Shown: piece by piece, positions 1 through 64,000 of the stretch
Layout of the letters: each line of letters opens with the position of its first letter
Numbering within the stretch: the first letter of the stretch is position 1
Assembly (NCBI RefSeq): GCF_001274635.1
Contig: NZ_LBGV01000001.1
Span: forward strand, 2,418,001-2,482,000
Reading direction: 5' to 3'
DNA: 64,000 nucleotides
DNA from: Persicobacter sp. CCB-QB2
GTDB lineage: Bacteria > Bacteroidota > Bacteroidia > Cytophagales > Cyclobacteriaceae
Notes under the pieces: model-generated
What the model was told of the DNA's origin: nothing
The model's input: only the letters and a program-made list of their open reading frames with translations
Databases searched by the model: none
Made by a program: the position numbers and the translations under genes

Positions 1-1
1 C

Positions 2-400
2 TTCACCCGTCACATAATTAAGTTTTCCCAAACCCTTTCCCTTTTCCGACAGGAATTTGTTTTACACGACCAGCCCACCATGGAGCAAGCCTACAACATC
101 TGGCATGGCGTGAAAAGAAATGAACCGGATTGGGAGGATTATGTACGTACCCTCTCCTTCGAACTAGTGGATGAAGCCCATGGAGAGCGCCTGCATGTGA
201 TGATGAATTTCTTTTGGGAACCACTGACCTTTGAAGTACCCTTCCATAAAAAAGGAAAAGCCTGGTTCCGGGTGGTAGACACTGCTCTTGGCCTGGGGAA
301 GGACATTATCGATCCGCGGGTGAATCAGGAAAAAATCAAGGCACTTACCTATGAATTATTGCCCCGATCCATTGTGATTTTGATGGAACGCAATGATTAG
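2..400 (+). CDS. glgX: Glycogen debranching enzyme GlgX, C-terminal part (5' end outside window)
   Basis: The frame is open from the left edge, so only the last 132 codons are present. The visible segment has the C-terminal layout of GlgX/isoamylase-type glycoside hydrolase family 13 enzymes: a conserved HGV...PDW stretch (residues of the window fragment about 35-45), then the small all-beta C-terminal domain with a MMNFFWEPLTFEVP segment. GlgX hydrolyses alpha-1,6 branches of phosphorylase-trimmed glycogen in the cytoplasm. A tandem beta-amylase-type protein lies at 20.7-23.4 kb, so the region carries at least two alpha-glucan genes, though they are not in one operon. Identification is from sequence likeness of the tail only; other GH13 debranching subfamilies are possible. 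Confidence 0.75.
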   Translation, partial: FTRHIIKFSQTLSLFRQEFVLHDQPTMEQAYNIWHGVKRNEPDWEDYVRTLSFELVDEAHGERLHVMMNFFWEPLTFEVPFHKKGKAWFRVVDTALGLGKDIIDPRVNQEKIKALTYELLPRSIVILMERND

Positions 401-446
401 AGCGTGTTCATTAGCACACCTCCCGGCTGAAAATTTGAATTCCGCG
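401..446 (+). repeat. Short dispersed motif with hairpin, copy 1 of 3
   Basis: Begins one base after the glgX stop. It reads GCGTGTTCATTAGCACACC and then a CCGGCTGAAAATTTGAATT block. The GTGT/ACAC arms can form a small hairpin. Related copies lie at 29546-29590 and 55874-55916. The 401-1174 stretch otherwise holds a decayed small ORF and a copy of the main dispersed repeat. Confidence 0.5.
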
Positions 447-684
447 CCGATTTACGAAGTAAACTAACTATATCTCAACGCACTGCGGACATTACTGATT
501 TTTTACTGCCCCAATTTGGGCTATCATAATTCAAAGAAAATAAACTTTGAGGAATTGAAAATAAGTCGCTTACGGTTGATTGATAAATATAGCGGTGAAT
601 AATTCGGCTTAGCTTACTACCTTTTACAGTATGGATATTATGGTATAAAATCTTCCACATCAACCCTCCGGCCTTGATCAATAG

Positions 685-910
685 GCGGATAGACAAAGGT
701 TCTGCTGGCGAGCAGAGGGCATCACAGCGACATTTCTGCAATACTTTACCAGTCTCGCGGCCTCTACAAATGTCGCCTTGATGGATTCCGTCAGCAGGTT
801 CTTTGTCCCGCCGACATTGATCACAGCCTTGATTTTTTTGTTTCGTTTTTTATCAAGAAAAAATGAAAAAGAAACGATTGATTATTCAATATAAGGCGCT
901 GAATGGCTGA
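685..910 (+). pseudogene. Frameshifted copy of a small membrane-protein ORF (sister of 55625-55846)
   Basis: From about 774 this stretch aligns at the DNA level, without gaps until a T-run, with the minus-strand stretch 55761-55595. Shared words include CGCCTTGATGG, CCTTGATT and TTTCGTTTTTTATC. Removing one T from the T7 run near 834-840 restores a reading frame ending at TGA 908-910. Its peptide then resembles the 55.6-kb product: an ALM.S segment, a hydrophobic LITALIFCFVFY stretch, a Lys-rich tail and an identical stop context GGCTGA. No ATG is seen upstream before the stop at 682-684, so this is either a remnant or a gene with an unusual start. Function unknown. The inverted repeat GCGACATTT/AAATGTCGC (727-776) falls inside it. 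Confidence 0.4.
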
Positions 911-935
911 TCTAGCTTTTTTATGAAAAAGCCCT

Positions 936-1057
936 GGTAAGCTTACTTTCCTCCGATTTATCTGCTTCCTTGGAAAAAAGTGAAATAGAGATCATAATTC
1001 CATCATTTTTCCCTCCTTGCCGATGAACGAAGATTTAGGTATGAATAATCCGGCTTA
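936..1057 (+). repeat. Dispersed MITE-like intergenic repeat, partial copy
   Basis: Carries the family landmarks in the forward orientation: AAGCTTACTTTC, TCTGCTTCCTTGG, a TGAAATAGA block, CCCTCCTTGC and the terminal TGAATAATCCGGCTTA. A separate terminal fragment, GGTGAATAATTCGGCTTA, lies at about 597-614. Confidence 0.65.
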
Positions 1058-1109
1058 TGCAGAAATCATTCAGATTAATCATGCGTCATCCGGCTTAATT
1101 CCCCCTCAT

Positions 1110-1149
1110 AAAAAAGAAAAAGCGAGCCGATAACCGACTCGCTTTTTTT
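1110..1149 (-). terminator. Rho-independent terminator for the FKBP gene
   Basis: On the minus strand AGCGAGTCG-GTTAT-CGGCTCGCT forms a 9-pair stem with one G-U pair, followed by a T-rich tract. The plus strand also has a T-run after the stem, so it may work in both directions. Confidence 0.75.
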
Positions 1150-1174
1150 CTCTCTATGATTGCCTTTCAGCTGA

Positions 1175-2137
1175 TTACATATTCTCTGGTTTCTCTACTT
1201 CAACCAACTCTACATCGAAAATCAAGATAGAGTTTGCTGCAATTTTATCACCCATTGCACGTGGACCATAAGCCATTGCAGAAGGGATGAACAAAGTCGC
1301 TTTAGAACCTGCAGGCAATAATGCGATACCTTCGTCCCAACCTTTGATCACCATTCCGCGACCCAAAGTAAATTCGAATGGACCGTAAGGACGACCTTCC
1401 ATATACAAGTCTTGCTCTTTCGCTACTGACTCAATAGAAGTATCAAACCAAACCCCTTTCAAAGTACGACCTGCATAGTTCACACGAACTTTATCACCAG
1501 CAGCAGCCTGAGTACCATCACCTTTTTCAGTGATCACATAGTAAAGACCAGACTCAGTTTTCTCGGCCTCAATACCATTTTCTTTCAGGTATGCTTCAAT
1601 TTCTTCCGCATCCTTAGCCACCAAAGCTTTCGCTTCTTCTTCTTCCTGCTTTTTCAAGTCAGCCATCAAACCTTCCTGGTACTGACGAACTTCCTCTTCT
1701 GATTTGAAGTGACCAATCACTTTCAGGTGATTATTGAAATGGCTGATATTCGCCAACTGAGGGTATCTTGCCTGGTAAGGCGTTGGAATTACCAATGAAT
1801 CCGCCACTTCAACCACAGCTGAATCACCTTCACTCAATTTAGTAATTACCTGAACTACCGGGTTGTCACCCGCTTGTGCCAACATGATGCTGTCCATTTT
1901 GAAAATACCCGGCATTGGGCTTTTCTCTTGCCAAACAGAATCATTTGAATCACGCAATTCGCTTTCAATGGCGAAGAATTCCCCTTCAGAAATTTTCTTA
2001 CCTTTTCCGTCTTCAAAAAGAGTGTACTTAGTACCAGACTCCAAGGTCACTACTTTACCACTATTACCTCCGCAAGAGGATAGCAACAATGCACCACCCA
2101 TAAAAAGAAGCGCGAAAGGTTTCATAACTTTTTTCAT
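1175..2137 (-). CDS. FKBP-type peptidyl-prolyl isomerase lipoprotein
   Basis: A 320-residue protein with a lipoprotein signal: basic start, hydrophobic core, and the lipobox LLLSSC with the acylated Cys at residue 22. The middle (about 90-190) is a charged, probably helical linker. The C-terminal third (about 205-315) is an FKBP domain, seen from the motifs VRVNYAGRTLKG..FDTS, GRGMVIKGWDEGI, SKATLFIPSAMAYG and SILIFDVELVEV. Such proteins catalyse cis-trans isomerisation of X-Pro bonds and assist folding in the periplasm or on the outer membrane. The gene has its own terminator and a 96-bp gap from the upstream phosphoesterase gene. Bacteroidota commonly carry several such lipoproteins, so the specific client is not predictable. 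Confidence 0.88.
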   Translation of the reverse strand: MKKVMKPFALLFMGGALLLSSCGGNSGKVVTLESGTKYTLFEDGKGKKISEGEFFAIESELRDSNDSVWQEKSPMPGIFKMDSIMLAQAGDNPVVQVITKLSEGDSAVVEVADSLVIPTPYQARYPQLANISHFNNHLKVIGHFKSEEEVRQYQEGLMADLKKQEEEEAKALVAKDAEEIEAYLKENGIEAEKTESGLYYVITEKGDGTQAAAGDKVRVNYAGRTLKGVWFDTSIESVAKEQDLYMEGRPYGPFEFTLGRGMVIKGWDEGIALLPAGSKATLFIPSAMAYGPRAMGDKIAANSILIFDVELVEVEKPENM

Positions 2138-2233
2138 CCTAAAAATTAACGTTTAATAACTATCTCAAATATAAACAATAATATCCGACCCGAAACAGAC
2201 CGGAAAACAAATCACTGGCCCGAAGCCAAAAAG

Positions 2234-3253
2234 TTAATTTGCATTGAGTAATTCTTCCTTATAGGCAGGTAATAAATTGGTGAATTTCTCTACGGTTCCT
2301 TCAATATCCTCCAAATCACTAATTCCACCGGCAGCATTTTTATGCCCGCCTCCATTGAAATTCGCTTTGGCAAAAACACTGGCATCAAAAGTTCCTTTTG
2401 ATCGGAACGACATTTTGATCCCGTCCTTACGCTGGATGATCATAGCGGCAAAAACAATCTCCCGCATGGACAAAGCATAATTCACGAAACCCTCTGTATC
2501 TCCGGTTTGCTCATTGAACTTCTTCAAATCCTCCGCCGTAATGGCGAAAAAAGCAGTTCGGTATTCCGGCAAAACCTGCAAGCGCTGGCTCAGGGCAAAA
2601 CCCAGAAAGCGCAGGCGATCCAGTGAATTAGCATCGTAAATATATTTCCCGATTTTGGCCGTATCCGCCTTCAAATCGATCAAATCCGCCGTAATGGTAT
2701 GGGTTTTCTTAGTGGTATTGGAATGCTTAAAGCCTCCGGTATCGGTCATGATGCCCGCATAAAGCTCTTCCGCCATATCCTGATCCACCAAATCGCGCCC
2801 GTCCAGCTCCACGATCAATTCATAGATCATTTCGCAGGTGGCTGCATAACGCGTGTCTGAAAAAGTGAAATCAGCAAAATCCGTAGGTTCCTGATGGTGA
2901 TCCACCATGACCTTCTTAGCGGTACATTTTTCCACCAATTCTCCTAAGCCATTGATACGCTTAAGATCATTGAAATCCAAACAGTACACCACTTCTGCTT
3001 CCTTCACTAATTTTTCCGCTTCTGCTTCACCACCGTCCTCATAAACCAAAACCTCGTCCTGCCCTTTCATCCATTTCAAAAAAGCCGGATAATCCGTCGG
3101 TGATATCACTTTTACTTCATGCCCTTTTTTCAAAAGGAAATGGTACCACGCCAGACATGAGCCTAGAGCATCACCGTCCGGTTTAGCGTGTGGTATAATG
3201 ACCCCTTTCTTTGGGCTACTCAAAAAAGATTTAAATCCTTCTAGATCTTGCAT
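2234..3253 (-). CDS. DHH-DHHA1 family phosphoesterase (NrnA/oligoribonuclease-like)
   Basis: The DHH domain shows IIPHAKPDGDALGSCLAW near the start, LDFNDLKRI and VDHHQEP. The C-terminal DHHA1 domain shows FRSKGTFDASVFAKANFNGGGHKNAAGG. These are the Mn2+-binding and substrate motifs of NrnA-like enzymes, which degrade nanoRNA/short oligonucleotides and can dephosphorylate pAp in the cytoplasm. I chose the ATG at 3253 (339 residues) because the family normally begins a short helix before the first motif. A start at 3346 would add 31 residues with no family likeness. The region before 3253 is A/T-rich, as usual for starts in this phylum. The exact substrate is inferred, not shown. Confidence 0.82.
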   Translation of the reverse strand: MQDLEGFKSFLSSPKKGVIIPHAKPDGDALGSCLAWYHFLLKKGHEVKVISPTDYPAFLKWMKGQDEVLVYEDGGEAEAEKLVKEAEVVYCLDFNDLKRINGLGELVEKCTAKKVMVDHHQEPTDFADFTFSDTRYAATCEMIYELIVELDGRDLVDQDMAEELYAGIMTDTGGFKHSNTTKKTHTITADLIDLKADTAKIGKYIYDANSLDRLRFLGFALSQRLQVLPEYRTAFFAITAEDLKKFNEQTGDTEGFVNYALSMREIVFAAMIIQRKDGIKMSFRSKGTFDASVFAKANFNGGGHKNAAGGISDLEDIEGTVEKFTNLLPAYKEELLNAN

Positions 3254-3482
3254 ATAATTATAAAAGGCTCTGTTTAGCATGAGCCATTTTTTCCAAGGTG
3301 CAAATGTCCGCATTCTGAGTAAATATTCAAAAAGTAATTTTTTCAATATGCCTAATTCATTTAAAAAATCAGTACTGGAGCATGAAAAAATTGAACATAA
3401 GGGCTTTAATTTCCAGCCTAACCTAAAAACAATGGCAGTCTTTTTCTAAATTACCCCAAATTTAAACAAATACTAATCTAAT

Positions 3483-3935
3483 ATGAGCAAGAATCAGTGG
3501 GTATTCCTGTTAGCTTCCCTTTTTTGGGCAATAGGATGCAAGTCCCCTGCGCAGGAAAGTATGGGAACAATTGAAGGCAACATATACTGGAAAGAAGGTA
3601 ATCATATGCCAATGATTGGAGCAGAGCCGAAAGCTCCCCAGGGTGTGGAAAGAACGCTGTATTTCTTCGAACCGGTTAAATCCTCAGAAATTGAAAGAAA
3701 CGCGCTGGGGCTGTTCAATTTAACCGAAGCCAAAGCGGTAGCGACCATTAAGTCAGATAAAAACGGCCATTTCAAAGGCAGCCTGCCAGCAGGTCAATTT
3801 TCCGTTTTAGTAAAGGAAGAAGAGGGTTTTTTCGGAAATATTATGAATGGAGAAGGCGTAATCAATCCGGTATCTATTGAAGCTGGCGGTAGTCAGAAGA
3901 TGGATATCCAGGTAGATTACAAAGCAACATACTAG
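3483..3935 (+). CDS. Lipoprotein with carboxypeptidase-regulatory-like fold, function unknown
   Basis: A 150-residue protein. The first 19 residues form a lipoprotein signal (hydrophobic run ending in FWAIGC), so the mature protein is probably lipid-anchored. The mature part starts with GTIEGNIYWKEGNHMPM and continues with DKNGHFKGSLPAGQFSVLVKEEEG. This resembles the beta-sandwich found in carboxypeptidase-regulatory-like and SdrD-B-like domains, where a small transthyretin-type fold presents loops. No catalytic residues are recognisable. It is transcribed toward the minus-strand membrane-protein gene and shares a terminator hairpin with it. The domain assignment is tentative. Confidence 0.7.
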   Translation: MSKNQWVFLLASLFWAIGCKSPAQESMGTIEGNIYWKEGNHMPMIGAEPKAPQGVERTLYFFEPVKSSEIERNALGLFNLTEAKAVATIKSDKNGHFKGSLPAGQFSVLVKEEEGFFGNIMNGEGVINPVSIEAGGSQKMDIQVDYKATY

Positions 3936-3953
3936 CACTCTCCTTCTCAGCAC

Positions 3954-3990
3954 AAAAAAACCGTGATGCCAGCTGCAACACGGTTTTTTT
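3954..3990. terminator. Bidirectional terminator
   Basis: CCGTG...CACGG stem flanked by A7 on one side and T8 on the other, extending the pairing. It sits between two convergent genes. Confidence 0.8.
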
Positions 3991-4000
3991 TATTCATGGA

Positions 4001-4516
4001 TTAATCAATTTCCTCTCCTTTCAGGACTCTCCAGCCTTCCTCCTTATTTAATAATAAGTCTTTTGCTACTTTATGCAGCGTGGGATTATTAAATGAAAAA
4101 ACAATCAGCGTCACACAAAACAGCCCAAAGAAAAAAGCATCAGCGGTAAGCAAAACACCGATTGCGGCCGCCCAATTACCCACGGAGAGCCACAGCAACT
4201 TTCTCTGAAAGCCTCCGTAAAGGATATTCAGCTTATCTCTTAAAACTTCCTCCTCTAATGCATTTTTCTTTACCGCACGATAAGCTTTATAGGCGAAAAA
4301 GATGGTGGTAAACACCAGCAAACCAAAAGCGCCTCGTACTATTGCCAGCACATTTTCAGAGAATTCCAAAAGTGGGGTAAAGGTATTATTCTGTTTCTGA
4401 AGATAGACATACACGAAGATCGCCAAAGGTACCGCCAGTAGCATATACAGCATCATATTGAGGCGATTGATGTATTCGCGGCTATTTTGATAATTGAGAT
4501 TACTCTTATTAAGCAT
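4001..4516 (-). CDS. Conserved hypothetical membrane protein
   Basis: A 171-residue protein with four likely membrane segments, at about residues 22-40, 58-78, 108-125 and 127-143. The middle cytoplasmic stretch is charged (YRAVKKNALEEEVLRDKLN), and the tail is soluble, ending VLKGEEID. No catalytic or transport motif is visible and I do not recognise a named family. It stands alone, facing the lipoprotein gene at 3.5 kb across a shared terminator and divergent from the next lipoprotein gene at 4651. A sensor or structural role cannot be argued from sequence. Confidence 0.7.
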   Translation of the reverse strand: MLNKSNLNYQNSREYINRLNMMLYMLLAVPLAIFVYVYLQKQNNTFTPLLEFSENVLAIVRGAFGLLVFTTIFFAYKAYRAVKKNALEEEVLRDKLNILYGGFQRKLLWLSVGNWAAAIGVLLTADAFFFGLFCVTLIVFSFNNPTLHKVAKDLLLNKEEGWRVLKGEEID

Positions 4517-4650
4517 AGAATGTTTTAATAGGTATTTAAATACAAATATTGGGATATTTTGTCAAAATTACTGAATTTCCCTCCTTAGATTACAAATTTG
4601 GAGCCTTTCCCGACAAATGGCTGCAAAAAGAAAACCAAAATCAATTGTTC

Positions 4651-5229
4651 ATGAAAATTCGTTTCGGTCTATACCCCCTGAGCACTTTCATCGTGTTCTT
4701 AACCATTTTCACCTTTGCGGCCTGTGACACCCGCAAGAAGAAAAAACAAAACAATGAATTAAACCAATTAACCCTGGAGGCCAGCACATTAAAAGCCTCA
4801 GCGGACTCCAGCTGGAAAAGCATGATCGCGGAGGATGATCAAAAAATCAGATACTTGAGCCGACTGCTGGAAGAAGTGGAGTACACCAAAGCTTTTGACC
4901 CGCAGGCCGTGCAGCAGCTAAAAGAGCAGATTGCACAGTTAAAAAAAGATCGCTATCAGCAGGAGGAAATCATTAATATTCATAAAGTAGACACCTACGA
5001 TAGCCTGGAACAGGGCGTTATTTATGCCGTGATCAACTACAGCAAAGAAAATCCAAAATTCGATCATTACCCGGCGATGGCTGAATTAATTCAGGGCATA
5101 CAGGATTTACATGATCAGGTATTGAGCCAGCGGATCAATTATGATAAAGCCGCTTTTGCTTATAATGAATTCCTGGAAGCCAATGAACCCCTGGAAGGGC
5201 AACCCTTCCCTACCTTTATTCAGGAATAA
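4651..5229 (+). CDS. Coiled-coil lipoprotein, function unknown
   Basis: I place the start at ATG 4651 rather than the upstream in-frame start at 4549, because 4651 gives a clean lipoprotein signal: MKIRFGL, a hydrophobic core, and the lipobox TFAAC with Cys at residue 25. The mature 168 residues are highly charged. A probable coiled coil runs from about residue 30 to 115 (KKKKQNNELNQL ... VQQLKEQIAQLKKDRYQQEE), followed by a helical C-terminal half. No enzyme motif is seen. Lipid anchoring plus a coiled coil suggests an envelope scaffold or adaptor, but this is inference. A bidirectional terminator follows. Confidence 0.72.
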   Translation: MKIRFGLYPLSTFIVFLTIFTFAACDTRKKKKQNNELNQLTLEASTLKASADSSWKSMIAEDDQKIRYLSRLLEEVEYTKAFDPQAVQQLKEQIAQLKKDRYQQEEIINIHKVDTYDSLEQGVIYAVINYSKENPKFDHYPAMAELIQGIQDLHDQVLSQRINYDKAAFAYNEFLEANEPLEGQPFPTFIQE

Positions 5230-5236
5230 AATGCCA

Positions 5237-5275
5237 TAAAAAAAAGCGGAACCCTTGAAAGTTCCGCTTTTTTTG
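5237..5275. terminator. Bidirectional terminator
   Basis: A run of A, then AGCGGAAC-CCTTGAAA-GTTCCGCT, then T7. It separates the convergent lipoprotein and acyl-CoA synthetase genes. Confidence 0.85.
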
Positions 5276-5293
5276 TCCTGAAATTGATAAAGA

Positions 5294-7114
5294 TTAGCTC
5301 GCCTTATGCTGAGGCTTGTCTCCTTCCTCATACATTTCATCAATTTCTTTTTTATACTTATCGTTGATCACCTTACGCTTAATTTTCATGGTAGGTGTCA
5401 GCTCCCCATTTTCTTGCGTGAACTGATTCGGCAATAATTTAAACTTCTTGATTTGCTCAAAACGCGCCAGATTCTTCTGAAGCATTTCCACACGCTCATT
5501 GAAAAACTCCGCCACTGCGCTGTCCTCAATCATTTCTCTCACGTTAGAAAACTCCAGATTACGCTTTTTCGCCCACTCTGCCAGGGTATCAAAAGCCGGA
5601 ACAATCAGTGCCGTCACGTATTTCTTCTCATCCCCGATCACGGCGATTTGTTCAATGAACTGGTCTTTTCCGACCTGCGTTTCGATCATTTGCGGAGCAA
5701 TATATTTACCACCTGAAGTCTTCATCAGGTCTTTTAATCTTTCTTCAAAGACCAAATTCCCGTGGGAATCAAATCGTCCGGCATCACCGGTATGTAGCCA
5801 GCCGTCTTTCAATACTTCTGCTGTAGCCTCCGGCTTGTTGTAATATCCCTTCATGACATTACCACCTTTGACCAGAATTTCATTCTTGGCTCCCATCCGG
5901 ATTTCCACCTTAGGCATGGTCTTTCCGGCAGAACGTACATCGAAATGAGTATCTTCAAAACAAGTCACAGAGGCAGTAGTCTCCGTCATTCCGTAACCAA
6001 TCTTCACAACTAAGCCTACTGAATGGAAAAATTCCACAATATTGTCTGATAGCTTTCCACCACCGCAGGGCATCATTCGAATATTACCCCCAAGATTCTC
6101 CCGAATTTTGGAAAGCACCAATTTATCGGCGATAGCATGCTGAATCTTCCAGTGTGGTGGTACAAATCGCTCTACTCTTCGGCGGTTCATCACCTTTTTC
6201 CCTACTCCCACTGCCCAGTTGAAAAGCTTTTGCTTGGCCTTTGGAGCCTCCTCTAGCTTGGAATAAATGGTACCGTAAATCTTTTCATATAAACGAGGCA
6301 CCGAACAAAGCACTGATGGCTTCACTTCCTTCAGAGCATCTGCCACCGTAGCGGTATCGCGCAGATAGTAGTTGGTCATTCCTTTGTAAAAAACATAGTA
6401 GGTCCATGCTCTTTCAAAAACATGACTCAATGGCAGGAAACAAAGAGAAGTATCTTCTTCACTAACGGATATGCGGAGGTCATGAATTTCATTCGTAAAA
6501 GCAAAATTACTATGATCCAGCATTACCCCTTTAGGCTCTCCGGTAGTTCCGGAAGTATAGATAATGGTCGCCAGATCCTCCAACTTCGCTTTCGCCAAAC
6601 GATCCTGTATCATCAAAGTGCGATTTTCCTCCGCTCCAAGTTTCAACAGATCAGAAAAATACATGACGTCTTTTTGCCCACTAATATCTACCGTAGGATC
6701 AAAAACAATAATTTGCTTTAAAGTCGGGTGGTTCCCCAATAAAGTAATGGCCTTATCGTACTGATCCTGCCCGCCCACAAATAGAATGCGAACCTGCGCA
6801 TCATTTAATATGTATTCTACCTGACCGACGGTATTGGTAGCATAAATAGGAACAACAACTCCACGAAGAGACATGACCGCATAATCGGAAATGGTCCATT
6901 CCGGTGTATTTTGAGAAAATATCCCTACTTTTTCCTCTTCCTGCAAACCAAAACCCAACAGCGCACTCGCTACCAAATCGATGTTTTGGGCAAACTCCGA
7001 CCAGCTGCTCGGCAACCATTCCTTCCCCTCATAGGGTTGGTAATAGTAAGCGATTCTTTCTTTATATTTGGCGGCTCGGTTTCGAAGCCCGACCGCTAAA
7101 TGCTCATAATTCAT
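5294..7114 (-). CDS. Long-chain acyl-CoA synthetase (AMP-forming)
   Basis: A 606-residue ANL-superfamily enzyme. The phosphate-binding loop IIYTSGTTGEPKGV is at about 184-197, the adenine/acyl region has GYGMTETTASVTC, and the hinge/C-terminal part has GWLHTGDAGRFD, ERLKDLMKTSGGKYIAP and a final TPTMKIKRKVI with the catalytic Lys. It activates fatty acids to acyl-AMP and then acyl-CoA for lipid synthesis or beta-oxidation. Length and motif order match the FadD15/LACS-type group common in Bacteroidota. A MarR-type gene lies about 160 bp upstream on the same strand, a common pairing for fatty-acid-responsive control; that link is inference. Confidence 0.88.
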   Translation of the reverse strand: MNYEHLAVGLRNRAAKYKERIAYYYQPYEGKEWLPSSWSEFAQNIDLVASALLGFGLQEEEKVGIFSQNTPEWTISDYAVMSLRGVVVPIYATNTVGQVEYILNDAQVRILFVGGQDQYDKAITLLGNHPTLKQIIVFDPTVDISGQKDVMYFSDLLKLGAEENRTLMIQDRLAKAKLEDLATIIYTSGTTGEPKGVMLDHSNFAFTNEIHDLRISVSEEDTSLCFLPLSHVFERAWTYYVFYKGMTNYYLRDTATVADALKEVKPSVLCSVPRLYEKIYGTIYSKLEEAPKAKQKLFNWAVGVGKKVMNRRRVERFVPPHWKIQHAIADKLVLSKIRENLGGNIRMMPCGGGKLSDNIVEFFHSVGLVVKIGYGMTETTASVTCFEDTHFDVRSAGKTMPKVEIRMGAKNEILVKGGNVMKGYYNKPEATAEVLKDGWLHTGDAGRFDSHGNLVFEERLKDLMKTSGGKYIAPQMIETQVGKDQFIEQIAVIGDEKKYVTALIVPAFDTLAEWAKKRNLEFSNVREMIEDSAVAEFFNERVEMLQKNLARFEQIKKFKLLPNQFTQENGELTPTMKIKRKVINDKYKKEIDEMYEEGDKPQHKAS

Positions 7115-7274
7115 ATTATTAAAGCGATTGTATCAACTTTTACACTTCTTAGAAAAAGATAATAAAAACTACTTTTTTTGATTGAAAAGTAGAATTATTG
7201 ACTCTAAAATACAAAAGTAAAGCAATTCAGTCGGAAATAATAGCATCTTCGCCCCTAGCTAGAAATTATTCTGC

Positions 7275-7735
7275 CTAACCCCGCATTTTATCTAATAAAT
7301 TACTCAGAGTTTCCGCATCCTCCGGACTTAAATTTTCCATAAAATACGCCTTTTCCTTCAGTGCTTCACTCGCATCTTCCACCAGCTTCAGGCCTTTTTC
7401 AGTAATGCGTATCTCCACCTGCCGCCGGTTATCAGGACAAATCGCCCGCTCCAGGCAGTCCTTTGCGCGTAATTTCTCCACCAGCCTGCTGGTATTGGAC
7501 ATTCGGTCAATCATTCTTGAGGTTAAAACCTTTAGCGCAACGCTTTCCGGATATACCCCCGCAAAATTCGAAGGATGTTAAACTGTTGAATAGAAATATC
7601 AAATTGCTTCATGACCTGATTCTGCAAGCCGCTTAACCAGCCAGCGGAAAATAACAGGTTCACCACCACCTTTTCTCTGGGATTAGCAAATGCCTTTTGG
7701 TTGATTTCCTGCTCTATATTCATTTGTTTAGACAT
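7275..7735 (-). pseudogene. MarR-family transcriptional regulator, split by a frameshift
   Basis: Two adjacent frames together give one normal-length MarR protein. The 5' part has NLLFSAGWLSGLQNQVMKQFDISIQQFNILRILRG. The 3' part has MIDRMSNTSRLVEKLRAKDCLERA, then the wing CPDNRRQVEIRITEKGLKLV. Adding one G to the G5 run (7556-7560, C on the plus strand) joins them as LRGVYPESVALKVLTSRMIDRM, which is what the family has there. So either the gene is broken by a single base loss or the run was under-called. Start taken at the ATG at 7735; a TTG at 7750 is also in frame. It would bind DNA as a dimer and plausibly controls the acyl-CoA synthetase gene downstream. Confidence 0.8.
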
Positions 7736-8303
7736 CAATTGTAAGTTCAATACTGGTAAATGTATCTAAAACTACGTAAACCTAAACGAAAAAGTGGCAA
7801 AATTTCACAGAATCCGATGGAAAAGCCAATAGCAGCCAAAGTCGCTTTTTCATCACAAGAAGCGCGTAAAAAAACAAAGGAATCGTAGGGAAAAGCCACT
7901 GCTCGAAGCCATGACAGAAATAAGGAAGCACGCTTTTAATCGTCCAAAAAAAAGCAAAAAGCCAAAAAAAATTACGCGAGCTGCTTTTTGATAAAAAAAT
8001 CTCTTTTCATGATATTTCCAATTTACCAGCCAGAATCAAAATGTGTTTTGAGATAATCAAAATAGAAAGCCTGATACACTGTAACAATATTTAAAAAAAA
8101 AGAGAATAAATACTAAAAAACACTTATTAGCAACCTTCATCAAATTGATTTTTTTACACTTAATCCTTTCAAAAACAAACTCTTATCCCTACTTTAAAAC
8201 TGCGAGCATACAGTAAAGGATGATTTTTATAATTATCGTACTATTTATCTCGCATTTCTTTAACCCCCTAATTCATTAGGACTATTATTAACTCACCAAA
8301 AAT
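7736..8303. other. Intergenic region, A/T-rich, no gene seen
   Basis: About 570 bp between the divergently transcribed marR and the small gene at 8304. It contains A-runs and no ORF with protein-like composition, no copy of the dispersed repeat and no strong hairpin. It presumably holds two promoters, which I cannot place with confidence. Confidence 0.5.
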
Positions 8304-8588
8304 ATGGCAGAAACTGTGACAGTAGTAGATCCAAAATCTGAAGCACTAGAGAAAGCATGTTCAAATGCTTTAACCAAACTAGAAAAATTGGACCTGGAAC
8401 CTCATGCGGAACTTAGAGAGAAGTTGGCATGGGTAATCGGAAGCTACAACTACGATAAGAATCCGGAAGGATTAGTAGAATTTGGCGAAAAAACATTGAA
8501 AGCACTATTAGCTTACAAAAAAGAAAAACCTCGTCAGGTAGCTAAAAAATTGATTGACGACCTTGAAAAGGCACTTGCAGCCTTTTAA
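8304..8588 (+). CDS. Small helical protein, conserved-looking, function unknown
   Basis: A 94-residue soluble protein, rich in Lys, Glu, Leu and Ala, probably all-helical, with no Cys and no signal peptide. A recognisable central segment is EKLAWVIGSYNYDKNPEGLVEFGEKTL. It has a single clear ATG, a long upstream intergenic region and its own strong terminator, so it is probably a well-expressed monocistronic gene. I do not recognise a family with a known function. Coding character is supported by length, composition and the terminator placed just after the stop. Confidence 0.7.
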   Translation: MAETVTVVDPKSEALEKACSNALTKLEKLDLEPHAELREKLAWVIGSYNYDKNPEGLVEFGEKTLKALLAYKKEKPRQVAKKLIDDLEKALAAF

Positions 8589-8605
8589 TCCATTCCTTAA
8601 AGTAT

Positions 8606-8644
8606 TAAAAAAGGACGCCCTTTGATTAGGACGTCCTTTTTTTT
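8606..8644 (+). terminator. Rho-independent terminator
   Basis: AAAAAGGACG...CGTCCTTTTT stem ending in T8, 18 bp after the stop of the small helical protein. Confidence 0.85.
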
Positions 8645-8704
8645 GATTCATCGTAGGGCATTATTGGTAACCGAATCACATGAACCAGAAAAGCTCCGAA
8701 GCTT

Positions 8705-11335
8705 TTACAGCTCCATGCAATCTACATTCTCAAACTCCTCGGCATTAAAAGTTTGCTGTCTTAGTCGATTACCCTCCTCATCATAATAAACCCACAGGTA
8801 CAAATCAGCCTCCGCAATATACTTTTCTCCTTTATACAGTGGTTTCGCCGGAGTCCCGACATTTATCAGGCGATCCAGGGTAGGCTTTATTTTCACCCCC
8901 TTTTCCAGACTGAACAAACCTTCCTTGCCGTTCACCACCACAATCAGGTCGCCGCCTTTTTCCTGAGGATTCACTGGCAAATAACGCTCAATCTCATCAA
9001 AAACGACCTCCTTGTTCTCCACAGCCAAAATTTCCCACTGCTTTTCTTTTCTGGCCAGCACCAGGGAATCATTCCAGTTTTCAATCCGGTCATACTGAAA
9101 GTTAACCAGAGTTTTCCCTTTTTCATCCACCATCCCGAGCTTCCCGGCCTTATCGGCGATCAGCATCTGGTCATTGATCGGGTTAAGTTTAGTCGTAAAC
9201 TGAGGACGGATATATAAGGCATTATAAGGGTTATAAATACCAAACTTTCCATTGAGCAATAAGCTAACATAACCATCATGGAAATCTGCAATACCCTGAT
9301 AGAGCATTTTAAGCTCCTGCTTGCTTCCCCGGCTCATCAAGCCCTTTTTGCCATTGGCCTCCACTACAAACATGGAAGTATCCAGCGGTACAATCTCCTT
9401 AAAACTACCTTTTATCACCTCTTCTCCCTTACCATCCAGTAACACCTTCCAGTTTTTCCCTTCAATCAGAGCCAGATATTCCACGGCATCTTTACCAAAA
9501 CCGGACTTGACAATTCTACACTTATAGTCCTTGTCCAGATTTTTATAATTTCCTGAAGAGAAATAAACCGTCGTGGAGTCTTCGGATTTCACATAAGCAA
9601 ACTCTTTACCCAGGAATGCCACCGAATCATAATCAAATTGTGGCAGATGGTCTGCTTCCCAACCCTGAAAAGACCAGCCATCCTTTTCGGCGGCCCACCA
9701 TTTATCATTGTATGCAATGGCATCAAAGGCGATCTCATATTTCATTTTACCCAAGGGGTCAAACATCAGATAATCTGAAGTTCTGCTAACCCAATTGGGG
9801 CCAGCGGAATTGATCACATGGTTGCCCAAAGGAATGATCTCTTCCATTTTATTATTAAAAAGGGACTCCTGATTCCCCACCATGGCAATGACATGATCCT
9901 GCCCCACCACTTCATAATCATCATAATTGAAGAAAAGAGGTACCGAAGAATTATCCGCACCCTTTACCAATTGCTGCTTGTTGGTGATGCCATATTTCTT
10001 GCCCTTTCGGAAAATATAAAAATCGCCTTCCTGCTCTATTTCATCGTATTCCGGCTTCAATGCCAAACGCCCCGTCGCAGAAACCACGCCCCAATATTTC
10101 TTCTTTCTTACCGCAAAGAAAGAAGGCGAGAGTCTTCTAATCTCCTCATACTGCGGCGCTGCCAGTACCTTGCCGGTTTTATGCACCAGCCCATGCAGCC
10201 CTTCATTGATGATTTCCATCACGCCATAGCCTAAATCATAAGCTTCGTTGATTTTCCCCTGGAAAACCAAATGGCCATCTCTTGCTAATAATTTTGGTTG
10301 TTGATCCTCTATGACTAACAACACATCCTCCGCTACAGGGTCACATTTATAATCTCTGGCCACCTGATCAAACCTATTGGGCATGGCCTCCTCCCCATTC
10401 TGATCAATGAAGAAAAATTCCCCATCCTCATAAAATGGCACCCAACTTCCTTCGGATATATTGGAAAAATGCTGCAGACTGTCAATCTTTGAAACATTAG
10501 CAAACCTTTCAAAAAAGTTATCCAGATTTCCCTGCTCTTTATACCAATAATATAGGTAACCCATCGCAATAGGTGCGGCAGCGCTCGTTTGACTATATTC
10601 CTGCAAAAACCATAATAATGGCTTTTCGGAATTATCCGAAGCGATAAAATCAAAAATCTGAATTTCTGCCTGTCCGCGGAAAGGAGAATCCGGATACTCC
10701 TCCAGAAAGCTCATAAAGCTCTTCAGCTTTCCATTCTTGGTTTTGGCCTCAAACAAAAGGGCATCGTATTTTTCCTGAGCAGCCTCATACTGATCTGCCT
10801 TCGGATAGCGCTGCATAAATTGAAAATAAGAAAGAAAGGTCCCTTTATCCACTGCCTGATCAAAAGCGATCTGATTTCGCTCAGAAATGGCTTGGGCATG
10901 TTGTGGGGCTTCAGGATACTGCGCAATAAAATAATTGTAGCGATCCAATGCCGCCATCTTTTGCGTCAGATCAAAGGCCAGAGAATCAATTCTTCTTTCT
11001 TGTTGATCCAGCACCGCCTGATTAACACTGGCTTTTTCCAAACGATCCAGCACCCGCTCATCATCTATATTGTGATATCCTTGCTGAGCCGCCAGTATTC
11101 TTTGGTGCGCCGAATCTATATTATATTTCTCATACTCGAGCTGTAAGTACAATTCACTGTAGGCCAGATTGACCGCTGGCGCCAAAGAATCCAATTGCAT
11201 ATCATCTTTTAACCAAGCTTCCGCCTTTGCATATTCCTTTTTCTCGATGGCTTTATAGACTTTCTTTACATTGTCGGCCATCACCCCCTGCCAAAAAATC
11301 ATCAAAGCAGCAACCGCCGCCATTCTTTTATTCAT
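8705..11335 (-). CDS. WG-repeat protein with helical repeat N-terminus, exported
   Basis: An 876-residue protein. A signal peptide is likely (MNKRMAAVAALMIFWQGVMA). Residues about 22-290 are helical with TPR-like spacing (YAKAEAWLKDDM, FQFMQRYPKADQYEAAQEKY, FLEEYPDSPFRGQAE). From about 300 to the end the protein is built of WG-type beta repeats, each with a G-K/R-W/Y-G or KWG/KFG turn: GLVHKTGKVLAAPQYEEI, WGVVSATGRLALKPEYDEI, GKLGMVDEKGKTLVNFQYDRI, EGLFSLEKGVKIKP. WG repeats form beta-sheet arrays thought to serve in protein-protein contact. No enzyme motif is seen. The gene is divergent from ppx and alone in its transcription unit. Confidence 0.8.
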   Translation of the reverse strand: MNKRMAAVAALMIFWQGVMADNVKKVYKAIEKKEYAKAEAWLKDDMQLDSLAPAVNLAYSELYLQLEYEKYNIDSAHQRILAAQQGYHNIDDERVLDRLEKASVNQAVLDQQERRIDSLAFDLTQKMAALDRYNYFIAQYPEAPQHAQAISERNQIAFDQAVDKGTFLSYFQFMQRYPKADQYEAAQEKYDALLFEAKTKNGKLKSFMSFLEEYPDSPFRGQAEIQIFDFIASDNSEKPLLWFLQEYSQTSAAAPIAMGYLYYWYKEQGNLDNFFERFANVSKIDSLQHFSNISEGSWVPFYEDGEFFFIDQNGEEAMPNRFDQVARDYKCDPVAEDVLLVIEDQQPKLLARDGHLVFQGKINEAYDLGYGVMEIINEGLHGLVHKTGKVLAAPQYEEIRRLSPSFFAVRKKKYWGVVSATGRLALKPEYDEIEQEGDFYIFRKGKKYGITNKQQLVKGADNSSVPLFFNYDDYEVVGQDHVIAMVGNQESLFNNKMEEIIPLGNHVINSAGPNWVSRTSDYLMFDPLGKMKYEIAFDAIAYNDKWWAAEKDGWSFQGWEADHLPQFDYDSVAFLGKEFAYVKSEDSTTVYFSSGNYKNLDKDYKCRIVKSGFGKDAVEYLALIEGKNWKVLLDGKGEEVIKGSFKEIVPLDTSMFVVEANGKKGLMSRGSKQELKMLYQGIADFHDGYVSLLLNGKFGIYNPYNALYIRPQFTTKLNPINDQMLIADKAGKLGMVDEKGKTLVNFQYDRIENWNDSLVLARKEKQWEILAVENKEVVFDEIERYLPVNPQEKGGDLIVVVNGKEGLFSLEKGVKIKPTLDRLINVGTPAKPLYKGEKYIAEADLYLWVYYDEEGNRLRQQTFNAEEFENVDCMEL

Positions 11336-11535
11336 ATCCAGCTTAAAATCAATTCTATTGCAAACAAAGTTAGCAAAAGGCCTATCCTTTTCGGAAGGTA
11401 CACGGCAATAATTTCATAAAAAATTAAAGGCTTGATCAAATTTCCAGGAATGAAGGCCATCAAATGTCTATCAATGCCACAAAAGATTTCAAAAAAATCA
11501 ATAATTTTGATCCCCAGAACAACACAAACTTTTTT

Positions 11536-12423
11536 ATGGGTCAAAAACGCATCAAGCTTGCAGCCATTGATATTGGATCTAATGCAGCAAGAATCCAGAT
11601 CAGCGCCATTTTAGGAGCCCCAGATTCCCCCACTCTCAAAAAAATCGAATACATCCGATATCCACTTCGCCTGGGAAAAGACGTTTTCAACTATGGTGAA
11701 ATAAGGGAGGAGCGTAAAAACAAATACCTCAAGCTCATGCAATGCTTTAAATTAATGGTGGAGCTGCATGAGGTGGATTATATGATGGCCTACGCCACTT
11801 CTGCTTCCCGTGAAGCCCATAACGGTCCTGAAATCATTGAGGCCATTGAAAAAGAAACCGGCATTTTAGTGGAAGTAATTGATGGAAAAAAAGAGGCCGA
11901 AATTACGGACTTAGCCCTTGCAGATTTCATTGATGACGAATCATTTATACACATAGACGTTGGAGGAGGTTCCACGGAATTAAATATTCACCGAAACGGG
12001 AAAAAACGGGCCTCCAAATCTTTCCAAATTGGCTCCGTTAGAGTCAAGGAAAAGGACGACCCAGTTTGGAAAGAAATCCGACATTGGATTTCTCACCATC
12101 TAAACCCCAAATATGGCCCTATTGCAGCTTTGGGAACAGGCGGTAACATCAATAAACTTTTTCAGCTGGCCACACCGGATGTCGCCTTTACCCTTGGCCG
12201 GGGAGATTTGAAAGCTACCCGTGACTATCTGAATGACATGTCGATTGAGGACCGTATTCACAAACTCAAGTTGAACGAGGATCGGGCGGATGTAATTGTT
12301 CCGGCGGCGGACATTTATTTGGGGGTAATGGCCATATGTGAATCTTCCAAAATTCTGGTTCCTCAAGTAGGGCTAAAAGATGGCATGATGATTCAACTGA
12401 TGCAAAAAGCACTAAAAGCGTAA
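11536..12423 (+). CDS. Ppx/GppA-family phosphatase
   Basis: I use ATG 11536, giving 295 residues; an in-frame ATG at 11464 would add 24 low-complexity Asn-rich residues that do not fit the family. The actin-like ATPase fold is seen from IDIGSNAARI (11-20), the activation region YATSASREAHNG, GKKEAEITD, the phosphate 2 motif HIDVGGGSTEL, and GTGGNINK. Members hydrolyse polyphosphate to orthophosphate or pppGpp to ppGpp. At about 300 residues this is the short form without the C-terminal HD domain of E. coli Ppx. The family's usual Ser after DIGSN is Ala here (DIGSNAARI), a mild departure. A terminator follows 25 bp after the stop. Confidence 0.85.
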   Translation: MGQKRIKLAAIDIGSNAARIQISAILGAPDSPTLKKIEYIRYPLRLGKDVFNYGEIREERKNKYLKLMQCFKLMVELHEVDYMMAYATSASREAHNGPEIIEAIEKETGILVEVIDGKKEAEITDLALADFIDDESFIHIDVGGGSTELNIHRNGKKRASKSFQIGSVRVKEKDDPVWKEIRHWISHHLNPKYGPIAALGTGGNINKLFQLATPDVAFTLGRGDLKATRDYLNDMSIEDRIHKLKLNEDRADVIVPAADIYLGVMAICESSKILVPQVGLKDGMMIQLMQKALKA

Positions 12424-12448
12424 GGCATAAGGCAATAAGTGAAGGAAG

Positions 12449-12479
12449 AAGCAGGAAGAAAACACCTGCTTTTTTTTTA
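12449..12479 (+). terminator. Rho-independent terminator
   Basis: AGCAGG-AAGAAAACA-CCTGCT stem followed by T9, just after ppx. Confidence 0.8.
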
Positions 12480-12531
12480 TTATAAAAATTTCAATCATTA
12501 CATCAGGCTGGAATATTGTCCCGAATTAATC

Positions 12532-12876
12532 TTAAGCCGAATTATTCAGCACTAAATTCATCAACTAAGCACAAGGGGCTTATTTTCAGTTTATAATAAT
12601 TTGATTTCATTAATTTATATTAGCCCCAAGTCGAGTAAGCTTGCTTTCTCCTCATTCATCTGTTTCATTAGAATCCGGCTTAAACCCTCCTTAAGTGCAT
12701 GACGGGAAATAAATGAATTTTCCTTATTTCAAGTTTCCCCCAAGGAAGCGGATTAAGTAAGAGGAAAGCAAGCGCCCCCCATTTGAACTTTAAAAAAACA
12801 GCAAAACTAACCACAACCCTTTGATTTTTTTGGCTTTTGCGACAAGCCAATAAATCAAGCGGTAAATAATTGGGGT
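12532..12876. repeat. Two abutting copies of the MITE-like repeat in opposite orientation
   Basis: The first unit (12532-12682) runs from TTAAGCCGAATTATTCA to GAATCCGGCTTAA and is internally shortened, keeping GTAAGCTTGCTTTCTCCTC. The second unit starts from the same shared end, runs the other way (12672-12876, about 205 bp) through AAGGAAGCGGATTAAGTAAG and GAAAGCAAGCG, and finishes at CGGTAAATAATTGGGG. The rest of the 12424-13107 gap shows nothing else but the promoter region of the next gene. Confidence 0.65.
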
Positions 12877-13107
12877 TGAAATTCAATTAGGGTGGAATAG
12901 CCCCGGAGTTTGGCAGACTCTCCCCTACTCAAATGAAAAAGCTGACAGACTTCCAAAACTTAAACACCCCTGAAAAAACAACAACCTAATAACCTGCCAA
13001 TCAATTACTTGGATTAGGAATCGAAATTTGAAACGAGAATTCGGGTGAAATTCCGTACCCTTTCCGTTACCACAAGAGTATGAATATTATAGACTACTTT
13101 CCTGTAT

Positions 13108-14949
13108 ATGTCCCCCAAAACACCCCTTAGTTTACCATTGAGCCTTTTATGGCAAAGCTTCCTTCGGTATCCACTCTTTTACCTGCCTATTATTTTGGTG
13201 TTTGGAGCTTTACTTCTCCCCATGGCCACTGGTGGAGAAATGGGCATCTTCCTGTGGGAACCTTTTTTTAAAGGTCAAATTAATGGTTGGAGTTTCATCT
13301 TTCTCGGCATTGGCTGGGGCTGCCTGATCACCGCCTGGCAAGTGAGTTTATTTGTACTTCTCAGCGATCGACTTCCCTCCATTTTTAATCAAAAAAGACC
13401 GCTCAGTCTGTTTTCGCTTAATAACGCCCTCCTCCCGGTACTGTTAATCGGTACGCATGTTATTATACTGTTTACTCACCTGAGGGCACTTCCATTATCC
13501 GCTTTAGTCAGCATCCTATTACTTCCCTGCTTTGCCATCCTGACCCAGGCAGTACTGTATGTGCTTGCTGAGAATCCTATAATCAATCCTATTAAACATC
13601 GTTCAATATCAAAGCCACTGTATTCAATAAAAAAGCAAAACTCTTCAAACACCAAGGAGCAAGGCCAAAAGAGGCATCCCCTTGCCGTCAGCTGGTATTT
13701 CAACCTGCGCCTCCAAAAGTCGTACCTGGATGAATCGGGTTGGGAAGAGCCATCCTTCAAAAGCCAAAAATTGTCGAACTATCAGCTCAACCTGCTCCTC
13801 TTAGCCCTATTCATATTGCTAATCATTCAGGCTAGCATTCAATTACCTCTGGACAGTAAATTCCATCTACCTGCTGCCACAGGCATGCTTTTTCTGATGG
13901 CCATGGCCATATTGCTTTTTGCCGCGATCACCTACTGGTTAGGCCGCAGGGCATCCTCGATATTGCTCCTACTGTTTACTGTATTGCTGTACAATCAACG
14001 CCCCCCTTCCCCTTTACATCACAATAACTACAGCATCACCACCGCTCAACAAAATGAAGAACGAATCCGCCTGATCAAATGGAGATCCAAATTTCAGAAA
14101 ACGCCTCCTTATATTTTACTGATACAATGTGAGGGACAGGGGCAATCCAGTATTGTGTGGACTTTCAGTGCGCTGCAGGCTTTGGATCAAAATCGGCAGT
14201 ACTCCATATTAAACCATACCTTTGCCATTAGCGGACAAGGCAGCGGCCTACTGGGCGCCGCTTACTACCGAGAACTATTTCACCGAAAACAGTCAGGATA
14301 CAACCTTAACCTGAGCCAAAGGGCTTATCGGACCGATTTGGAAAGGGAGATTTTTAACCCGATAATGTTTAATTTCCTGCTTCAGAATGTCCCTTCTTTG
14401 AAATCATGGATGAGCCCAAATGCCAGGGCGGAAGATCAGGTCCTTGAAAAAAAGCTACATGAATATACCCGGGGAATGTTAAGCAAAAGCCCTAAAGCAT
14501 ATCGGCAGGATGAAAAAGCAGGTTTGCTGCCCACCTTATGGATAAGTGCTTCCTACCAAAAACAATCCACCCAAAGTATGCTGGCGAATTTACAGGAGGA
14601 GTTTTTGCTGGGAGCTGATGCCCTGCTCCAACGTAGATTTGGATCACATCTTCAGCTGGAACAGTTTTTACAATATCATGAAGAGTGGTTACTCAAGAAT
14701 ACAGCAGGCGTTATTCTGTTAACCATTAGCGATGTCCCGATCACCTTTTCCCAAAGCCGGCAACAATTTGATTTCCCTTTTTTCCATTGGCAAATTCATC
14801 GAAAAAGTGCAAACACAAACTTCTCTTCCCTTCCATTACTATCTTTCCAAACTTCTTTATCAGATCATCAGTCCATTGATGACAATCTTTCCTTAGAACG
14901 TAACCAAATCTTGCTGCAGGCAGTCAAAGAATTAATAAGGGATGATTAA
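13108..14949 (+). CDS. Multi-pass membrane protein with a degenerate patatin-like domain
   Basis: A 613-residue protein with about seven membrane segments in the first 300 residues, then a soluble domain. Bacteroidota have membrane-anchored patatin-like phospholipases in which the soluble part starts with a glycine-rich oxyanion loop and then has ISGxSGG..GAAYY, holding the GxSxG nucleophile. Here the same frame is visible (ILLI..., then WTFSALQALD, then ISGQGSGLLGAAYY at 374-387). But the loop reads CEGQGQSS (341-348), and the nucleophile position is Gly (GQGSG at 376-380, with Ser one place later). I see no DG dyad motif further on. So the fold is inferred as patatin-like and the hydrolase activity is probably lost. 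It precedes the batA-like gene on the same strand. Confidence 0.6.
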   Translation: MSPKTPLSLPLSLLWQSFLRYPLFYLPIILVFGALLLPMATGGEMGIFLWEPFFKGQINGWSFIFLGIGWGCLITAWQVSLFVLLSDRLPSIFNQKRPLSLFSLNNALLPVLLIGTHVIILFTHLRALPLSALVSILLLPCFAILTQAVLYVLAENPIINPIKHRSISKPLYSIKKQNSSNTKEQGQKRHPLAVSWYFNLRLQKSYLDESGWEEPSFKSQKLSNYQLNLLLLALFILLIIQASIQLPLDSKFHLPAATGMLFLMAMAILLFAAITYWLGRRASSILLLLFTVLLYNQRPPSPLHHNNYSITTAQQNEERIRLIKWRSKFQKTPPYILLIQCEGQGQSSIVWTFSALQALDQNRQYSILNHTFAISGQGSGLLGAAYYRELFHRKQSGYNLNLSQRAYRTDLEREIFNPIMFNFLLQNVPSLKSWMSPNARAEDQVLEKKLHEYTRGMLSKSPKAYRQDEKAGLLPTLWISASYQKQSTQSMLANLQEEFLLGADALLQRRFGSHLQLEQFLQYHEEWLLKNTAGVILLTISDVPITFSQSRQQFDFPFFHWQIHRKSANTNFSSLPLLSFQTSLSDHQSIDDNLSLERNQILLQAVKELIRDD

Positions 14950-15072
14950 TTAGAGATTTTTTTATACTGAATATTCTGTTTACTCATCGCAAATTATTGC
15001 TATTTTGGTCGCATTAGTGCATTTATTTAATGTTTTGCATTTTTTGTGCTCGTCCAAGCTCACCATCAATCC

Positions 15073-17082
15073 ATGATTATGCTATTTCCATACATGCTAT
15101 TTGGCCTCGGTTTACTCGCCATCCCTATCCTGATACACCTGTTTAATTTCCGGAAGGCCAAAAAAGTATATTTTACCAATACCCGCTTCCTTTCACAGGC
15201 TAAAAAAGTCACCCATAGTCAAAATAAATTAAAGTATTTGCTGATCATGGCCTCCCGGATGCTGGCCCTGGCTGCTTTGGTGATCGCTTTTACCCAACCC
15301 ATGCTTCCGGCCAAAGAGGAAATGCTCAATAGCCGGATGGTCTACATTTATCTGGACAATTCCATGAGCATGAGTAATAAGGTGGATGATAATACCACCG
15401 CTTTGGACATGGGCGTTGCCTATGTGGAGCGGATTTTGAAAATGTACCCTCAGGGAACAAAATTCCAGCTATTAACCAATGACTTCAGCCCCGAAGCAAG
15501 AGTCAATCGCTCGGCAGAACAACTGGATGAGAAATTAACGGAAGTCAGGCATTCGGCCATTGAAAGATCCTTCACGGAAATTTACCAACGCCAAAAAACA
15601 GAATGGAATGATGAAAAACCGGAGGCTGACTTTTACTGGGTGTCCGACTTTCAGGAATCCACTGCGGGAAATCTGGCGGCCCTGCAACTGGACTCCCTGA
15701 TTCAATTAAAACTTGTACCGGTGACCAGCCCGGAGGTGGAAAATATTTTAATTGATTCGGTGTTTTTGAACACTCCCTATTACCTGCCCGAGCAAAAGAA
15801 TCAGCTTACCATTAGCCTTAAACATGCAGGGCAGGAAAATTATAATGACCTTCCGGTTAAGATGCTCATCAATGATATTCAGTCCTCGGCCACCGTCATT
15901 GACCTACAGGCCGGAGAACAACAACTCGTCACCTTTGATATGCCGATGCAGGTGGCGCCGGCCAAAGTGAAGGTAATGATTGAGGAATTCCCCGTCTCTT
16001 TTGATAATGAGCGCTATCTGGTGCTGCAGCCATCTCCTCCGGTGGAAACCGTGGAAATTTATGAAAATCAGGCCTCCCAAGCCATTGAGCGTGTTTTCGG
16101 AAATGAGGACCTTTTCAAATTTGAAAGCATGAAAACCACCGCCCTGGATTATGCCAGACTGGAAAAATCTAATTTCATTGTGCTGAATGCCGTGGTCAAC
16201 ATCAGCCCTTCTTTAGAAAGCTTTTTACAACAATGGGTGGATAAAGGGGGCCACTTATTGATTATTCCTTCGGAAACAGCCGCAGCGAACACTTATAAAC
16301 GATTAGCGCCATTCGTGACCGTTATCCCGGTGGATAAAATCAAAAAAATGCCTCTTCAAGCGGTAGACCTTAATGATCCGTTTTTTGAAAATGTCTTTGA
16401 AAGACAGCAGAAAAATTTCCGGATGTTCTCTGCTCAAACCGTAGTGGCCCCAATGAAAACTCCCGAGACCCATTTAAAATTCTCTACCGGAGATGCCTTT
16501 CTGGCGTCCCAGATTCAGGGTTCAGGAAAATTGACCGCCTTGGCCAGCCCAATCGATGCCGCTTATTCTGATTTTCATTTACAGGCGCTATTCGTTCCGG
16601 TGATGTATAAGCTGGCCAATGAGAGCCGACAAGGAAGTACTAAACTGTACTATTCCCTACGAGACGCCAATATTCAACTTAGGGGTTTGGAAAGCTACAA
16701 TCAGGAGCTCCTAAGGCTAAAAAATGAAGAGCAGGAGGTGATTCCTGCACAGCAATGGATGGGCAACCGCCTGATCATGGAGCTTCCACGCTTTGCTTTG
16801 GGTACCGGTTTTTATGAGCTGGTCAATGAAAAGCAGCAAACGGTCAGCAGCCTGGCATTTAATTATCCACAGGAAGAATCTTTACTAAAATCTATTTCAG
16901 CGGAAGACCTTTCCACCTGGGCTCAAAATCAGGGAGTTGAGATCATTTCCGTAGAAAATGAACAGCAGCTGGAAGCAAGATTAGATGAAAATTATCGAGG
17001 AAAAGCGCTTTGGGTATACTTCATTGCCTTAGCTTTATTATTTTTGTTTTTTGAAAGCTTACTGATACGCTATTGGAAATAG
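15073..17082 (+). CDS. BatA-type membrane protein with von Willebrand A-like domain
   Basis: Starts at ATG 15073; a GTG at 15046 is in frame but adds residues ahead of the membrane segment. The N-terminal BatA domain has two membrane helices around LFGLGLLAIPILIHLFNFRKAKKVYF and LLIMASRMLALAALVIAF. A VWA-like domain follows with a MIDAS-type VYIYLDNSMSMS (DxSxS kept). A long extracytoplasmic region leads to a final membrane helix near the C terminus (LWVYFIALALLFLFF). Total is about 669 residues. BatA-like proteins are linked to envelope stress tolerance and aerotolerance, but the molecular role is unsettled. The gene is followed 96 bp later by the dihydroorotase-like gene, an arrangement I believe is common in Cytophagales. 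Confidence 0.82.
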   Translation: MIMLFPYMLFGLGLLAIPILIHLFNFRKAKKVYFTNTRFLSQAKKVTHSQNKLKYLLIMASRMLALAALVIAFTQPMLPAKEEMLNSRMVYIYLDNSMSMSNKVDDNTTALDMGVAYVERILKMYPQGTKFQLLTNDFSPEARVNRSAEQLDEKLTEVRHSAIERSFTEIYQRQKTEWNDEKPEADFYWVSDFQESTAGNLAALQLDSLIQLKLVPVTSPEVENILIDSVFLNTPYYLPEQKNQLTISLKHAGQENYNDLPVKMLINDIQSSATVIDLQAGEQQLVTFDMPMQVAPAKVKVMIEEFPVSFDNERYLVLQPSPPVETVEIYENQASQAIERVFGNEDLFKFESMKTTALDYARLEKSNFIVLNAVVNISPSLESFLQQWVDKGGHLLIIPSETAAANTYKRLAPFVTVIPVDKIKKMPLQAVDLNDPFFENVFERQQKNFRMFSAQTVVAPMKTPETHLKFSTGDAFLASQIQGSGKLTALASPIDAAYSDFHLQALFVPVMYKLANESRQGSTKLYYSLRDANIQLRGLESYNQELLRLKNEEQEVIPAQQWMGNRLIMELPRFALGTGFYELVNEKQQTVSSLAFNYPQEESLLKSISAEDLSTWAQNQGVEIISVENEQQLEARLDENYRGKALWVYFIALALLFLFFESLLIRYWK

Positions 17083-17178
17083 CCCGATTTTTTGAAAACC
17101 TCATTCTTTCGAAAAAAACGGTACCTTTAGCCTTCAACAGCTGAAAAACATTTTTCGAAAAAAGAAAAACGAATACCA

Positions 17179-18438
17179 ATGAGTATCCTCATTCAAAATG
17201 CCCGGATTATGGATGCCGGCTCCTCCTTTCATGGCCAGACGGCTAATGTTTTGGTAGATGATCAGGGAAAAATCGCCCAAATATCTCAGCAATCCCTTCA
17301 GGCTGATGAAACCATTGACGCTCAGGGGATGATCCTGACCATTGGTTGGTTTGACCTTCAGGCCAACTATTGTGACCCGGGACTAGAGCATAAAGAGGAT
17401 TTGTATTCCGGTAGAGCGGTGGCACAAGCTTCCGGATTTACTGAGGTCGCATTGGTACCGGAAACCGAACCGGTTATTCAGACTAAAAATGATATCCGCT
17501 ATATTCAGTCCGGCAACCGCACTGCATTGGTTCAATTACACGCCCTGGGTGCTTTAACCAAGGGATTGAAAGGAGAAGACTTCACCGAGATCAATGATTT
17601 GCATGAAGCGGGAGCTGTAGGTTTCTCTCAGGGGAACAAACCGCTCTACAATAGTGATATTCTTTTAAAGAGTCTGCAATACCTACAAAAGTTTGATGGT
17701 ATTTTGATGAACCGCCCGGAAGATCGATGGATGTCGATGTTTGGCTTAATGCATGAAGGCGTGGAGAGCACTATTTTAGGCATGAAAGGGATTCCTTCCA
17801 TGGCCGAAGAGCTGATGGTGATCCGTGATCTGAAATTATTAGAATATGCAGGTGGTAAAATCCACCTTTCCAACATATCCACCAAAGAGGCCGTAGCCAA
17901 AATTCGGGAAGCCAAAGCACAGGGCTTAAAGGTAAGCTGCGACATTGCTGCCCACCAGTTGTGTTTCACCGATGAAGATCTGCACACCTTTGATACCAAC
18001 CTAAAGGTATTCCCTCCTTTCCGTTCCAAGGAACATCAGGAAGCCCTGATCGCAGGACTGAAAGACGGAACCATCGATGCGGTAGTTTCTGCTCACCAAC
18101 CACAAGATCAGGAATGCAAGCAACTCGAATTTGATTTGGCGGATGCCGGCATCGCAGGACAGCAAACCTTATTGCACAGCCTGCTAAATTCCGGATTAGA
18201 AATGGAACTTTGGCTGGAAAAACTGACCATCGCCCCACGTGAATTATTACGAATGGAGGTGCCTAGCATTGCGGAAGGGGTGCAGGCGAACCTCACCCTT
18301 TTTGATCCGGAAAATAAATGGACTTTAGATGCCAGCACTAACCAATCAAAATCAGAAAATAACCCCTATTGGGGACAGGAACTGACCGGCCGTGTGAAGG
18401 CCACTTTCAATAACGGTCAGTACCATATTGAATATTAA
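17179..18438 (+). CDS. Dihydroorotase-like protein lacking metal ligands
   Basis: A 419-residue amidohydrolase of the PyrC/AllB type, clear from the overall order: GFTEVALVPETEPVIQTK, MHEGVESTILGMKGIPSMAEE, DTNLKVFPPFRS, and the C-terminal beta domain with NLTLFDPENKW. The catalytic sites are altered: the metal-binding HxH is Q61-A-N63 (FDLQANYCDPG), and the SDHAPH motif with the catalytic Asp is SAHQPQ (304-309). The usual bridging and ligand His positions (HxED, HICHVS, PHH) read NRPED, HLSNIS and AHQ. It is therefore probably not an active dihydroorotase. Inactive paralogues are known as structural or regulatory partners of aspartate transcarbamoylase in other bacteria; that role here is inference. 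Followed by a terminator-like hairpin and DUF4199 genes. Confidence 0.82.
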   Translation: MSILIQNARIMDAGSSFHGQTANVLVDDQGKIAQISQQSLQADETIDAQGMILTIGWFDLQANYCDPGLEHKEDLYSGRAVAQASGFTEVALVPETEPVIQTKNDIRYIQSGNRTALVQLHALGALTKGLKGEDFTEINDLHEAGAVGFSQGNKPLYNSDILLKSLQYLQKFDGILMNRPEDRWMSMFGLMHEGVESTILGMKGIPSMAEELMVIRDLKLLEYAGGKIHLSNISTKEAVAKIREAKAQGLKVSCDIAAHQLCFTDEDLHTFDTNLKVFPPFRSKEHQEALIAGLKDGTIDAVVSAHQPQDQECKQLEFDLADAGIAGQQTLLHSLLNSGLEMELWLEKLTIAPRELLRMEVPSIAEGVQANLTLFDPENKWTLDASTNQSKSENNPYWGQELTGRVKATFNNGQYHIEY

Positions 18439-18454
18439 CATTTTTATTTCCCAA

Positions 18455-18490
18455 AATACCGGCTTTACCTGAGCCGGTATTTTTATTTTT
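18455..18490 (+). terminator. Terminator-like hairpin after the dihydroorotase-like gene
   Basis: AATACCGGC-TTTACCTGA-GCCGGTATT stem followed by TTTTATTTTT. It lies 16 bp before the next start codon, so it probably reduces read-through into the DUF4199 pair rather than ending the unit cleanly. Confidence 0.7.
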
Positions 18491-18505
18491 ATCAACAGAC
18501 AATCA

Positions 18506-19021
18506 ATGAACCAACCACTTATTCAAACCGGCCTTCGCTATGGAGCAGTCGGGGCCTTGGTATTTGCCACTTCTTATATTGCCCTGGCTTTTGTTTTTCA
18601 AAATCCCCCCATGGCGCTACCGGTACCATTGCATGCAATCATGCTTTTTGCTTTCATCTTTGGGGCAGCCTTTGAACTGCGAAGTCAGCAGGGAAAAAAG
18701 CTACACTTCTGGCAGGGAGGAGCAGTAGGCTTCATCACTTACTGCCTGATTGCAGTAGGCAGCTCACTAACCCTTTATTTGCTTTTTGAATATAACGATC
18801 AGGTCCTCCAAATGGAGAAAGAGGCCCGCTTGATGGTGGCCTCCACCAATATGGAACAGATCAATGATTATGCTGGGGTTGAAGGCTTTGCACAAGAAAA
18901 AATCGAGCAGATCAAAAGCTTTGGTGCCCTGAATCTGGCCATCAATAATTACCTTTGGACGAATCTTATTATTGGTTTATTTTTATCTATTTTTGTATCT
19001 TTCCTACTCAGAAAGAAATAA
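18506..19021 (+). CDS. DUF4199-like membrane protein
   Basis: A 171-residue protein with four predicted membrane segments, at about 12-32, 41-58, 69-92 and 145-165. A charged extracytoplasmic or cytoplasmic helix (MEKEARLMVASTNMEQINDYAGVEGFAQEKIEQIKSFG) lies between segments 3 and 4. This four-helix layout with a long charged loop before the last helix is that of the DUF4199 family, known mainly from Bacteroidota and without assigned function. It is followed 18 bp later by a second gene of the same layout, so the two probably form a pair, perhaps a hetero-oligomer (inference). Confidence 0.68.
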   Translation: MNQPLIQTGLRYGAVGALVFATSYIALAFVFQNPPMALPVPLHAIMLFAFIFGAAFELRSQQGKKLHFWQGGAVGFITYCLIAVGSSLTLYLLFEYNDQVLQMEKEARLMVASTNMEQINDYAGVEGFAQEKIEQIKSFGALNLAINNYLWTNLIIGLFLSIFVSFLLRKK

Positions 19022-19039
19022 ATCAATAAATTTTTAACT

Positions 19040-19594
19040 ATGATGACTGTTGAAAATCAAGAAACTGCCCAGGTAAACCCAAAACTGAAGCAGGAGTTAG
19101 GGGTTCGGTATGGAATAATGCTTTCCATCTTCGGTATTATCCTTGGCGTAGTGAGCCAAAACATTTCCGGAATGATGCCTAAATTTGGCGTTGGAATTGC
19201 GGGCCTGATCATTACCATTGTATTCTTTGTAATGGGGGCAAAGGCCTATAAAAAAGCAAATGGAGGAATGGCTAAGTTTGGAGATGTCTTTGCGATTATG
19301 GCCATTATGGCGGTCATCAGCACGGTGATCTCAACCGTTTTCTCTTACATTTATGTCATGTTCATAGATCCGGGTAGTGTAGATCGTCAAATTCAGGATA
19401 CCATCGGTATGTTGGAAGGATTTGGCACACCTGAGGCTGCCATTGATGAGGCCATCATTGAAATGGAAAAAATGAAAGACCCCGCTGGTTACGCTGTTAC
19501 CTTATTAAAAGGAGCTGCCGGAGGAATAATCTTCTACTTCATCATTGGAGCTATCGTATCGGCTATTGTTAAAAAGGAAGAGAAACCGGTATAA
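19040..19594 (+). CDS. DUF4199-family membrane protein
   Basis: A 184-residue protein with four membrane segments (about 24-42, 50-67, 82-110 and 152-173). A charged loop (DPGSVDRQIQDTIGMLEGFGTPEAAIDEAIIEMEKMKDPAG) precedes the last helix. It has the typical start of the family, with a soluble N-terminal tail and then RYGIMLSIFGIILG. The start could be the first or second codon of the ATG-ATG pair at 19040. It overlaps in design with the preceding gene but is clearly diverged, pointing to an old tandem duplication. A strong terminator follows. Confidence 0.75.
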   Translation: MMTVENQETAQVNPKLKQELGVRYGIMLSIFGIILGVVSQNISGMMPKFGVGIAGLIITIVFFVMGAKAYKKANGGMAKFGDVFAIMAIMAVISTVISTVFSYIYVMFIDPGSVDRQIQDTIGMLEGFGTPEAAIDEAIIEMEKMKDPAGYAVTLLKGAAGGIIFYFIIGAIVSAIVKKEEKPV

Positions 19595-19612
19595 TCCATA
19601 AACATACTTTAC

Positions 19613-19650
19613 AAAGCCCTGTTTTTTAAGATAAAACAGGGCTTTTTTTG
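19613..19650 (+). terminator. Rho-independent terminator
   Basis: AAAGCCCTGTTTT...AAAACAGGGCTTT with T7 at the end; it closes the DUF4199 unit. Confidence 0.88.
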
Positions 19651-19695
19651 TTTAAATAAAAAAATGCCCCTTCTCTAACCACCAAATAATTGACC

Positions 19696-19986
19696 ATGAA
19701 GTACATGAAGACCTTATTTATCGCCTTTGCCTGCACCCTCTGCTTGTCCTCCTGCTATACCTACACCTCCATTGTGGGACAGGGTGCACAGGGAAATCAG
19801 GAAACCACGGAATGGAACCATTACCTCATTTACGGTCTTGCCCCTGTGGGAGTCTCAGATTCCAAAGCCATGTCGGGAGGAGCAGAGCATTACACCATCA
19901 AGACCCGGCAAACCTTTGTAAACGGGCTGATCGGCGGGATTACCTTTGGGATCTACACCCCAACGACCACTACTGTTACCAAATAA
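19696..19986 (+). CDS. Bor-family lipoprotein
   Basis: Starts at ATG 19696, giving 96 residues with the lipoprotein signal MKYMKTLFIAFACTLCLSSC. The mature part matches the lambda Bor / Iss pattern closely: HYLIYGLAPVG, then GGAEHYTIKTRQTFVNGLIGGITFGIYTP. In enterobacteria Bor and Iss are outer-membrane lipoproteins associated with serum resistance. In a free-living Bacteroidota relative the role is unknown, and immune evasion should not be assumed. It has its own short unit between the DUF4199 terminator and a repeat-rich intergenic region. Confidence 0.85.
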   Translation: MKYMKTLFIAFACTLCLSSCYTYTSIVGQGAQGNQETTEWNHYLIYGLAPVGVSDSKAMSGGAEHYTIKTRQTFVNGLIGGITFGIYTPTTTTVTK

Positions 19987-20130
19987 TTTCATTGGGGGAG
20001 GATTCCCCCAACAAAGCTTTTCTGCTTTCTCCTCCATTGCCCTTCGCCCCCCAATTTGCCCTCCTTCTGTTGAACCAACACGCATCGCCAGACCAAAAGA
20101 GTAATAAGCACGTAATAACTGAATTTCAAA

Positions 20131-20252
20131 TAGCCTAAATTTGGTTAGACTTGCTTTCTCCTCATTCATTTTCTCCTTGGGATAAACTCGAAATAATGGA
20201 CTATTCATTCACTATCTCAATTCGCAGTTAAAGGAGGATTTAAGTCGAATTA
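20131..20252 (+). repeat. MITE-like repeat, forward copy
   Basis: Contains TTAGACTTGCTTTCTCCTC, an ATTTTCTCCTTGG variant of the TCTGCTTCCTTGG block, ACTCGAAATA, TAAAGGAGGATTTAAG and a worn end (GTCGAATTATACACC). Confidence 0.6.
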
Positions 20253-20319
20253 TACACCGTAGATTCAGGTAATTGCCTTAAGCAACTCCATTTTCAGCTC
20301 GTTAAAATTGGTTTAGCCA

Positions 20320-20445
20320 ATTTCGTTAGACTTGCTTTCTCCTCAATCATCTGCTTCCTTGGAAAAAATTGAATTAGGAAACGAATCCTTCCTTTTTCCT
20401 GCATTGCCGCTAAAGGAGGCTTTTAGCCTTCACAATCCGGCTTAA
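20320..20445 (+). repeat. MITE-like repeat, forward copy
   Basis: Contains TTAGACTTGCTTTCTCCTC, ATCTGCTTCCTTGGAAAA, ATTGCCGCTAAAGGAGG and the terminal AATCCGGCTTA. With the copy at 20131 it forms a direct tandem about 190 bp apart. Confidence 0.65.
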
Positions 20446-20510
20446 AGCCTGCCTCATTCGGGCTACCTCCCGCCTACCACAGGCCCATGCAAGGACGTCA
20501 ATTCGGCAGA

Positions 20511-20612
20511 GGGATAGAGGGATTGCGAAGCTCTTTTTTGCAGCCTAAAGGCGTAGCGGCTCGCAAAAAAAGCGACTCCCGAAAGCCCGACCGACGTCAG
20601 GAGGGCTGCCCC
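20511..20612 (+). repeat. Structured intergenic element (GGGATAGAGGG-hairpin-CCCGAAAGCCCGACCGA), copy 1
   Basis: Order: GGGATAGAGGG; a spacer; hairpin CTTTTTTGC-AGCC / GGCT-CGCAAAAAAAG; then CCCGAAAGCCCGACCGA, a variable loop and GAGGGCTGCCCC. The second copy (53006-53122, minus strand) has the same flanks but different hairpin arms that still pair. It sits just before the terminator of the convergent GH14 gene. It is not protein-coding. Whether it is an RNA or a DNA site is unknown. Confidence 0.6.
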
Positions 20613-20653
20613 TAAAAAAAAGCTCCGATAAGCCTATGTTACCGGAGCGCTTA
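20613..20653 (-). terminator. Terminator of the tandem GH14 gene
   Basis: On the minus strand GCTCCGGTA...TATCGGAGC forms the stem and is followed by T8. Confidence 0.78.
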
Positions 20654-20669
20654 CATTTTATTCCTTTTT

Positions 20670-23432
20670 TTATCCCAGCTTACGGATCAGCTCTTTAAAT
20701 CTACTGAAGCCGTATTCGGTATCCAGCAGGTTCTTAATCCGAAGAATGGTCAGTCCATCATAGCCATTGGTTCGGGTCAGGGCGCGTTCCATTTGCGACC
20801 AGCCTTCCCCGGTGGAGAGTTCATAGGTGGTGGCATTCTCGCCGGCCAGATTAATTTTCAATTCTCCGGCAGCATCGGCCACCCAGGTTACCAGGTCTTC
20901 TGCTCGGGAGAAGCCTTCATGGTCTTTATTGAATTTCTCCAGACAGGTGAAGTGAACCACCAGACGATCCCGATCTTCCTTATCAATTAAGATGTTAAGC
21001 ATCTCCAGGTACTCCCGCTGATTGCTACTGTTCATATGGGGATGTGCATTCACCAGGCCGGCGGTCACCTCAGAGACGCGAGGCATTTGTGGGTTGGAAA
21101 TATTCCAGTGCACTCCGGCAATTTTGAAACCAAGTGGAGTTAAACCAAAGTGTTCCCCGGAAAAGACGTCCAGGGCCATCTTTAAAATTCTCCGACCGTG
21201 CAACAATAAAGAACTGTGGTACCAATTGATCAAATCACGACCGGCAACGGTCTTGAAGTACTGTTGTTCCTCAAAAAAAGCATCCGGATCTTTAGGCATT
21301 ACAACCTCTTCAAAGCCCAGCAGCTTGGTATCCCAATGGGTATTCAGCTCCTGAATATTGCTATATTGTTTCTCCAGATAGCGGCGATAATCCTCCACCG
21401 CCAGACGACTGTAACACTGCAGGGTTCCGCGGTTAGGATAATCTCCCCAGTCATGGGAATTATAAGAAGGATAACGCAGCTCTCCTGCAGGCCCGCAGCT
21501 GATGTTGATCTCCGCGGTCATGTCTTCATAAGCCTTAAAGCGCTCGCGGAAAGCTGCCATGAAGTTCTGGTAATAGGGCATAACATATTCATCCGCCCAC
21601 AGGGACACATACTCCACCGAAACAGCGCCGGACTCACTGACATACTGAATATCCGAAAGAGACAATTCCGGGTTCTTTTGCAACAACTCTCCCCACAACC
21701 AGACCGGCGTCCACTGGGTAAAGTCATCATTCACATTACCTCCTGCCTGATGGAAGGAGAGAATCGGCACCCAGTCCAGCCCATTAAGGCGAATAAGTTG
21801 CACCACTTTGTCATAATAACTCCAATCAAAATGGTGCGCTCCCTGCTGCTGTACCAATCCCCACCAAACGTCGATGGAAACAGCTTCCACTCCAGCATCC
21901 TTCATCAGACGAAGTTGTCGATCAAACTCCTGCCAGTTATCACGCTGGATCATGCGGCGATCATTGGCTGCAGATAAATGCAAGGGCCCCATCACCCGGA
22001 AAGACTTCCGCTTCACAGGAGAAAAAGCCTTTTGGCTTCTGGCCTGCTCCAGCATGCGATGCAGGCGACTGTTGGCCAGTTCGTTTTCAAAAATGCTGCG
22101 CAGGGAGATTACATTCAGCCCGTCATATTCGGCAGTACCAAACATGGCCTTCTCTAGCTGATTCCAGCCTACATTATCAAACAGCCCACCTTTGGTGCCG
22201 TTCTCGGCCACCACGCGCATTCCCAGACGATGAGTAGCCTCTGCCACCCAACGGCTAAGATCTTCCGCACGGGAGAATCCTTTATAATCTTTATTTTCTT
22301 TTTCTACGCATGTAATGTGCACCACCGTTTGATTCCTGAAACGCTCGGGCACTATACCTTCCAGTGTTCGGTAATATTCACGCTGATCACCAATATCCAG
22401 TGCTGCATGAGAAGCGATAATACCCGCGGTTACCTCGGCTACCCTTGGCATGCTGAGGTCACTAATCTTCCAATGCACTGCAGGCAGACGGAAACCGACC
22501 TTGGCTTTATTGAAGGGTTCATGACGGAAGACATCGAAAGTCATCTCCAGCATTTTTCTACCATGATTAATCAGCTCTCCATTATACCAGCTGCTAAAAT
22601 CACGACCAAACTGGGTTTCAATATATTGCTTGCCCTCAAAAATATCATGCTCCGGGCAGGGCAACTTCACCGCAGCCCAATTCTCCCATTCTGTACCGTA
22701 GGCTTGATTTACGGCTTCCAAAGTGCCATAATTCTCCAATAACCAGGACTGCCAGCTTCGATAGGCCGGTTGAGAATAACATTGAAGAGTGCCGCGATTA
22801 GGGTAAGCACCCCAGTCGTGGAAGTTGAAGCTGGGGTAGCGCAGCTCCCCATTAGGTCCCATTCCGACCATGATTTTGGGAATATTGATCCCCAGTGGCC
22901 GAAAAGTTTCCCGGAAGCTTTTCATCACATTACGGTATAGGGGCAGGGCATAGTCATCCACCCAAAGCGACAACATTTCAAAGGAAGAATCTCCGGTTTC
23001 GGACACATACTTCAAATCACTAAGACGCTGCAAGCCCGGCTCACGGGTAAGCAAATACCCCCACACCCATTCCGGTATGGGCTGCATGTAGGCAAAGTTC
23101 TCCACATCTTCCGGATTGGCAGCCTGAAAGTGAAAGCTGAACTCCGGCACAAAGCCTATCCGGTTATCCTTCAGGATTTCGGCAATCTTCAGATAATAGG
23201 ACCAGTTAAAGGCGATATCAGAATCGGGATCTCTTAAATCCACATTGGCTTCCGGCTCTACGGTGGCCCAGGAAATGGGCACAACGACCGCGTCTACTCC
23301 CATTTCTGCTAAAGATCTCGTCCATTGTTCGAAAAGACGCCAATCCTCCTGATTGAGAATAGCACTTTCCGCATATAATCTCACACTCAGTGGTGCGGTT
23401 ACTTCAAAAGTTTTTCTTTTTGGGGTACTCAT
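20670..23432 (-). CDS. Tandem glycoside hydrolase family 14 (beta-amylase) protein
   Basis: A 920-residue protein with two full GH14 domains (about 8-460 and 476-918) and no signal peptide, so probably cytoplasmic. Beta-amylases cut maltose from non-reducing ends of alpha-1,4-glucans. Domain 2 keeps the family hallmarks: VSIDVWWGLV, the flap SFHQAGGNVNDD (559-570), the general acid in GPAGELRYPSY (E651) and the general base in AGENA (E865). Domain 1 keeps both glutamates (E196 in GPNGELRYPSF, E410 in VVAEN). But it has VVVPISWATV where the substrate-binding Asp normally sits and SFHFQAANPED in place of the HQ.GGN flap. Domain 1 may thus bind rather than cleave, or have altered specificity. 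With glgX at the left edge it suggests intracellular glycogen turnover. GH14 is uncommon in bacteria and a fused pair looks unusual. Confidence 0.87.
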   Translation of the reverse strand: MSTPKRKTFEVTAPLSVRLYAESAILNQEDWRLFEQWTRSLAEMGVDAVVVPISWATVEPEANVDLRDPDSDIAFNWSYYLKIAEILKDNRIGFVPEFSFHFQAANPEDVENFAYMQPIPEWVWGYLLTREPGLQRLSDLKYVSETGDSSFEMLSLWVDDYALPLYRNVMKSFRETFRPLGINIPKIMVGMGPNGELRYPSFNFHDWGAYPNRGTLQCYSQPAYRSWQSWLLENYGTLEAVNQAYGTEWENWAAVKLPCPEHDIFEGKQYIETQFGRDFSSWYNGELINHGRKMLEMTFDVFRHEPFNKAKVGFRLPAVHWKISDLSMPRVAEVTAGIIASHAALDIGDQREYYRTLEGIVPERFRNQTVVHITCVEKENKDYKGFSRAEDLSRWVAEATHRLGMRVVAENGTKGGLFDNVGWNQLEKAMFGTAEYDGLNVISLRSIFENELANSRLHRMLEQARSQKAFSPVKRKSFRVMGPLHLSAANDRRMIQRDNWQEFDRQLRLMKDAGVEAVSIDVWWGLVQQQGAHHFDWSYYDKVVQLIRLNGLDWVPILSFHQAGGNVNDDFTQWTPVWLWGELLQKNPELSLSDIQYVSESGAVSVEYVSLWADEYVMPYYQNFMAAFRERFKAYEDMTAEINISCGPAGELRYPSYNSHDWGDYPNRGTLQCYSRLAVEDYRRYLEKQYSNIQELNTHWDTKLLGFEEVVMPKDPDAFFEEQQYFKTVAGRDLINWYHSSLLLHGRRILKMALDVFSGEHFGLTPLGFKIAGVHWNISNPQMPRVSEVTAGLVNAHPHMNSSNQREYLEMLNILIDKEDRDRLVVHFTCLEKFNKDHEGFSRAEDLVTWVADAAGELKINLAGENATTYELSTGEGWSQMERALTRTNGYDGLTILRIKNLLDTEYGFSRFKELIRKLG

Positions 23433-23835
23433 GGCTATAATTATTTTAGTACCTGGAATTGATTCCTCCCCTTCTATTACACAAAGCTTTCCTTCTTTCG
23501 ATCATATCCACTATGAACCAATTTCGTTGGGAATTTAACGGAACAATAAGAGAAAAAGGAGCTAATACATCAAAATTTATAGCAATTATTTGCCCCCCTA
23601 AGCACATCTTTAACAAGCATTTAAACAACACTTAAAAGGCTCATAATTCTTCCCGCTTTATTTGAGGCGATTTTTGAAATTCAACAATTTCACAACAAGG
23701 GTTTTTCTCCTTTTTTGCACTATTATCCATACAGCTTCTGGCTTTCAGGAGAAGACAATTATTTAATAAAATAAGGCGCACAAAAATTTCGCATTTTATG
23801 TCTAACTTACCGGTCCAAAACTCATTGAACGAAAT
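23433..23835. other. Divergent intergenic region
   Basis: About 400 bp between the GH14 gene and the small membrane-protein gene. Mostly A/T-rich; no repeat copy, RNA or strong hairpin recognised. It must contain both promoters. ORFs crossing it are not protein-like. Confidence 0.45.
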
Positions 23836-24285
23836 ATGACACTTAAAGACCGCCCAAGCCTTAAAACTGATCGCAGTTATCAGAAGGCTATTTTCAAACT
23901 GGCGATCCTTATTGAACAGCTTCTGAGAAGAACACCGAGTGATCTGATTATTCAGGAGATGAACAGGCATGTTGAACTACTGAATCAATTGGATGATCAG
24001 GATAAAGGACTCTGCCGTAAGATTAACAAAAGCTACCGCCAATTGACCCGCCTGGCTAAGAAAGAAATGAAACTCTACACCGAGGACTATCACCAAAACC
24101 TGTACTCCGGCACCTGTTGCGGATTGATTGGTTTACCCTTGGGCTTTGTCGGATTGCTGTTAAGCGGTAAGCTTGCCTTTTTGTTGATCGCCCTTCCTGT
24201 AGGGATAGCGGTGGGATTTATTCGTGGACATTATGTAGACCGAAAGGTGCGTAGAGAGGGGCGATTAATTATGACAACAGCATAA
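23836..24285 (+). CDS. Small membrane protein with soluble helical N-terminus, unknown
   Basis: A 149-residue protein. The first 90 residues are soluble, basic and probably helical (YQKAIFKLAILIEQLLRRTPSDLIIQEMNRHVELLNQ). Two adjacent membrane segments follow (about 93-111 and 113-130: GLIGLPLGFVGLLLSGKLAFLLIALPVGIAVGFIRG), then a short basic tail. The Gly-rich double-helix hairpin could insert as a loop. I recognise no family. Coding is supported by length, composition and a start after a normal intergenic region. Confidence 0.6.
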   Translation: MTLKDRPSLKTDRSYQKAIFKLAILIEQLLRRTPSDLIIQEMNRHVELLNQLDDQDKGLCRKINKSYRQLTRLAKKEMKLYTEDYHQNLYSGTCCGLIGLPLGFVGLLLSGKLAFLLIALPVGIAVGFIRGHYVDRKVRREGRLIMTTA

Positions 24286-24369
24286 GCCTTTGCACTGACT
24301 TTAAAGTACCGTTTTCTTTAAACCCACAGGCTTACCATCCTATTACAGATTCCTTTTTGCATTTTAACA

Positions 24370-24571
24370 CCAAATTAAGTAGCTCACCTTAAGCCCCTTT
24401 TTTTCAATCAAATACAACAGTGAATACCTATTTGTAATAGCGCAAATTTGAGTAAGCTTACTTTCTCTTGATACATTTGCTTCATTTGATTGAAATTGAA
24501 TTAGAATCTTATTCCCGCATATTCTGGCCCCGTAGCTTTAACAGGATTAATAATCGTATAATTCGACTAAG
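24370..24571 (+). repeat. MITE-like repeat, near full-length forward copy
   Basis: Family blocks in order: CAAATTTGAGTAAGCTTACT, a worn TTGCTTCATTTGATTG, GTAGCTTTAACAGGATTAA and an end with ATAATTCGACTAA. It ends seven bases before the stop of the CPBP gene on the other strand. Confidence 0.5.
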
Positions 24572-24577
24572 CAATTC

Positions 24578-25198
24578 CTACAAACCTATTAAAATAGTGG
24601 GCAAATTCCAGGCAGCATGTGCCAATACCAAAGATATCAAATTGCGTTCTTTCAGATAAAGCCAGGTCAGCAAACCTCCTAGAAAAACCATGGAGACCGC
24701 ATAACCAAAAGAATGAGGTAAATGATAGGCACTAAAAATCACCCCCATGATCAGAATGATGTAATAATGCTTCATGCCTGTCTTTTCAAGCAATGGAACA
24801 GAAAGTGCACGCACCATTTCTTCCACCAGGGGACCTAAGAACAACAGGGTTAATGGATAGAAAATTGAGGTATAATCATTCACCGGAAAACAAAAATACT
24901 GAATTATGCCATTAAGCATGAAAAGAGCAAGCCCTGCAAAAAGAGTCCGTTTTCCCACTTGCCCCTGAGTGAAAAGCCTGAGGCTTCCATTAACCCATGA
25001 AAAAAGTCCCAGCAAGAGGGCTGAAACTCCAAAGGCTATACATAACTTCAAATCAAATGATGCTCCGGCTACTCCCTCACCCAAGGTGATGGCCAGTACC
25101 AACTGGCTCAAAAGGTGGAGCAGTATTACCACAAGCACTATCAGCAAGGGATTCCGCCGATAATAGCATATGGATTTCAATTTAATAGAAATGACCAA
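24578..25198 (-). CDS. CPBP-family intramembrane metalloprotease
   Basis: A 206-residue protein with about six membrane segments. The three conserved CPBP (Abi/Rce1-like) motifs are present: EEMVR (E126, E127, R130), FSAYHL with H159, and HAAWN with H194 and N198. Rce1-type enzymes cleave peptides inside the membrane near a glutamate/histidine site; bacterial members have been tied to prenyl-peptide processing, bacteriocin self-immunity or sigma-factor control. Nothing nearby points to a bacteriocin. The gene stands alone, flanked by repeat elements on both sides, so no operon context is available. Confidence 0.82.
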   Translation of the reverse strand: MVISIKLKSICYYRRNPLLIVLVVILLHLLSQLVLAITLGEGVAGASFDLKLCIAFGVSALLLGLFSWVNGSLRLFTQGQVGKRTLFAGLALFMLNGIIQYFCFPVNDYTSIFYPLTLLFLGPLVEEMVRALSVPLLEKTGMKHYYIILIMGVIFSAYHLPHSFGYAVSMVFLGGLLTWLYLKERNLISLVLAHAAWNLPTILIGL

Positions 25199-26234
25199 AT
25201 AAGGTAAAGGCAGGAAAAGCCGAAAATCAGACTTACAATAAGGCTTCTAAAAAAATCATCATTAAAACTCATGCAAAAGAAAAGATGGTGACTGCATGAA
25301 GGTAACAAAATAAACTTTGGATACAAAGACCAGCTTCCACTCCTTATTCTTTAACATCCTCTAAAAACACCACAGAGGAAGTACCGATTTCATAAAAAGT
25401 CCCTTGATGGACATCTCCAAAATCCACGATTTCTTTCCTGAAAATGATAAAGTGTTATACTTATTCCTACTAACCGGGCGGCGGCAACCAATCATTTTTA
25501 TTTGACTGGTTTAGGAATTAGGACTTCTTCCCGTTGTCGTTTTATTACATCTCATACCTGAGCCTTTTTCAAAAAATTCAAGACGGGGATTAAGCCAAAT
25601 TATGGCTGCAGACGTCCTGGTTTAGCTGCAAGGCTAAAAAAAGGAAAAGCCATTTTTAGAGTTTTATCAGGAAACCAAATGAATATAGAGAAAGCAAGCT
25701 TCCAAAATATGAGCTATTAAAAAATCAGCCGGAATCAAATCATAATAAACCCTTTATAATGACTCACTAAATCTGGCGGTGAATAATTCGGGATAATTCT
25801 GGCTTATCGGTTATGGAAGCCCGAACCTGCTAAATTTCTATGTTTAAGTCAGAATGATAATATCCTCAGACCAAATCGAATATTTCAAAGGCAAAATTCA
25901 TTAGCAAAAATTAAATAAAATAATAGGGCATATTTTTTTTTGAGGTATCCACATCACCATTTACAATAAAAAAAATTCAATATCAATTCTAAAAAATAAA
26001 TATTCACCTTAAGCCAACCACCCCTAACACATTCTTTCAGAGGCCTTAATGAATTGTTTCAATAAATATTCATTTTAAATCGATCGATTAATAACTACCT
26101 ATTGCATAAAATTTCCAAAATCAGCCAAAAGTCAAAAAAAACAGCCTTTTCCTAAAAAAACATACCTCTCCAATAATATAATTTTTTATCGGGTACTTTA
26201 GAATTATCTTGTTATGACTAAATTTTACCGCTAT
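25199..26234. other. Long intergenic region with a repeat copy and a possible gene remnant
   Basis: About 1 kb. It includes one MITE-like copy (25590-25806). On the minus strand, 25344-25454 is an open stretch of 36 codons whose peptide (FRKEIVDFGDVHQGTFYEI, then GTSSVVFLEDVKE and a stop) looks protein-like but has no start codon. It may be the tail of a lost gene. From 25900 to 26200 the sequence is very A/T-rich and probably contains the SDR promoter. Confidence 0.4.
25590..25806 (-). repeat. MITE-like repeat, full-length reverse copy (about 217 bp)
   Basis: Starts TAAGCCAAATTAT, contains TTTAGCTGCAAGGC, GAGAAAGCAAGC and ATGAGCTATTAAAAAATCAG, and ends GGTGAATAATTCGGG then AATTCTGGCTTA. Both inverted ends are recognisable. 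Confidence 0.65.
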
Positions 26235-27008
26235 ATGAAAACCACTGCATTAATTACGGGAGCCTCCACAGGTATCGGAAAAGCTATTGCCTACCATCAC
26301 GCCCCCCTGGGGGATTTGGTTTTGGTCGCCAGAAGTATGGATAAATTATCCGCTATTAAAAAAGACCTTGAACACAAATTTGCCACAAAAGTCATCGTCA
26401 TCTCAAAAGATTTAACCAAATCAAACGCCCCGGAAGAGGTCCATGAAGAAATTCATCGATTAGGGATTAAAATTGACTACCTCATTAATAATGCCGGATT
26501 AGGTGGTCAGGGCCTATTTCACCAGAGAAAACAAAGTGCTGATCAACAAATCATAGATTTAAATGTGGTTGCTCTGGTAAAACTTTGTAAACTTTTTATA
26601 CCAGATTTTATAAACCAAAAGCAGGGGAAAATACTAAATGTTTCCTCTATTGCCAGCTTAAGCCCCGGGCCTTTGCAATCCATTTATTTCGCCTCCAAAG
26701 CCTTTATTACCTCTTTCAGTCAATCTATTGCAAATGAATTAAAAGACAGCGGTGTGACCGTTACCGTTGTACTTCCCGGACCTACCCATACGGAATTCTC
26801 TAATGCCGCGGGAATGAAAAGTGCTAAGCTTTTTGATAATGCTGTTTCTGCAGAATTAGTAGCCAAATCAAGTTATGAAGCCATGATGAAAGGAAAGGTC
26901 AAGGCGCTTAGCGGAGTAAGTCGACTTCATAAAATGATTATTGCCTTAATGCCCTTCCTACCAAATAAAGTCATAGGGGCCTATGTAATGCATCTTAATA
27001 AAATATAG
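26235..27008 (+). CDS. Short-chain dehydrogenase/reductase
   Basis: I use ATG 26235 (257 residues), which puts the cofactor motif right at the N terminus; an ATG at 26214 adds seven residues. Classical SDR motifs: TGASTGIG (NAD(P) binding), LINNAGLGG, the catalytic Ser in NVSSIAS, and YFASK with Tyr and Lys. The tail ends LMPFLPNKVIGAYVMHLNKI. It resembles the DltE/YqjQ-like group of reductases with unknown natural substrates. A basic residue after the first beta strand (VARSMDKL) suggests NADPH preference. It stands about 300 bp ahead of the GAF protein, on the same strand, without clear functional tie. Confidence 0.85.
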   Translation: MKTTALITGASTGIGKAIAYHHAPLGDLVLVARSMDKLSAIKKDLEHKFATKVIVISKDLTKSNAPEEVHEEIHRLGIKIDYLINNAGLGGQGLFHQRKQSADQQIIDLNVVALVKLCKLFIPDFINQKQGKILNVSSIASLSPGPLQSIYFASKAFITSFSQSIANELKDSGVTVTVVLPGPTHTEFSNAAGMKSAKLFDNAVSAELVAKSSYEAMMKGKVKALSGVSRLHKMIIALMPFLPNKVIGAYVMHLNKI

Positions 27009-27303
27009 TATCCCAAAACAACATTTAACACCTTTGTTATTACCTATATAGCATAGAGTTTTTGCGTAATATGTATTAATAACTAAAATAAATTTAAAAT
27101 TAAAATAATTTTAGTTTGAAGCAAAACTACATTTTACGCAACACTCTGTTAAAATAATCTCTATTAGAAAATTAATATTTTGATTAAACTCAACCTTTAA
27201 CCTCCTCTTAATCTAACCGTTGTTGAAATCTAATAATGATAACCTGAGAATCATTACATTTTTTCATATTATTACATCATCCTCCTATTTCAACAACTTA
27301 ATT

Positions 27304-28620
27304 ATGACTAAATTATTAAATATTGGAATAAATAATAACACTAGTAAACTAGATTCATTCCGCATTCAGGTATCCAATGGACTAGCTATTGCGCTGTTAT
27401 GTATTTGCATCCCCTATGCATTAGTAAGTGCCATTTTTCTTAACAGCACAACAACCCTTTTACTCCTTAGTTTATCTACAATTTATATATTCACGATACT
27501 CCTTAATCACTTTGGCAAATATCTACTAGCTAAAATTTTAATTTCCATTTTCCCCATATTAGGCCTAGGCTTTATTCACCTCAACCTAGTCGATCCAGCG
27601 GCCGGACAATATTATAATTTCACACTGATTCAATTAAGTTATTTCATTGTTCCATGGCTACTTTTTGATCATAACAAAAAGAAGTGGATGTATTGGACAA
27701 CCCTTTTTAATCTGCTTTCTTTTTGCGCATTCCTTTCCCTGGATGGCTGGAAAGCCCCTGACTTAACCATCCCTCCCATTATCCTGAACTTTGTCATCCC
27801 TTCCCTTATTGTAATTGCGCTTATTCAAATCATTCTTTTTAGCATGGCCTTCGCTCGTGGGTATAGCCTTCTGGAAACGGAAAGCATCGAACTCTTAGAT
27901 GATCTCCGCAAGAACGAATGCCATCTGGAAAAAAGAGCAGAAGAACTGGAACTAGCCATGAGGAAAGCCGAAAAGGCTCAAAAGCTTAATCAGGAGCACC
28001 AGTGGGTAATAGAGGGCACCAGTAAGATAGAAAAGCTGCTGCGTTCAGACCTGGACGTAGAAAACCTTATAGATCAACTCATCCAAAATTTAGTCAAATA
28101 TCTAAATGCGAATCAAGCCGCTTTATTTTTCACTACGCAATCAGATGAGGGAGAAACCCTATTAGAAATGAAAGGCTGTTATGCCTACGACCGAAAGAAA
28201 TACCTTCATAAAAAAATAAACATTGGAGAAGGGCTCACCGGCCAATGCTATCTGGAAGCGGAGGAAATTTTCTTGACCGATATCCCAACGGATTACCCCA
28301 ATATCACCTCTGGTCTAGGGGATGCGCCACCTCGTTGTTTGAGTATTATCCCCTTAAAATACAGCGATACAGTAGAAGGCATTTTAGAGATTGCCTCCTT
28401 CCAACCTTTCGGTGAAAAGGAAAGAAATTTCCTTAAACAAATTTCAAACATTATAGCCAATCATTATAAAAACCTCATGAACAATGAGCAAATGAAAGCA
28501 TTGGCACAAGAGGCCCAAAAACAAGCAGAACTCCTGCGCCAACAAGAAGAAGAACTCCGACAAAATCTGGAAGAAATAGAAAGCATTAGAGAATTTCAAG
28601 AAGCTTCCAGCCATAATTAA
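27304..28620 (+). CDS. Membrane-anchored GAF-domain protein without output domain
   Basis: Starts at ATG 27304 (438 residues); a TTG at 27220 is in frame but less likely. Six membrane segments (about 20-40, 45-65, 72-90, 105-122, 130-147, 163-190) are followed by a coiled coil (LLDDLRKNECHLEKRAEELELAMRKAEKAQKLN). A GAF domain runs from about 255 to 400 (QAALFFTTQSDEGETLLEMKGCYAY ... INIGEGLTGQCYLEAEEIFLTDIP ... SIIPLKYSDTVEGILEIASFQPF). The protein ends in a second coiled coil rich in Gln and Glu. No histidine kinase, GGDEF, cyclase or phosphatase follows before the stop. It may pass signals through its coiled coil to a partner. It lies 23 bp ahead of the hot-dog gene, so probably co-transcribed. 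Confidence 0.8.
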   Translation: MTKLLNIGINNNTSKLDSFRIQVSNGLAIALLCICIPYALVSAIFLNSTTTLLLLSLSTIYIFTILLNHFGKYLLAKILISIFPILGLGFIHLNLVDPAAGQYYNFTLIQLSYFIVPWLLFDHNKKKWMYWTTLFNLLSFCAFLSLDGWKAPDLTIPPIILNFVIPSLIVIALIQIILFSMAFARGYSLLETESIELLDDLRKNECHLEKRAEELELAMRKAEKAQKLNQEHQWVIEGTSKIEKLLRSDLDVENLIDQLIQNLVKYLNANQAALFFTTQSDEGETLLEMKGCYAYDRKKYLHKKINIGEGLTGQCYLEAEEIFLTDIPTDYPNITSGLGDAPPRCLSIIPLKYSDTVEGILEIASFQPFGEKERNFLKQISNIIANHYKNLMNNEQMKALAQEAQKQAELLRQQEEELRQNLEEIESIREFQEASSHN

Positions 28621-28643
28621 CCTCCAAATTTCAAGGAAATTTT

Positions 28644-29509
28644 ATGACTAGCACTCTCGCAACTAACATCACTCCCCCTTTGGACCTCGTTCAGGTAAAA
28701 TGGCCTTATAACAAATTTGAAAAAGTTGAGATTGTTAACAGCAATACTTTAGCGGCCTGGGTTGAAAATGAATATTTGGGGCCTCACGAACTAGCTCCGA
28801 TGGGCTTAGGAGAAGCCGGCCGCCATAGTGCCATTCTAGGGGGCATGACATTGGCACACACCTTAAAAAAAAATAGTCAGGATTATTATTTGGCGATCAA
28901 TGCCGAGGTAAGAAGATTACGTGGGGAAGTTCCGGCAACTGATTCGAGTAAATTTCGAATTGTCTCCACCTGTACTTTTTCAAAAGGAAAAAATGGAAAA
29001 GTATTCAACCGTATTTTTCTGGAAGATGGTGGCTTATTATACGAATCAGAAATCGAAATTACGATAATTCCGGAAACCATTTTTGGTCGATTATTTAAAG
29101 CTCATTTTTATGAAGAAAAATTAATATTACCCTATAGTCCTTACCAGCAAAGAAGACCTCTGGAGGCTATAAATATTGATCAAAACACCATTCAGGCTTC
29201 TTTTGGCGCAATAATCCCGAAGATTGCCTGGGACATTTTGATCACTTTCCGGCACTACCTGTTGCCTTAATCGGAGAACATTTCACCAATCTGGGACACC
29301 AACTTTATTTAAGCTTATACCCTGCTAAGAATGGAAATAAAGTACGTGCTCAAAAGGCCAGCATTTCGGCTAAAAGACTTTGTTTTCATGGCACTTCCAT
29401 ACGATATGCACTCGCAGTAGCGGAAGAACAAACGCAGGGTTCCTTTACCATCAAGGGCAAAGCATTAGTCGGTGAAGAAGAAGTAGCCACCTACCAAATT
29501 ACATTTTAG
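28644..29509 (+). pseudogene. Double hot-dog-fold protein, split by a frameshift
   Basis: The first frame runs 28644-29270 and then loses likeness after FGAII. The next frame picks up with NPEDCLGHFDHFPALPVALI and continues to a TAG at 29507-29509. Adding one C to CCC at 29216-29218 joins them as FGAIIPEDCLGHFDHFPALP, giving a protein of about 288 residues. The joined sequence looks like two hot-dog domains, as in acyl-thioester hydrolases or AfsA-like enzymes: an early GPHELAPMGLGEAGRHSAILGG and a late FDHFPALPVALIGEH. The natural substrate is unknown; the family call is by motif impression only. Either a one-base deletion broke the gene or the base was missed in the assembly. Confidence 0.6.
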
Positions 29510-29545
29510 TGATCTGAATTTGGTATTGAATAAAAAAATTTCGCG

Positions 29546-29590
29546 AGCATTTAAAGCACCACCATCCGACTAAAAATTCGAATTCTGGAT
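29546..29590 (+). repeat. Short dispersed motif with hairpin, copy 2 of 3
   Basis: GAGCATTTAAAGCACCACC then ATCCGACTAAAAATTCGAATT, about 37 bp after the hot-dog gene's stop. Same layout as the copies at 401 and 55874, more diverged in the hairpin. Confidence 0.45.
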
Positions 29591-29671
29591 TTTATTCATG
29601 CTCTCCGACCTCCAAGAGGCGAAAAAAAAGGGAAGGCTTAGTCGGTCTTCCTTTCCTATAAGTTCTTTTGA

Positions 29672-29716
29672 AGCTTACCGGAAAAATATCCGGTAAGCTG
29701 TTTTCTTTTTAACTCC
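29672..29716 (+). terminator. Rho-independent terminator
   Basis: AGCTTACCGG-AAAAATAT-CCGGTAAGCT, a perfect 10-bp stem, then GTTTTCTTTTT. It closes the GAF/hot-dog unit. Confidence 0.88.
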
Positions 29717-29806
29717 ATAGACCGAATCACTCACCCACAGATTCAGAAGACCTCCCAAAAACCTATTGTCAGTTCTTTTTAAGTGGTTTTGCTGATTTTA
29801 TTCCCA

Positions 29807-29936
29807 CCTAAATTGGAGTGAGTTTGCCTTCTCCTCATCCACCTGCTTTGTTGGAAAAACTCGAAATAGCGCTTCATTCCTTCATTTTCCCTCCATTACA
29901 GGTGAAGGAGGATTTAGCATGCAATTTTCGGTTTAA
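29807..29936 (+). repeat. MITE-like repeat, forward copy overlapping the rsgA stop codon
   Basis: TTGCCTTCTCCTCATCC, ACCTGCTTTGTTGGAAA, ACTCGAAATA, CCCTCCATTACAG, GAAGGAGGATTTAGCATG and the end AATTTTCGGTTTAA. The terminal TTAA contains the TAA stop of rsgA on the minus strand. Confidence 0.65.
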
Positions 29937-30994
29937 GAACGGCCTTTCCGCTTCCGGCTTTCGCCTTGTATGGCCCGGTACATTTTCCCCAAAGCCTTAT
30001 CTTTCTTGCGGCGGTTCACCTTGTCCATCGCAAAATGCTCCTGTTCCCGCTGTAACTTTTGGTAACTTTCCCACCGGCGCCATTCCAGCCGACCGTCTTC
30101 CAACGCTTCCTGAACCGCGCATCCTGGCTCATGTTGATGACTACATCCCCGGAATTTACAGGAATCGGCCAGTTCCGCAATCTCCTCAAAGGTCATCTCC
30201 AAAGCTTCACCGCTCTGACTCAAACCAAACTCTCTCGTACCGGGTGTGTCAATCAAAAAAGCACCATTGACCAGCTGCACCAATTCACGATGGCTGGTGG
30301 TATGTCGCCCCTTTTGATTCGAATGGCTGATAGCAGAAGTTTCCATAATCTCCTGCCCTAATAACCGATTCACCAAACTGGATTTCCCAACACCGGAAGA
30401 CCCCACCACTACGGCCGTCTGCCCGGCAGGCCATAAATCGAGGATGGGATTTAGATCTTCCTGAAATAAGGAATATTGCAAAACCCTGGCCTCTCCGGCA
30501 ATCTGCTGCACTTCCTGTAGCTTTTGAGCTAACTCTTCCGGGGTACAGAGATCCGATTTGGTTAATAATATTGCCGGCTGTATTTCACAAGCCCTAATTT
30601 GCACCAAATAGCGCTCCAGCCGGTTCAGATTATAATTCTGGTCCATGGATTGTACGATAATCGCCAGATCCACATGAGCGGCCAAAACCTGCTCACTACC
30701 AAAGCCACCCACTTTTGCCCGACTCAATACAGCCCGTCGCTCATATCGCTCCATGATGTAGGCATGCGTATCATCCAAGGGCTGAATCGCCACCCAATCC
30801 CCGACTTGCGGAAGCTCGGAGGGATCATCTGCCAGGAACATCAGTTTACCCGCCAAATCTGCCTGAAACAATCCTGCAGATGAGGCCACCTCATATTTTT
30901 GGCGATGCGCACGGATAATGCGTGCCGGAATAAAATGTGGAAATATATTTTGATAAGCTTGGGGAAAGCCCCATTCTTTTAAGGTTTTAATCAT
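29933..30994 (-). CDS. rsgA: Ribosome small-subunit-dependent GTPase A
   Basis: A 353-residue circularly permuted GTPase: an N-terminal OB-fold (about 20-90: ADLAGKLMFLADDPSELPQVGDWVAI), then G4 LTKSDL, G5, G1 GSSGVGKSSLVNRLLG, the switch region KGRHTTSHRE and G3 DTPGTREFG. A C-terminal zinc-binding segment has CKFRGCSHQHEPGCAV. RsgA (YjeQ) helps late maturation of the 30S subunit. The basic tail (NRRKKDKALGKMYRAIQGESRKRKG) is usual. The 5' side of the transcript carries a predicted three-way-junction structure at 31056-31125. The stop codon falls in the end of a dispersed repeat. Confidence 0.92.
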   Translation of the reverse strand: MIKTLKEWGFPQAYQNIFPHFIPARIIRAHRQKYEVASSAGLFQADLAGKLMFLADDPSELPQVGDWVAIQPLDDTHAYIMERYERRAVLSRAKVGGFGSEQVLAAHVDLAIIVQSMDQNYNLNRLERYLVQIRACEIQPAILLTKSDLCTPEELAQKLQEVQQIAGEARVLQYSLFQEDLNPILDLWPAGQTAVVVGSSGVGKSSLVNRLLGQEIMETSAISHSNQKGRHTTSHRELVQLVNGAFLIDTPGTREFGLSQSGEALEMTFEEIAELADSCKFRGCSHQHEPGCAVQEALEDGRLEWRRWESYQKLQREQEHFAMDKVNRRKKDKALGKMYRAIQGESRKRKGRS

Positions 30995-31055
30995 TACTGT
31001 AATTATATTAGAAGCGTAATGCTACGCACTCTTAAAATATTGATAAAATGGATTA

Positions 31056-31125
31056 GATATAACTTGCCCTGGGAAAAGGTATTTTCCAAAAAAACGACGC
31101 GGGGAGCGTCTTACAGGGCAATATC
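31056..31125 (-). ncRNA. Candidate structured leader of rsgA (three-way junction)
   Basis: Read on the minus strand: outer stem GATA-TTGCCCTG / CAGGGCAA-(GTTA)-TATC enclosing two hairpins, GACGC-TCCCC-GCGTC and GGAAAA-TACC-TTTTCC. The first hairpin is followed by GTTTTTTT and so also looks like a terminator. It ends 61 bp before the rsgA start. It does not match a riboswitch I know. Strand is inferred from position and the T-run; a DNA-level role in this divergent promoter region is possible. Confidence 0.45.
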
Positions 31126-31249
31126 TACCAGTAACGATTGTGGCATAGGATGCAAATATAGTAAAATTTCTTTTTGAGAAAAAACGCGGCAATCCTGACA
31201 AAATGATTTTTAGTAACTATCCGAAAGGACTAACATTTACCTCTTTATA

Positions 31250-31849
31250 ATGAAAACCACCTTCACCTTACTTTTTTGTATGGCGATCTTGAATGTATTT
31301 GCTCAAGATCAGCTGGAATGGAAGCCCAATCAAAAATTACAATTAACTGATTTTAAATCTCCTCAAAGCAAAGTAGATCCTTCGATGAATAACCTGTTGT
31401 ATTTGACTGGTGCACAAATGGAGTTCTCCTACCAAATGACCGTTGCGGAATTTACCTTTACAAAAAATTTCAACAACAGGGTAAAAACAGTCTTCAGGAA
31501 AAGCTCCTCTACCATTATTGCGAATGATAGCACCAATGCACAACATATGGTAGCTTTAGGTAATTATGAATTTGATCTGGTGGAGTTGTATAGCAGAAAA
31601 CTGCGTAAAGCCTTGTATGAAAATAAAAATGCCTTCTCTGATGCCCGCTTTTTCCAGCCTATTCATGAAAAAATAAATGATGCCCTGAATCAAAAAAGAA
31701 ATGAGGTAAGCACGGTTTCTGATCTGGGAAGAAAGGCTGATTATCTGCAGAAGGAACATGAGCTGGTTTTGAAAGAAATTGAAGAATTAGCAGACTTCGC
31801 CATTGATGCTAAACCCAAGAAAAAGAAGAAAAATAAAGCCCGAAAGTAA
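31250..31849 (+). CDS. Exported hypothetical protein
   Basis: A 199-residue protein with a signal peptide (MKTTFTLLFCMAILNVFA, cleavage likely before QDQ). The mature part starts LEWKPNQKLQLTDFKSP, continues with SYQMTVAEFTFTKNFNNRVKTVFRKSSSTI, and ends in charged helices and a Lys-rich tail (KPKKKKKNKARK). The beginning resembles DUF922-like secreted proteins of Bacteroidota, but I cannot confirm the family and see no HExxH-type site. It is divergent from rsgA and stands alone. Confidence 0.68.
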   Translation: MKTTFTLLFCMAILNVFAQDQLEWKPNQKLQLTDFKSPQSKVDPSMNNLLYLTGAQMEFSYQMTVAEFTFTKNFNNRVKTVFRKSSSTIIANDSTNAQHMVALGNYEFDLVELYSRKLRKALYENKNAFSDARFFQPIHEKINDALNQKRNEVSTVSDLGRKADYLQKEHELVLKEIEELADFAIDAKPKKKKKNKARK

Positions 31850-31893
31850 GCATTTCCTTTTACGGGTAATTAAAACTTGATTTCGGCCTTCCC

Positions 31894-32104
31894 CCGGAGA
31901 ATTCATGCTTAAATGCTCTTTTGAGCTGCAGGGCGGCTAAAAGGAAAGTATAGTTTCCTATTTCGAGTTTTTTCCAACGCTACAGATGAAGGAGGAGAAA
32001 ACAAGTTTCCGCAAATTGGGACTATAAAAACTACCCCCATAAGAGCCTGACGACAAACATCATAACTCAAATCAAAAAAATATAACAGTAAATAATTCGG
32101 ATTC
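31894..32104 (-). repeat. MITE-like repeat, full-length reverse copy (about 211 bp)
   Basis: GAATTCATGCTTAAATGCTC, GAGCTGCAGGGCGG, CCTATTTCGAGTTTTTTCC, GATGAAGGAGGAGAAAAC and the end CAGTAAATAATTCGGATT. It fills most of the 31850-32109 gap between two convergent genes. Confidence 0.65.
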
Positions 32105-32109
32105 ATTAT

Positions 32110-32143
32110 AAAAAAAGACCGGCATCTCTACCGGTCTTTTTTT
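32110..32143. terminator. Bidirectional terminator after the his operon
   Basis: AAAAAAAGACCGG-CATCTCTA-CCGGTCTTTTTTT, perfect stem with runs on both sides. Confidence 0.88.
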
Positions 32144-32169
32144 CTATCCTATTCCTTAAAAATGCGTCA

Positions 32170-33272
32170 CTAAAGCGCACCCTTGGTGGATGGCAATTGA
32201 TTTAAAGTCTGCGGATCGCGGGCCACGGCCATTTTAATTGCCTTCGCAAAACCTTTAAAGATAGCCTCTATCTTATGATGCTCATTATCTCCCTCTGCTT
32301 TAATGTTCAGATTCGTCAAGGAAGTATCTGAGAAAGACTTGAAGAAATGGAACACCATTTCTGTTGGCAAATCGCCTACTTTCTCCCTTTTGAATTCCGC
32401 CTCCCAGATCATCCACGGGCGCCCACCAAAATCAATGGCCACCTGCGCCAGGCAGTCATCCATAGGCAATAGAAATCCATAGCGATAAATTCCCATCTTA
32501 TCTCCCAAAGCCTGACGGAAACATTCCCCAGGGCCAGCCCCGTATCTTCAATGGTGTGGTGTTCATCAATATGCAAATCACCCTTCACCTTTACGGTAAG
32601 GTCGCAATTACCATGACGCTTCACCTGATCCAGCATATGATCAAAGAACGGCAGACCGGTATCAATACTCCCCTGTCCACTGCCATCCAGATTCAGCTCT
32701 ATGAAGATATCCGTCTCATTGGTCTTACGATGAACGCTGGCCTTCCGGTCCGGCAGGCGAAGAAAGCGGTAAATCTCATCCCAGTTGGTGGTAGTCAGCA
32801 CCGCTCTTTCATCTTTGAATTCGTCCAGCAATAAGATCCCTTTCGCCCCTAAATTTTCCGCCAGCTGAATGTCTGACACCCGGTCTCCCAGCACAAAACT
32901 GTTCTCCAGATCATATTCCTCAGAAAAATACTTTTTCAGCAATCCGGTTCCCGGTTTGCGGGTATCAGCTCCCTCATGCTCAAAAGTGCGGTCAATGCAA
33001 ACCTCGGCAAAGTGAATGTTCTCCGCCTCCAGCATCTCCATCATCTTATTATGGGCGGGCCAAAAGGTATCCTCAGGGAAAGAAAGCGTCCCCAGTCCAT
33101 CCTGATTAGTCACCATTACCAGCTCATAATCCAGCTCCTCTGCTATCTTTCTGAGGTTTGACAATGCCTTGGGCAAAAAAGCCAGTTTTTCCAGAGAATC
33201 AACCTGTTCGTCTTCAATAGGCTCCACGATAATGGTGCCATCTCGGTCTATAAATAATACTTTCTTTTTCAT
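32170..33272 (-). pseudogene. hisB: Histidinol-phosphatase / imidazoleglycerol-phosphate dehydratase, split by a frameshift
   Basis: Starts at ATG 33272 ([14 protein letters not shown]). The N-terminal HAD phosphatase domain has [14 protein letters not shown] and [14 protein letters not shown]. The C-terminal dehydratase has [39 protein letters not shown] and, in the next frame, [25 protein letters not shown] and [20 protein letters not shown]. Adding one G to GGGG at 32526-32529 restores [21 protein letters not shown], as in normal HisB. The two activities are steps 7 (IGP dehydration) and 9 (histidinol-P hydrolysis) of His synthesis. With intact hisG, hisD and hisC upstream, an assembly error is likely; otherwise the cell would need external histidine. 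Confidence 0.85.
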
Positions 33273-33317
33273 AACGTTTACCTGCATCGGGAAGTGTCTC
33301 AGCTCCCCCATGTGCTT

Positions 33318-34391
33318 TTATACCTCGGCGATTTCTCCATTTTGATAGGCCTCCAGGGCTTCTACCAATAGTTTATTTTCTTCCGGTGTTCCTACGGTAA
33401 TTCTCAGACAACCTTCACATAATCTGACCTTGGAACGGTCTCTGATCACAATGCTCTTTTGTAATAAAAACTGATAAAGCTCTTTGGGTGATTTCGTCCG
33501 AACCATCAGGAAGTTAGCATCCGAGGGATACACCTTTTCCACCAGTGGCATAGATTGAAAAACCGTCTCCAATTTTTGACGTTCCGCCAGGATTTCTTTC
33601 ACGTACTGATCTTTTTCCGAGTAGCGAATCAATGCCTCCAAGGCCAACTCCTGTGTTGGCTCTGAAATATTGTAAGGTGGCTTTACCTTATTCAAAATAT
33701 CCACCACTGCCTCTGCTGCATAGCCAACCCCCAGACGAATTCCTGCCAGACCGAAAGCTTTGCTAAAGGTTTGCAAGACCACCAAATTAGGGTATTGTTT
33801 CAGGTAGGGCAACATACTTGCCCCGGGCGCGAAATCAATATAGGCCTCATCCACCACGACTAATCCCTGGAAGTTCTCCAAAAGATTAATGATGGCTTCC
33901 TTTTGCAATAAATTCCCTGTAGGGTTGTTGGGAGAGCAAACAAAAATCAACTTGGTTCTTTCGTCCACCTGATCCTTCACCTCCGGAATATCAATAAAGA
34001 AATCCCGCGTCAAAGGCGTACGGCGAGCGGTGATATTGTTGATATCCGCACACACCTTATACATCCCATAAGTAGGCGGCATGATGATCACATTATCTTC
34101 TGCCGGTACGCAAAAAGTGCGGAAAAGAAGATCAATCACTTCATCGCTTCCATTCCCTAATAGGATATTGGAAGGATTTACCTCCTTTATCTGTGCCAGC
34201 TTGTTTTTGACCTTCGCCTGAAGCGGATCGGGATATCGATTATAGGAAGCTCCTCCCACAGAACCGTATGGATTCTCATTGGCATCCAAAAAAATCTTGG
34301 CATGACCACTGTACTCATCCCGGGCGGAAGAGTAAGGCGTCAGGTATTTTAAGTGCGGACGAACTAATTTCGATAAATTAAACATGGGCAT
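33318..34391 (-). CDS. hisC: Histidinol-phosphate aminotransferase
   Basis: A 357-residue fold-type I PLP aminotransferase. Motifs: LDANENPYGSVGGASYNRYPDP near the start, GNGSDEVIDLL, SPNNPTGN, VVDEAYIDFAP and the PLP lysine in TFSKAFGLAGIRLG, then LCEGCLRITVG near the end. It converts imidazole-acetol phosphate and glutamate to histidinol phosphate. The start codon overlaps the hisD stop by one base (TAATG), pointing to translational coupling. A second ATG two codons later is possible. Normal length; no odd residues seen. Confidence 0.92.
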   Translation of the reverse strand: MPMFNLSKLVRPHLKYLTPYSSARDEYSGHAKIFLDANENPYGSVGGASYNRYPDPLQAKVKNKLAQIKEVNPSNILLGNGSDEVIDLLFRTFCVPAEDNVIIMPPTYGMYKVCADINNITARRTPLTRDFFIDIPEVKDQVDERTKLIFVCSPNNPTGNLLQKEAIINLLENFQGLVVVDEAYIDFAPGASMLPYLKQYPNLVVLQTFSKAFGLAGIRLGVGYAAEAVVDILNKVKPPYNISEPTQELALEALIRYSEKDQYVKEILAERQKLETVFQSMPLVEKVYPSDANFLMVRTKSPKELYQFLLQKSIVIRDRSKVRLCEGCLRITVGTPEENKLLVEALEAYQNGEIAEV

Positions 34392-35680
34392 TAGGATTTT
34401 AAGTGTTTTAGGCGAAGGGTGACTGCATTTTCGTGCCCATTAAGTTCCTCACTGGCCGCCATTTTTTCAATAGCAGGGCCAATGTTTTTTATACCATTTT
34501 CAGTTATTTTTTGGAAGGTGATCTGTTTCAGGTAGCTATCCAGAGATACGCCGGAATAATTTTTAGCATAACCATTCGTCGGAAGGGTGTGGTTGGTTCC
34601 CGAGGCATAATCTCCGGCAGACTCCGGCGTATAGGCCCCAATAAATACGGAGCCTGCGTTGATCACCTTTTCCGCCATAGCATCTTCATTTTGAGATTGC
34701 AGGATCAAATGCTCCGGCCCGTAAGTATTGATCAGCTCCAGCGCTTGCGTTTCCTCCTCCATCACGATGGCGAGACTATGTTTCAGCGCTTCTTTTGCAA
34801 TTTCCGCCCTTGGCAAAGTCTCCAGTTGAAGGGTCACTTGCTCCTGCACGGCCTCTACCACTGCCATTTTGTTGGTAACTAATACGACCTGGGAATCAAC
34901 TCCATGCTCGGCCTGAGATAATAAATCTGCGGCTACAAAAGCCGGATTGGCCGCCTCATCTGCATAAACCAGTACTTCCGAAGGGCCGGCCGGCATGTCA
35001 ATGGTCACATTAGTGATTTGCCCGACCAACTGCTTGGCCGCCGTGACATACTGATTTCCGGGCCCGAAAATTTTATAAACCTGAGGCACGCTTTCCGTAC
35101 CAAAAGCCATGGCAGCAATCGCCTGCGCCCCACCCGCCTTTATGACCTGATCAATGCCTAAAAGCTGTGCAGTAAAGAGAATCGCCGGATGCACCTTCCC
35201 TTCCTTATTGGGAGGTGTACATAAGACAATCTCCCCACAACCCGCAATTTTAGCAGGAATCCCGAGCATCAATACGGTAGAAAAAAGTGGCGCTGTGCCT
35301 CCCGGAATATACAAGCCCACCTTCTCAATGGCCACGGATTTCCGCCAGCAATTCACTCCGGGCATCGTTTCTACTGCCATCACCGGACGTGCCTGTGCCG
35401 CATGGAATTTCTCAATATTCGCAGCGGCCAGCTGAATGGCATCTTTCAGCTCTTCCTCCACCAAAGCTTCTGCTTCCACAAACTCCTCAGCGCTTACCGC
35501 TAAGCTGTCCAGCTCAACCTCATCAAACTGTAAACCAAAAGCTTTGAGGGCTTCATCACCCCTGTCCCGCACTTGCTCGAGCACGGGCTGCACGCGTCCG
35601 TATATTTCCGAAAGATCCAGGGTAGGGCGTTTTAACAACGCTTCCCACTGTTCTTTTTCCGGTTCCAGATAAATCTTCAT
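34391..35680 (-). CDS. hisD: Histidinol dehydrogenase
   Basis: A 429-residue enzyme that oxidises histidinol to histidine in two NAD+-linked steps with zinc. Motifs: VGLYIPGGTAPLFSTVLMLGIPAKIAG, GGAQAIAAMAFGTESVPQVYKIFGPGNQYVTAAKQ, DMPAGPSEVLVYADE, LLSQAEHGVDSQ (zinc ligands), YGPEHLIL, and GSVFIGAYTPESAGDYASGTNHTLPT. All expected catalytic residues appear to be present. It sits between hisG (4-bp gap upstream) and hisC (1-bp overlap downstream), clearly one operon. Confidence 0.93.
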   Translation of the reverse strand: MKIYLEPEKEQWEALLKRPTLDLSEIYGRVQPVLEQVRDRGDEALKAFGLQFDEVELDSLAVSAEEFVEAEALVEEELKDAIQLAAANIEKFHAAQARPVMAVETMPGVNCWRKSVAIEKVGLYIPGGTAPLFSTVLMLGIPAKIAGCGEIVLCTPPNKEGKVHPAILFTAQLLGIDQVIKAGGAQAIAAMAFGTESVPQVYKIFGPGNQYVTAAKQLVGQITNVTIDMPAGPSEVLVYADEAANPAFVAADLLSQAEHGVDSQVVLVTNKMAVVEAVQEQVTLQLETLPRAEIAKEALKHSLAIVMEEETQALELINTYGPEHLILQSQNEDAMAEKVINAGSVFIGAYTPESAGDYASGTNHTLPTNGYAKNYSGVSLDSYLKQITFQKITENGIKNIGPAIEKMAASEELNGHENAVTLRLKHLKS

Positions 35681-35684
35681 ACCC

Positions 35685-36545
35685 TTACTTGATCATTTTA
35701 TCTATCGGAAGACTAATGATATCCTCCCCTCCCACACTTTTAATATCCTCAATAACGGACCAAAACTCATCTTCCTGAATGATGGCCTGCAGTGACACCC
35801 AACCCGGAGTAGACAGTGGCGTGACCGTGGGGCTTTTGGCACCGGGAAGGATCTCCTCAATATTCTTCAGCGCCTCCTCCGGGGCGTTCAACATGATATA
35901 ACGGAAATTGCGTGCTTCCTGCACCGCCGCTATGCGGAATAATAATCGATCCAAAATAGCCCGCTTATCGGCATCCAGCCCTGGATTAGCGACCAAAACC
36001 GCCTCAGAGAAAAACACTTTTTCTACTTCTTTGAGCCCATTACTGATCAGGGTAGAGCCCGAGGATACGATATCAAAAATACCATCAGCCAGGCCAATGC
36101 CCGGGGCTATTTCCACAGAGCCAGAAATGGTGTGGATGTCAGTATCTACTCCTTGCTCCTCAAAAAATTGGCGAAGAATTACCGGATAGGAAGTCGCTAC
36201 TTTCTTTCCCTGAAAATACTTTAAACCCTCATAATCAACCTCTTTAGGAATCGCCAGGGAAATTCGACATTTAGAAAAACCTAAACGTTTAATAAGGTCT
36301 ACATTTTTCTTTTTTTCCGCGACCTCATTCTCTCCTACAATCCCAATATCCGCCACTCCGGAGGATACATAATCCGGAATATCATCATCTCTGAGAAATA
36401 AAAATTCGATCGGAAAATTAGTTGAAGTGGCTTTTAACTTGCGATCATTATTGGAAAATTTCACCCCGCACTCTTTCAACAAGCTTAAAGAAGATTCTGA
36501 TAAACGGCCTTTTTTCTGAACGGCCAAACGCAATACAGTACTCAT
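35685..36545 (-). CDS. hisG: ATP phosphoribosyltransferase, long form
   Basis: A 286-residue protein catalysing the first step of histidine synthesis, PRPP plus ATP to PR-ATP. Motifs: LAVQKKGRLSESSLSLLKECG at the start, DIGIVGENEV, KVATSYPVILRQFF, SGSVEIAPGIGLADGIFDIVSSGSTL (PRPP loop), and a C-terminal regulatory domain (about 210-286) ending in GGEDIISLPIDKMIK. The length and last domain mark the hexameric, His-inhibited long form, so no HisZ is needed. Upstream there is no His-codon-rich leader peptide; a small TCTGCA/TGCAGA inverted repeat lies about 50 bp before the start, of unknown meaning. Confidence 0.92.
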   Translation of the reverse strand: MSTVLRLAVQKKGRLSESSLSLLKECGVKFSNNDRKLKATSTNFPIEFLFLRDDDIPDYVSSGVADIGIVGENEVAEKKKNVDLIKRLGFSKCRISLAIPKEVDYEGLKYFQGKKVATSYPVILRQFFEEQGVDTDIHTISGSVEIAPGIGLADGIFDIVSSGSTLISNGLKEVEKVFFSEAVLVANPGLDADKRAILDRLLFRIAAVQEARNFRYIMLNAPEEALKNIEEILPGAKSPTVTPLSTPGWVSLQAIIQEDEFWSVIEDIKSVGGEDIISLPIDKMIK

Positions 36546-36798
36546 GTGATAATATGATTAAGGATATAAAATTTCTTATTCCATCATCTGCAAAAAATGC
36601 AGACCTGCGGGAAACAACCCGACTTTAACATTAAAAATTATGGATAAATTAGGATAAATCCGAAATACTATTGGATTATAACAAAACACCCGCTACAAAG
36701 CTGTTCTTTAAAAAAATATCCGGATTTGGTCGTTAGACTGAGGGCTACATCCTGGATGTGAAGGCACCTCAAAAATTATACACTCCTCAAAAAGAGGA

Positions 36799-36969
36799 AT
36801 GATGATGATGGAAAGCATGATGAAAAGTGTGGGCACAGCGAACTGCAAGGCGGTCAATGCCCTGAACAGAAGAGGTCGATATGTTCGCTATGGTGTTCAT
36901 CATTCTTTAGAAGATGCGACTAAGGTAGGAGCTGATTCTTTTAAATCCAATGGTTTTTTGAAAAAATGA
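36799..36969 (+). CDS. Possible 56-residue peptide gene
   Basis: Four in-frame ATG codons in a row (36799-36810) open a frame ending at TGA 36967-36969. The peptide has ESMMKSVGTANCKAVNALN, then RRGRYVRYGVHHSLEDATKV and a basic end. A purine-rich GAGG lies directly upstream, but it is the arm of a small hairpin TCCTC-AAAAA-GAGGA that would hide it. Divergent from hisG. It could be a small protein or a chance ORF; I recognise no family. The rest of the 36546-37105 gap holds the hisG promoter and the recO terminator. Confidence 0.35.
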   Translation: MMMMESMMKSVGTANCKAVNALNRRGRYVRYGVHHSLEDATKVGADSFKSNGFLKK

Positions 36970-36970
36970 C

Positions 36971-37014
36971 AAAAAAACAGGCTAAAGGTTATCAAATTAA
37001 AACCTTTAGCCTGT
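36971..37014 (-). terminator. Terminator downstream of recO
   Basis: Perfect 14-bp arms ACAGGCTAAAGGTT / AACCTTTAGCCTGT with a 10-base loop; on the minus strand the stem is followed by T7. Confidence 0.8.
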
Positions 37015-37105
37015 CTTCATTTTCAATAAAATTTCGCGGAGCGCTGATTTCGCCCTTAGTCAAACCAATAGAATTAGATATGTGGCCTTTGGAAGAAAAG
37101 TAACT

Positions 37106-37804
37106 TCAGGAAAGTACCTCTCTTAAAATGGCCATGGACTGTATTTCCCCAAAACCATCAATATGCTCCCGATAAAAACGAAGTAAATGATCCAAAACGG
37201 TTCTTCGGATATAGTTATTCATGGGAATGTGCTGCCCAAAGGAATAGGAACGCAGTTTTTCCAGCATTTCTTTTTCCTGTTTAGCAATTTCCGGATCATC
37301 GGCCCACTGAATTACTTCCGCGATGATCTGGTCACCAGTGGACACCCCAAGCCCCAGAGGCTGACCAATTTTTAATAAAAACTGAAGATGAAAATTTTCA
37401 TAATGTGCCTCCATCTGATCAAAAGCCTGCACACTTAAGAATAAATAATTAAACATCTGAGGATTGGCTTCTTCATGACGAAGCAGTTGGGCACAAACTT
37501 CTGTGATGAATAAAGCCACAGTAGACTTCATGACCTCAAAAGGAATGCTTTGCAGCGGATAAGCAATATTCACTTCCGATATTCGGTTTAAATCCGAGCC
37601 GGGACGCTCATAGACTACCAAATCCAGGAGCGTTAAAGGCTGAAAGAAAGCTATCTTATTATTTTTGGTCTTGGCTTTCCGCACACTGTTCACCACATAA
37701 GAGCGCATCCCGAAAGCCTCAGTATAGATCCGGACAATGATGGAGGTCTCCCGGTACTTGATATAGTTCAGCACCACTCCGCGGGTTTTATGCAAGTTAC
37801 TCAT
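37106..37804 (-). CDS. recO: DNA repair protein RecO
   Basis: A 232-residue protein. The N-terminal OB-fold begins MSNLHKTRGVVLNYIKYRETSIIVRIYTEAFGMRSYVVN, followed by PLTLLDLVVYERPGSDLNRISEVNIAYPL and a helical C-terminal domain. RecO works with RecR to load RecA onto gapped DNA coated by SSB. The C-terminal zinc finger of the E. coli/Deinococcus type is not visible, which I believe is usual in Bacteroidota. It follows porZ by six bases, so the two share a transcript; the pairing is conserved-looking but functionally unexplained. Confidence 0.87.
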   Translation of the reverse strand: MSNLHKTRGVVLNYIKYRETSIIVRIYTEAFGMRSYVVNSVRKAKTKNNKIAFFQPLTLLDLVVYERPGSDLNRISEVNIAYPLQSIPFEVMKSTVALFITEVCAQLLRHEEANPQMFNYLFLSVQAFDQMEAHYENFHLQFLLKIGQPLGLGVSTGDQIIAEVIQWADDPEIAKQEKEMLEKLRSYSFGQHIPMNNYIRRTVLDHLLRFYREHIDGFGEIQSMAILREVLS

Positions 37805-37810
37805 ACAGTC

Positions 37811-40048
37811 CTAATTAATCACGGCAACCTTACCTACGGCCGCATCGGTACCATCCTCCTGCGCCACCCAAACCAGGTAAATGCCGGGGCCTACAGGTGC
37901 TCCGGAGGCGGTGGAACCATTCCAGCTGGCAGTTCCGCCATTGGCCACGGTTTCAAATAGCAATCGGCCACTAAGGTCGGTAATTTTTACTGTCGCATCA
38001 GCCGAAAGTTGATTGATCGTCACCGGCCCGGAGAAAGAAGCCCTGACCGGGTTCGGGAATATTTTCACTTCCCCCTGGGGAGAAATACCCGCGGAGGCAT
38101 CTGAGCGGAAGGAAACCATTCCTGCCTCCGTCAAAATAAACACTTCCCCACTCCGTGATTCATCCGCCAATTTTAAAATCTTGTTGGCAGGTAAAGGGCT
38201 ATTGTCGCGGTTAAACTCCGAAATTAATTCGATATCAGAATTACTACTAAAATCCGTAATCGGTTTAGAATACAGAAATAAACCATCATCAGCACCCAAC
38301 CATTTTCGGTTTCCACCATCCACCGCCACGGTATTCACCTGCTTGCCATTGAAAATAGGAAATCCGTTGGAAATCGGTCTTACAGCACTGATGCTACCAT
38401 TGAAATAATCCGTATTAGGCAAAAAGAAAATACCCTCGGGCGTTGCCAGCCACAGATTTCCCATTACATCAAAATCCATATCCAATATATTGGCATCAGG
38501 AAGTGCGGAAACATTGCTGGTATTTAAGACTTTAGACTGCTGATTTTCAAAATCATAAACATAAATCCCGGAAGACCTTTCCGGATCCAGTCTACACATC
38601 AATACATTTTGGAAAGGATGGACCAATATTTCTGAAATCACTATGGATTCACTACTCAAAGATTTCCACTCCTCCTGAGGAGCTTTTACCCAAAGTGCCG
38701 GACTGGCATTATATTGTGCCAACCATAAATTACCGAAACGGTCATCGGTAAAAGCGGATAATCGGCTATTATTGGAGAGCCCGGGTACTTCTACCTGTTC
38801 GAAATTACCTTCCACATCCACTTTCCAGAGGCCATTTCCCATGGTGGCTAAATACCAGGCTTCCTCCGCCACCACCCAGGCGCCATCCACAATATCGTTT
38901 ACCTCTACGCCCAAGGGCCTGCTATCAAAGTTTTGCCATCTTCCCTGATCAAAAACATCAAATGCACCAGCATTTCCGGCGGGCACACCATTGTTATAAC
39001 CTCCCACAAAAGAGAGTATATTTTGGTGGTTCGACTTAATTTGAAAAGGTATAGGGGTCGAAATTCCCGATGGCGTAAGCACCTCTTCCTGACCACCTTG
39101 CTTACGCACCAATCCCTGCTCATGGTCCGCTATCCAAAGCAAATTTTCACTTCCGGCAATTTGCTGTGGAGCCAGCACTCCAGCCTCAATGGTTTTTAAC
39201 TCCTGGTTTTCCCATTCGTAAATGGAAAGGCCATCGACCACCCGAAGTTTTTGCTGAAACTGAAGATCCGTGACACTCTGTGCACTTTGCCCAATAGTTA
39301 GCACCCCTTCAGCATAGGTGAAAAGATTATTTGCTTCTGCCCAAAATAGCTGATTCCCATCTGATGTCACGGCCTGCGTAGCAGCTTCCGGATGACTCCA
39401 TTCCTGCGCATAGCGCCTCCAGCTATTGAAGTCCTGGATATTCGACTGACCGGTGAGGTCATTCCCCAACAAGCCACTGGCAGTAGCCAAAATCAAACTA
39501 TCGCCTTTGAGTGTCCCATCAAATACCTCCAGAAACTCCCCTTCCGGGGACAGATCTCGCACAGAGGCGATAACATTTCCTCTGTCAACATCAAATAGAA
39601 TGGCGCCATAAGGCAATATGGCTATGGTGGTATCTCCCCTGAAAATAAAATTTCGAATTTCCTTATTGACCGGACGAGGATCATCCTTAATGGCAGAAAA
39701 TGTCTGAATAGATTCCGGGCTAATTACATCAATCCCGCCAGAAGCATAGCCAATCAACCATTGTTCGTGCCGGGCATCGTATGCAAGAGAAGTGAAGGTA
39801 TTTTCGCTCAGTCCGTCGGCTGCCGTGACCGGGCTCAATTCCCCGGCGGTCTGATCGAAATAAAACAGGGAGTTGGCGGTCGCACAATAAACCTCATTTG
39901 GCCCTTCGGCCACTAAGGTGGCCTTTAAATAATTGAAGTGTGTCCGCCAGCTTCCGGTGGGTATATCCTGCGCCTGAGCGGCCCAGCCAAAAAATACGGC
40001 AAAGGTACTAGAGCGTATCCTCTTGCGCAGTCTTGATTTTCTTTTCAT
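37811..40048 (-). CDS. porZ: PorZ-like beta-propeller protein with type IX secretion sorting domain
   Basis: A 745-residue exported protein with a signal peptide ending AAQAQD. Its N-terminal part (SWRTHFNYLKATLVAEGPNEVYCATANSLFYFDQTAGEL ... TSLAYDARHEQWLIGYASGGIDVI) matches the PorZ propeller start. Two-component-regulator-type propeller blades run through the middle (FGNLWLAQYN, MGNLWLATPEGIFFLP, NRKWLGADDGLFLYS). The last 80 residues are a type IX C-terminal domain (KIFPNPVRASFSGPVTI ... VKITDLSGRLLFE ... PGIYLVWV). PorZ is a cell-surface part of the attachment complex that anchors secreted cargo. Its 5' end overlaps the 3' end of tdk by 41 bases. Confidence 0.85.
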   Translation of the reverse strand: MKRKSRLRKRIRSSTFAVFFGWAAQAQDIPTGSWRTHFNYLKATLVAEGPNEVYCATANSLFYFDQTAGELSPVTAADGLSENTFTSLAYDARHEQWLIGYASGGIDVISPESIQTFSAIKDDPRPVNKEIRNFIFRGDTTIAILPYGAILFDVDRGNVIASVRDLSPEGEFLEVFDGTLKGDSLILATASGLLGNDLTGQSNIQDFNSWRRYAQEWSHPEAATQAVTSDGNQLFWAEANNLFTYAEGVLTIGQSAQSVTDLQFQQKLRVVDGLSIYEWENQELKTIEAGVLAPQQIAGSENLLWIADHEQGLVRKQGGQEEVLTPSGISTPIPFQIKSNHQNILSFVGGYNNGVPAGNAGAFDVFDQGRWQNFDSRPLGVEVNDIVDGAWVVAEEAWYLATMGNGLWKVDVEGNFEQVEVPGLSNNSRLSAFTDDRFGNLWLAQYNASPALWVKAPQEEWKSLSSESIVISEILVHPFQNVLMCRLDPERSSGIYVYDFENQQSKVLNTSNVSALPDANILDMDFDVMGNLWLATPEGIFFLPNTDYFNGSISAVRPISNGFPIFNGKQVNTVAVDGGNRKWLGADDGLFLYSKPITDFSSNSDIELISEFNRDNSPLPANKILKLADESRSGEVFILTEAGMVSFRSDASAGISPQGEVKIFPNPVRASFSGPVTINQLSADATVKITDLSGRLLFETVANGGTASWNGSTASGAPVGPGIYLVWVAQEDGTDAAVGKVAVIN

Positions 40049-40619
40049 TCATTCCCTCGTTATAGCATTTTCGACAACGAGGCTCATATGCTTCTTTTTC
40101 CCCCAGAACTACCTGCTCTTCGTTGGCAGTCATGCGGAATGAATAGGAAGCCACCGAGCCACATTGCGCGCAGATGGCATTTACCTTGGTGACAAATTCG
40201 GCAGTGGCCATCAGCCCCGGCATTGGACCGAAAGGTTTTCCTTCGAAGTCCATGTCCAGTCCGGCTAAAATAACCCTTTTCCCTTGGTTTGCCAATTTGT
40301 TAGCCACCTCAACGAGCTCCATTCCAAAAAACTGAGCTTCATCAATGCCTACCACTTCGTAGTCCCCGGCATGGTCTAAAATTTCCAATGCCGCATGTAA
40401 AGGCTTACACACCACCGCATTAGCATTATGAGAAACTACTTCCTCCTCCGCATAGCGGGTATCAATACTAGGTTTAAATATGACCACTTTTTGTTTGGCA
40501 ATTAATGCACGGTTAACCCTGCGAATTAATTCCTCGGTTTTTCCAGAGAACATGGATCCGCAAATTACCTCTACCCAGCCTGCCTGAGAAATGCCTCCAA
40601 AATGTGGCTCAATAAACAT
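40008..40619 (-). CDS. tdk: Thymidine kinase (type II)
   Basis: I use ATG 40619 (203 residues); an upstream in-frame start at 40664 adds a non-conserved piece. The P-loop GSMFSGKT is at 21-28. Other marks are the lasso/active-site region VVSHNANAV, the magnesium-binding DEAQFF, the conserved LAGLDMDFEGKPFGPMPGLMA, and zinc-binding CAQC...CRKC. It phosphorylates thymidine for salvage. The reading frame overlaps porZ by 41 bases on the same strand, which suggests coupled expression. Normal length, nothing missing. Confidence 0.92.
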   Translation of the reverse strand: MFIEPHFGGISQAGWVEVICGSMFSGKTEELIRRVNRALIAKQKVVIFKPSIDTRYAEEEVVSHNANAVVCKPLHAALEILDHAGDYEVVGIDEAQFFGMELVEVANKLANQGKRVILAGLDMDFEGKPFGPMPGLMATAEFVTKVNAICAQCGSVASYSFRMTANEEQVVLGEKEAYEPRCRKCYNEGMNEKKIKTAQEDTL

Positions 40620-40880
40620 AGATGTTGAACGTTTAAAATGAATGTGATCTGAATATGATGACAAAGATAAGTCGAATATTCTCTCGAGGGAATATTGAAA
40701 ATGCGGGAATTTCGGTTACGGCTCCCCCAGAAATTTTAGGCCTGGAAGATTTTTTTTTGATCGGTTGTCTTATTTCAAAGATGTTTGTACTTTATTTGAC
40801 AGTCAAAACCATTATTTTTGTTTGCTAAACCCATCAAGCATTATATTATTGTGGGTAAGACCTTTTAGGGATCGAATTAC

Positions 40881-41872
40881 ATGGATAGAATAATCAACAC
40901 GCGGGTCATTAAAGATTACGCTAAACAATATACTCTAGAATTTTCAGCTAACTTTTTCAGAAGCGCTCCGGTGGTAGAGGGGAAACATTTAAAAACCCTT
41001 TGCAATGTCGCGCAGATCAATTTTTTTCTGATTCAGATACTTTCTGAAAAATGGCACCTGGAGGCGCAAAAAATCAAAAGTCCTTATTTTGATTTTACTG
41101 CCCCGGCCGTTCAGGATGCTTTTAAGCGTTTTAAAAACATCCTTTCTCAGCATATTTCCATCGAACAGTATGATTTTGAACCCCTGATGGAGGAAGCCTG
41201 CTATCGCAGTTTGCTTTTAACCTATGCCCCGGAGAATTTTTACAAGGAAATGTGGGAGCAGTGGGAAACGGATGAGGTATTATTGATTCAGTTGAAGAAC
41301 CAATTGAAATACTTAAAGATCAACAACCGCCCGTTTGAAAAAATGGTGCAGATCTGGGAAGCGGAGAGCAAAGACGGTCTTAAGCTGGAAGAGAGCAAAC
41401 AACAGTTGGCCCAATTAATGGAAAATGCGCATTGGGATCTTCCCGACAATGAACAACTGATTGAAGAGTACTCTCGGGTATTCCCCTGGATCCGGATAAA
41501 CTATTTGAAACCATCACCCTGACCCCTGTTGGTACGATGGAGGAGGAAAGCCTAAATGGCACCCTTCATGCGCAATTGGCCAACCATCACCAACAGGAAG
41601 CCATTACGCTTGCGGACAGGCTGAAGAGTAGTAACCAAAAATCGTTAAAGGATTCGATCTCGCTGAACCAGCGCTTTATGTTCACCAATGAGCTTTTCGG
41701 AGGCAGTAAGAAGATTTTCAATGAAACGCTTGATCATATTGAAGGCTATGAGACCAATGATGAGGCTGCCACTTATTTGATTAATAATTTTGCCAGACCT
41801 TATGCCTGGGATATGAATGCCAATGAGACCAAAGAGTTTTTGAATTTGGTGGCCAGTAAATTTCAGGGATAA
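40881..41872 (+). pseudogene. Conserved hypothetical protein of Bacteroidota type, split by a frameshift
   Basis: The first frame (40881-41522) and second frame (to 41872) join into one protein of about 330 residues if one C is added to CCCC at 41483-41486, giving SRVFPLDPDKLFETITL in place of SRVFPWIR. The protein is soluble and helical. Recognisable segments are VAQINFFLIQILSEKWHLEAQKIKSPYFDF, FKNILSQHISI and, near the end, SISLNQRFMFTNELFGGSK...YAWDMNANETKEFL. I recall this layout from uncharacterised Cytophagales proteins, but no function is known. Single-base loss in a homopolymer suggests an assembly error, though a real break is possible. The next gene follows 11 bp later. Confidence 0.7.
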
Positions 41873-41883
41873 AGATTGTATCA

Positions 41884-42357
41884 ATGACCACCACATCAGT
41901 CCCCAACAGGACGCCCTTTTTTCAGCGCACTCCAATTCGGAATACGATTTTGGTGCTTTCCATAGCAATGTTATGCTTAAGAGCGTATTCCCTATTTGAT
42001 TTTATTCAAGTAACCGGGGGAATTTTCTTCGACCATTTCACCTCTTACTGGATATATTTACTTCAGTGCTGTATATGTATCGGTTTTATATTAAGAGGAA
42101 AAATTGGCCTTGGATTAGCTTTTACCTGTAACATTGCATTATTAAGCCTTTATTTTTTACCCTATAATCTGACTATCTCTCAATTATTGATCCCTACGCA
42201 TTTTCGAGTGTTGCTGGTAGGGGCATTTATTTGTTCTCCTTTAGGACAAAGGATATTTATTGACCCACCACTTCCCCGAAAACAAATGAGAAAGATGGCC
42301 TTGTTCATTCCTCTTGGGTTGACACTGGGGCTGATTCCCCATTTCTTTTTTTCCTGA
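41884..42357 (+). CDS. Small multi-pass membrane protein, unknown
   Basis: A 157-residue protein with four or five hydrophobic segments (about 20-43, 52-68, 75-92, 99-116, 136-154) and a short soluble N-terminal tail. It ends LGLIPHFFFS. There is no recognisable transport or enzyme motif. It starts 11 bp after the stop of the split hypothetical gene and is probably co-transcribed with it. A long repeat region follows. Confidence 0.65.
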   Translation: MTTTSVPNRTPFFQRTPIRNTILVLSIAMLCLRAYSLFDFIQVTGGIFFDHFTSYWIYLLQCCICIGFILRGKIGLGLAFTCNIALLSLYFLPYNLTISQLLIPTHFRVLLVGAFICSPLGQRIFIDPPLPRKQMRKMALFIPLGLTLGLIPHFFFS

Positions 42358-42378
42358 ATCGCCTGATGTAAAGCAGGG

Positions 42379-42744
42379 CTAAAGCCGAATAATTTTCATG
42401 CTTAAGCCGGATTAATTATGCTTCAATCCTCTTTTAGCTGCAAGGCGGGAAAAATCGGACTTTTACCGACCTCCAGACTAAAGCAGCTCCCCTCAATTTC
42501 AATCAAAAAAAACGCCACGCTTAAGCCGGAATATTCATACGTCAATTCTCGTATAGCTGGTAGGCGGATGAAATGAAGGAAAAGTTTCCTATTTCGAGTT
42601 TTTCCAACGAAACAGGTAAATGAGGAGAAAGCAAGCATACACAAATTTGAGCTAATAAAAAATCAGCAAAAACCAACCCTAACACCCTGATCGATGGGTC
42701 TTTGTGACATTCCGCCAAATCTATCGGTAAGAAAATTCGGCTTA
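42379..42744 (-). repeat. MITE-like repeat, one full-length reverse copy preceded by a partial copy
   Basis: The full copy (42521-42744, about 224 bp) runs from CTTAAGCCGGAATATTCA through AGCTGGTAGGCGGATG, CCTATTTCGAGTTTTTCC, AATGAGGAGAAAGCAAGC and CACAAATTTGAGCTAATAAA to AAAATTCGGCTTA. The partial copy (42379-42500) has two end motifs in a row and TTTTAGCTGCAAGGCGGG. It fills the 42358-42747 gap. Confidence 0.7.
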
Positions 42745-42747
42745 AAT

Positions 42748-42784
42748 GAAAAAAGCGGATCCTGATAACAAGACCCGCTTTCCA
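42748..42784 (-). terminator. Terminator of ald
   Basis: Minus strand: AAAGCGGGTC...GATCCGCTTT (one mismatch) followed by TTT; directly after the ald stop. Confidence 0.7.
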
Positions 42785-42806
42785 ATTTATGCTTTGTTTG
42801 ATGTTC

Positions 42807-43934
42807 TTACGCTTCTACTTCTTCTTGCAGGTATTGCTCCACGGCAACATAGGGCAAATCAAACGCCTCGGCTACCGCTTTGTAAACCACATCACCTTTC
42901 ACCACATTCAAGCCCGGCTTCAATTGTGGATTTTCATTACATGCTTTCTTCCAGCCTTTATTCGCCAACTCAATCGCATAAGGCAAAGTAGCATTGGTTA
43001 ATGCCAAAGTGGATGTATAAGGCACCGCTCCCGGCATGTTCGCCACACAATAATGTACTACATCATCAATGATAAAAGTAGGCTCGTTGTGAGTCGTTGG
43101 CTTACAGGTTTCAATACAACCACCCTGATCTACTGCCACGTCAACCAATACAGTCCCCGGACGCATTTCTTTCAGCATATCACGGGTAACCAAGTGTGGG
43201 GCTTTTGCTCCTGGAATCAATACAGCTCCAACAATCAGGTCAGCTGTCTTAATTTCCTGACGGATATTGTACTCGCTGGACATCATGGTTTTCACATTGG
43301 CCGCCATCACATCATCCAAATAACGCAGACGATCCAAAGAGATATCCATGATGGTCACGTCAGCACCCATACCTGCCGCCATCTTAGCCGCCTGGGTACC
43401 TACTACACCCCCGCCTAATACCAATACCTTGGCTGGTTTCACCCCGGGAACGCCACCTAAAAGAATACCTCTTCCCTGTTCTGGCTTCTCCAAATACTTC
43501 GCGCCTTCCTGAATAGACATTCTTCCGGCCACTTCCGACATCGGCACCAATAATGGGAGGGAACGCCCTTTTTCCACTGTTTCGTAAGCCAAACAAACCG
43601 CCTTGCTTTCAATCATTGCCTTGGTTAAGGGCTCATAGGAAGCAAAATGGAAGTAGGTGAACAACAACTGATCTTCTTTGATCAAGTCGTACTCATATTC
43701 AATTGGCTCTTTGACCTTAATGATCATTTCTGCGATGGCATAAACATCCTCAATGGTTGGAAGGATAGTTGCACCGGCACTTTGGAATTCCTCATCAGAG
43801 AAACCACTTCCCAATCCTGCGGTCGCCTGAACGTACACCTCGTGACCATGCTTTTTCATTTCCACCACACCTGATGGAGTTAATGCCACACGATTCTCGT
43901 TATTCTTAATTTCCTTTGGAACTCCGATAATCAT
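42807..43934 (-). CDS. ald: Alanine dehydrogenase
   Basis: A 375-residue NAD-dependent enzyme interconverting alanine and pyruvate plus ammonium. Motifs: MIIGVPKEIKNNENRVALTP at the start, VKVKEP-type substrate lysine region (MIIKVKEPIEYEYDL), YFHFAS with the catalytic His, the NAD fold VLVLGGGVVGTQAAKMAAGMGADVTIMD, and VDVAVDQGGC, then NMPGAVPYTSTLALTNATLPY. Length is the family norm. Single gene with its own terminator, divergent from the E1 gene across a 440-bp region. Confidence 0.93.
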   Translation of the reverse strand: MIIGVPKEIKNNENRVALTPSGVVEMKKHGHEVYVQATAGLGSGFSDEEFQSAGATILPTIEDVYAIAEMIIKVKEPIEYEYDLIKEDQLLFTYFHFASYEPLTKAMIESKAVCLAYETVEKGRSLPLLVPMSEVAGRMSIQEGAKYLEKPEQGRGILLGGVPGVKPAKVLVLGGGVVGTQAAKMAAGMGADVTIMDISLDRLRYLDDVMAANVKTMMSSEYNIRQEIKTADLIVGAVLIPGAKAPHLVTRDMLKEMRPGTVLVDVAVDQGGCIETCKPTTHNEPTFIIDDVVHYCVANMPGAVPYTSTLALTNATLPYAIELANKGWKKACNENPQLKPGLNVVKGDVVYKAVAEAFDLPYVAVEQYLQEEVEA

Positions 43935-44376
43935 AATTCAACGGGTTTAATGTATACTGGTATTAATCTTAGAAAAATTACATTTTAAACAAATGACATT
44001 TTCGTCCCTTGTTTCTAGGTGTTAATTTGTGACTTTTTATTTAATTTCCTACAAGTTGTCGGCTATTTTTTATTTATCATGCTTTTCCAATCCAATTCAA
44101 ATCATTCCTTTAAATGAATCAATCGCGAATCTGAAGGTGATTTTGAAGAGAACAAACTAAAAAAAGTGAAAAAATTTTTATAAAGAAAATTAATATCCTA
44201 CCAAACATTATTTGGCAAATTGCATTATTGTCGAAATTTCGATAAAATATTAAAAGTCAAAACAAAAAATCAAATCGCCGGAATTAAAATCTCCTTTAGG
44301 GCTTTCGGGGAAAAGAATGTATATTTAGAATAGGACAGGAAATATCCGGACTGTTAATTTTTATTTCTTCGGATAT
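43935..44376. other. Divergent promoter region, no further structure seen
   Basis: 442 bp between ald and the E1 fusion. A/T-rich, with no repeat copy, no convincing hairpin and no ORF. Both promoters must lie here; I cannot place the boxes with confidence. Confidence 0.45.
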
Positions 44377-46827
44377 GTGAAAAGATTTTTGAGAACCTTA
44401 AAAACCAGTTTGACTGTGTCGAACCAAAATACAACAACTGTATCCCAATTGAACAAAAAAGATATTTTACAGGACTATCAAATTGTTGCTGAAAGCCGAG
44501 AAACAGCGCTAGTAGGTCGCAAAGAGGTATTCATGGGCAAGGCTAAATTTGGAATCTTTGGAGATGGCAAAGAAGTCCCACAGGTAGCCATGGCACGCGC
44601 CTTCCAAAAAGGAGACTGGCGATCAGGCTATTACCGTGATCAAACCTTTATGATGGCCATTGGTGAAATGTCCATTCAGGCCTTTTTCGCCCAGCTTTAT
44701 GCCCATACTGATTTGGAGGCAGAGCCGGCTTCAGGGGGAAGAATGATGAATGGGCACTTTGGGACACGATGGATTGATAATAATGGCGACTGGAAATCAC
44801 AGGCTGACACCTATAACGTAGCTTCTGATATTTCTCCCACTGCGGGGCAAATGCCTCGAATCATGGGCTTAAGCTACGCCTCAAAACTATATCGAAAAGA
44901 AACAAAATTACAGGGAGAAGCATTTTCAAAATTCTCCAATAATGGAAACGAGGTCGTATTCTCCACCATTGGAAACGCCTCCACTTCCGAGGGCATGTTC
45001 CTGGAAACCATTAATGCGGTAGGAGTCATGCAATTGCCGGTGGTGATGTCCGTTTGGGATGACCAATACGGTATCTCAGTAGGGCCGGAGCACCACACCG
45101 TTAAACAGAGTATTTCTAAAGCCTTGGAAGGATTCCAGCGTACGGAGGAGCATCCGGGGATTGAAATTTTTGAAGTGAATGGCTGGGATTATCCAGCACT
45201 GGTAGAAACCTATCAGGCCGCTGCAAAATTGGCTCGTGAAGAACATGTTCCATGTTTGGTACATGTGGTGGAAATCACCCAGCCGCAGGGGCACTCTACT
45301 TCCGGTTCTCACGAACGCTACAAATCCAAAGAGCGCCTGTCCTGGGAAGAGGAGTTTGATTGCGTAAAGAAAATGCGTGAGTGGATTTTAGCGGAAGGGC
45401 ATGCCACTGAAGAAGAATTGGAAGCCATGGAACTGGCGGCTAAGAAAAAAGTGAAGGAAGAGAAAAATGCGGCCTTCAAAGCTTTCTTAGACAGCATGGT
45501 GGATGATCGCAATAAAATCATCAGCCTGATTGAAAATCTGGCGGCCAATGAAAATGAATCTGAGTCTATCAAAGCGGTTGCTGATGGCTTGAAAAATGCC
45601 TTCAACCCAATAAAACTAGACACTATAAAGGCGGCGAAAAAAGCGCTTCGCATTGTAAGAAGCAAGCCCTCTCCGGCGCGAATGGCCATTCAAAAATGGT
45701 TACAGGAAGCCGAAGAGAAGCACCGCCAAGAATACAATACATTACTTTACTGCGAGGATAGTTCCTCCGCATTGAAAGTGCCGGTCATCGCCCCAACCTA
45801 TGGGGAAGATGCTGAAATGAAGGATGGTCGTGAGATCATCAATGGCTTTTTCTTTAAGGCCATGGAGAAAGATCCGCGGGTGTTTGCTTTCGGCGAGGAT
45901 GTTGGAAAAATTGGGGATGTCAATCAAGGTATGGCCGGACTTCAGGATAAGTTTGGGGCACTACGCGTACATGACACCTCTATCCGCGAAATGACCATCA
46001 TTGGAGAAGGAACAGGAGCTGCCATGCGTGGTCTTCGCCCTATTGCCGAGATTCAGTATCTGGATTATCTGGTTTATGCATTAAATACCCTGACGGATGA
46101 TGTGGCTTGTCTACATCACCGTACTGCGGGAGGACAGAAGGCGCCTTTGATCGTGCGTACTCGCGGACACCGCCTGGAGGGCGTTTGGCACTCCGGATCT
46201 CCGATCAGCATGATTTTGGGAAGCTTGAGAGGGATGTACGTTCTTACCCCAAGAAACTTTGTGCAGGCTGCCGGTATGTACAATACCCTTTTACAGGCGG
46301 ATGATCCTGCCTTGGTAATTGAATGCCTGAATGGCTACCGCCTGAAGGAAAAAATGCCGAGCAATTTGGGTGAATACACCGTACCACTTGGACAGCCTGA
46401 GATTCTGAGAAGCGGAACTGACGTAACGGTGGTCACTTACGGTTCTATGTGTCGCATCATTGCTGCAGCAGCGGAGGATTTAGCACAGGTAGGCATTTCA
46501 GTGGAAATTATCGACGCACAAACACTGGTTCCATTTGATTTGGAACATAAGATTGTGGAGTCTATCAAAAAAACCAATCGGGTAGTATTTGCCGATGAGG
46601 ATGTTCAGGGAGGCGCGTCGGCTTATTTAATGCAAAAAGTACTGGACGAACAAAAAGCTTATCAGTATCTGGATTCACAACCGATCTGTATTGCTTCTCA
46701 GGATCACCGTCCGGCTTATGGCTCTGACGGCGATTATTTCTCCAAACCCAATCCGGAAACAATATTTGATGCCATCTACAAGATGATGCACGAATATGAC
46801 CCGCAGCAATTCCCGGAAATTTACTAA
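44377..46827 (+). CDS. 2-oxoacid dehydrogenase E1, alpha-beta fusion (branched-chain type)
   Basis: An 816-residue protein joining E1 alpha (about 25-400) and E1 beta (about 460-810). The alpha part has RKEVFMGKAKFGIFGDGKEVPQVAMARAF, YRDQTFMMAIGE, the thiamine-diphosphate region around FSTIGNASTSEG and VMSVWDDQYGIS. The beta part has FGEDVGKIGDVNQGMAGL, REMTIIGEGTGAAMRG, EIQYLDYLVYALNTL and VVFADEDVQGG. It decarboxylates branched-chain 2-oxoacids and acylates the E2 lipoyl group. GTG 44377 is the longest start; GTG 44416 is also possible. E2 and E3 are not nearby. Such fusions are common in Bacteroidota. Confidence 0.87.
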   Translation: MKRFLRTLKTSLTVSNQNTTTVSQLNKKDILQDYQIVAESRETALVGRKEVFMGKAKFGIFGDGKEVPQVAMARAFQKGDWRSGYYRDQTFMMAIGEMSIQAFFAQLYAHTDLEAEPASGGRMMNGHFGTRWIDNNGDWKSQADTYNVASDISPTAGQMPRIMGLSYASKLYRKETKLQGEAFSKFSNNGNEVVFSTIGNASTSEGMFLETINAVGVMQLPVVMSVWDDQYGISVGPEHHTVKQSISKALEGFQRTEEHPGIEIFEVNGWDYPALVETYQAAAKLAREEHVPCLVHVVEITQPQGHSTSGSHERYKSKERLSWEEEFDCVKKMREWILAEGHATEEELEAMELAAKKKVKEEKNAAFKAFLDSMVDDRNKIISLIENLAANENESESIKAVADGLKNAFNPIKLDTIKAAKKALRIVRSKPSPARMAIQKWLQEAEEKHRQEYNTLLYCEDSSSALKVPVIAPTYGEDAEMKDGREIINGFFFKAMEKDPRVFAFGEDVGKIGDVNQGMAGLQDKFGALRVHDTSIREMTIIGEGTGAAMRGLRPIAEIQYLDYLVYALNTLTDDVACLHHRTAGGQKAPLIVRTRGHRLEGVWHSGSPISMILGSLRGMYVLTPRNFVQAAGMYNTLLQADDPALVIECLNGYRLKEKMPSNLGEYTVPLGQPEILRSGTDVTVVTYGSMCRIIAAAAEDLAQVGISVEIIDAQTLVPFDLEHKIVESIKKTNRVVFADEDVQGGASAYLMQKVLDEQKAYQYLDSQPICIASQDHRPAYGSDGDYFSKPNPETIFDAIYKMMHEYDPQQFPEIY

Positions 46828-46856
46828 GCATATATTATAAGGTTACCATATTTTAA

Positions 46857-46894
46857 ACAGTCACTTTTCGATTCAGAAAGGTGGCTGTTTTTTT
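46857..46894 (+). terminator. Rho-independent terminator of the E1 gene
   Basis: ACAGTCACTTT...AAAGGTGGCTGT stem (one G-T pair) with T7 directly after. Confidence 0.8.
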
Positions 46895-47030
46895 AAGCCG
46901 GATTTTTCATGCTTAAACCCTCGTTTAGCTGCCAGGCGGAAAAAATGAAGGTTTTTTTCCTATTTCGAGATTTTTCCAAGGAAGCAGATGAACAAGCACA
47001 AAGCAAGCATATCCAAATTTGAGCCATTAA
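46894..47030 (-). repeat. MITE-like repeat, reverse copy lacking its right end
   Basis: TTAAGCCGGATTTTTCATGC, CCTCGTTTAGCTGCCAGGCG, CCTATTTCGAGATTTTTCC, AAGGAAGCAGATGAAC, CAAATTTGAGCCATTAAA. It starts within the T-run of the E1 terminator. Right end missing. Confidence 0.7.
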
Positions 47031-47109
47031 ATCCGGCAATTGCAATCATAACGGCTCGTATAAGAAACGTAAGTGATTTCGAAGCTCTTACCTGTCAAGT
47101 TGCACTGAG

Positions 47110-47171
47110 CCAAATTTGCGATTTGACACAAATTTTAAGACTCTAAACAATCCGTCAAATCGCAGATTTGG
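47110..47171. repeat. Imperfect 18-bp inverted repeat
   Basis: CCAAATTTGCGATTTGAC and GTCAAATCGCAGATTTGG, one mismatch, 26-base spacer. Not followed by a T-run. No assigned role. Confidence 0.55.
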
Positions 47172-47253
47172 CGGAGTTGATTAAATGCACTAACTTTCCG
47201 TAAACCACTGAGCCAATTATGTTTTTCATACATTATTGTGTGCAGTAATTCTT

Positions 47254-47667
47254 TCATATTCCTTTCAATATCTCTCCAATCTCTGGATATTTTTGTCTTT
47301 TACTCCAGGTCATTAAAGTCCTTAAAGCATTTGCCATGACCCATTGTAGATTCTTGTCAGTCTCTTTTTGAAAAAGCTCTAATATTTTATCTGTGGCAAT
47401 CTTTTTAGCTTCCTTTTCGGTCAAAGCTCTAATAATCCCTTCAATCGTTTTAGGGTGATAATCCAAATGTTTTACTAAAGTTTCATAAGCAATACTATAA
47501 TCACCTGTAAAATCCCTTTCTAAAAATTGGTGAGGCGAATTATTTACTAAATCCCATACTGAATCAATTCCCAAGCCTAAGCTCTTTAATTCTTGAACAA
47601 GAGGTTCTTCATCTTTATTAAGTAGTTCCTCAAGCTCTTTTCTATTAGTCTTTTTTTCTCTAATCAT
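47254..47667 (-). CDS. Small helical-repeat-like protein, possibly truncated at its start
   Basis: A 137-residue soluble protein, probably helical with HEAT-like character toward the end (YHPKTIEGIIRALTEKEAKKIATDKILELFQKETDKNLQWVMANALRTLM). In the same frame the coding character continues upstream of ATG 47667 (SLTAQELQQKLPSEESYQK) to a stop at 47746-47748. Two codons further upstream is ATG-CAA, so the ancestral reading would be M-Q-stop-T. This suggests a nonsense change at codon 3 of a roughly 165-residue protein, with later starts still usable. Helical repeat proteins of this size are sometimes immunity proteins, but no toxin is nearby. No function assigned. Confidence 0.55.
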   Translation of the reverse strand: MIREKKTNRKELEELLNKDEEPLVQELKSLGLGIDSVWDLVNNSPHQFLERDFTGDYSIAYETLVKHLDYHPKTIEGIIRALTEKEAKKIATDKILELFQKETDKNLQWVMANALRTLMTWSKRQKYPEIGEILKGI

Positions 47668-47824
47668 CTTTTGATAGCTTTCCTCCGATGGTAATTTTTG
47701 CTGTAATTCTTGAGCTGTCAGGCTTTTTTTCTCATCAATTATAGTTTATTGCATTTAAGGTAAAATCATTTTTACGAATTTATTGGAGGACCAGCTTGTC
47801 CTATAATGTCTCCACCATTTTAAT

Positions 47825-48136
47825 TTAATCAAAAAATCGAGTCACCGCCCAACTTATCACATCCTGATTGCAACAATATCCTGTTATCTTTCCGTATTCT
47901 TTGTAATCAGAAATATTGAATCCGTCCTCAATATCATTGTACCAAATTACCTTCTTTCCACAAATCGCAACAGCCCAAAATCCATCTCATAAATCTCCAT
48001 ACTGAAGTTCAGACCATTTTTCTAGGTCAATTTTAATCAATTACCAAAAATTCCAAAGTTCACCATTCAAATCAGATTCAGTTTAAAGAATCTCGTCGTA
48101 TAGTTCTCTTAATTCTATTGGTTTCCATTCTTGCAT
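47825..48136 (-). pseudogene. Decayed small gene with in-frame stops
   Basis: From ATG 48136 the frame gives MQEWKPIELRELYDEIL then TAA. Reading on, after a frame change, it shows LIKIDLEKWSELQYGD, a TGA, then DGFWAVAICGKKVIWYNDI and EDGFNISDYKEYGKI ... SWAVTRFFD and a final TAA at 47825-47827. The last part strongly resembles a family of short proteins with a GFWVVAIFGKKVIWYNDIEEGFN core, as I recall it. At least three stops and one frame change separate the pieces, so a single sequencing slip cannot explain it. Function of the family unknown. Confidence 0.6.
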
Positions 48137-48199
48137 TGCGGTTTGTTTTTATTACACACAACACACTGATACCAACCCACTTCCATTAACCATCCAACC

Positions 48200-48223
48200 C
48201 TGTCAGTGAATAATTCGGCTTAA
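48200..48223 (-). repeat. Terminal fragment of the MITE-like repeat at the thioredoxin-like gene's stop
   Basis: CAGTGAATAATTCGGCTTA is the right-end motif only; its TTA is the complement of the gene's TAA stop. Confidence 0.5.
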
Positions 48224-48809
48224 AGCGTAAAAGCATTGGGTAAATTCGGATACTTTTCTCGCCATACCTTTGTAAAAACTGGTCTGGTCTTCCACATTTC
48301 TGTACCGATATATTTATTCAGAAAATAAGTCATCGTTTCCGAACCCATACCGGCATTAGCACAAACAGCAGTATAGGACTTCTCCTCCCCGGAAGCGGGT
48401 AGCATCACCACATGATTTGGAAAAGCCTGAATTTCGGAAAACAATTCCCAAAAGGGGTTCACCTTCCCTTCTTCAGAAGAATAAGTCTTGCCCATAAATG
48501 CGATCTCACTAAGCCTGTTCAAATTCAGCTCGCATACCGAATACTGTTGATTTAACAAAGCAGCAACCTCTGCACTGTTAAATGTATGATGCTTTATAAA
48601 CCTACAAGGGGAACAGCCATTCGTAGTAATAAATAAATAGATGGGCTTGCCTTCTGTATGAAAAGCCTCCAAAGCATCTGCCAGTGAAAGCTAGCGCAAC
48701 ACTTCCCCGGAACCTCCTTTTTTTCTAAAAAGTCTTTTCGAAAATCTGGTTGCTGCGCCAGCAAGGTGAGAGGCAAACAGCAGACCACAACTGTAAAAAA
48801 ATAACGCAT
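48220..48809 (-). pseudogene. Exported thioredoxin-fold protein, split by a frameshift
   Basis: The 5' frame gives a signal peptide (MRYFFTVVVCCLPLTLLAQQ) and PDFRKDFLEKKEVPGKCCASF. The 3' frame gives LADALEAFHTEGKPIYLFITTNGCSPCRFIKHHTFNSAEVAALLNQQ. Adding one T to TTT (AAA at 48687-48689 on the plus strand) joins them as GKCCASFSLADALEAF. The joined protein, about 197 residues, is a thioredoxin-like fold of the DUF255/DsbD-gamma kind with the redox motif CSPC, likely acting in the periplasm. The stop codon TAA (48220-48222) lies in the end motif of a dispersed repeat. Confidence 0.72.
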
Positions 48810-48831
48810 AAATGAAGGAGATTAAATGACA

Positions 48832-48861
48832 AAAAGCCACTCCGCTATGGAATGGCTTTCC
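48832..48861 (-). terminator. Terminator of the Hc1-like gene
   Basis: Minus strand AAAGCCATTCC-ATAGC-GGAGTGGCTTTTT; one G-T pair, short T-run. Confidence 0.7.
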
Positions 48862-48905
48862 TCTCAGGGCTCACCTGTGAATTTCTTTTTTCCTAGTTGA
48901 AAAAA

Positions 48906-49091
48906 TTAAGCAGAGGTTTTTGAGTTTTTACGCTCCTGAACTTCCACGCGAATCTCTTGCGCCAGGTTTTTCAACTCTTGCATACCTTTACGTACACGAG
49001 TACCAGCTGCCTGATTCTCTTTTTCATAGAATTTGTGGAAGTCAGCTTCCAACGAAAGAACTAGATCTTTGATTTCGTCAAATCTTTTCAT
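48906..49091 (-). CDS. Hc1-type histone H1-like peptide
   Basis: A 61-residue basic, helical protein: MKRFDEIKDLVLSLEADFHKFYEKENQAAGTRVRKGMQELKNLAQEIR and a short charged tail. This matches the short Hc1-like proteins widespread in Bacteroidota. The name comes from the chlamydial nucleoid protein Hc1, with which they share the N-terminal helical part but not the long Lys/Ala tail. DNA compaction has been proposed but is not established for the short forms. Single gene with its own terminator. Confidence 0.78.
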   Translation of the reverse strand: MKRFDEIKDLVLSLEADFHKFYEKENQAAGTRVRKGMQELKNLAQEIRVEVQERKNSKTSA

Positions 49092-49311
49092 TGTCTAAAA
49101 ATAGGTTATCGTTGATAAATATATAAGGTTACACAGAAGCAATATAAGGAATTTAACCAAATATCCACAAAGTGAGGATATTAATTGAGGAAAAGCACAA
49201 AAAAAAAGATCGAAATTTGCCCAAAAATGAAGATTTTCTTCGTTTTTGAACCCATTTCGATCCTTTTATACCTATTTCACACCTTCAGGGTGTTTATTGT
49301 CTTAAATGCTA

Positions 49312-50559
49312 TTAATCAGGCATTTGCTCAGCAACACCATCTTTATTGTATTCGCCAGCTTCTAATTTATCTTTAATTTCCGCAAATGCGTTGATCGTTT
49401 CCTCCACATCAGCTAAAGTATGCGCTGCTGTTGGGATTAAACGCAACATAATCTGCCCTTTAGGGATTACCGGGTAAATTACGATGGAACAGAAAATATT
49501 AAAACGCTCACGAATATCCTGAGTCAGGTTCGCTGCTTCCAGCATGGTACCGGATAGGAATACCGGCGTTACCGGAGTTTGCGTATGACCAATGTTGAAT
49601 CCGCGCTCTTTCAAACCGGACTGCAAAGCATTCACTACTTCCCAAAGCTTATCTTTAGCCGGAGAGTTTTTCAACATCTCCAAACGCTTCAGGTTACCCA
49701 CTACCAATGGCATTGGTAAGGACTTGGCGAAAATCTGCGAACGCAAGCTGTAACGCAAGTACTTCACGATCTTCTCATCACCCGCTACGAAAGCTCCGAT
49801 AGAAGCCATAGACTTAGCAAAAGTAGAGAAGTAAAGATCAATACCGTCCTGACACTCCAACTGCTCACCAGTACCCGCACCTGTAGCACCCATAGTACCG
49901 AAACCGTGGGCATCATCCACAAACAAGCGGAAATCATATTTTTCCTTCAGCTTGATTACACCTGGTAGGTTACCCATCACACCTGACATACCGAAAACAC
50001 CTTCCGTGATCACCAAAATACCACCACCGGTCTCTTTCGCCAAACGCTCAGCACGCTCCAACTGCTTCTCCAATGATTCCATATCATTGTGGGCATAAAC
50101 GAAACGCTTACCAATATGCAAACGCAAACCATCCAAAATACAAGCATGGCTTTCTGCGTCATATACCACTACATCACGACGGTCCAAAACAGCATCGATG
50201 ATCGATACTACCCCTTGGTAACCGAAGTTCAATAGGAAACAATCCTCTTTACCTACGAAATCCGCCAACTCACGCTCCAACTGCTCGTGCTTCACTGTAT
50301 TACCGGACATGATACGCGCACCCATTGGGTAAGCCAATCCCCAGTCAGCAGCAGCTTGTGCATCCGCCTGACGGATCTCAGGATGGTTCGCCAATCCCAG
50401 GTAGTTGTTCAACGACCAGTTCAAAACCTGACGGCCCTGAAAAGTCATGCGTGGACCAATCTCCCCTTCCAATTTAGGGAACATATAGTAACCCTCGTCC
50501 ACATCTGAATATTTACCCAGAGGTGTGTTCTTTGCATCACACTTAGCAAATAAATCCAT
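49312..50559 (-). CDS. Alpha-oxoamine synthase (serine palmitoyltransferase-like)
   Basis: A 415-residue PLP enzyme of the SPT/KBL/AONS family. Marks: the substrate-stacking His in DAESHACILDG, VDDAHGFGTMG, and the PLP lysine in YFSTFAKSMASIGAFVAG (K249). The extended start (PLGKYSDVDEGYYMFPKLEGEIGPRMTFQGRQVLNWSLNNYLGL) is typical of the Bacteroidota SPT-like group, which condense an amino acid (serine, or cysteate in sulfonolipid makers) with a long-chain acyl thioester to start sphingolipid or sulfonolipid synthesis. Sequence alone does not separate serine from cysteate use, and 2-amino-3-ketobutyrate CoA ligase is a weaker alternative. Confidence 0.82.
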   Translation of the reverse strand: MDLFAKCDAKNTPLGKYSDVDEGYYMFPKLEGEIGPRMTFQGRQVLNWSLNNYLGLANHPEIRQADAQAAADWGLAYPMGARIMSGNTVKHEQLERELADFVGKEDCFLLNFGYQGVVSIIDAVLDRRDVVVYDAESHACILDGLRLHIGKRFVYAHNDMESLEKQLERAERLAKETGGGILVITEGVFGMSGVMGNLPGVIKLKEKYDFRLFVDDAHGFGTMGATGAGTGEQLECQDGIDLYFSTFAKSMASIGAFVAGDEKIVKYLRYSLRSQIFAKSLPMPLVVGNLKRLEMLKNSPAKDKLWEVVNALQSGLKERGFNIGHTQTPVTPVFLSGTMLEAANLTQDIRERFNIFCSIVIYPVIPKGQIMLRLIPTAAHTLADVEETINAFAEIKDKLEAGEYNKDGVAEQMPD

Positions 50560-50610
50560 AAAGAATATCTTTTAACAACAAAAAATGCTTTTCAAATCGA
50601 AGCACAAAGG

Positions 50611-50655
50611 TATAAAAAAAAGCTTCTCACCCAAAGATTAAGATGAGAAGCTCTA
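50611..50655 (-). terminator. Terminator of murA
   Basis: Minus strand AGCTTCTCA...TGAGAAGCT stem followed by T8. Confidence 0.8.
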
Positions 50656-50703
50656 ATCAAATTCATGATTATAATGAATTTATTTCCAATCTTTTAAAGA
50701 AAT

Positions 50704-52014
50704 TTATTCGATACGTTCAATTTTTGCCCCCAGTGCTCGCAAACGGTCATCAATGTACTGATAGCCCCTGTCAATTTGCTCCACATTATCAATCACACTC
50801 GTTCCATTTGCCGAAAGTGCTGCAATTAATAAGGAAACCCCTGCACGGATATCCGGACTGGTCATACGGATACCTCTCAGCGGATATTTTCTATCCAAGC
50901 CGATCACCGTTGCGCGGTGAGGATCACAAAGAATGATCTGCGCGCCCATATCAATCAATTTATCGGTAAAGAACAAACGGGACTCAAACATCTTCTGGTG
51001 AATCAGGATCGTACCCTTCGCCTGCGTAGCCACTACTAAGAGGATCGACAATAAGTCCGGGGTAAAGCCAGGCCAGATGGCATCCGCCACGGTCAGGATA
51101 GAACCGTCAATGAAAGTCTCGATCTCATAATGCTCCTGCGCCGGGATGAACAAATCATCACCACGCTGCTCAATCTTAATACCCAGCTTACGGAAAGTAT
51201 CCGGGATAAGTCCAAGCATATCAACACGTACATTTTTAATGGTAATCTCGGACTTGGTCATGGCCGCTAAACCAATGAAAGAACCAATCTCGATCATATC
51301 CGGCAACATCGTATGGGTAGTTCCTCCCAATACCTCCACCCCTTCGATGGTCAGCAGGTTGGAGCCTACACCCTGAATGTTCGCCCCCATGCGGTTCAGC
51401 ATCTTACACAGCTGCTGCAAATAAGGCTCACATGCCGCATTGTAGATGGTCGTGGTTCCTTTGGCCAATACCGCCGCCATCACCAGATTGGCTGTACCGG
51501 TTACGGAAGCCTCGTCCAGCAAAATATATTGCCCCTCCAAACGCTCCGCGTCCACGAAATAGCGGTGCTTCTCTTCATTAAACACGAAATTGGCACCCAG
51601 TTTTTTCAAACCAATAAAGTGGGTATCCAATCGACGGCGACCGATCTTATCTCCTCCGGGCTGTGGCATCTGAGCTTTCCCAAAACGCGCCAACAAGGGA
51701 CCAATCATCATGATGGAACCACGAAGGGAAGAAGCTTTCGTACGGAAAGTCTCGGTTTCCAAAAAGTTCAGATCAACATCTGAGGCCGTAAAGCGGAATG
51801 CTCCTGCTTCTTCTAACTGCTCCACCTTAACGCCAAAGTCGCGCAGCAATTCAATTTGCTTATTGACATCACGGATGTTGGGAATATTGTGAATCGTTAC
51901 AGGCTCCGAGGTCAGTAATACCGCTGACAAAATTTGTAAGGCTTCATTCTTAGCACCCTGTGGCGTGATCTCCCCACCCAGCTTGTGCCCGCCTTCAATT
52001 TTAAATGCCGACAT
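50704..52014 (-). CDS. murA: UDP-N-acetylglucosamine 1-carboxyvinyltransferase, Asp-type
   Basis: A 436-residue EPSP-synthase-like enzyme doing the first committed step of peptidoglycan synthesis, moving enolpyruvate from PEP to UDP-GlcNAc. Marks: GAKNEALQILSAVLLT, SSLRGSIMMIGPLLARFG, DEASVTGTANLVMAA, and RAGVSLLIAALSANGTS. In the active loop the usual PGGCxIGxRPxDLH reads PGGDKIGRRRLDTH, so the catalytic/fosfomycin-binding Cys is Asp (D122). Enzymes with this change (Mycobacterium, Chlamydia) are active and fosfomycin-insensitive. A DUF4290 gene precedes it on the same strand but is separated by a terminator. Confidence 0.92.
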   Translation of the reverse strand: MSAFKIEGGHKLGGEITPQGAKNEALQILSAVLLTSEPVTIHNIPNIRDVNKQIELLRDFGVKVEQLEEAGAFRFTASDVDLNFLETETFRTKASSLRGSIMMIGPLLARFGKAQMPQPGGDKIGRRRLDTHFIGLKKLGANFVFNEEKHRYFVDAERLEGQYILLDEASVTGTANLVMAAVLAKGTTTIYNAACEPYLQQLCKMLNRMGANIQGVGSNLLTIEGVEVLGGTTHTMLPDMIEIGSFIGLAAMTKSEITIKNVRVDMLGLIPDTFRKLGIKIEQRGDDLFIPAQEHYEIETFIDGSILTVADAIWPGFTPDLLSILLVVATQAKGTILIHQKMFESRLFFTDKLIDMGAQIILCDPHRATVIGLDRKYPLRGIRMTSPDIRAGVSLLIAALSANGTSVIDNVEQIDRGYQYIDDRLRALGAKIERIE

Positions 52015-52165
52015 TATATGGTTTGGTTTTAGTTTCTAACAATAGTTAACGAAAAGAGTGGCAAAGTCCTATGAATTTTTAAATAGAAAAATTACTCAAA
52101 ACTTGCCCGGCCGGCACTCCTGCAATAATCTGCTTGATTTTTACCAGCCACGAATAACAAAACTA

Positions 52166-52198
52166 ATAAAAAAAGGAGACTGCCCAGCCTCCTTTAGT
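52166..52198 (-). terminator. Terminator of the DUF4290 gene
   Basis: Minus strand AAAGGAG-GCTGGGCAGT-CTCCTTT with further T's; lies between DUF4290 and murA. Confidence 0.72.
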
Positions 52199-52202
52199 AT
52201 TA

Positions 52203-52892
52203 TTAATTTTTTCTTTTGCGATATCCTCCGCTTCGGTTTTGATTCCCTCGATTCTGCCCCTGACTACGGCCTTTGTTCGAGAATTTCCTTCCACGGTTAT
52301 TGGAGTAGTTGCGATTTGGTCGCCCAGTAGGTCCGGAAGTTACCAATAGTTGATTTTCCAGGATATACTCCTCATCAAACTTCAATTTCCCACGAGACAA
52401 ACGCTTAATATCCGCCAGGATAACCTTATCATCCACATTGTCGCGATTCCATTGCAAATAGAAGGTGCGCATTAGTCTTCCGATGGTCACTACCGCTCCT
52501 AGTCGCTCTTCTTCATCCTCAATTTCAGTAGCCTTGGCGATCATGTTCTCGATATTTCTACCGTAATGCATAAAAGACGGACGGCCACCCAAATAAGGCA
52601 CCTGTGCCGGTTTTTTATGAATACTGGCTGGCTCCGGACGCTCAAAAGGCCCATCCACATCCAGTGCAAAATCCGTCATGATATACAGATCATCCCATAA
52701 ACGCTGCGCATATTCCGGAGAATCCTTCATTTTGTTCGGCGTCAACTCCTTCATCAGGTGAATCAATGCATGCGCCGCCTTGGTTCTTTCTTGTCGGTCC
52801 TCAATCCCTACCACATGCGCGGCCAGCTCCTGAAGGTTGCGTCCATATTCGCGTTGTAAGATTTCTGCTTTAGTGGTGTTATATACAAACAT
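52203..52892 (-). CDS. DUF4290 protein with Arg/Gly/Asn-rich tail
   Basis: A 229-residue protein. The first 170 residues are the DUF4290 domain: MFVYNTTKAEILQREYGRNLQELAAHV, then PYLGGRPSFMHYGRNIENMIAKA and TFYLQWNRDNVDDKVILADI. The last 45 residues (GRPNRNYSNNRGRKFSNKGRSQGQNRGNQNRSGGYRKRKN, described in parts) are low-complexity and strongly basic, like RGG-type RNA-binding tails. DUF4290 is found in Bacteroidota next to murA and has no established function; the tail suggests contact with RNA or an acidic partner (inference). Confidence 0.82.
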   Translation of the reverse strand: MFVYNTTKAEILQREYGRNLQELAAHVVGIEDRQERTKAAHALIHLMKELTPNKMKDSPEYAQRLWDDLYIMTDFALDVDGPFERPEPASIHKKPAQVPYLGGRPSFMHYGRNIENMIAKATEIEDEEERLGAVVTIGRLMRTFYLQWNRDNVDDKVILADIKRLSRGKLKFDEEYILENQLLVTSGPTGRPNRNYSNNRGRKFSNKGRSQGQNRGNQNRSGGYRKRKN

Positions 52893-53005
52893 ATATTCAA
52901 TTTTATAATTCCCGGCTAGTGGTATAACGCATGTGCCCGGATGATGACGTAAAAGAAATAATTTTTTTCTAAAAAAACAGCTTATCCCCCTTGGATTTTC
53001 CTTTT

Positions 53006-53122
53006 GGGGCTGCCCTCGCTACACTCGGTCGGGCTTTCGGGGCTCGTTCTTTTTGCCGGCACTGCAAAAAACATCCACGCCAGTGCCGGCAAAAAGGAAC
53101 TCAGACAAGCCCCCTCTATCCC
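53006..53122 (-). repeat. Structured intergenic element, copy 2
   Basis: On the minus strand: GGGATAGAGGG, spacer, hairpin CTTTTTGCCGGCACTG / CAGTGCCGGCAAAAAG (16 bp, perfect), then CCCGAAAGCCCGACCGA, loop and GAGGGCAGCCCC. Compared with 20511-20612 the flanks are conserved while hairpin arms differ but remain complementary. It lies downstream of the helicase gene, on the same strand, and fills most of the 52893-53208 gap. Confidence 0.65.
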
Positions 53123-53208
53123 TCAGCCGGATCAGCGGCCGGAGAGTGATTACCTATATAAAAAGGTTTGCGGCTAACAGACTCCACACTGCCTGACCGT
53201 CCTTTCAT

Positions 53209-55515
53209 TTATTCTACTATTCTAAGTTTGGCAAAGCTTAATAGCAATGTCTTCTCCCCCACATTATCAAAATTCACCTTGGCTTTAGGCGCTGCCCCCT
53301 GTCGGTCCAGCTGCACAATATTTCCAAAGCCAAATTTAGCATGCTCCACTTTCTGCCCCTCAGCCAAATCCGCCGGATTACTAGCGGTGAAATCCGCTGA
53401 AGCTTTATGTGCCGGAACCGGCTTACGGGAAGGCACTGGTCGCTGCACCAAATTCTTGGCATAAGATGCACCAGAAGCTCCTGTTCCCGCAGCAAAACCT
53501 CCACCAATACCGGACGGACGATCAAAGCTACCACCCGGAGCGGCATTTCCAAAACTTACCTGCTTAGATTTTTTCGCTACATTCAATAATCCGGGCTCCA
53601 CCTCTTCCAAAAAGCGCGAAGGTTCGCAGTTGACCAATTTCCCAAAACGATAACGGGTCATGGCATAAGACATGGTCAGCTTTTGCTCCGCACGGGTGAT
53701 GGCCACATAGAACAAGCGGCGTTCTTCTTCCAAATCTTCTCTGGACTCCATCATCATGGTGGAAGGGAATAATTCTTCCTCCAGTCCGGTCAGGAATACA
53801 TGACGGAACTCCAGTCCCTTGGCCATGTGGATGGTCATCAGCGTAACCACATCCGGATCATCATCCTGCGCCTGATCCACCCCCGTCAGCAGGGAAACTT
53901 CCTGCAAGAAGGCATCCAGGGATTTATCTTCGTTTTCCTCATTATCCACATACTCCTTCACCGCATTCAGCAATTCCTGCACGTTTTCATAGCGGCTGAC
54001 GCCCTCCACGGTTTTATCCGCAAACAACTCGCGCATCAGGCCGGAAGCTTTGGCAATTTTCTGAGCAGCCTCGTGGGCATCATATTTCTGAACATCCACC
54101 TGCATGGCCTTGATCATGGTCACATAACCATCCACGGCATTGGCTGCTCTGCCTGGCAAATACATGCGACATTGCTGCAGGGCGGTCCATAAGTCCACCG
54201 ATTGCTCGGCAGCAAATACCCGTATTTTATCCACGGTCCCCGGGCCAATGCCCCGCTTTGGCAAATTAATCGAGCGGACGACCGCCTGCTCATCATTCGG
54301 GTTCAGGGCAATACGGAAGTAAGCCAACAAGTCCTTGATCTCCCGGCGCTGATAGAAAGAGAGTCCGCCAACAATTTTATATTTCAAATTTGCACGACGC
54401 AGGGCCTCCTCCAATGAACGCGATTGCGCATTGGTACGGTACAATACCGCGAAATCCTGATTGTGCCATTGGTTCTGCATCTTGGACTCGAAAATCCCCT
54501 GAGCAATCAGCCTGGCTTCCTCTCCATCTGAGGCGGCAGAAATCAGGTCGATTTTTTCCCCTTCGGCATTCGCGGTCCAGACATCCTTTTTGATTTGCCC
54601 CTGGTTTTTGGCAATTACGCCATTGGCAGCGTTCACAATCGTGCTGGTAGAACGGTAATTTTGCTCCAGCTTGATGGTACGGCAATCCGGAAAGTCCTTT
54701 TCAAAATTCAGAATGTTCTGAATATTCGCTCCACGGAAAGCATAAATGGACTGCGCATCATCCCCTACCACACAGATGTTCTGATGAACGGCTGCCAATT
54801 TTTTCACAATCAGATACTGTGAAACGTTGGTATCCTGAAACTCATCCACCAAGACATAGCGAAAACGATGCTGATATTTATGTAAAACATCCGGATGATC
54901 GCGAAACAACACATTGGTATTGAACAACAGATCATCAAAATCCATCGCTCCTGCCTTGAAACAGCGCACCACATAGCGCTTATAAATCTCTCCCAGCATC
55001 GGTCGCTTGGCGGCCTCATCATCGGCTTTGTACATCGGGTTATTGAGATACTCCTGCCAGCTCACCAGACTGTTCTTAGCATTGGAAATGCGACCATAAA
55101 CTGCATTTGGCTTATACAGCTTGTCATCCAATTGCATTTCCTTCACGATCGTCTTGATCAATGATTTGGTGTCATCCGCATCATAAATCGTAAAGTTGGA
55201 GGGATAGCCTAGCTTATCACATTCAAATCGAAGAATTTTTGCAAAAACAGAGTGGAATGTTCCCATCCACAAATTACGCGCCTCATTGCCCACTTCTTTC
55301 TCTATGCGCTCGCGCATCTCCTTTGCAGCCTTATTAGTAAAAGTCAGGGACATGATGGAAAACGGATCAACACCATGGGCGCGCATCAGGTGAGCGATAC
55401 GAAACGTCAGTACCCGCGTCTTCCCTGATCCTGCTCCGGCAATAATCATGGTTGCTCCCTCAGTGTTTACTACTCCTTCCCGCTGTGGGGGATTCAATTG
55501 ATCCAAATAATTCAT
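53209..55515 (-). CDS. UvrD/PcrA-type ATP-dependent DNA helicase
   Basis: A 768-residue superfamily 1A helicase. Motifs in order: LNPPQREGV (Q-type), AGAGSGKTRVL (Walker A, 26-36), TFTNKAAKEMRER, the DEFQDTN Walker B, VGDDAQSIYAFRGA, LEQNYRST, GLEFRHVFLTG and VAITRAEQ. The C-terminal region (about 655-768) has a Gly/Ser linker and then GQKVEHAKFGFGNIVQLD, the PcrA/UvrD tail that binds RNA polymerase in other bacteria. Acts in nucleotide excision and mismatch repair and in clearing replication blocks. Monocistronic. Confidence 0.9.
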   Translation of the reverse strand: MNYLDQLNPPQREGVVNTEGATMIIAGAGSGKTRVLTFRIAHLMRAHGVDPFSIMSLTFTNKAAKEMRERIEKEVGNEARNLWMGTFHSVFAKILRFECDKLGYPSNFTIYDADDTKSLIKTIVKEMQLDDKLYKPNAVYGRISNAKNSLVSWQEYLNNPMYKADDEAAKRPMLGEIYKRYVVRCFKAGAMDFDDLLFNTNVLFRDHPDVLHKYQHRFRYVLVDEFQDTNVSQYLIVKKLAAVHQNICVVGDDAQSIYAFRGANIQNILNFEKDFPDCRTIKLEQNYRSTSTIVNAANGVIAKNQGQIKKDVWTANAEGEKIDLISAASDGEEARLIAQGIFESKMQNQWHNQDFAVLYRTNAQSRSLEEALRRANLKYKIVGGLSFYQRREIKDLLAYFRIALNPNDEQAVVRSINLPKRGIGPGTVDKIRVFAAEQSVDLWTALQQCRMYLPGRAANAVDGYVTMIKAMQVDVQKYDAHEAAQKIAKASGLMRELFADKTVEGVSRYENVQELLNAVKEYVDNEENEDKSLDAFLQEVSLLTGVDQAQDDDPDVVTLMTIHMAKGLEFRHVFLTGLEEELFPSTMMMESREDLEEERRLFYVAITRAEQKLTMSYAMTRYRFGKLVNCEPSRFLEEVEPGLLNVAKKSKQVSFGNAAPGGSFDRPSGIGGGFAAGTGASGASYAKNLVQRPVPSRKPVPAHKASADFTASNPADLAEGQKVEHAKFGFGNIVQLDRQGAAPKAKVNFDNVGEKTLLLSFAKLRIVE

Positions 55516-55624
55516 GCTGCTTTTGCGCTTTCTCTGATTAATGTGAACGGCAAGATACGAATAAATTCAGAATTCATTTTCATAAAACACCTGCCCCATC
55601 AGGGCTTTTTCGCAAATAGCCAGA

Positions 55625-55846
55625 TCAGCCAATCAATACATTATTTTTAATCATCAATCGTTGATTTTTCATTTTTCCTCGATAAAAAACGAAACAAATA
55701 ATCAAGGTTGTAAGCAATTCCAGCCCCCCACCGAACCCGCTACCGGAAGCCATCAAGGCGCTATTTGAGGATTGAAGTGAATAGTAAAAAAGGTTGTCAG
55801 AGCTATCTTCGGCAGCAAACCCCATAGCTTTTCGCCAATTGGTCAA
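55625..55846 (-). CDS. Possible small membrane protein (sister of 685-910)
   Basis: A 73-residue frame from a TTG at 55846 to TGA 55625. One membrane segment (LELLTTLIICFVFY) with a basic tail (RGKMKNQRLMIKN). The last 50 codons align with the plus-strand stretch 774-910, including the stop context. Two related copies favour coding, but there is no ATG start and the family is unknown to me. It could be the remnant of a longer gene or part of a repeat. Confidence 0.4.
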   Translation of the reverse strand: MTNWRKAMGFAAEDSSDNLFYYSLQSSNSALMASGSGFGGGLELLTTLIICFVFYRGKMKNQRLMIKNNVLIG

Positions 55847-55873
55847 AACCCGGAGGTTGAAATGGGAAGTATT

Positions 55874-55990
55874 GGAGCGTGTTTAAAAGCACACCATCCG
55901 GCTGCAAATTCGAATTATTGGAAGCGATTTTGGAAAATTTCGAAATAAGCAACTCCTGCTACATTTTCCCGCCTTGCGGCTAAACAGGGA
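55874..55990 (+). repeat. Short hairpin motif (copy 3 of 3) followed by a partial MITE-like repeat
   Basis: GCGTGTTTAAAAGCACACC and ATCCGGCTGCAAATTCGAATT (55874-55916), then at about 55927-55990 AATTTCGAAATAAG and CATTTTCCCGCCTTGCGGC, the tail of the main repeat. The remainder of the 55847-56184 gap, up to the trpB start, shows only an A/T-rich promoter-like stretch. Confidence 0.5.
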
Positions 55991-56184
55991 AGCATTCATT
56001 ATTTGGCTTAATAACCAAAGAGCACATCCGGCAGCACAAAAAACTCACGCTTATAGACTTATTATTTTATTTGCGCGATTTCTCATATTGTTATTTTTTT
56101 TTTGCTCTGCATTTTTTGCGCTGCTTTTTTCAAAGAAAGCCATTAGTTTAGAATAGAAGATCACCCTTACTATAGAAAATTTTT

Positions 56185-57411
56185 ATGGACTTTTTATCCA
56201 CACCTGACGCAGAGGGATTTTTTGGTTCCTACGGCGGGAGCTTCCTTCCTGCTCCTATTCAAAAAGAAATTGATAAAATTACGGAGATGTACCTCAAGCT
56301 CCGTGAAGATGCTTCCTTCTGGACGGAAATTAATAGCATCCGAAAACATTATCAGGGCCGACCCACCCCTCTTTACTACTGTAATCGTTTATCAAAAGCC
56401 TATCAGGCTCATATTTACTTAAAACGTGAAGACCTCAACCACACCGGTGCACATAAACTCAACCATTGCATGGCCGAAGCCCTATTGGCCAAAAAAATGG
56501 GTAAAAATAAATTGATAGCAGAAACCGGAGCAGGTCAGCATGGCGTGGCCTTGGCTACTGCCGCTGCCTACTTCGGACTTTCTTGTGAAATTCACATGGG
56601 AGAAGTGGACATTCAAAAAGAGAAACCCAATGTGGATCGAATGATTGTCTTAGGGGCTAAAGTTATTCCGGCTACCCATGGTTTGAAGACATTAAAGGAA
56701 GCAGTGGACAATGCCTTTGAGGCTTATCTTAAAGATCCTGAAAAAAGCATTTATTGCATTGGATCGGTGGTTGGTCCACACCCATTCCCCATGATGGTTC
56801 GGGATTTTCAGGCCATCGTTGGGCAGGAAGTTCACGACCAATACATGCAAATGCTGGGCAAATTACCCGACCACATTGTGGCTTGCGTAGGAGGAGGCAG
56901 CAACGCCATCGGCATGTTCAGTGCCTTTTTGGATGAGCGGGTAGAACTGCATGGGGTGGAACCTGCAGGCAAGGGGATACACTTAGATGGCCAACACGCC
57001 GCCACACTGACCAAAGGCAAGAGAGGCATGATTCATGGCTTTAAATGTTACAATCTGGAAGATGAAAAGGGGGAACCACTACCGGTACACTCGATCGCCA
57101 GTGGCCTGGACTATCCGGGAGTAGGGCCGGAGCATTGCATGTTAAAAGACAGCGGCCGGGTAGATTATGTTAGTGTCACTGATGAGGAATGTATCCAGGC
57201 CTTTTATGAGCTATCTCAGCTGGAAGGCATTATCCCGGCCCTTGAAAGTGCGCACGCATTGGCTTACGCCAAAACCCTGGGCACAATGGATGCAGGTGCC
57301 AACATCTTGGTTAACCTTTCTGGTCGTGGAGATAAAGATTTGGAATATGTCTTAAAAAATTTCCCTGCCCATGAGTATTATTTAGAAGAACAAGAATTAA
57401 ACCCCATTTAA
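56185..57411 (+). CDS. trpB: Tryptophan synthase beta chain, orphan and divergent
   Basis: A 408-residue PLP enzyme joining indole and serine. Marks: [13 protein letters not shown] near the start, [21 protein letters not shown] with the PLP lysine K91, [37 protein letters not shown], the phosphate loop GGGSNAIG, and [16 protein letters not shown]. Two regions differ from the usual TrpB1 text: [15 protein letters not shown] and [15 protein letters not shown], where HKINN..GQ and GEEDxxRQ..NV are expected. No trpA or other trp gene is near. It may be a second TrpB used for indole salvage, or the main one encoded away from trpA. Confidence 0.85.
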
Positions 57412-57546
57412 AAACCTCCATTTTTTACTCCATTGCATAGCGGGACGCCAATGGCCGTTGCTGTTGGCTCCCTTTATTCTTTACCCCCCCAACCAACTAT
57501 TTTTCCATTGCTTCAAACAGGCATGGAAACGAAGTCCATTTTACAG

Positions 57547-57598
57547 GTAGGACAGCAGCCAACTACGCCCCCAAGTAGTTCGGAATAAGCTGTCCTAC
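57547..57598 (+). repeat. Nested hairpin downstream of trpB
   Basis: Outer arms GTAGGACAGC / GCTGTCCTAC (10 bp, perfect) enclose inner arms AACTAC / GTAGTT. It is followed by ATTTTTATT, so it may act as the trpB terminator, though it starts about 135 bp after the stop. Confidence 0.55.
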
Positions 57599-57679
57599 AT
57601 TTTTATTACCTCATTAAACCGAATCATACACGCTTTAATCTTCGTAAAATGGCAAATCGATAGAAATAAAAGATTTGTC

Positions 57680-57838
57680 CCTTGTGTTGAATTTTCGCCG
57701 ATGAAGCAGTTAAAAGAGGAGCAGGCAAACTGAGTCAAATGCGGACTTATTTAAGCGAAACAAAACACCCCCTCAAAACACTGTAATTAATCATTTAACT
57801 GATTTTACTGAATCTAACGGCTCACATTCGGGTTAAAA
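57680..57838 (-). repeat. Strongly diverged copy of the MITE-like repeat
   Basis: Only AGAGGAGCAGGCAAACTG, GTCAAATGCGG and an end resembling ATTCGGGTTAA match the family. Uncertain. The rest of the 57412-58048 gap holds the nested hairpin and the DUF3109 promoter region. Confidence 0.35.
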
Positions 57839-58048
57839 TAGCATTTCATCTCCGCCTCCCGTGACCTCGAAAAAATGCAATTCTCTACTAGTCTGCACCG
57901 AATTTTCTTCATGAATATTGACATTGAAGCACCTGCCCATCCCTGCTGTAATGATGAAAAGCCCCGAGTACTGAAAAAATTTGCACTATATTTGCCCTTT
58001 GATCGTGCATCAAGCAGTTAGTAAAGAAATCATTTAGCAAAAAATATT

Positions 58049-58618
58049 ATGATTGTAGTCGACAATCAAGTCATCAGTGACGACATTAAAGAGCGGAAAT
58101 TCGTCTGCGATTTAAGTAAATGTAAAGGCGCGTGCTGCGTTGAGGGGGACCTTGGGGCTCCATTGGAAAAAGAGGAGCTGGCCATCATGGAGGATGTTTA
58201 CGAAAAAGTAAAGCCCTATATGACAGAGGCCGGCATCAAAGCAGTGGAAGAGGAAGGCATCTATGTGGAAGATTGGGAGGGCGATTACTCCACCCCGATT
58301 ATCAACGGTAAAGAATGTGCTTATGCCATTATCGAAGAAGATGGCACCCTGAAATGCGCCATTGAGCAAGCTTATCTGGATAAGAAAATTGATTATCACA
58401 AGCCAATCAGCTGTCATCTCTACCCAATTCGCATCACCAAATACGATCAGTACGATGCCCTGAATTACGATGAGTGGTCGATTTGTGCAGATGCCTGCAG
58501 CTTGGGAGAGAAATTACAAGTACCGGTCTATAAATTCCTAAAAGGTCCATTGGAAAGGAAATATGGCGAAAAATGGTACCGCAAGCTTTGTAAAATCATT
58601 GAACAGGAAGAAACTTAA
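58049..58618 (+). CDS. DUF3109 family cysteine-rich protein
   Basis: A 189-residue cytoplasmic protein with Cys clusters: [13 protein letters not shown] near the start, [24 protein letters not shown] and ICADAC. This is the layout of DUF3109, related to YkgJ-type (CxxCxxxCC) proteins thought to bind zinc or an iron-sulfur cluster; no reaction is established. Single gene with its own terminator. All the family's cysteines appear present, so it is probably functional. Confidence 0.82.
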
Positions 58619-58649
58619 AAATCTTCACCTGAAGCATTGAAGTAGAAAC

Positions 58650-58679
58650 AAGAGAGGTCCTAAAGGGCCTCTTTTTTTG
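58650..58679 (+). terminator. Rho-independent terminator
   Basis: GAGGTCC-TAAA-GGGCCTC then T7, after the DUF3109 gene. Confidence 0.8.
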
Positions 58680-58680
58680 C

Positions 58681-58792
58681 TTAAACCGAATTATTCACCG
58701 ATTTATTTATCACCAAGTAGTAAGTAGTTTATTTTCATTGATTTATAATAACCCAAATTTGGACAAGCTTAATCATGAATAATCCAGCTTAA
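58681..58792. repeat. Short internal-deletion form of the MITE-like repeat
   Basis: 112 bp bounded by TTAAACCGAATTATTCA (58681-58697) and TGAATAATCCAGCTTAA (58776-58792), inverted with three mismatches in 17. The interior keeps only CCCAAATTTGGACAAGCTT. The remaining bases to 59004 are A/T-rich and presumably hold the oad promoter. Confidence 0.7.
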
Positions 58793-59004
58793 AAATAGAA
58801 AATCCACTACTCGGACCAAGCCCGACCGAAGTAATAAATATTTCGCGCAAATCGATATTAATGGAATAATATTTTATTTTTCACAAAACAACACCCAAAA
58901 CATAATATAAAATTGAAAATTTGGTGATGATTATCATTCCGGACTATTAGATAAAATAGTAGCTTCCTTTACAGCATTTTATTCAGCAATCAAAATTCAC
59001 TTTT

Positions 59005-59286
59005 ATGAATGAGGCCTTACAGGAAGCTGCCATGCTACTAGCGATTGGAATGATCACCGTATTTCTGATCCTCTTTTTAATTGTTGGTTTAGGGAATGTA
59101 TTAATCCAAATCGTCAATCGATTCTTCCCTGAGGAAAAAACCAACGCCCTTCCCATTACCACCTCTAAAAGCCCGCCTGAATCCCCTCAAAAAATATCCA
59201 CTGCTCAATTGGCGGCTATTACCGCTGCTGTAAATGTCATTACCCATGGAAAAGGACATATCACGAGCATCGACAAAGTCTCTTAA
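59005..59286 (+). CDS. oadG: Sodium-pumping decarboxylase, gamma subunit
   Basis: A 93-residue protein with one membrane helix near the N terminus (LLAIGMITVFLILFLIVGLGNVLIQIVNRF). A Pro/Ser-rich soluble part follows, then a C-terminal helix (QLAAITAAVNVITHGKGHI) typical of OadG. In the oxaloacetate decarboxylase complex the gamma subunit holds the alpha and beta subunits together. First gene of oadG-oadA-oadB; 25 bp before oadA. Confidence 0.83.
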   Translation: MNEALQEAAMLLAIGMITVFLILFLIVGLGNVLIQIVNRFFPEEKTNALPITTSKSPPESPQKISTAQLAAITAAVNVITHGKGHITSIDKVS

Positions 59287-59311
59287 TTTTTAATCAACAG
59301 TATTTTTTCAA

Positions 59312-61195
59312 ATGTCTAAAGCCATCAAATTCAGCCTGGTTTACCGCGACATGTGGCAATCCAGTGGAAAATATGTTCCCCGAGTGGATCAATTAGTTAA
59401 AGTCGCTCCTCACATTGTGAAAATGGGCTGTTTTGCCCGGGTAGAAACCAATGGAGGGGGATTTGAGCAGGTGAACTTATTATTCGGTGAAAACCCCAAT
59501 AAGGCCGTAAGAGCCTGGACAAAACCTTTTCAGGAAGCCGGAATCCAAACCCATATGCTGGAGCGCGCCCTAAATGGAATACGCATGAGTCCGGTTCCTG
59601 CAGATGTTCGCCGGTTGTTTTTCAAAGTCAAAAAAGCACAGGGCACTGATATTTCCCGCTCTTTCTGCGGCTTGAACGATGTACGAAATCTGGAAAATTC
59701 GATCAAATTCGCCAAAGCCGCAGGCATGATTGCTCAGGCCACCCTATCGGTCACCTACTCCCCAGTACATACGGTGGAATATTATGTGGATATGGCGAAA
59801 AAGCTGATTGCGATGGGGGCGGATGAAATCTGCGTGAAAGATATGGCAGGCATTGGCCGACCGGCATGGCTGGGGAAAATTGTGAAGGGCATAAAGGCTG
59901 CACATCCGGCAATCATTATCCAATACCACGCCCACTCAGGACCGGGCTTCGCCCCTGCGTCCATATTGGAAGTGGCCAGGGCCGGAGCGGAAATCATAGA
60001 TGTAGGCATGGAGCCGCTTTCCTGGGGAACAGGTCATGTTGATTTACTCACTGCCCATGAAATGCTGAGAGATGCCGGATTTGAAGTTCCGGATATTAAT
60101 ATGGAAGCCTATATGCAGGTGCGGAAACTGACGCAGGAATTCATGGATGACTTCCTAGGCTATTACATCAACCCAAAGAACCGCTTCATGAATTCCCTGT
60201 TGATTGGCCCGGGACTGCCCGGGGGCATGATGGGCTCATTAATGGCAGACCTGGAAGATAACCTGAAGTCGGTAAATAAATTTAAAAATAAGAATGGCCT
60301 GAGACCACTCAGCCAGGATGAATTACTCATCAAACTTTTTGATGAAGTGCAATACGTTTGGCCGAAACTCGGCTACCCGCCGCTGGTAACACCATTTTCT
60401 CAATATGTGAAAAATGTGGCCATGTTCAATGTGATGGCCATGGAAAAAAACAAAGCACGCTGGAGCATGATCCCCGATAATGTATGGGACATGATCCTGG
60501 GCAAATCCGGCCAACTCCCCGGGCCTGTAGACCCGGAAATTATCCAGCTGGCCAAAGCCCAAAATAAAATATTTTTTACAGGCATTCCCCAGGATTCTTA
60601 TCCGGACGCTTTGGACAATTTCCGCCAGGAAATGAAAGATCAGGGCTGGGATGTTGGACCGGATGAGGAAGAACTTTTCGAATTGGCCATGCATCCCGAG
60701 CAGTACCGTGCTTTTAAATCCGGCAAAGCCAAGGCCGATTTCGAAGCTGATTTGGCAAAACGAAAAATAGCGAAAAACAGCCCTCCAACTTCTGAGGGGA
60801 AGACCATCAATTCCACTGCGCCCAGCCCCAGCGAAATGAATGTGACGGTAAATGGAGAAGTATTCCACGTAAAGGTGGATTATGAAATCCATCCCGCTTC
60901 CGAAAAAGCATCTGCGAATCAAACAGCAGTACAACCCCCAATAGCTGCTAAAGCGGAAGAAGAAGCCAGAATGATTCTAGCCCCTATTGAGGGCAAGTTC
61001 TTCCTGACCAAATCCAATGCTGAAAGCCCTAAAAAGGTGGGCGATAATATACAGGAAGGAGACATCATTGGGTATGTGGAATCCATGAAGGTTTATAATG
61101 CCATCACGGCAGATGTTGGCGGGCAGATTACAGAAATTTGTCCGGGAGATGGAGAGAGTGTCGATGAAGATGACATCCTGATCAAAGTGCACTAA
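59312..61195 (+). CDS. oadA: Biotin-dependent decarboxylase alpha subunit (OadA/PycB-like)
   Basis: A 627-residue protein. The carboxyltransferase TIM barrel (about 1-450) has VYRDMWQSSGK, RVETNGGGFEQV, VKDMAGIGRPAWLG and the metal-binding HAHSGPG. A linker rich in charged residues and Ala/Pro follows. The C-terminal biotinyl domain (about 555-627) has the biotin lysine in VESMKVYNA (K593). The enzyme removes CO2 from oxaloacetate onto biotin, which OadB then releases with Na+ export. The usual RDxHQS has Trp for His (RDMWQSS) and the biotin motif is ESMKV instead of (E/A)AMKM, mild departures. The substrate could be another 2-oxo- or malonyl-type acid. Confidence 0.85.
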   Translation: MSKAIKFSLVYRDMWQSSGKYVPRVDQLVKVAPHIVKMGCFARVETNGGGFEQVNLLFGENPNKAVRAWTKPFQEAGIQTHMLERALNGIRMSPVPADVRRLFFKVKKAQGTDISRSFCGLNDVRNLENSIKFAKAAGMIAQATLSVTYSPVHTVEYYVDMAKKLIAMGADEICVKDMAGIGRPAWLGKIVKGIKAAHPAIIIQYHAHSGPGFAPASILEVARAGAEIIDVGMEPLSWGTGHVDLLTAHEMLRDAGFEVPDINMEAYMQVRKLTQEFMDDFLGYYINPKNRFMNSLLIGPGLPGGMMGSLMADLEDNLKSVNKFKNKNGLRPLSQDELLIKLFDEVQYVWPKLGYPPLVTPFSQYVKNVAMFNVMAMEKNKARWSMIPDNVWDMILGKSGQLPGPVDPEIIQLAKAQNKIFFTGIPQDSYPDALDNFRQEMKDQGWDVGPDEEELFELAMHPEQYRAFKSGKAKADFEADLAKRKIAKNSPPTSEGKTINSTAPSPSEMNVTVNGEVFHVKVDYEIHPASEKASANQTAVQPPIAAKAEEEARMILAPIEGKFFLTKSNAESPKKVGDNIQEGDIIGYVESMKVYNAITADVGGQITEICPGDGESVDEDDILIKVH

Positions 61196-61203
61196 TATTC
61201 ATT

Positions 61204-61230
61204 GCGCCCCAAGATTGGGGCGCCATTTTT
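61204..61230 (+). terminator. Intra-operon hairpin between oadA and oadB
   Basis: GCGCCCCAA-GA-TTGGGGCGC, a 9-bp perfect GC-rich inverted repeat, then CATTTTT. It ends eight bases before the oadB start. It could act as a partial terminator or an RNA-stability element. Confidence 0.7.
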
Positions 61231-61237
61231 CTAGCTT

Positions 61238-62434
61238 ATGGAAATCATTGAAAACTTATATGAAATGACTGCCCTGAGCAACCTTTTCCAAAGTCCGGGC
61301 ACCCTTATCATGCTGGCATTGGGACTGTTTTTGCTATATCTGGGCATCTACAAGCAATACGAACCACTACTATTGGTTCCTATTGCCTTCGGCATGATCC
61401 TCGCCAATTCCTTAGGCGGAGGCATGGCCATCAGTACCGAGGAGGAGATCAAGCACCTCACCTTTCTGGAAATTGCCAGTCAGTATGGCATCATGAATTA
61501 TCTATATTACGCCCTCATCAAAACCGGTTTACTGCCACCACTCATTTTTATGGGGGTTGGTGCACTCACGGATTTTGGCCCCATGCTCCGGAACTTGCGG
61601 CTGGCCATTTTCGGAGCCGCCGCACAGATGGGCATTTTCACGGTGCTGATCATGGCCATCCTGATGGGCTTCAGCCTGAAAGAAGCCGCCTCTTTGGGCA
61701 TCATTGGTGGTGCCGACGGTCCCACTGCGATTTACACTACCATTAAGCTGGCTCCTCATTTATTAGGACCTATTGCCATTGCCGCTTATTCCTATATGGC
61801 TTTGGTGCCTGTTATCATCCCGCTGGTAGTGAAATACACCATGAATGAACAGGAGCTCAAAATTAATATGAAGGAGATGGACAAACGCTTCCCTCCCAAG
61901 CATGAAATAAAAAACATGCGGTTGATGAAAATCCTTTTCCCACTATTTGTGGGTGGATTAGTGGCCTTTTTCGTGCCTTCGTCTGTGCCCCTGGTGGGCA
62001 TGTTGCTCTTTGGTAATTTGGTGAAAGAAATTGGCGCCAATACGCTTCGGTTAAAGGAAGCGGCTTCCGGCCCGATCATGAATGCCGCCACCATTTTTCT
62101 TGGCCTTACCGTGGGCGCTACCATGACGGCCCAAACATTCCTGAATATCAAAACCCTTTCTATTGTGGGGGGCGGATTTTTGGCTTTCGCGATTTCCATT
62201 GCCGTGGGAATAATGGCCGTAAAAACCTATAACCTCTTCGCGGAGAAGAAGATCAATCCGCTGATCGGAGCCACCGGCTTATCGGCTGTACCCATGGCCT
62301 CTCGGGTGGCCAATGAAATCAGTCTCCGTTATGATTCTCGGAATCACATTTTGCAATATTGTATGGCCTCCAATATTTCAGGCGTGATTGGTTCCGCTGT
62401 GGCGGCGGGCGTCTTGATTTCATTCTTGAACTAA
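61238..62434 (+). CDS. oadB: Sodium-pumping decarboxylase, beta subunit
   Basis: A 398-residue membrane protein with about nine transmembrane segments. The OadB hallmark GIIGGADGPTAIYTTIKLAPHLLGPIAIAAYSYMALVP holds the Asp that carries Na+/H+. Further conserved text includes GALTDFGPML, NAATIFLGLTVGATM and a C-terminal SNISGVIGSAVAAG. It couples decarboxylation of carboxybiotin on the alpha subunit to Na+ export, giving a sodium gradient as used by marine bacteria. Last gene of the operon. Confidence 0.9.
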   Translation: MEIIENLYEMTALSNLFQSPGTLIMLALGLFLLYLGIYKQYEPLLLVPIAFGMILANSLGGGMAISTEEEIKHLTFLEIASQYGIMNYLYYALIKTGLLPPLIFMGVGALTDFGPMLRNLRLAIFGAAAQMGIFTVLIMAILMGFSLKEAASLGIIGGADGPTAIYTTIKLAPHLLGPIAIAAYSYMALVPVIIPLVVKYTMNEQELKINMKEMDKRFPPKHEIKNMRLMKILFPLFVGGLVAFFVPSSVPLVGMLLFGNLVKEIGANTLRLKEAASGPIMNAATIFLGLTVGATMTAQTFLNIKTLSIVGGGFLAFAISIAVGIMAVKTYNLFAEKKINPLIGATGLSAVPMASRVANEISLRYDSRNHILQYCMASNISGVIGSAVAAGVLISFLN

Positions 62435-62494
62435 GCTGAATGAGGCCCCACTTTATTTACGCTCCTGAAAATTAACCACCTTAAAAAAACACTA

Positions 62495-62712
62495 TTAAGC
62501 CGGATTGCGCTTGCTTAAATTCTCGTTTAGCTGCAAGGCGGAGAATATGAAGGAATTTTTCCTATTTCTAGTTTTTCCCTGGAAGAAGTTGAACGAGGAG
62601 AAAGCAAGCGCTCCCCTATTTTGGAACTATTAAAAAAATCAGAAAAACCACCTATCACGAACTGTCCCTCTGGACCTATTCGCAAAACCCGACAGAAAAT
62701 AATTCTGGTTAA
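62495..62712 (-). repeat. MITE-like repeat, full-length reverse copy (about 218 bp)
   Basis: TTAAGCCGGATTGCGC, CTCGTTTAGCTGCAAGGCGG, CCTATTTCTAGTTTTTCCC, GAACGAGGAGAAAGCAAGCG, GAACTATTAAAAAAATCAG, end AATAATTCTGGTTAA. The rest of the 62435-63167 gap is A/T-rich and shows nothing else. Confidence 0.7.
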
Positions 62713-63167
62713 AAATGTCTGCATAAAAAGAACAAGCCCCCAGCTCATTCCTACCCGCTCGACAAGGACTCTCCAAAATTATGCTTTTTGATCACGAAAA
62801 CTGCTTATTGGATAAGTCAACCTCCTGGAACTAAAAACGCAACAACCGCTATAAACTTACACGCAATTCCAACCTCCCCATTTTCTTTCATCCATTTTTT
62901 CTCTTCAAAAACGAACATCCCTCACCCCATAGTACAATCAAACGCAAACAGCAGCAAATCAAGCGAATACACAAATAATTCGAAAAATTGGACTGAAAAA
63001 TTCAATGAAAATCAGATAAAGTTTAAAAAATAATTGAATTAGGTAATTGCTTCATATGGAAAATAGTCATACTTTAGTTCAAAACTTACACGATTATTAC
63101 ATCCATCAAATAATCAAGACTTCTAAAAATTATTCACTTAGTCAAATAAACTTACATCAATATACGA

Positions 63168-63602
63168 ATGAAAATATTACAGAAACTATTCCTCCTCCTC
63201 TTCTTTTTTGCCCTTTCCCATATGGCTGAAGCCCAAACTTTCTTCGGTTATACTATAGGCAATAAATTAAAAGAAGACCTCAACAAAACTACCGAAATCG
63301 GAGGATTACCGGCCAAATTGGTAGTGAAGCAGTATCAGGGCAAAATCATTTACATCGGCGCCCATTTTGATGTAACTAATAAGAATGATGCCCGCCTAAA
63401 AGATGTGAAAAGAGCCTTTATTGACAAGTTCCACCTCACATTGAAGGATTATGGCCACCGCGAACTTCAAACCATCAAAGGCATTACTTTCGCTATTGAT
63501 AACAAGCCCGCCAGATTCTCGGTTTCCAACCAGGAAGGGTTTAAGCAGAAAGCCAATGCTGAAAAGAATGCACAAAAGAACAGCATTCAAAATATGATGT
63601 AG
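63168..63602 (+). CDS. Exported hypothetical protein
   Basis: A 144-residue protein with a signal peptide (MKILQKLFLLLFFFALSHMAEA, cleavage before QTF). The mature domain looks like a small alpha/beta fold: FGYTIGNKLKEDLNKTTEIGG, KLVVKQYQGKIIYIGAHFDV, VKRAFIDKFHLTLKDYGH, GITFAIDNKPARFSVSN. A Lys/Gln/Asn-rich tail follows. No family recognised and no catalytic motif seen. Good coding character and a terminator 30 bp after the stop. Confidence 0.65.
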   Translation: MKILQKLFLLLFFFALSHMAEAQTFFGYTIGNKLKEDLNKTTEIGGLPAKLVVKQYQGKIIYIGAHFDVTNKNDARLKDVKRAFIDKFHLTLKDYGHRELQTIKGITFAIDNKPARFSVSNQEGFKQKANAEKNAQKNSIQNMM

Positions 63603-63631
63603 TAATCCGTAGTTCGTATTTATAAGTGTAG

Positions 63632-63684
63632 AAAGGAGGCTAAGACCTCCTTTTTTTTATGCAAAAAAAGGAGCCGAAGCTCCT
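63632..63684. terminator. Pair of opposed terminators
   Basis: Plus strand: AAGGAGG-CTAAGA-CCTCCTT followed by T's (63632-63659). Minus strand: AGGAGC-TTCG-GCTCCT followed by T6 (63663-63684), with a stable UUCG loop, serving the gene that enters from the right. Confidence 0.85.
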
Positions 63685-63794
63685 GATTAATATTTATTCT
63701 TTTTCTTATCCTAAAGCACCCCTTCTAAACTCAACCCCCTCCATACAAAATTAAGTTTTGGGGCTTAAGGAACGCTGCTCCTGATATTTTAAAT

Positions 63795-63922
63795 ACCAAA
63801 ATTGAGGCAAGCCTGCTTGCTTATCATTCATCTGAGTTCTTGAAAAGACTTGAAACAGGGAAATTTTCGTCATTTCCCAGCTTGCGGCAAAACGAAGATT
63901 TAAGCAGGCACAATACGGGTTA
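63795..63922 (+). repeat. MITE-like repeat, forward copy overlapping a stop codon
   Basis: TTGAGGCAAGCCTGCTTGC, TCATTCATCTGAGTTC, GACTTGAAACAGGG, CCCAGCTTGCGGC, ACGAAGATTTAAGC, end AATACGGGTTA. The last TTA is the TAA stop of the partial minus-strand CDS. Confidence 0.6.
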
Positions 63923-64000
63923 TGAGGTTGCAGCAAACTCCTTCTCCACATCTACCAGGATTTTCAGATCCGGGTATTGCTCCTGCAAAAGGGCTATATA
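63920..64000 (-). CDS. C-terminal end of a gene leaving the window
   Basis: 27 codons open from the right edge to TAA 63920-63922; peptide IALLQEQYPDLKILVDVEKEFAATS. Composition is protein-like and a minus-strand terminator lies 236 bp further on. Too short to identify. Confidence 0.5.
   Translation of the reverse strand, partial: YIALLQEQYPDLKILVDVEKEFAATS

Follow-up and report, generated by a model that had tools for sequence, protein, structure and literature searches.

The closest described systems are the beta-amylases of plants and bacteria, and, by analogy, the nearest functional parallel to the altered domain described here (domain 1) would seem to be the plant pseudo-beta-amylases BAM9 and BAM4. 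One study describes BAM9 as a protein in which the base Glu is replaced by Gln and which lacks the flexible loop, showed no activity and did not bind starch granules strongly; its authors proposed that it activates starch breakdown (PMC8774843). A review lists BAM9 as interacting with BAM1 and with starch granules and BAM4 as binding glucan (PMC12892837), so that the reports on granule binding by BAM9 differ. According to a third source, the acid Glu is conserved even among inactive plant BAMs (PMC6394054).

Two further plant systems and the bacterial enzymes provide additional points of comparison. In the BAM1-LSF1-MDH complex, the partners of BAM1 are not known to be GH14 domains, and in the BZR1-type proteins BAM7 and BAM8, GH14 is fused to a DNA-binding domain and not to a second GH14 domain. 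Like the protein described below, the former (PDB 8j5d) brings an active beta-amylase, in this case from a plant, together with partner proteins, and the latter (PDB 7upv) combine a GH14 domain with a non-catalytic adaptation (PMC6394054). The bacterial single-domain beta-amylases, represented by that of B. cereus (1b90 and 1vep) and the catalytic domain of the P. polymyxa enzyme (3voc), have one GH14 domain, as opposed to two in the tandem proteins.

Here, we analysed a 64,000-nucleotide stretch of the Persicobacter sp. CCB-QB2 genome (3.87 Mb, 91.5% complete), referred to as the window, in which a single open reading frame (ORF) with an ATG start encodes a protein with two GH14 domains:

20670..23432, minus strand: tandem GH14 protein, 920 aa (ORF with two PF01373 matches)
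22023..23432, minus strand: domain 1 (aa 1-470), GH14 fold with an altered active site, putative pseudo-beta-amylase (PF01373 185.1 bits; model pTM 0.87; best Foldseek match 3voc, E 6.5e-27)
20673..22022, minus strand: domain 2 (aa 471-920), intact GH14 beta-amylase domain (PF01373 321.1 bits; 17 of 17 active-site positions; VIA-align Z 38.2 to 1vep, aa 474-919)

Both halves match the GH14 profile PF01373 above its curated cut-off of 27 bits (E 2.7e-54 for aa 1-470 and E 1.4e-95 for aa 471-920), with the domain 2 match spanning profile positions 10-391 of 402, and the two domains share 39% identity over 462 columns. The GH42 profile PF02449 likewise scores above the cut-off set for it, 21 bits, with 27.1 bits on the first half and 37.0 bits on the second; since the GH14 scores are far above these values on both halves, assignment to GH42 or another family was rejected, and the fusion of two GH14 domains claimed in a preliminary description of this DNA holds. 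The same fusion in one frame recurs in two further Persicobacter genomes and in other genera; it is therefore no assembly artefact, and a chance fusion was likewise rejected. A signal-like stretch was looked for at the N terminus and none was seen, and no strongly hydrophobic 19-residue segment occurs in the whole 920-aa chain. This agrees with the cytoplasmic location given in the preliminary description: the protein is apparently cytosolic, and a secreted starch enzyme was rejected because of the missing signal-like stretch. The other tandem proteins and a single-domain protein from Cytophagales also lack such a stretch, whereas two related single-domain proteins from Spirochaetes begin with one.

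Active-site positions were compared in an alignment that combined both domains from 27 tandem proteins, three proteins with a single domain and two chains from the PDB. The numbering is that of the B. cereus beta-amylase, with residue letters checked against 1vep, and D49, E172, E367, K287 and R397 of this enzyme are referred to by the functional roles that we take these positions to have. For domain 2, the alignment places the main elements of the site as follows:

21870..21872, minus strand: D521, substrate-binding Asp of domain 2
21726..21749, minus strand: flap of domain 2 (aa 562-569, QAGGNVND)
21480..21482, minus strand: E651, catalytic acid of domain 2
20838..20840, minus strand: E865, catalytic base of domain 2

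The inner-loop residue T829 and the subsite residue R898 are present as well, and all 17 checked positions are invariant in the domain 2 sequences of the 27 tandem proteins. In the full-length model, domain 2 superimposes on 1vep with an rmsd of 2.8 over 403 residues, and aa 497-906 match 3voc with E 4.6e-64. On this sequence evidence, domain 2 is very probably a working beta-amylase, and the earlier claim of an intact site in this domain stands. Domain 1 is altered at several of the corresponding positions:

23277..23279, minus strand: P52, aligned with the substrate-binding Asp D49 of B. cereus; all 27 proteins have Pro
23085..23129, minus strand: stretch aa 102-116 replacing the GGNVxD flap; both models give it as a loop of low confidence
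22845..22847, minus strand: E196, catalytic-acid position, Glu kept in 23 of 27
22203..22205, minus strand: E410, catalytic-base position, Glu kept in 17 of 27
22104..22106, minus strand: S443, aligned with R397; none of the 27 proteins keeps Arg

The residues found instead of Arg at the R397 position are Asp (19 proteins), Asn (5) and Ser (3). At the K287 position, Arg is found in 19 and Asn in 8 of the 27 proteins, and the flap is altered or shortened, with the G93 column occupied in only three proteins and never by Gly, Asn at N94 in six and Asp at D97 in nine; domain 1 counts in the flap surroundings and at K287-W293 depend on the alignment, as do those at T330 and at H89, the column of which shifted between alignments. 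In CCB-QB2, P52 stands where domain 2 has D521 and there is no HQxGGN flap, as had been noted before. Domain 1 thus lacks the complete active site of Asp, flap, Arg and both Glu. By family and fold it belongs to GH14, given its PF01373 score and its beta-amylase Foldseek matches; on its residues, it is a GH14-fold domain that we do not class as an active beta-amylase, and it cannot be a standard one.

The preliminary description had also stated that domain 1 keeps both catalytic glutamates. This is true of CCB-QB2, where E196 and E410 are accompanied by H101, H320-W321, T374-C375 and the GELRYPS motif, but not of the family: the acid Glu is lost in 4 of the 27 proteins (Asp in 3, Gln in 1) and the base Glu in 10 (Gln in 8, Gly in 2), the latter in two lineages. 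The base-Gln rows, eight in all, belong to closely related proteins that cluster together (L044-L051), and both Gly rows come from sister Psychromonas. Rows are not events, and the Glu losses represent a few independent events rather than 10 or 4. The uniform Pro at the D49 position points to an early ancestral change, followed by further loss in some lineages. With its set of retained residues, domain 1 of CCB-QB2 itself may have residual or altered activity.

Domain 1 resembles BAM9 and BAM4 in having the GH14 fold, a flexible loop that is missing or not conserved, an acid Glu that is usually kept and a base Glu that can be lost, in eight of the ten cases to Gln as in BAM9. Unlike these separate plastid proteins, the bacterial domain is covalently fused to an active enzyme, and, unlike in BAM9, the base Glu is still present in CCB-QB2.

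Modelled alone, domain 1 reached a mean pLDDT of 82, and the first 31 Foldseek rows were all beta-amylases; according to this model, the domain folds as GH14. A PDB search with the full-length model covered mainly aa 469-920, and domain 1 was therefore judged from its own model. The pTM of the full-length model was only 0.52; no domain interface was seen, and the packing of the two domains in this model is unreliable and was not used.

The distribution of GH14 was followed in group searches that covered samples from larger groups, with Bacillota and plants lying outside the tandem-gene sampling. Of 59 relatives, six gave a match at E 0.001. The tandem form is present in three of these, all members of the genus; a fourth, from the family, has one GH14 domain, and the remaining two showed partial matches only. 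The fused protein of two Persicobacter congeners is 919 aa long. In a sample of 395 genomes from the phylum, a full-length GH14 occurs only in the CCB-QB2 genome, among seven with any match; in 295 sampled genomes of the class to which Flammeovirga belongs, it occurs only in Flammeovirga itself, among three that match. When five partial-match ORFs were scanned, two proved to be GH42, two combined a partial GH14-like match with Ig domains and one combined it with an FGE-sulfatase domain. Named genomes were scanned with two peptide patterns, and because these were drawn from the tandem-GH14 clade, other tandem types may escape the scan; it returned 12 loci, nine of them tandem (one Persicobacter, five Flammeovirga and three Psychromonas) and three single domain (one Cytophagales metagenome-assembled genome [MAG] and two Spirochaetes). 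The order of Psychromonas yielded matches in 25 of 295 sampled genomes, 22 of which, including the three Psychromonas, encode the two domains together in a single frame of 862-952 aa. The other three are a single domain, a match below the cut-off and a fragment with two stops (G747), which shows that GH14 genes can decay in this order. Ten of 398 genomes sampled from the phylum of Psychromonas match: two are tandem, both from that order, three have one GH14 domain (one of them partial) and five are weak. No tandem protein was found in 198 genomes of the Spirochaete phylum, in which the 13 matches comprise two single-domain and eleven partial or weak ones, and a search for plasmid and viral relatives of the tandem GH14 protein found none.

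With the tandem form in 22 of 295 genomes of one order, the earlier statement that GH14 is known mostly from plants and some bacilli, as one domain, was too narrow. It had further been asked whether many tandem GH14 proteins are already known. Many are present in public genomes, but we found none described in the open-licence literature, and other publications may contain a description. The F. pacifica genome paper tabulates one GH14 beta-amylase (PMC5385347).

In GH14 trees that are unrooted, in which long branches meet and from which plant rows were left out, a 100/99 branch sets all domain 1 rows apart (22 versus 27 rows, and 11 versus 16 rows in a smaller tree). The simplest reading, with which the tree is consistent without being proof of it, is one fusion followed by inheritance and by passage of the gene between Bacteroidota and Gammaproteobacteria on one or more occasions. 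We infer an origin independent of the plant pseudo-beta-amylases, the plant rows being outside the trees. By the NG86 method, dN/dS was 0.04-0.11 for domain 1 in the 6 of 11 pairs giving a value and 0.006-0.05 for domain 2 in 7 of 11 pairs, with no dS for 5 and 4 of the 11 comparisons, respectively, and several others saturated. In every one of the 11 pairs, domain 1 had the higher dN, by a factor of 1.6 to 4.8 over domain 2. As judged from these comparisons, domain 1 is constrained by purifying selection, yet it is looser and faster-changing than domain 2. Columns in which one residue occupies at least 90% of 22 rows number 28 in domain 1 versus 191 in domain 2; the 28 include the start Met and 17 columns of Gly, Pro or Trp. 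Residues typical of domain 1 are K141, which is Gln in domain 2, and H420 and R456, both variable in domain 2, with R456 marking a candidate contact:

22065..22067, minus strand: R456, candidate domain-1-specific contact, invariant in 22 of 22 non-redundant domain 1 rows

The flanking ORFs that were scanned in the CCB-QB2 window and at four relatives' loci include no gene of starch or glycogen metabolism, and an operon or sugar-locus context was rejected on these grounds. Scanned neighbours in the window encode a dihydroorotase, a DUF4199 pair, a CPBP-type protease and an SDR protein, and the ten flanking ORFs at the four loci (L018, L019, L023 and L024) correspond to alaS, an AraC regulator, a family-2 glycosyltransferase, mutS, a beta-lactamase-fold protein, a nucleotidyltransferase, deaD, a NifU-like protein, a phosphoribosyltransferase and an ABC ATPase. 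A hairpin downstream of the gene suggests a single-gene transcript; it is the longest of five stems in 20300-24000, and since shuffled sequences average 4.2, such stems are about as frequent by chance:

20614..20648, minus strand: terminator-like hairpin, 10 pairs then 8 T, 21 bases past the stop codon (consensus match)

A role in glycogen metabolism consequently rests on gene content elsewhere in the genome. CCB-QB2 encodes a GH77 enzyme of 910 aa (L066:5596-8328) with two CBM20 stretches and a GH77 domain stretched over 630 residues (aa 255-884) for 460 profile positions. In plant DPE2, an enzyme that consumes the maltose produced by beta-amylase, we take the layout to be two N-terminal CBM20 domains followed by a GH77 domain interrupted by an insert, and from this domain layout, the CCB-QB2 enzyme is assigned to the DPE2 type. 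CCB-QB2 further has genes for an alpha-glucan-family phosphorylase of 557 aa (TIGR02094, 447.8 bits) and for a protein of 268 aa whose match to glycogen synthase is confined to the N-terminal part of the latter. GH77 and a GT5-type match occur in each of the ten genomes examined for them, whether these carry the tandem or the single form. Full-length GT35 is present in five of these genomes (three Psychromonas and two Spirochaetes) and was not found in the other five (two Persicobacter, two Flammeovirga and the Cytophagales MAG). A missing glycogen phosphorylase was considered as the reason for having a beta-amylase and was dropped, because the alpha-glucan-family phosphorylase is present in CCB-QB2; for the same reason, beta-amylase is not the sole possible exit from glycogen.

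The reading that we favour, and to which we give about an even chance, is that an intracellular beta-amylase, domain 2, is fused to a non-enzymatic pseudo-beta-amylase partner, domain 1, in a single fusion kept by selection. With its intact active site, domain 2 would cut maltose off the non-reducing ends of glycogen or maltodextrin, and the released maltose would be consumed by the GH77 4-alpha-glucanotransferase of the same genome. Domain 1 would descend from a second GH14 copy that kept the barrel while the complete beta-amylase site was lost, and would stabilise, position or regulate the active domain, making the protein a single-chain counterpart of plant BAM9 or BAM4 next to an active BAM. 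The fusion would have arisen once and then been maintained by selection.

The main rival to a non-enzymatic partner is a domain 1 that acts mainly as a glucan-holding module, the remnant of its cleft keeping glycogen branches near domain 2 in the manner of a starch-binding domain. We consider this conceivable but unlikely. The Persicobacter domain retains both Glu, H101, H320-W321 and the GELRYPS motif, and the review cited above has inactive BAM4 binding amylose and amylopectin and BAM9 interacting with starch granules (PMC12892837); however, the Asp and the Arg are gone in 27 of 27 proteins, the flap is altered and only 28 columns of domain 1 reach 90%. Contrary to the review's citation, recombinant BAM9 was not retained on starch granules in the other study (PMC8774843).

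An active domain 1 of altered specificity, acting on another linkage, releasing a longer product or carrying out transfer instead of hydrolysis, is a clearly improbable alternative. The acid and base Glu are kept in 23 and 17 of the 27 proteins, respectively, and both in CCB-QB2, and a change from Asp to Pro that is uniform in 27 of 27 is not random. One or both Glu are nevertheless lost in some lineages that keep the fusion, and catalysis is therefore not the role that domain 1 has in common across the family. When near-copies are dropped, the base Glu is lost in 7 and the acid Glu in 4 of 22 proteins, so that the altered-specificity role suggested in the preliminary description is not what the family conserves, and a non-enzymatic partner fits better. 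Its raised dN in all 11 pairs might suggest that domain 1 is a functionless duplicate in decay that has yet to be deleted. This is highly improbable, since dN/dS is well below 1 where computable and the fusion is retained in at least three genera of two phyla, although the absence of stops is no evidence against decay because the 27 proteins were chosen as open frames with both domains.

Building on the non-enzymatic partner, it is possible, and we put it forward tentatively as something short of probable, that bacteria independently evolved the pairing of a pseudo- and an active beta-amylase, which plants have as separate proteins, within one chain, with domain 1 having an allosteric or scaffolding function in glycogen beta-amylolysis that is coupled to a cytosolic, plant-like maltose route via a DPE2-type GH77 enzyme. 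How inactive plant beta-amylases influence starch breakdown is a question that the tandem protein makes directly testable: its chain fixes altered and intact domains at 1:1, and its natural relatives show a graded loss of catalytic residues. For the marine bacteria that carry it, this work suggests an exit from glycogen via beta-amylase and maltose, beside the usual phosphorylase route.

The tandem GH14 gene is followed immediately downstream by a gene for an AraC-type regulator at four of the five Flammeovirga loci (L018, L020, L021, and L023), located as follows:

L018, 7580-8593, AraC-type regulator gene
L020, 7437-8429, AraC-type regulator gene
L021, 7437-8429, AraC-type regulator gene
L023, 7568-8560, AraC-type regulator gene

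At the fifth locus, L019, different open reading frames occupy this place. In the window, two further features were recorded:

18506-19594, (+) strand, two adjacent DUF4199 genes
32409-33311, (-) strand, hisB-like open reading frame (HAD phosphatase plus IGPD)

The DUF4199 pair also adjoins the tandem gene in a Persicobacter congener (L004). Within the hisB-like frame, the IGPD match comprises only the first 47 of 144 positions, and the apparent remainder of this domain is found immediately downstream in a different frame. The break is either real or a sequencing error in this genome, which is 91.5% complete. Elsewhere in the same genome, the best match to glycogen synthase (GT5) is a protein of 268 amino acids (L067, 4900-5706), whose coverage of the enzyme is confined to the N-terminal part; the corresponding open frames in two Flammeovirga genomes are 272 amino acids long.

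A protein from another Bacteroidota genome (L012, 400-3159) combines an FGE-sulfatase domain with a stretch that matches part of the GH14 profile (positions 21 to 264 of 402, at 44.9 bits). It could be a relative of the GH14/GH42 group that has not yet been described. The GH14 protein at L035 has a single domain and a signal-like N terminus, and its gene is flanked by a GH77 gene on one side and an MFS transporter gene on the other. It is possible that these three genes constitute a maltodextrin cluster, a setting unlike that of the tandem GH14 genes.
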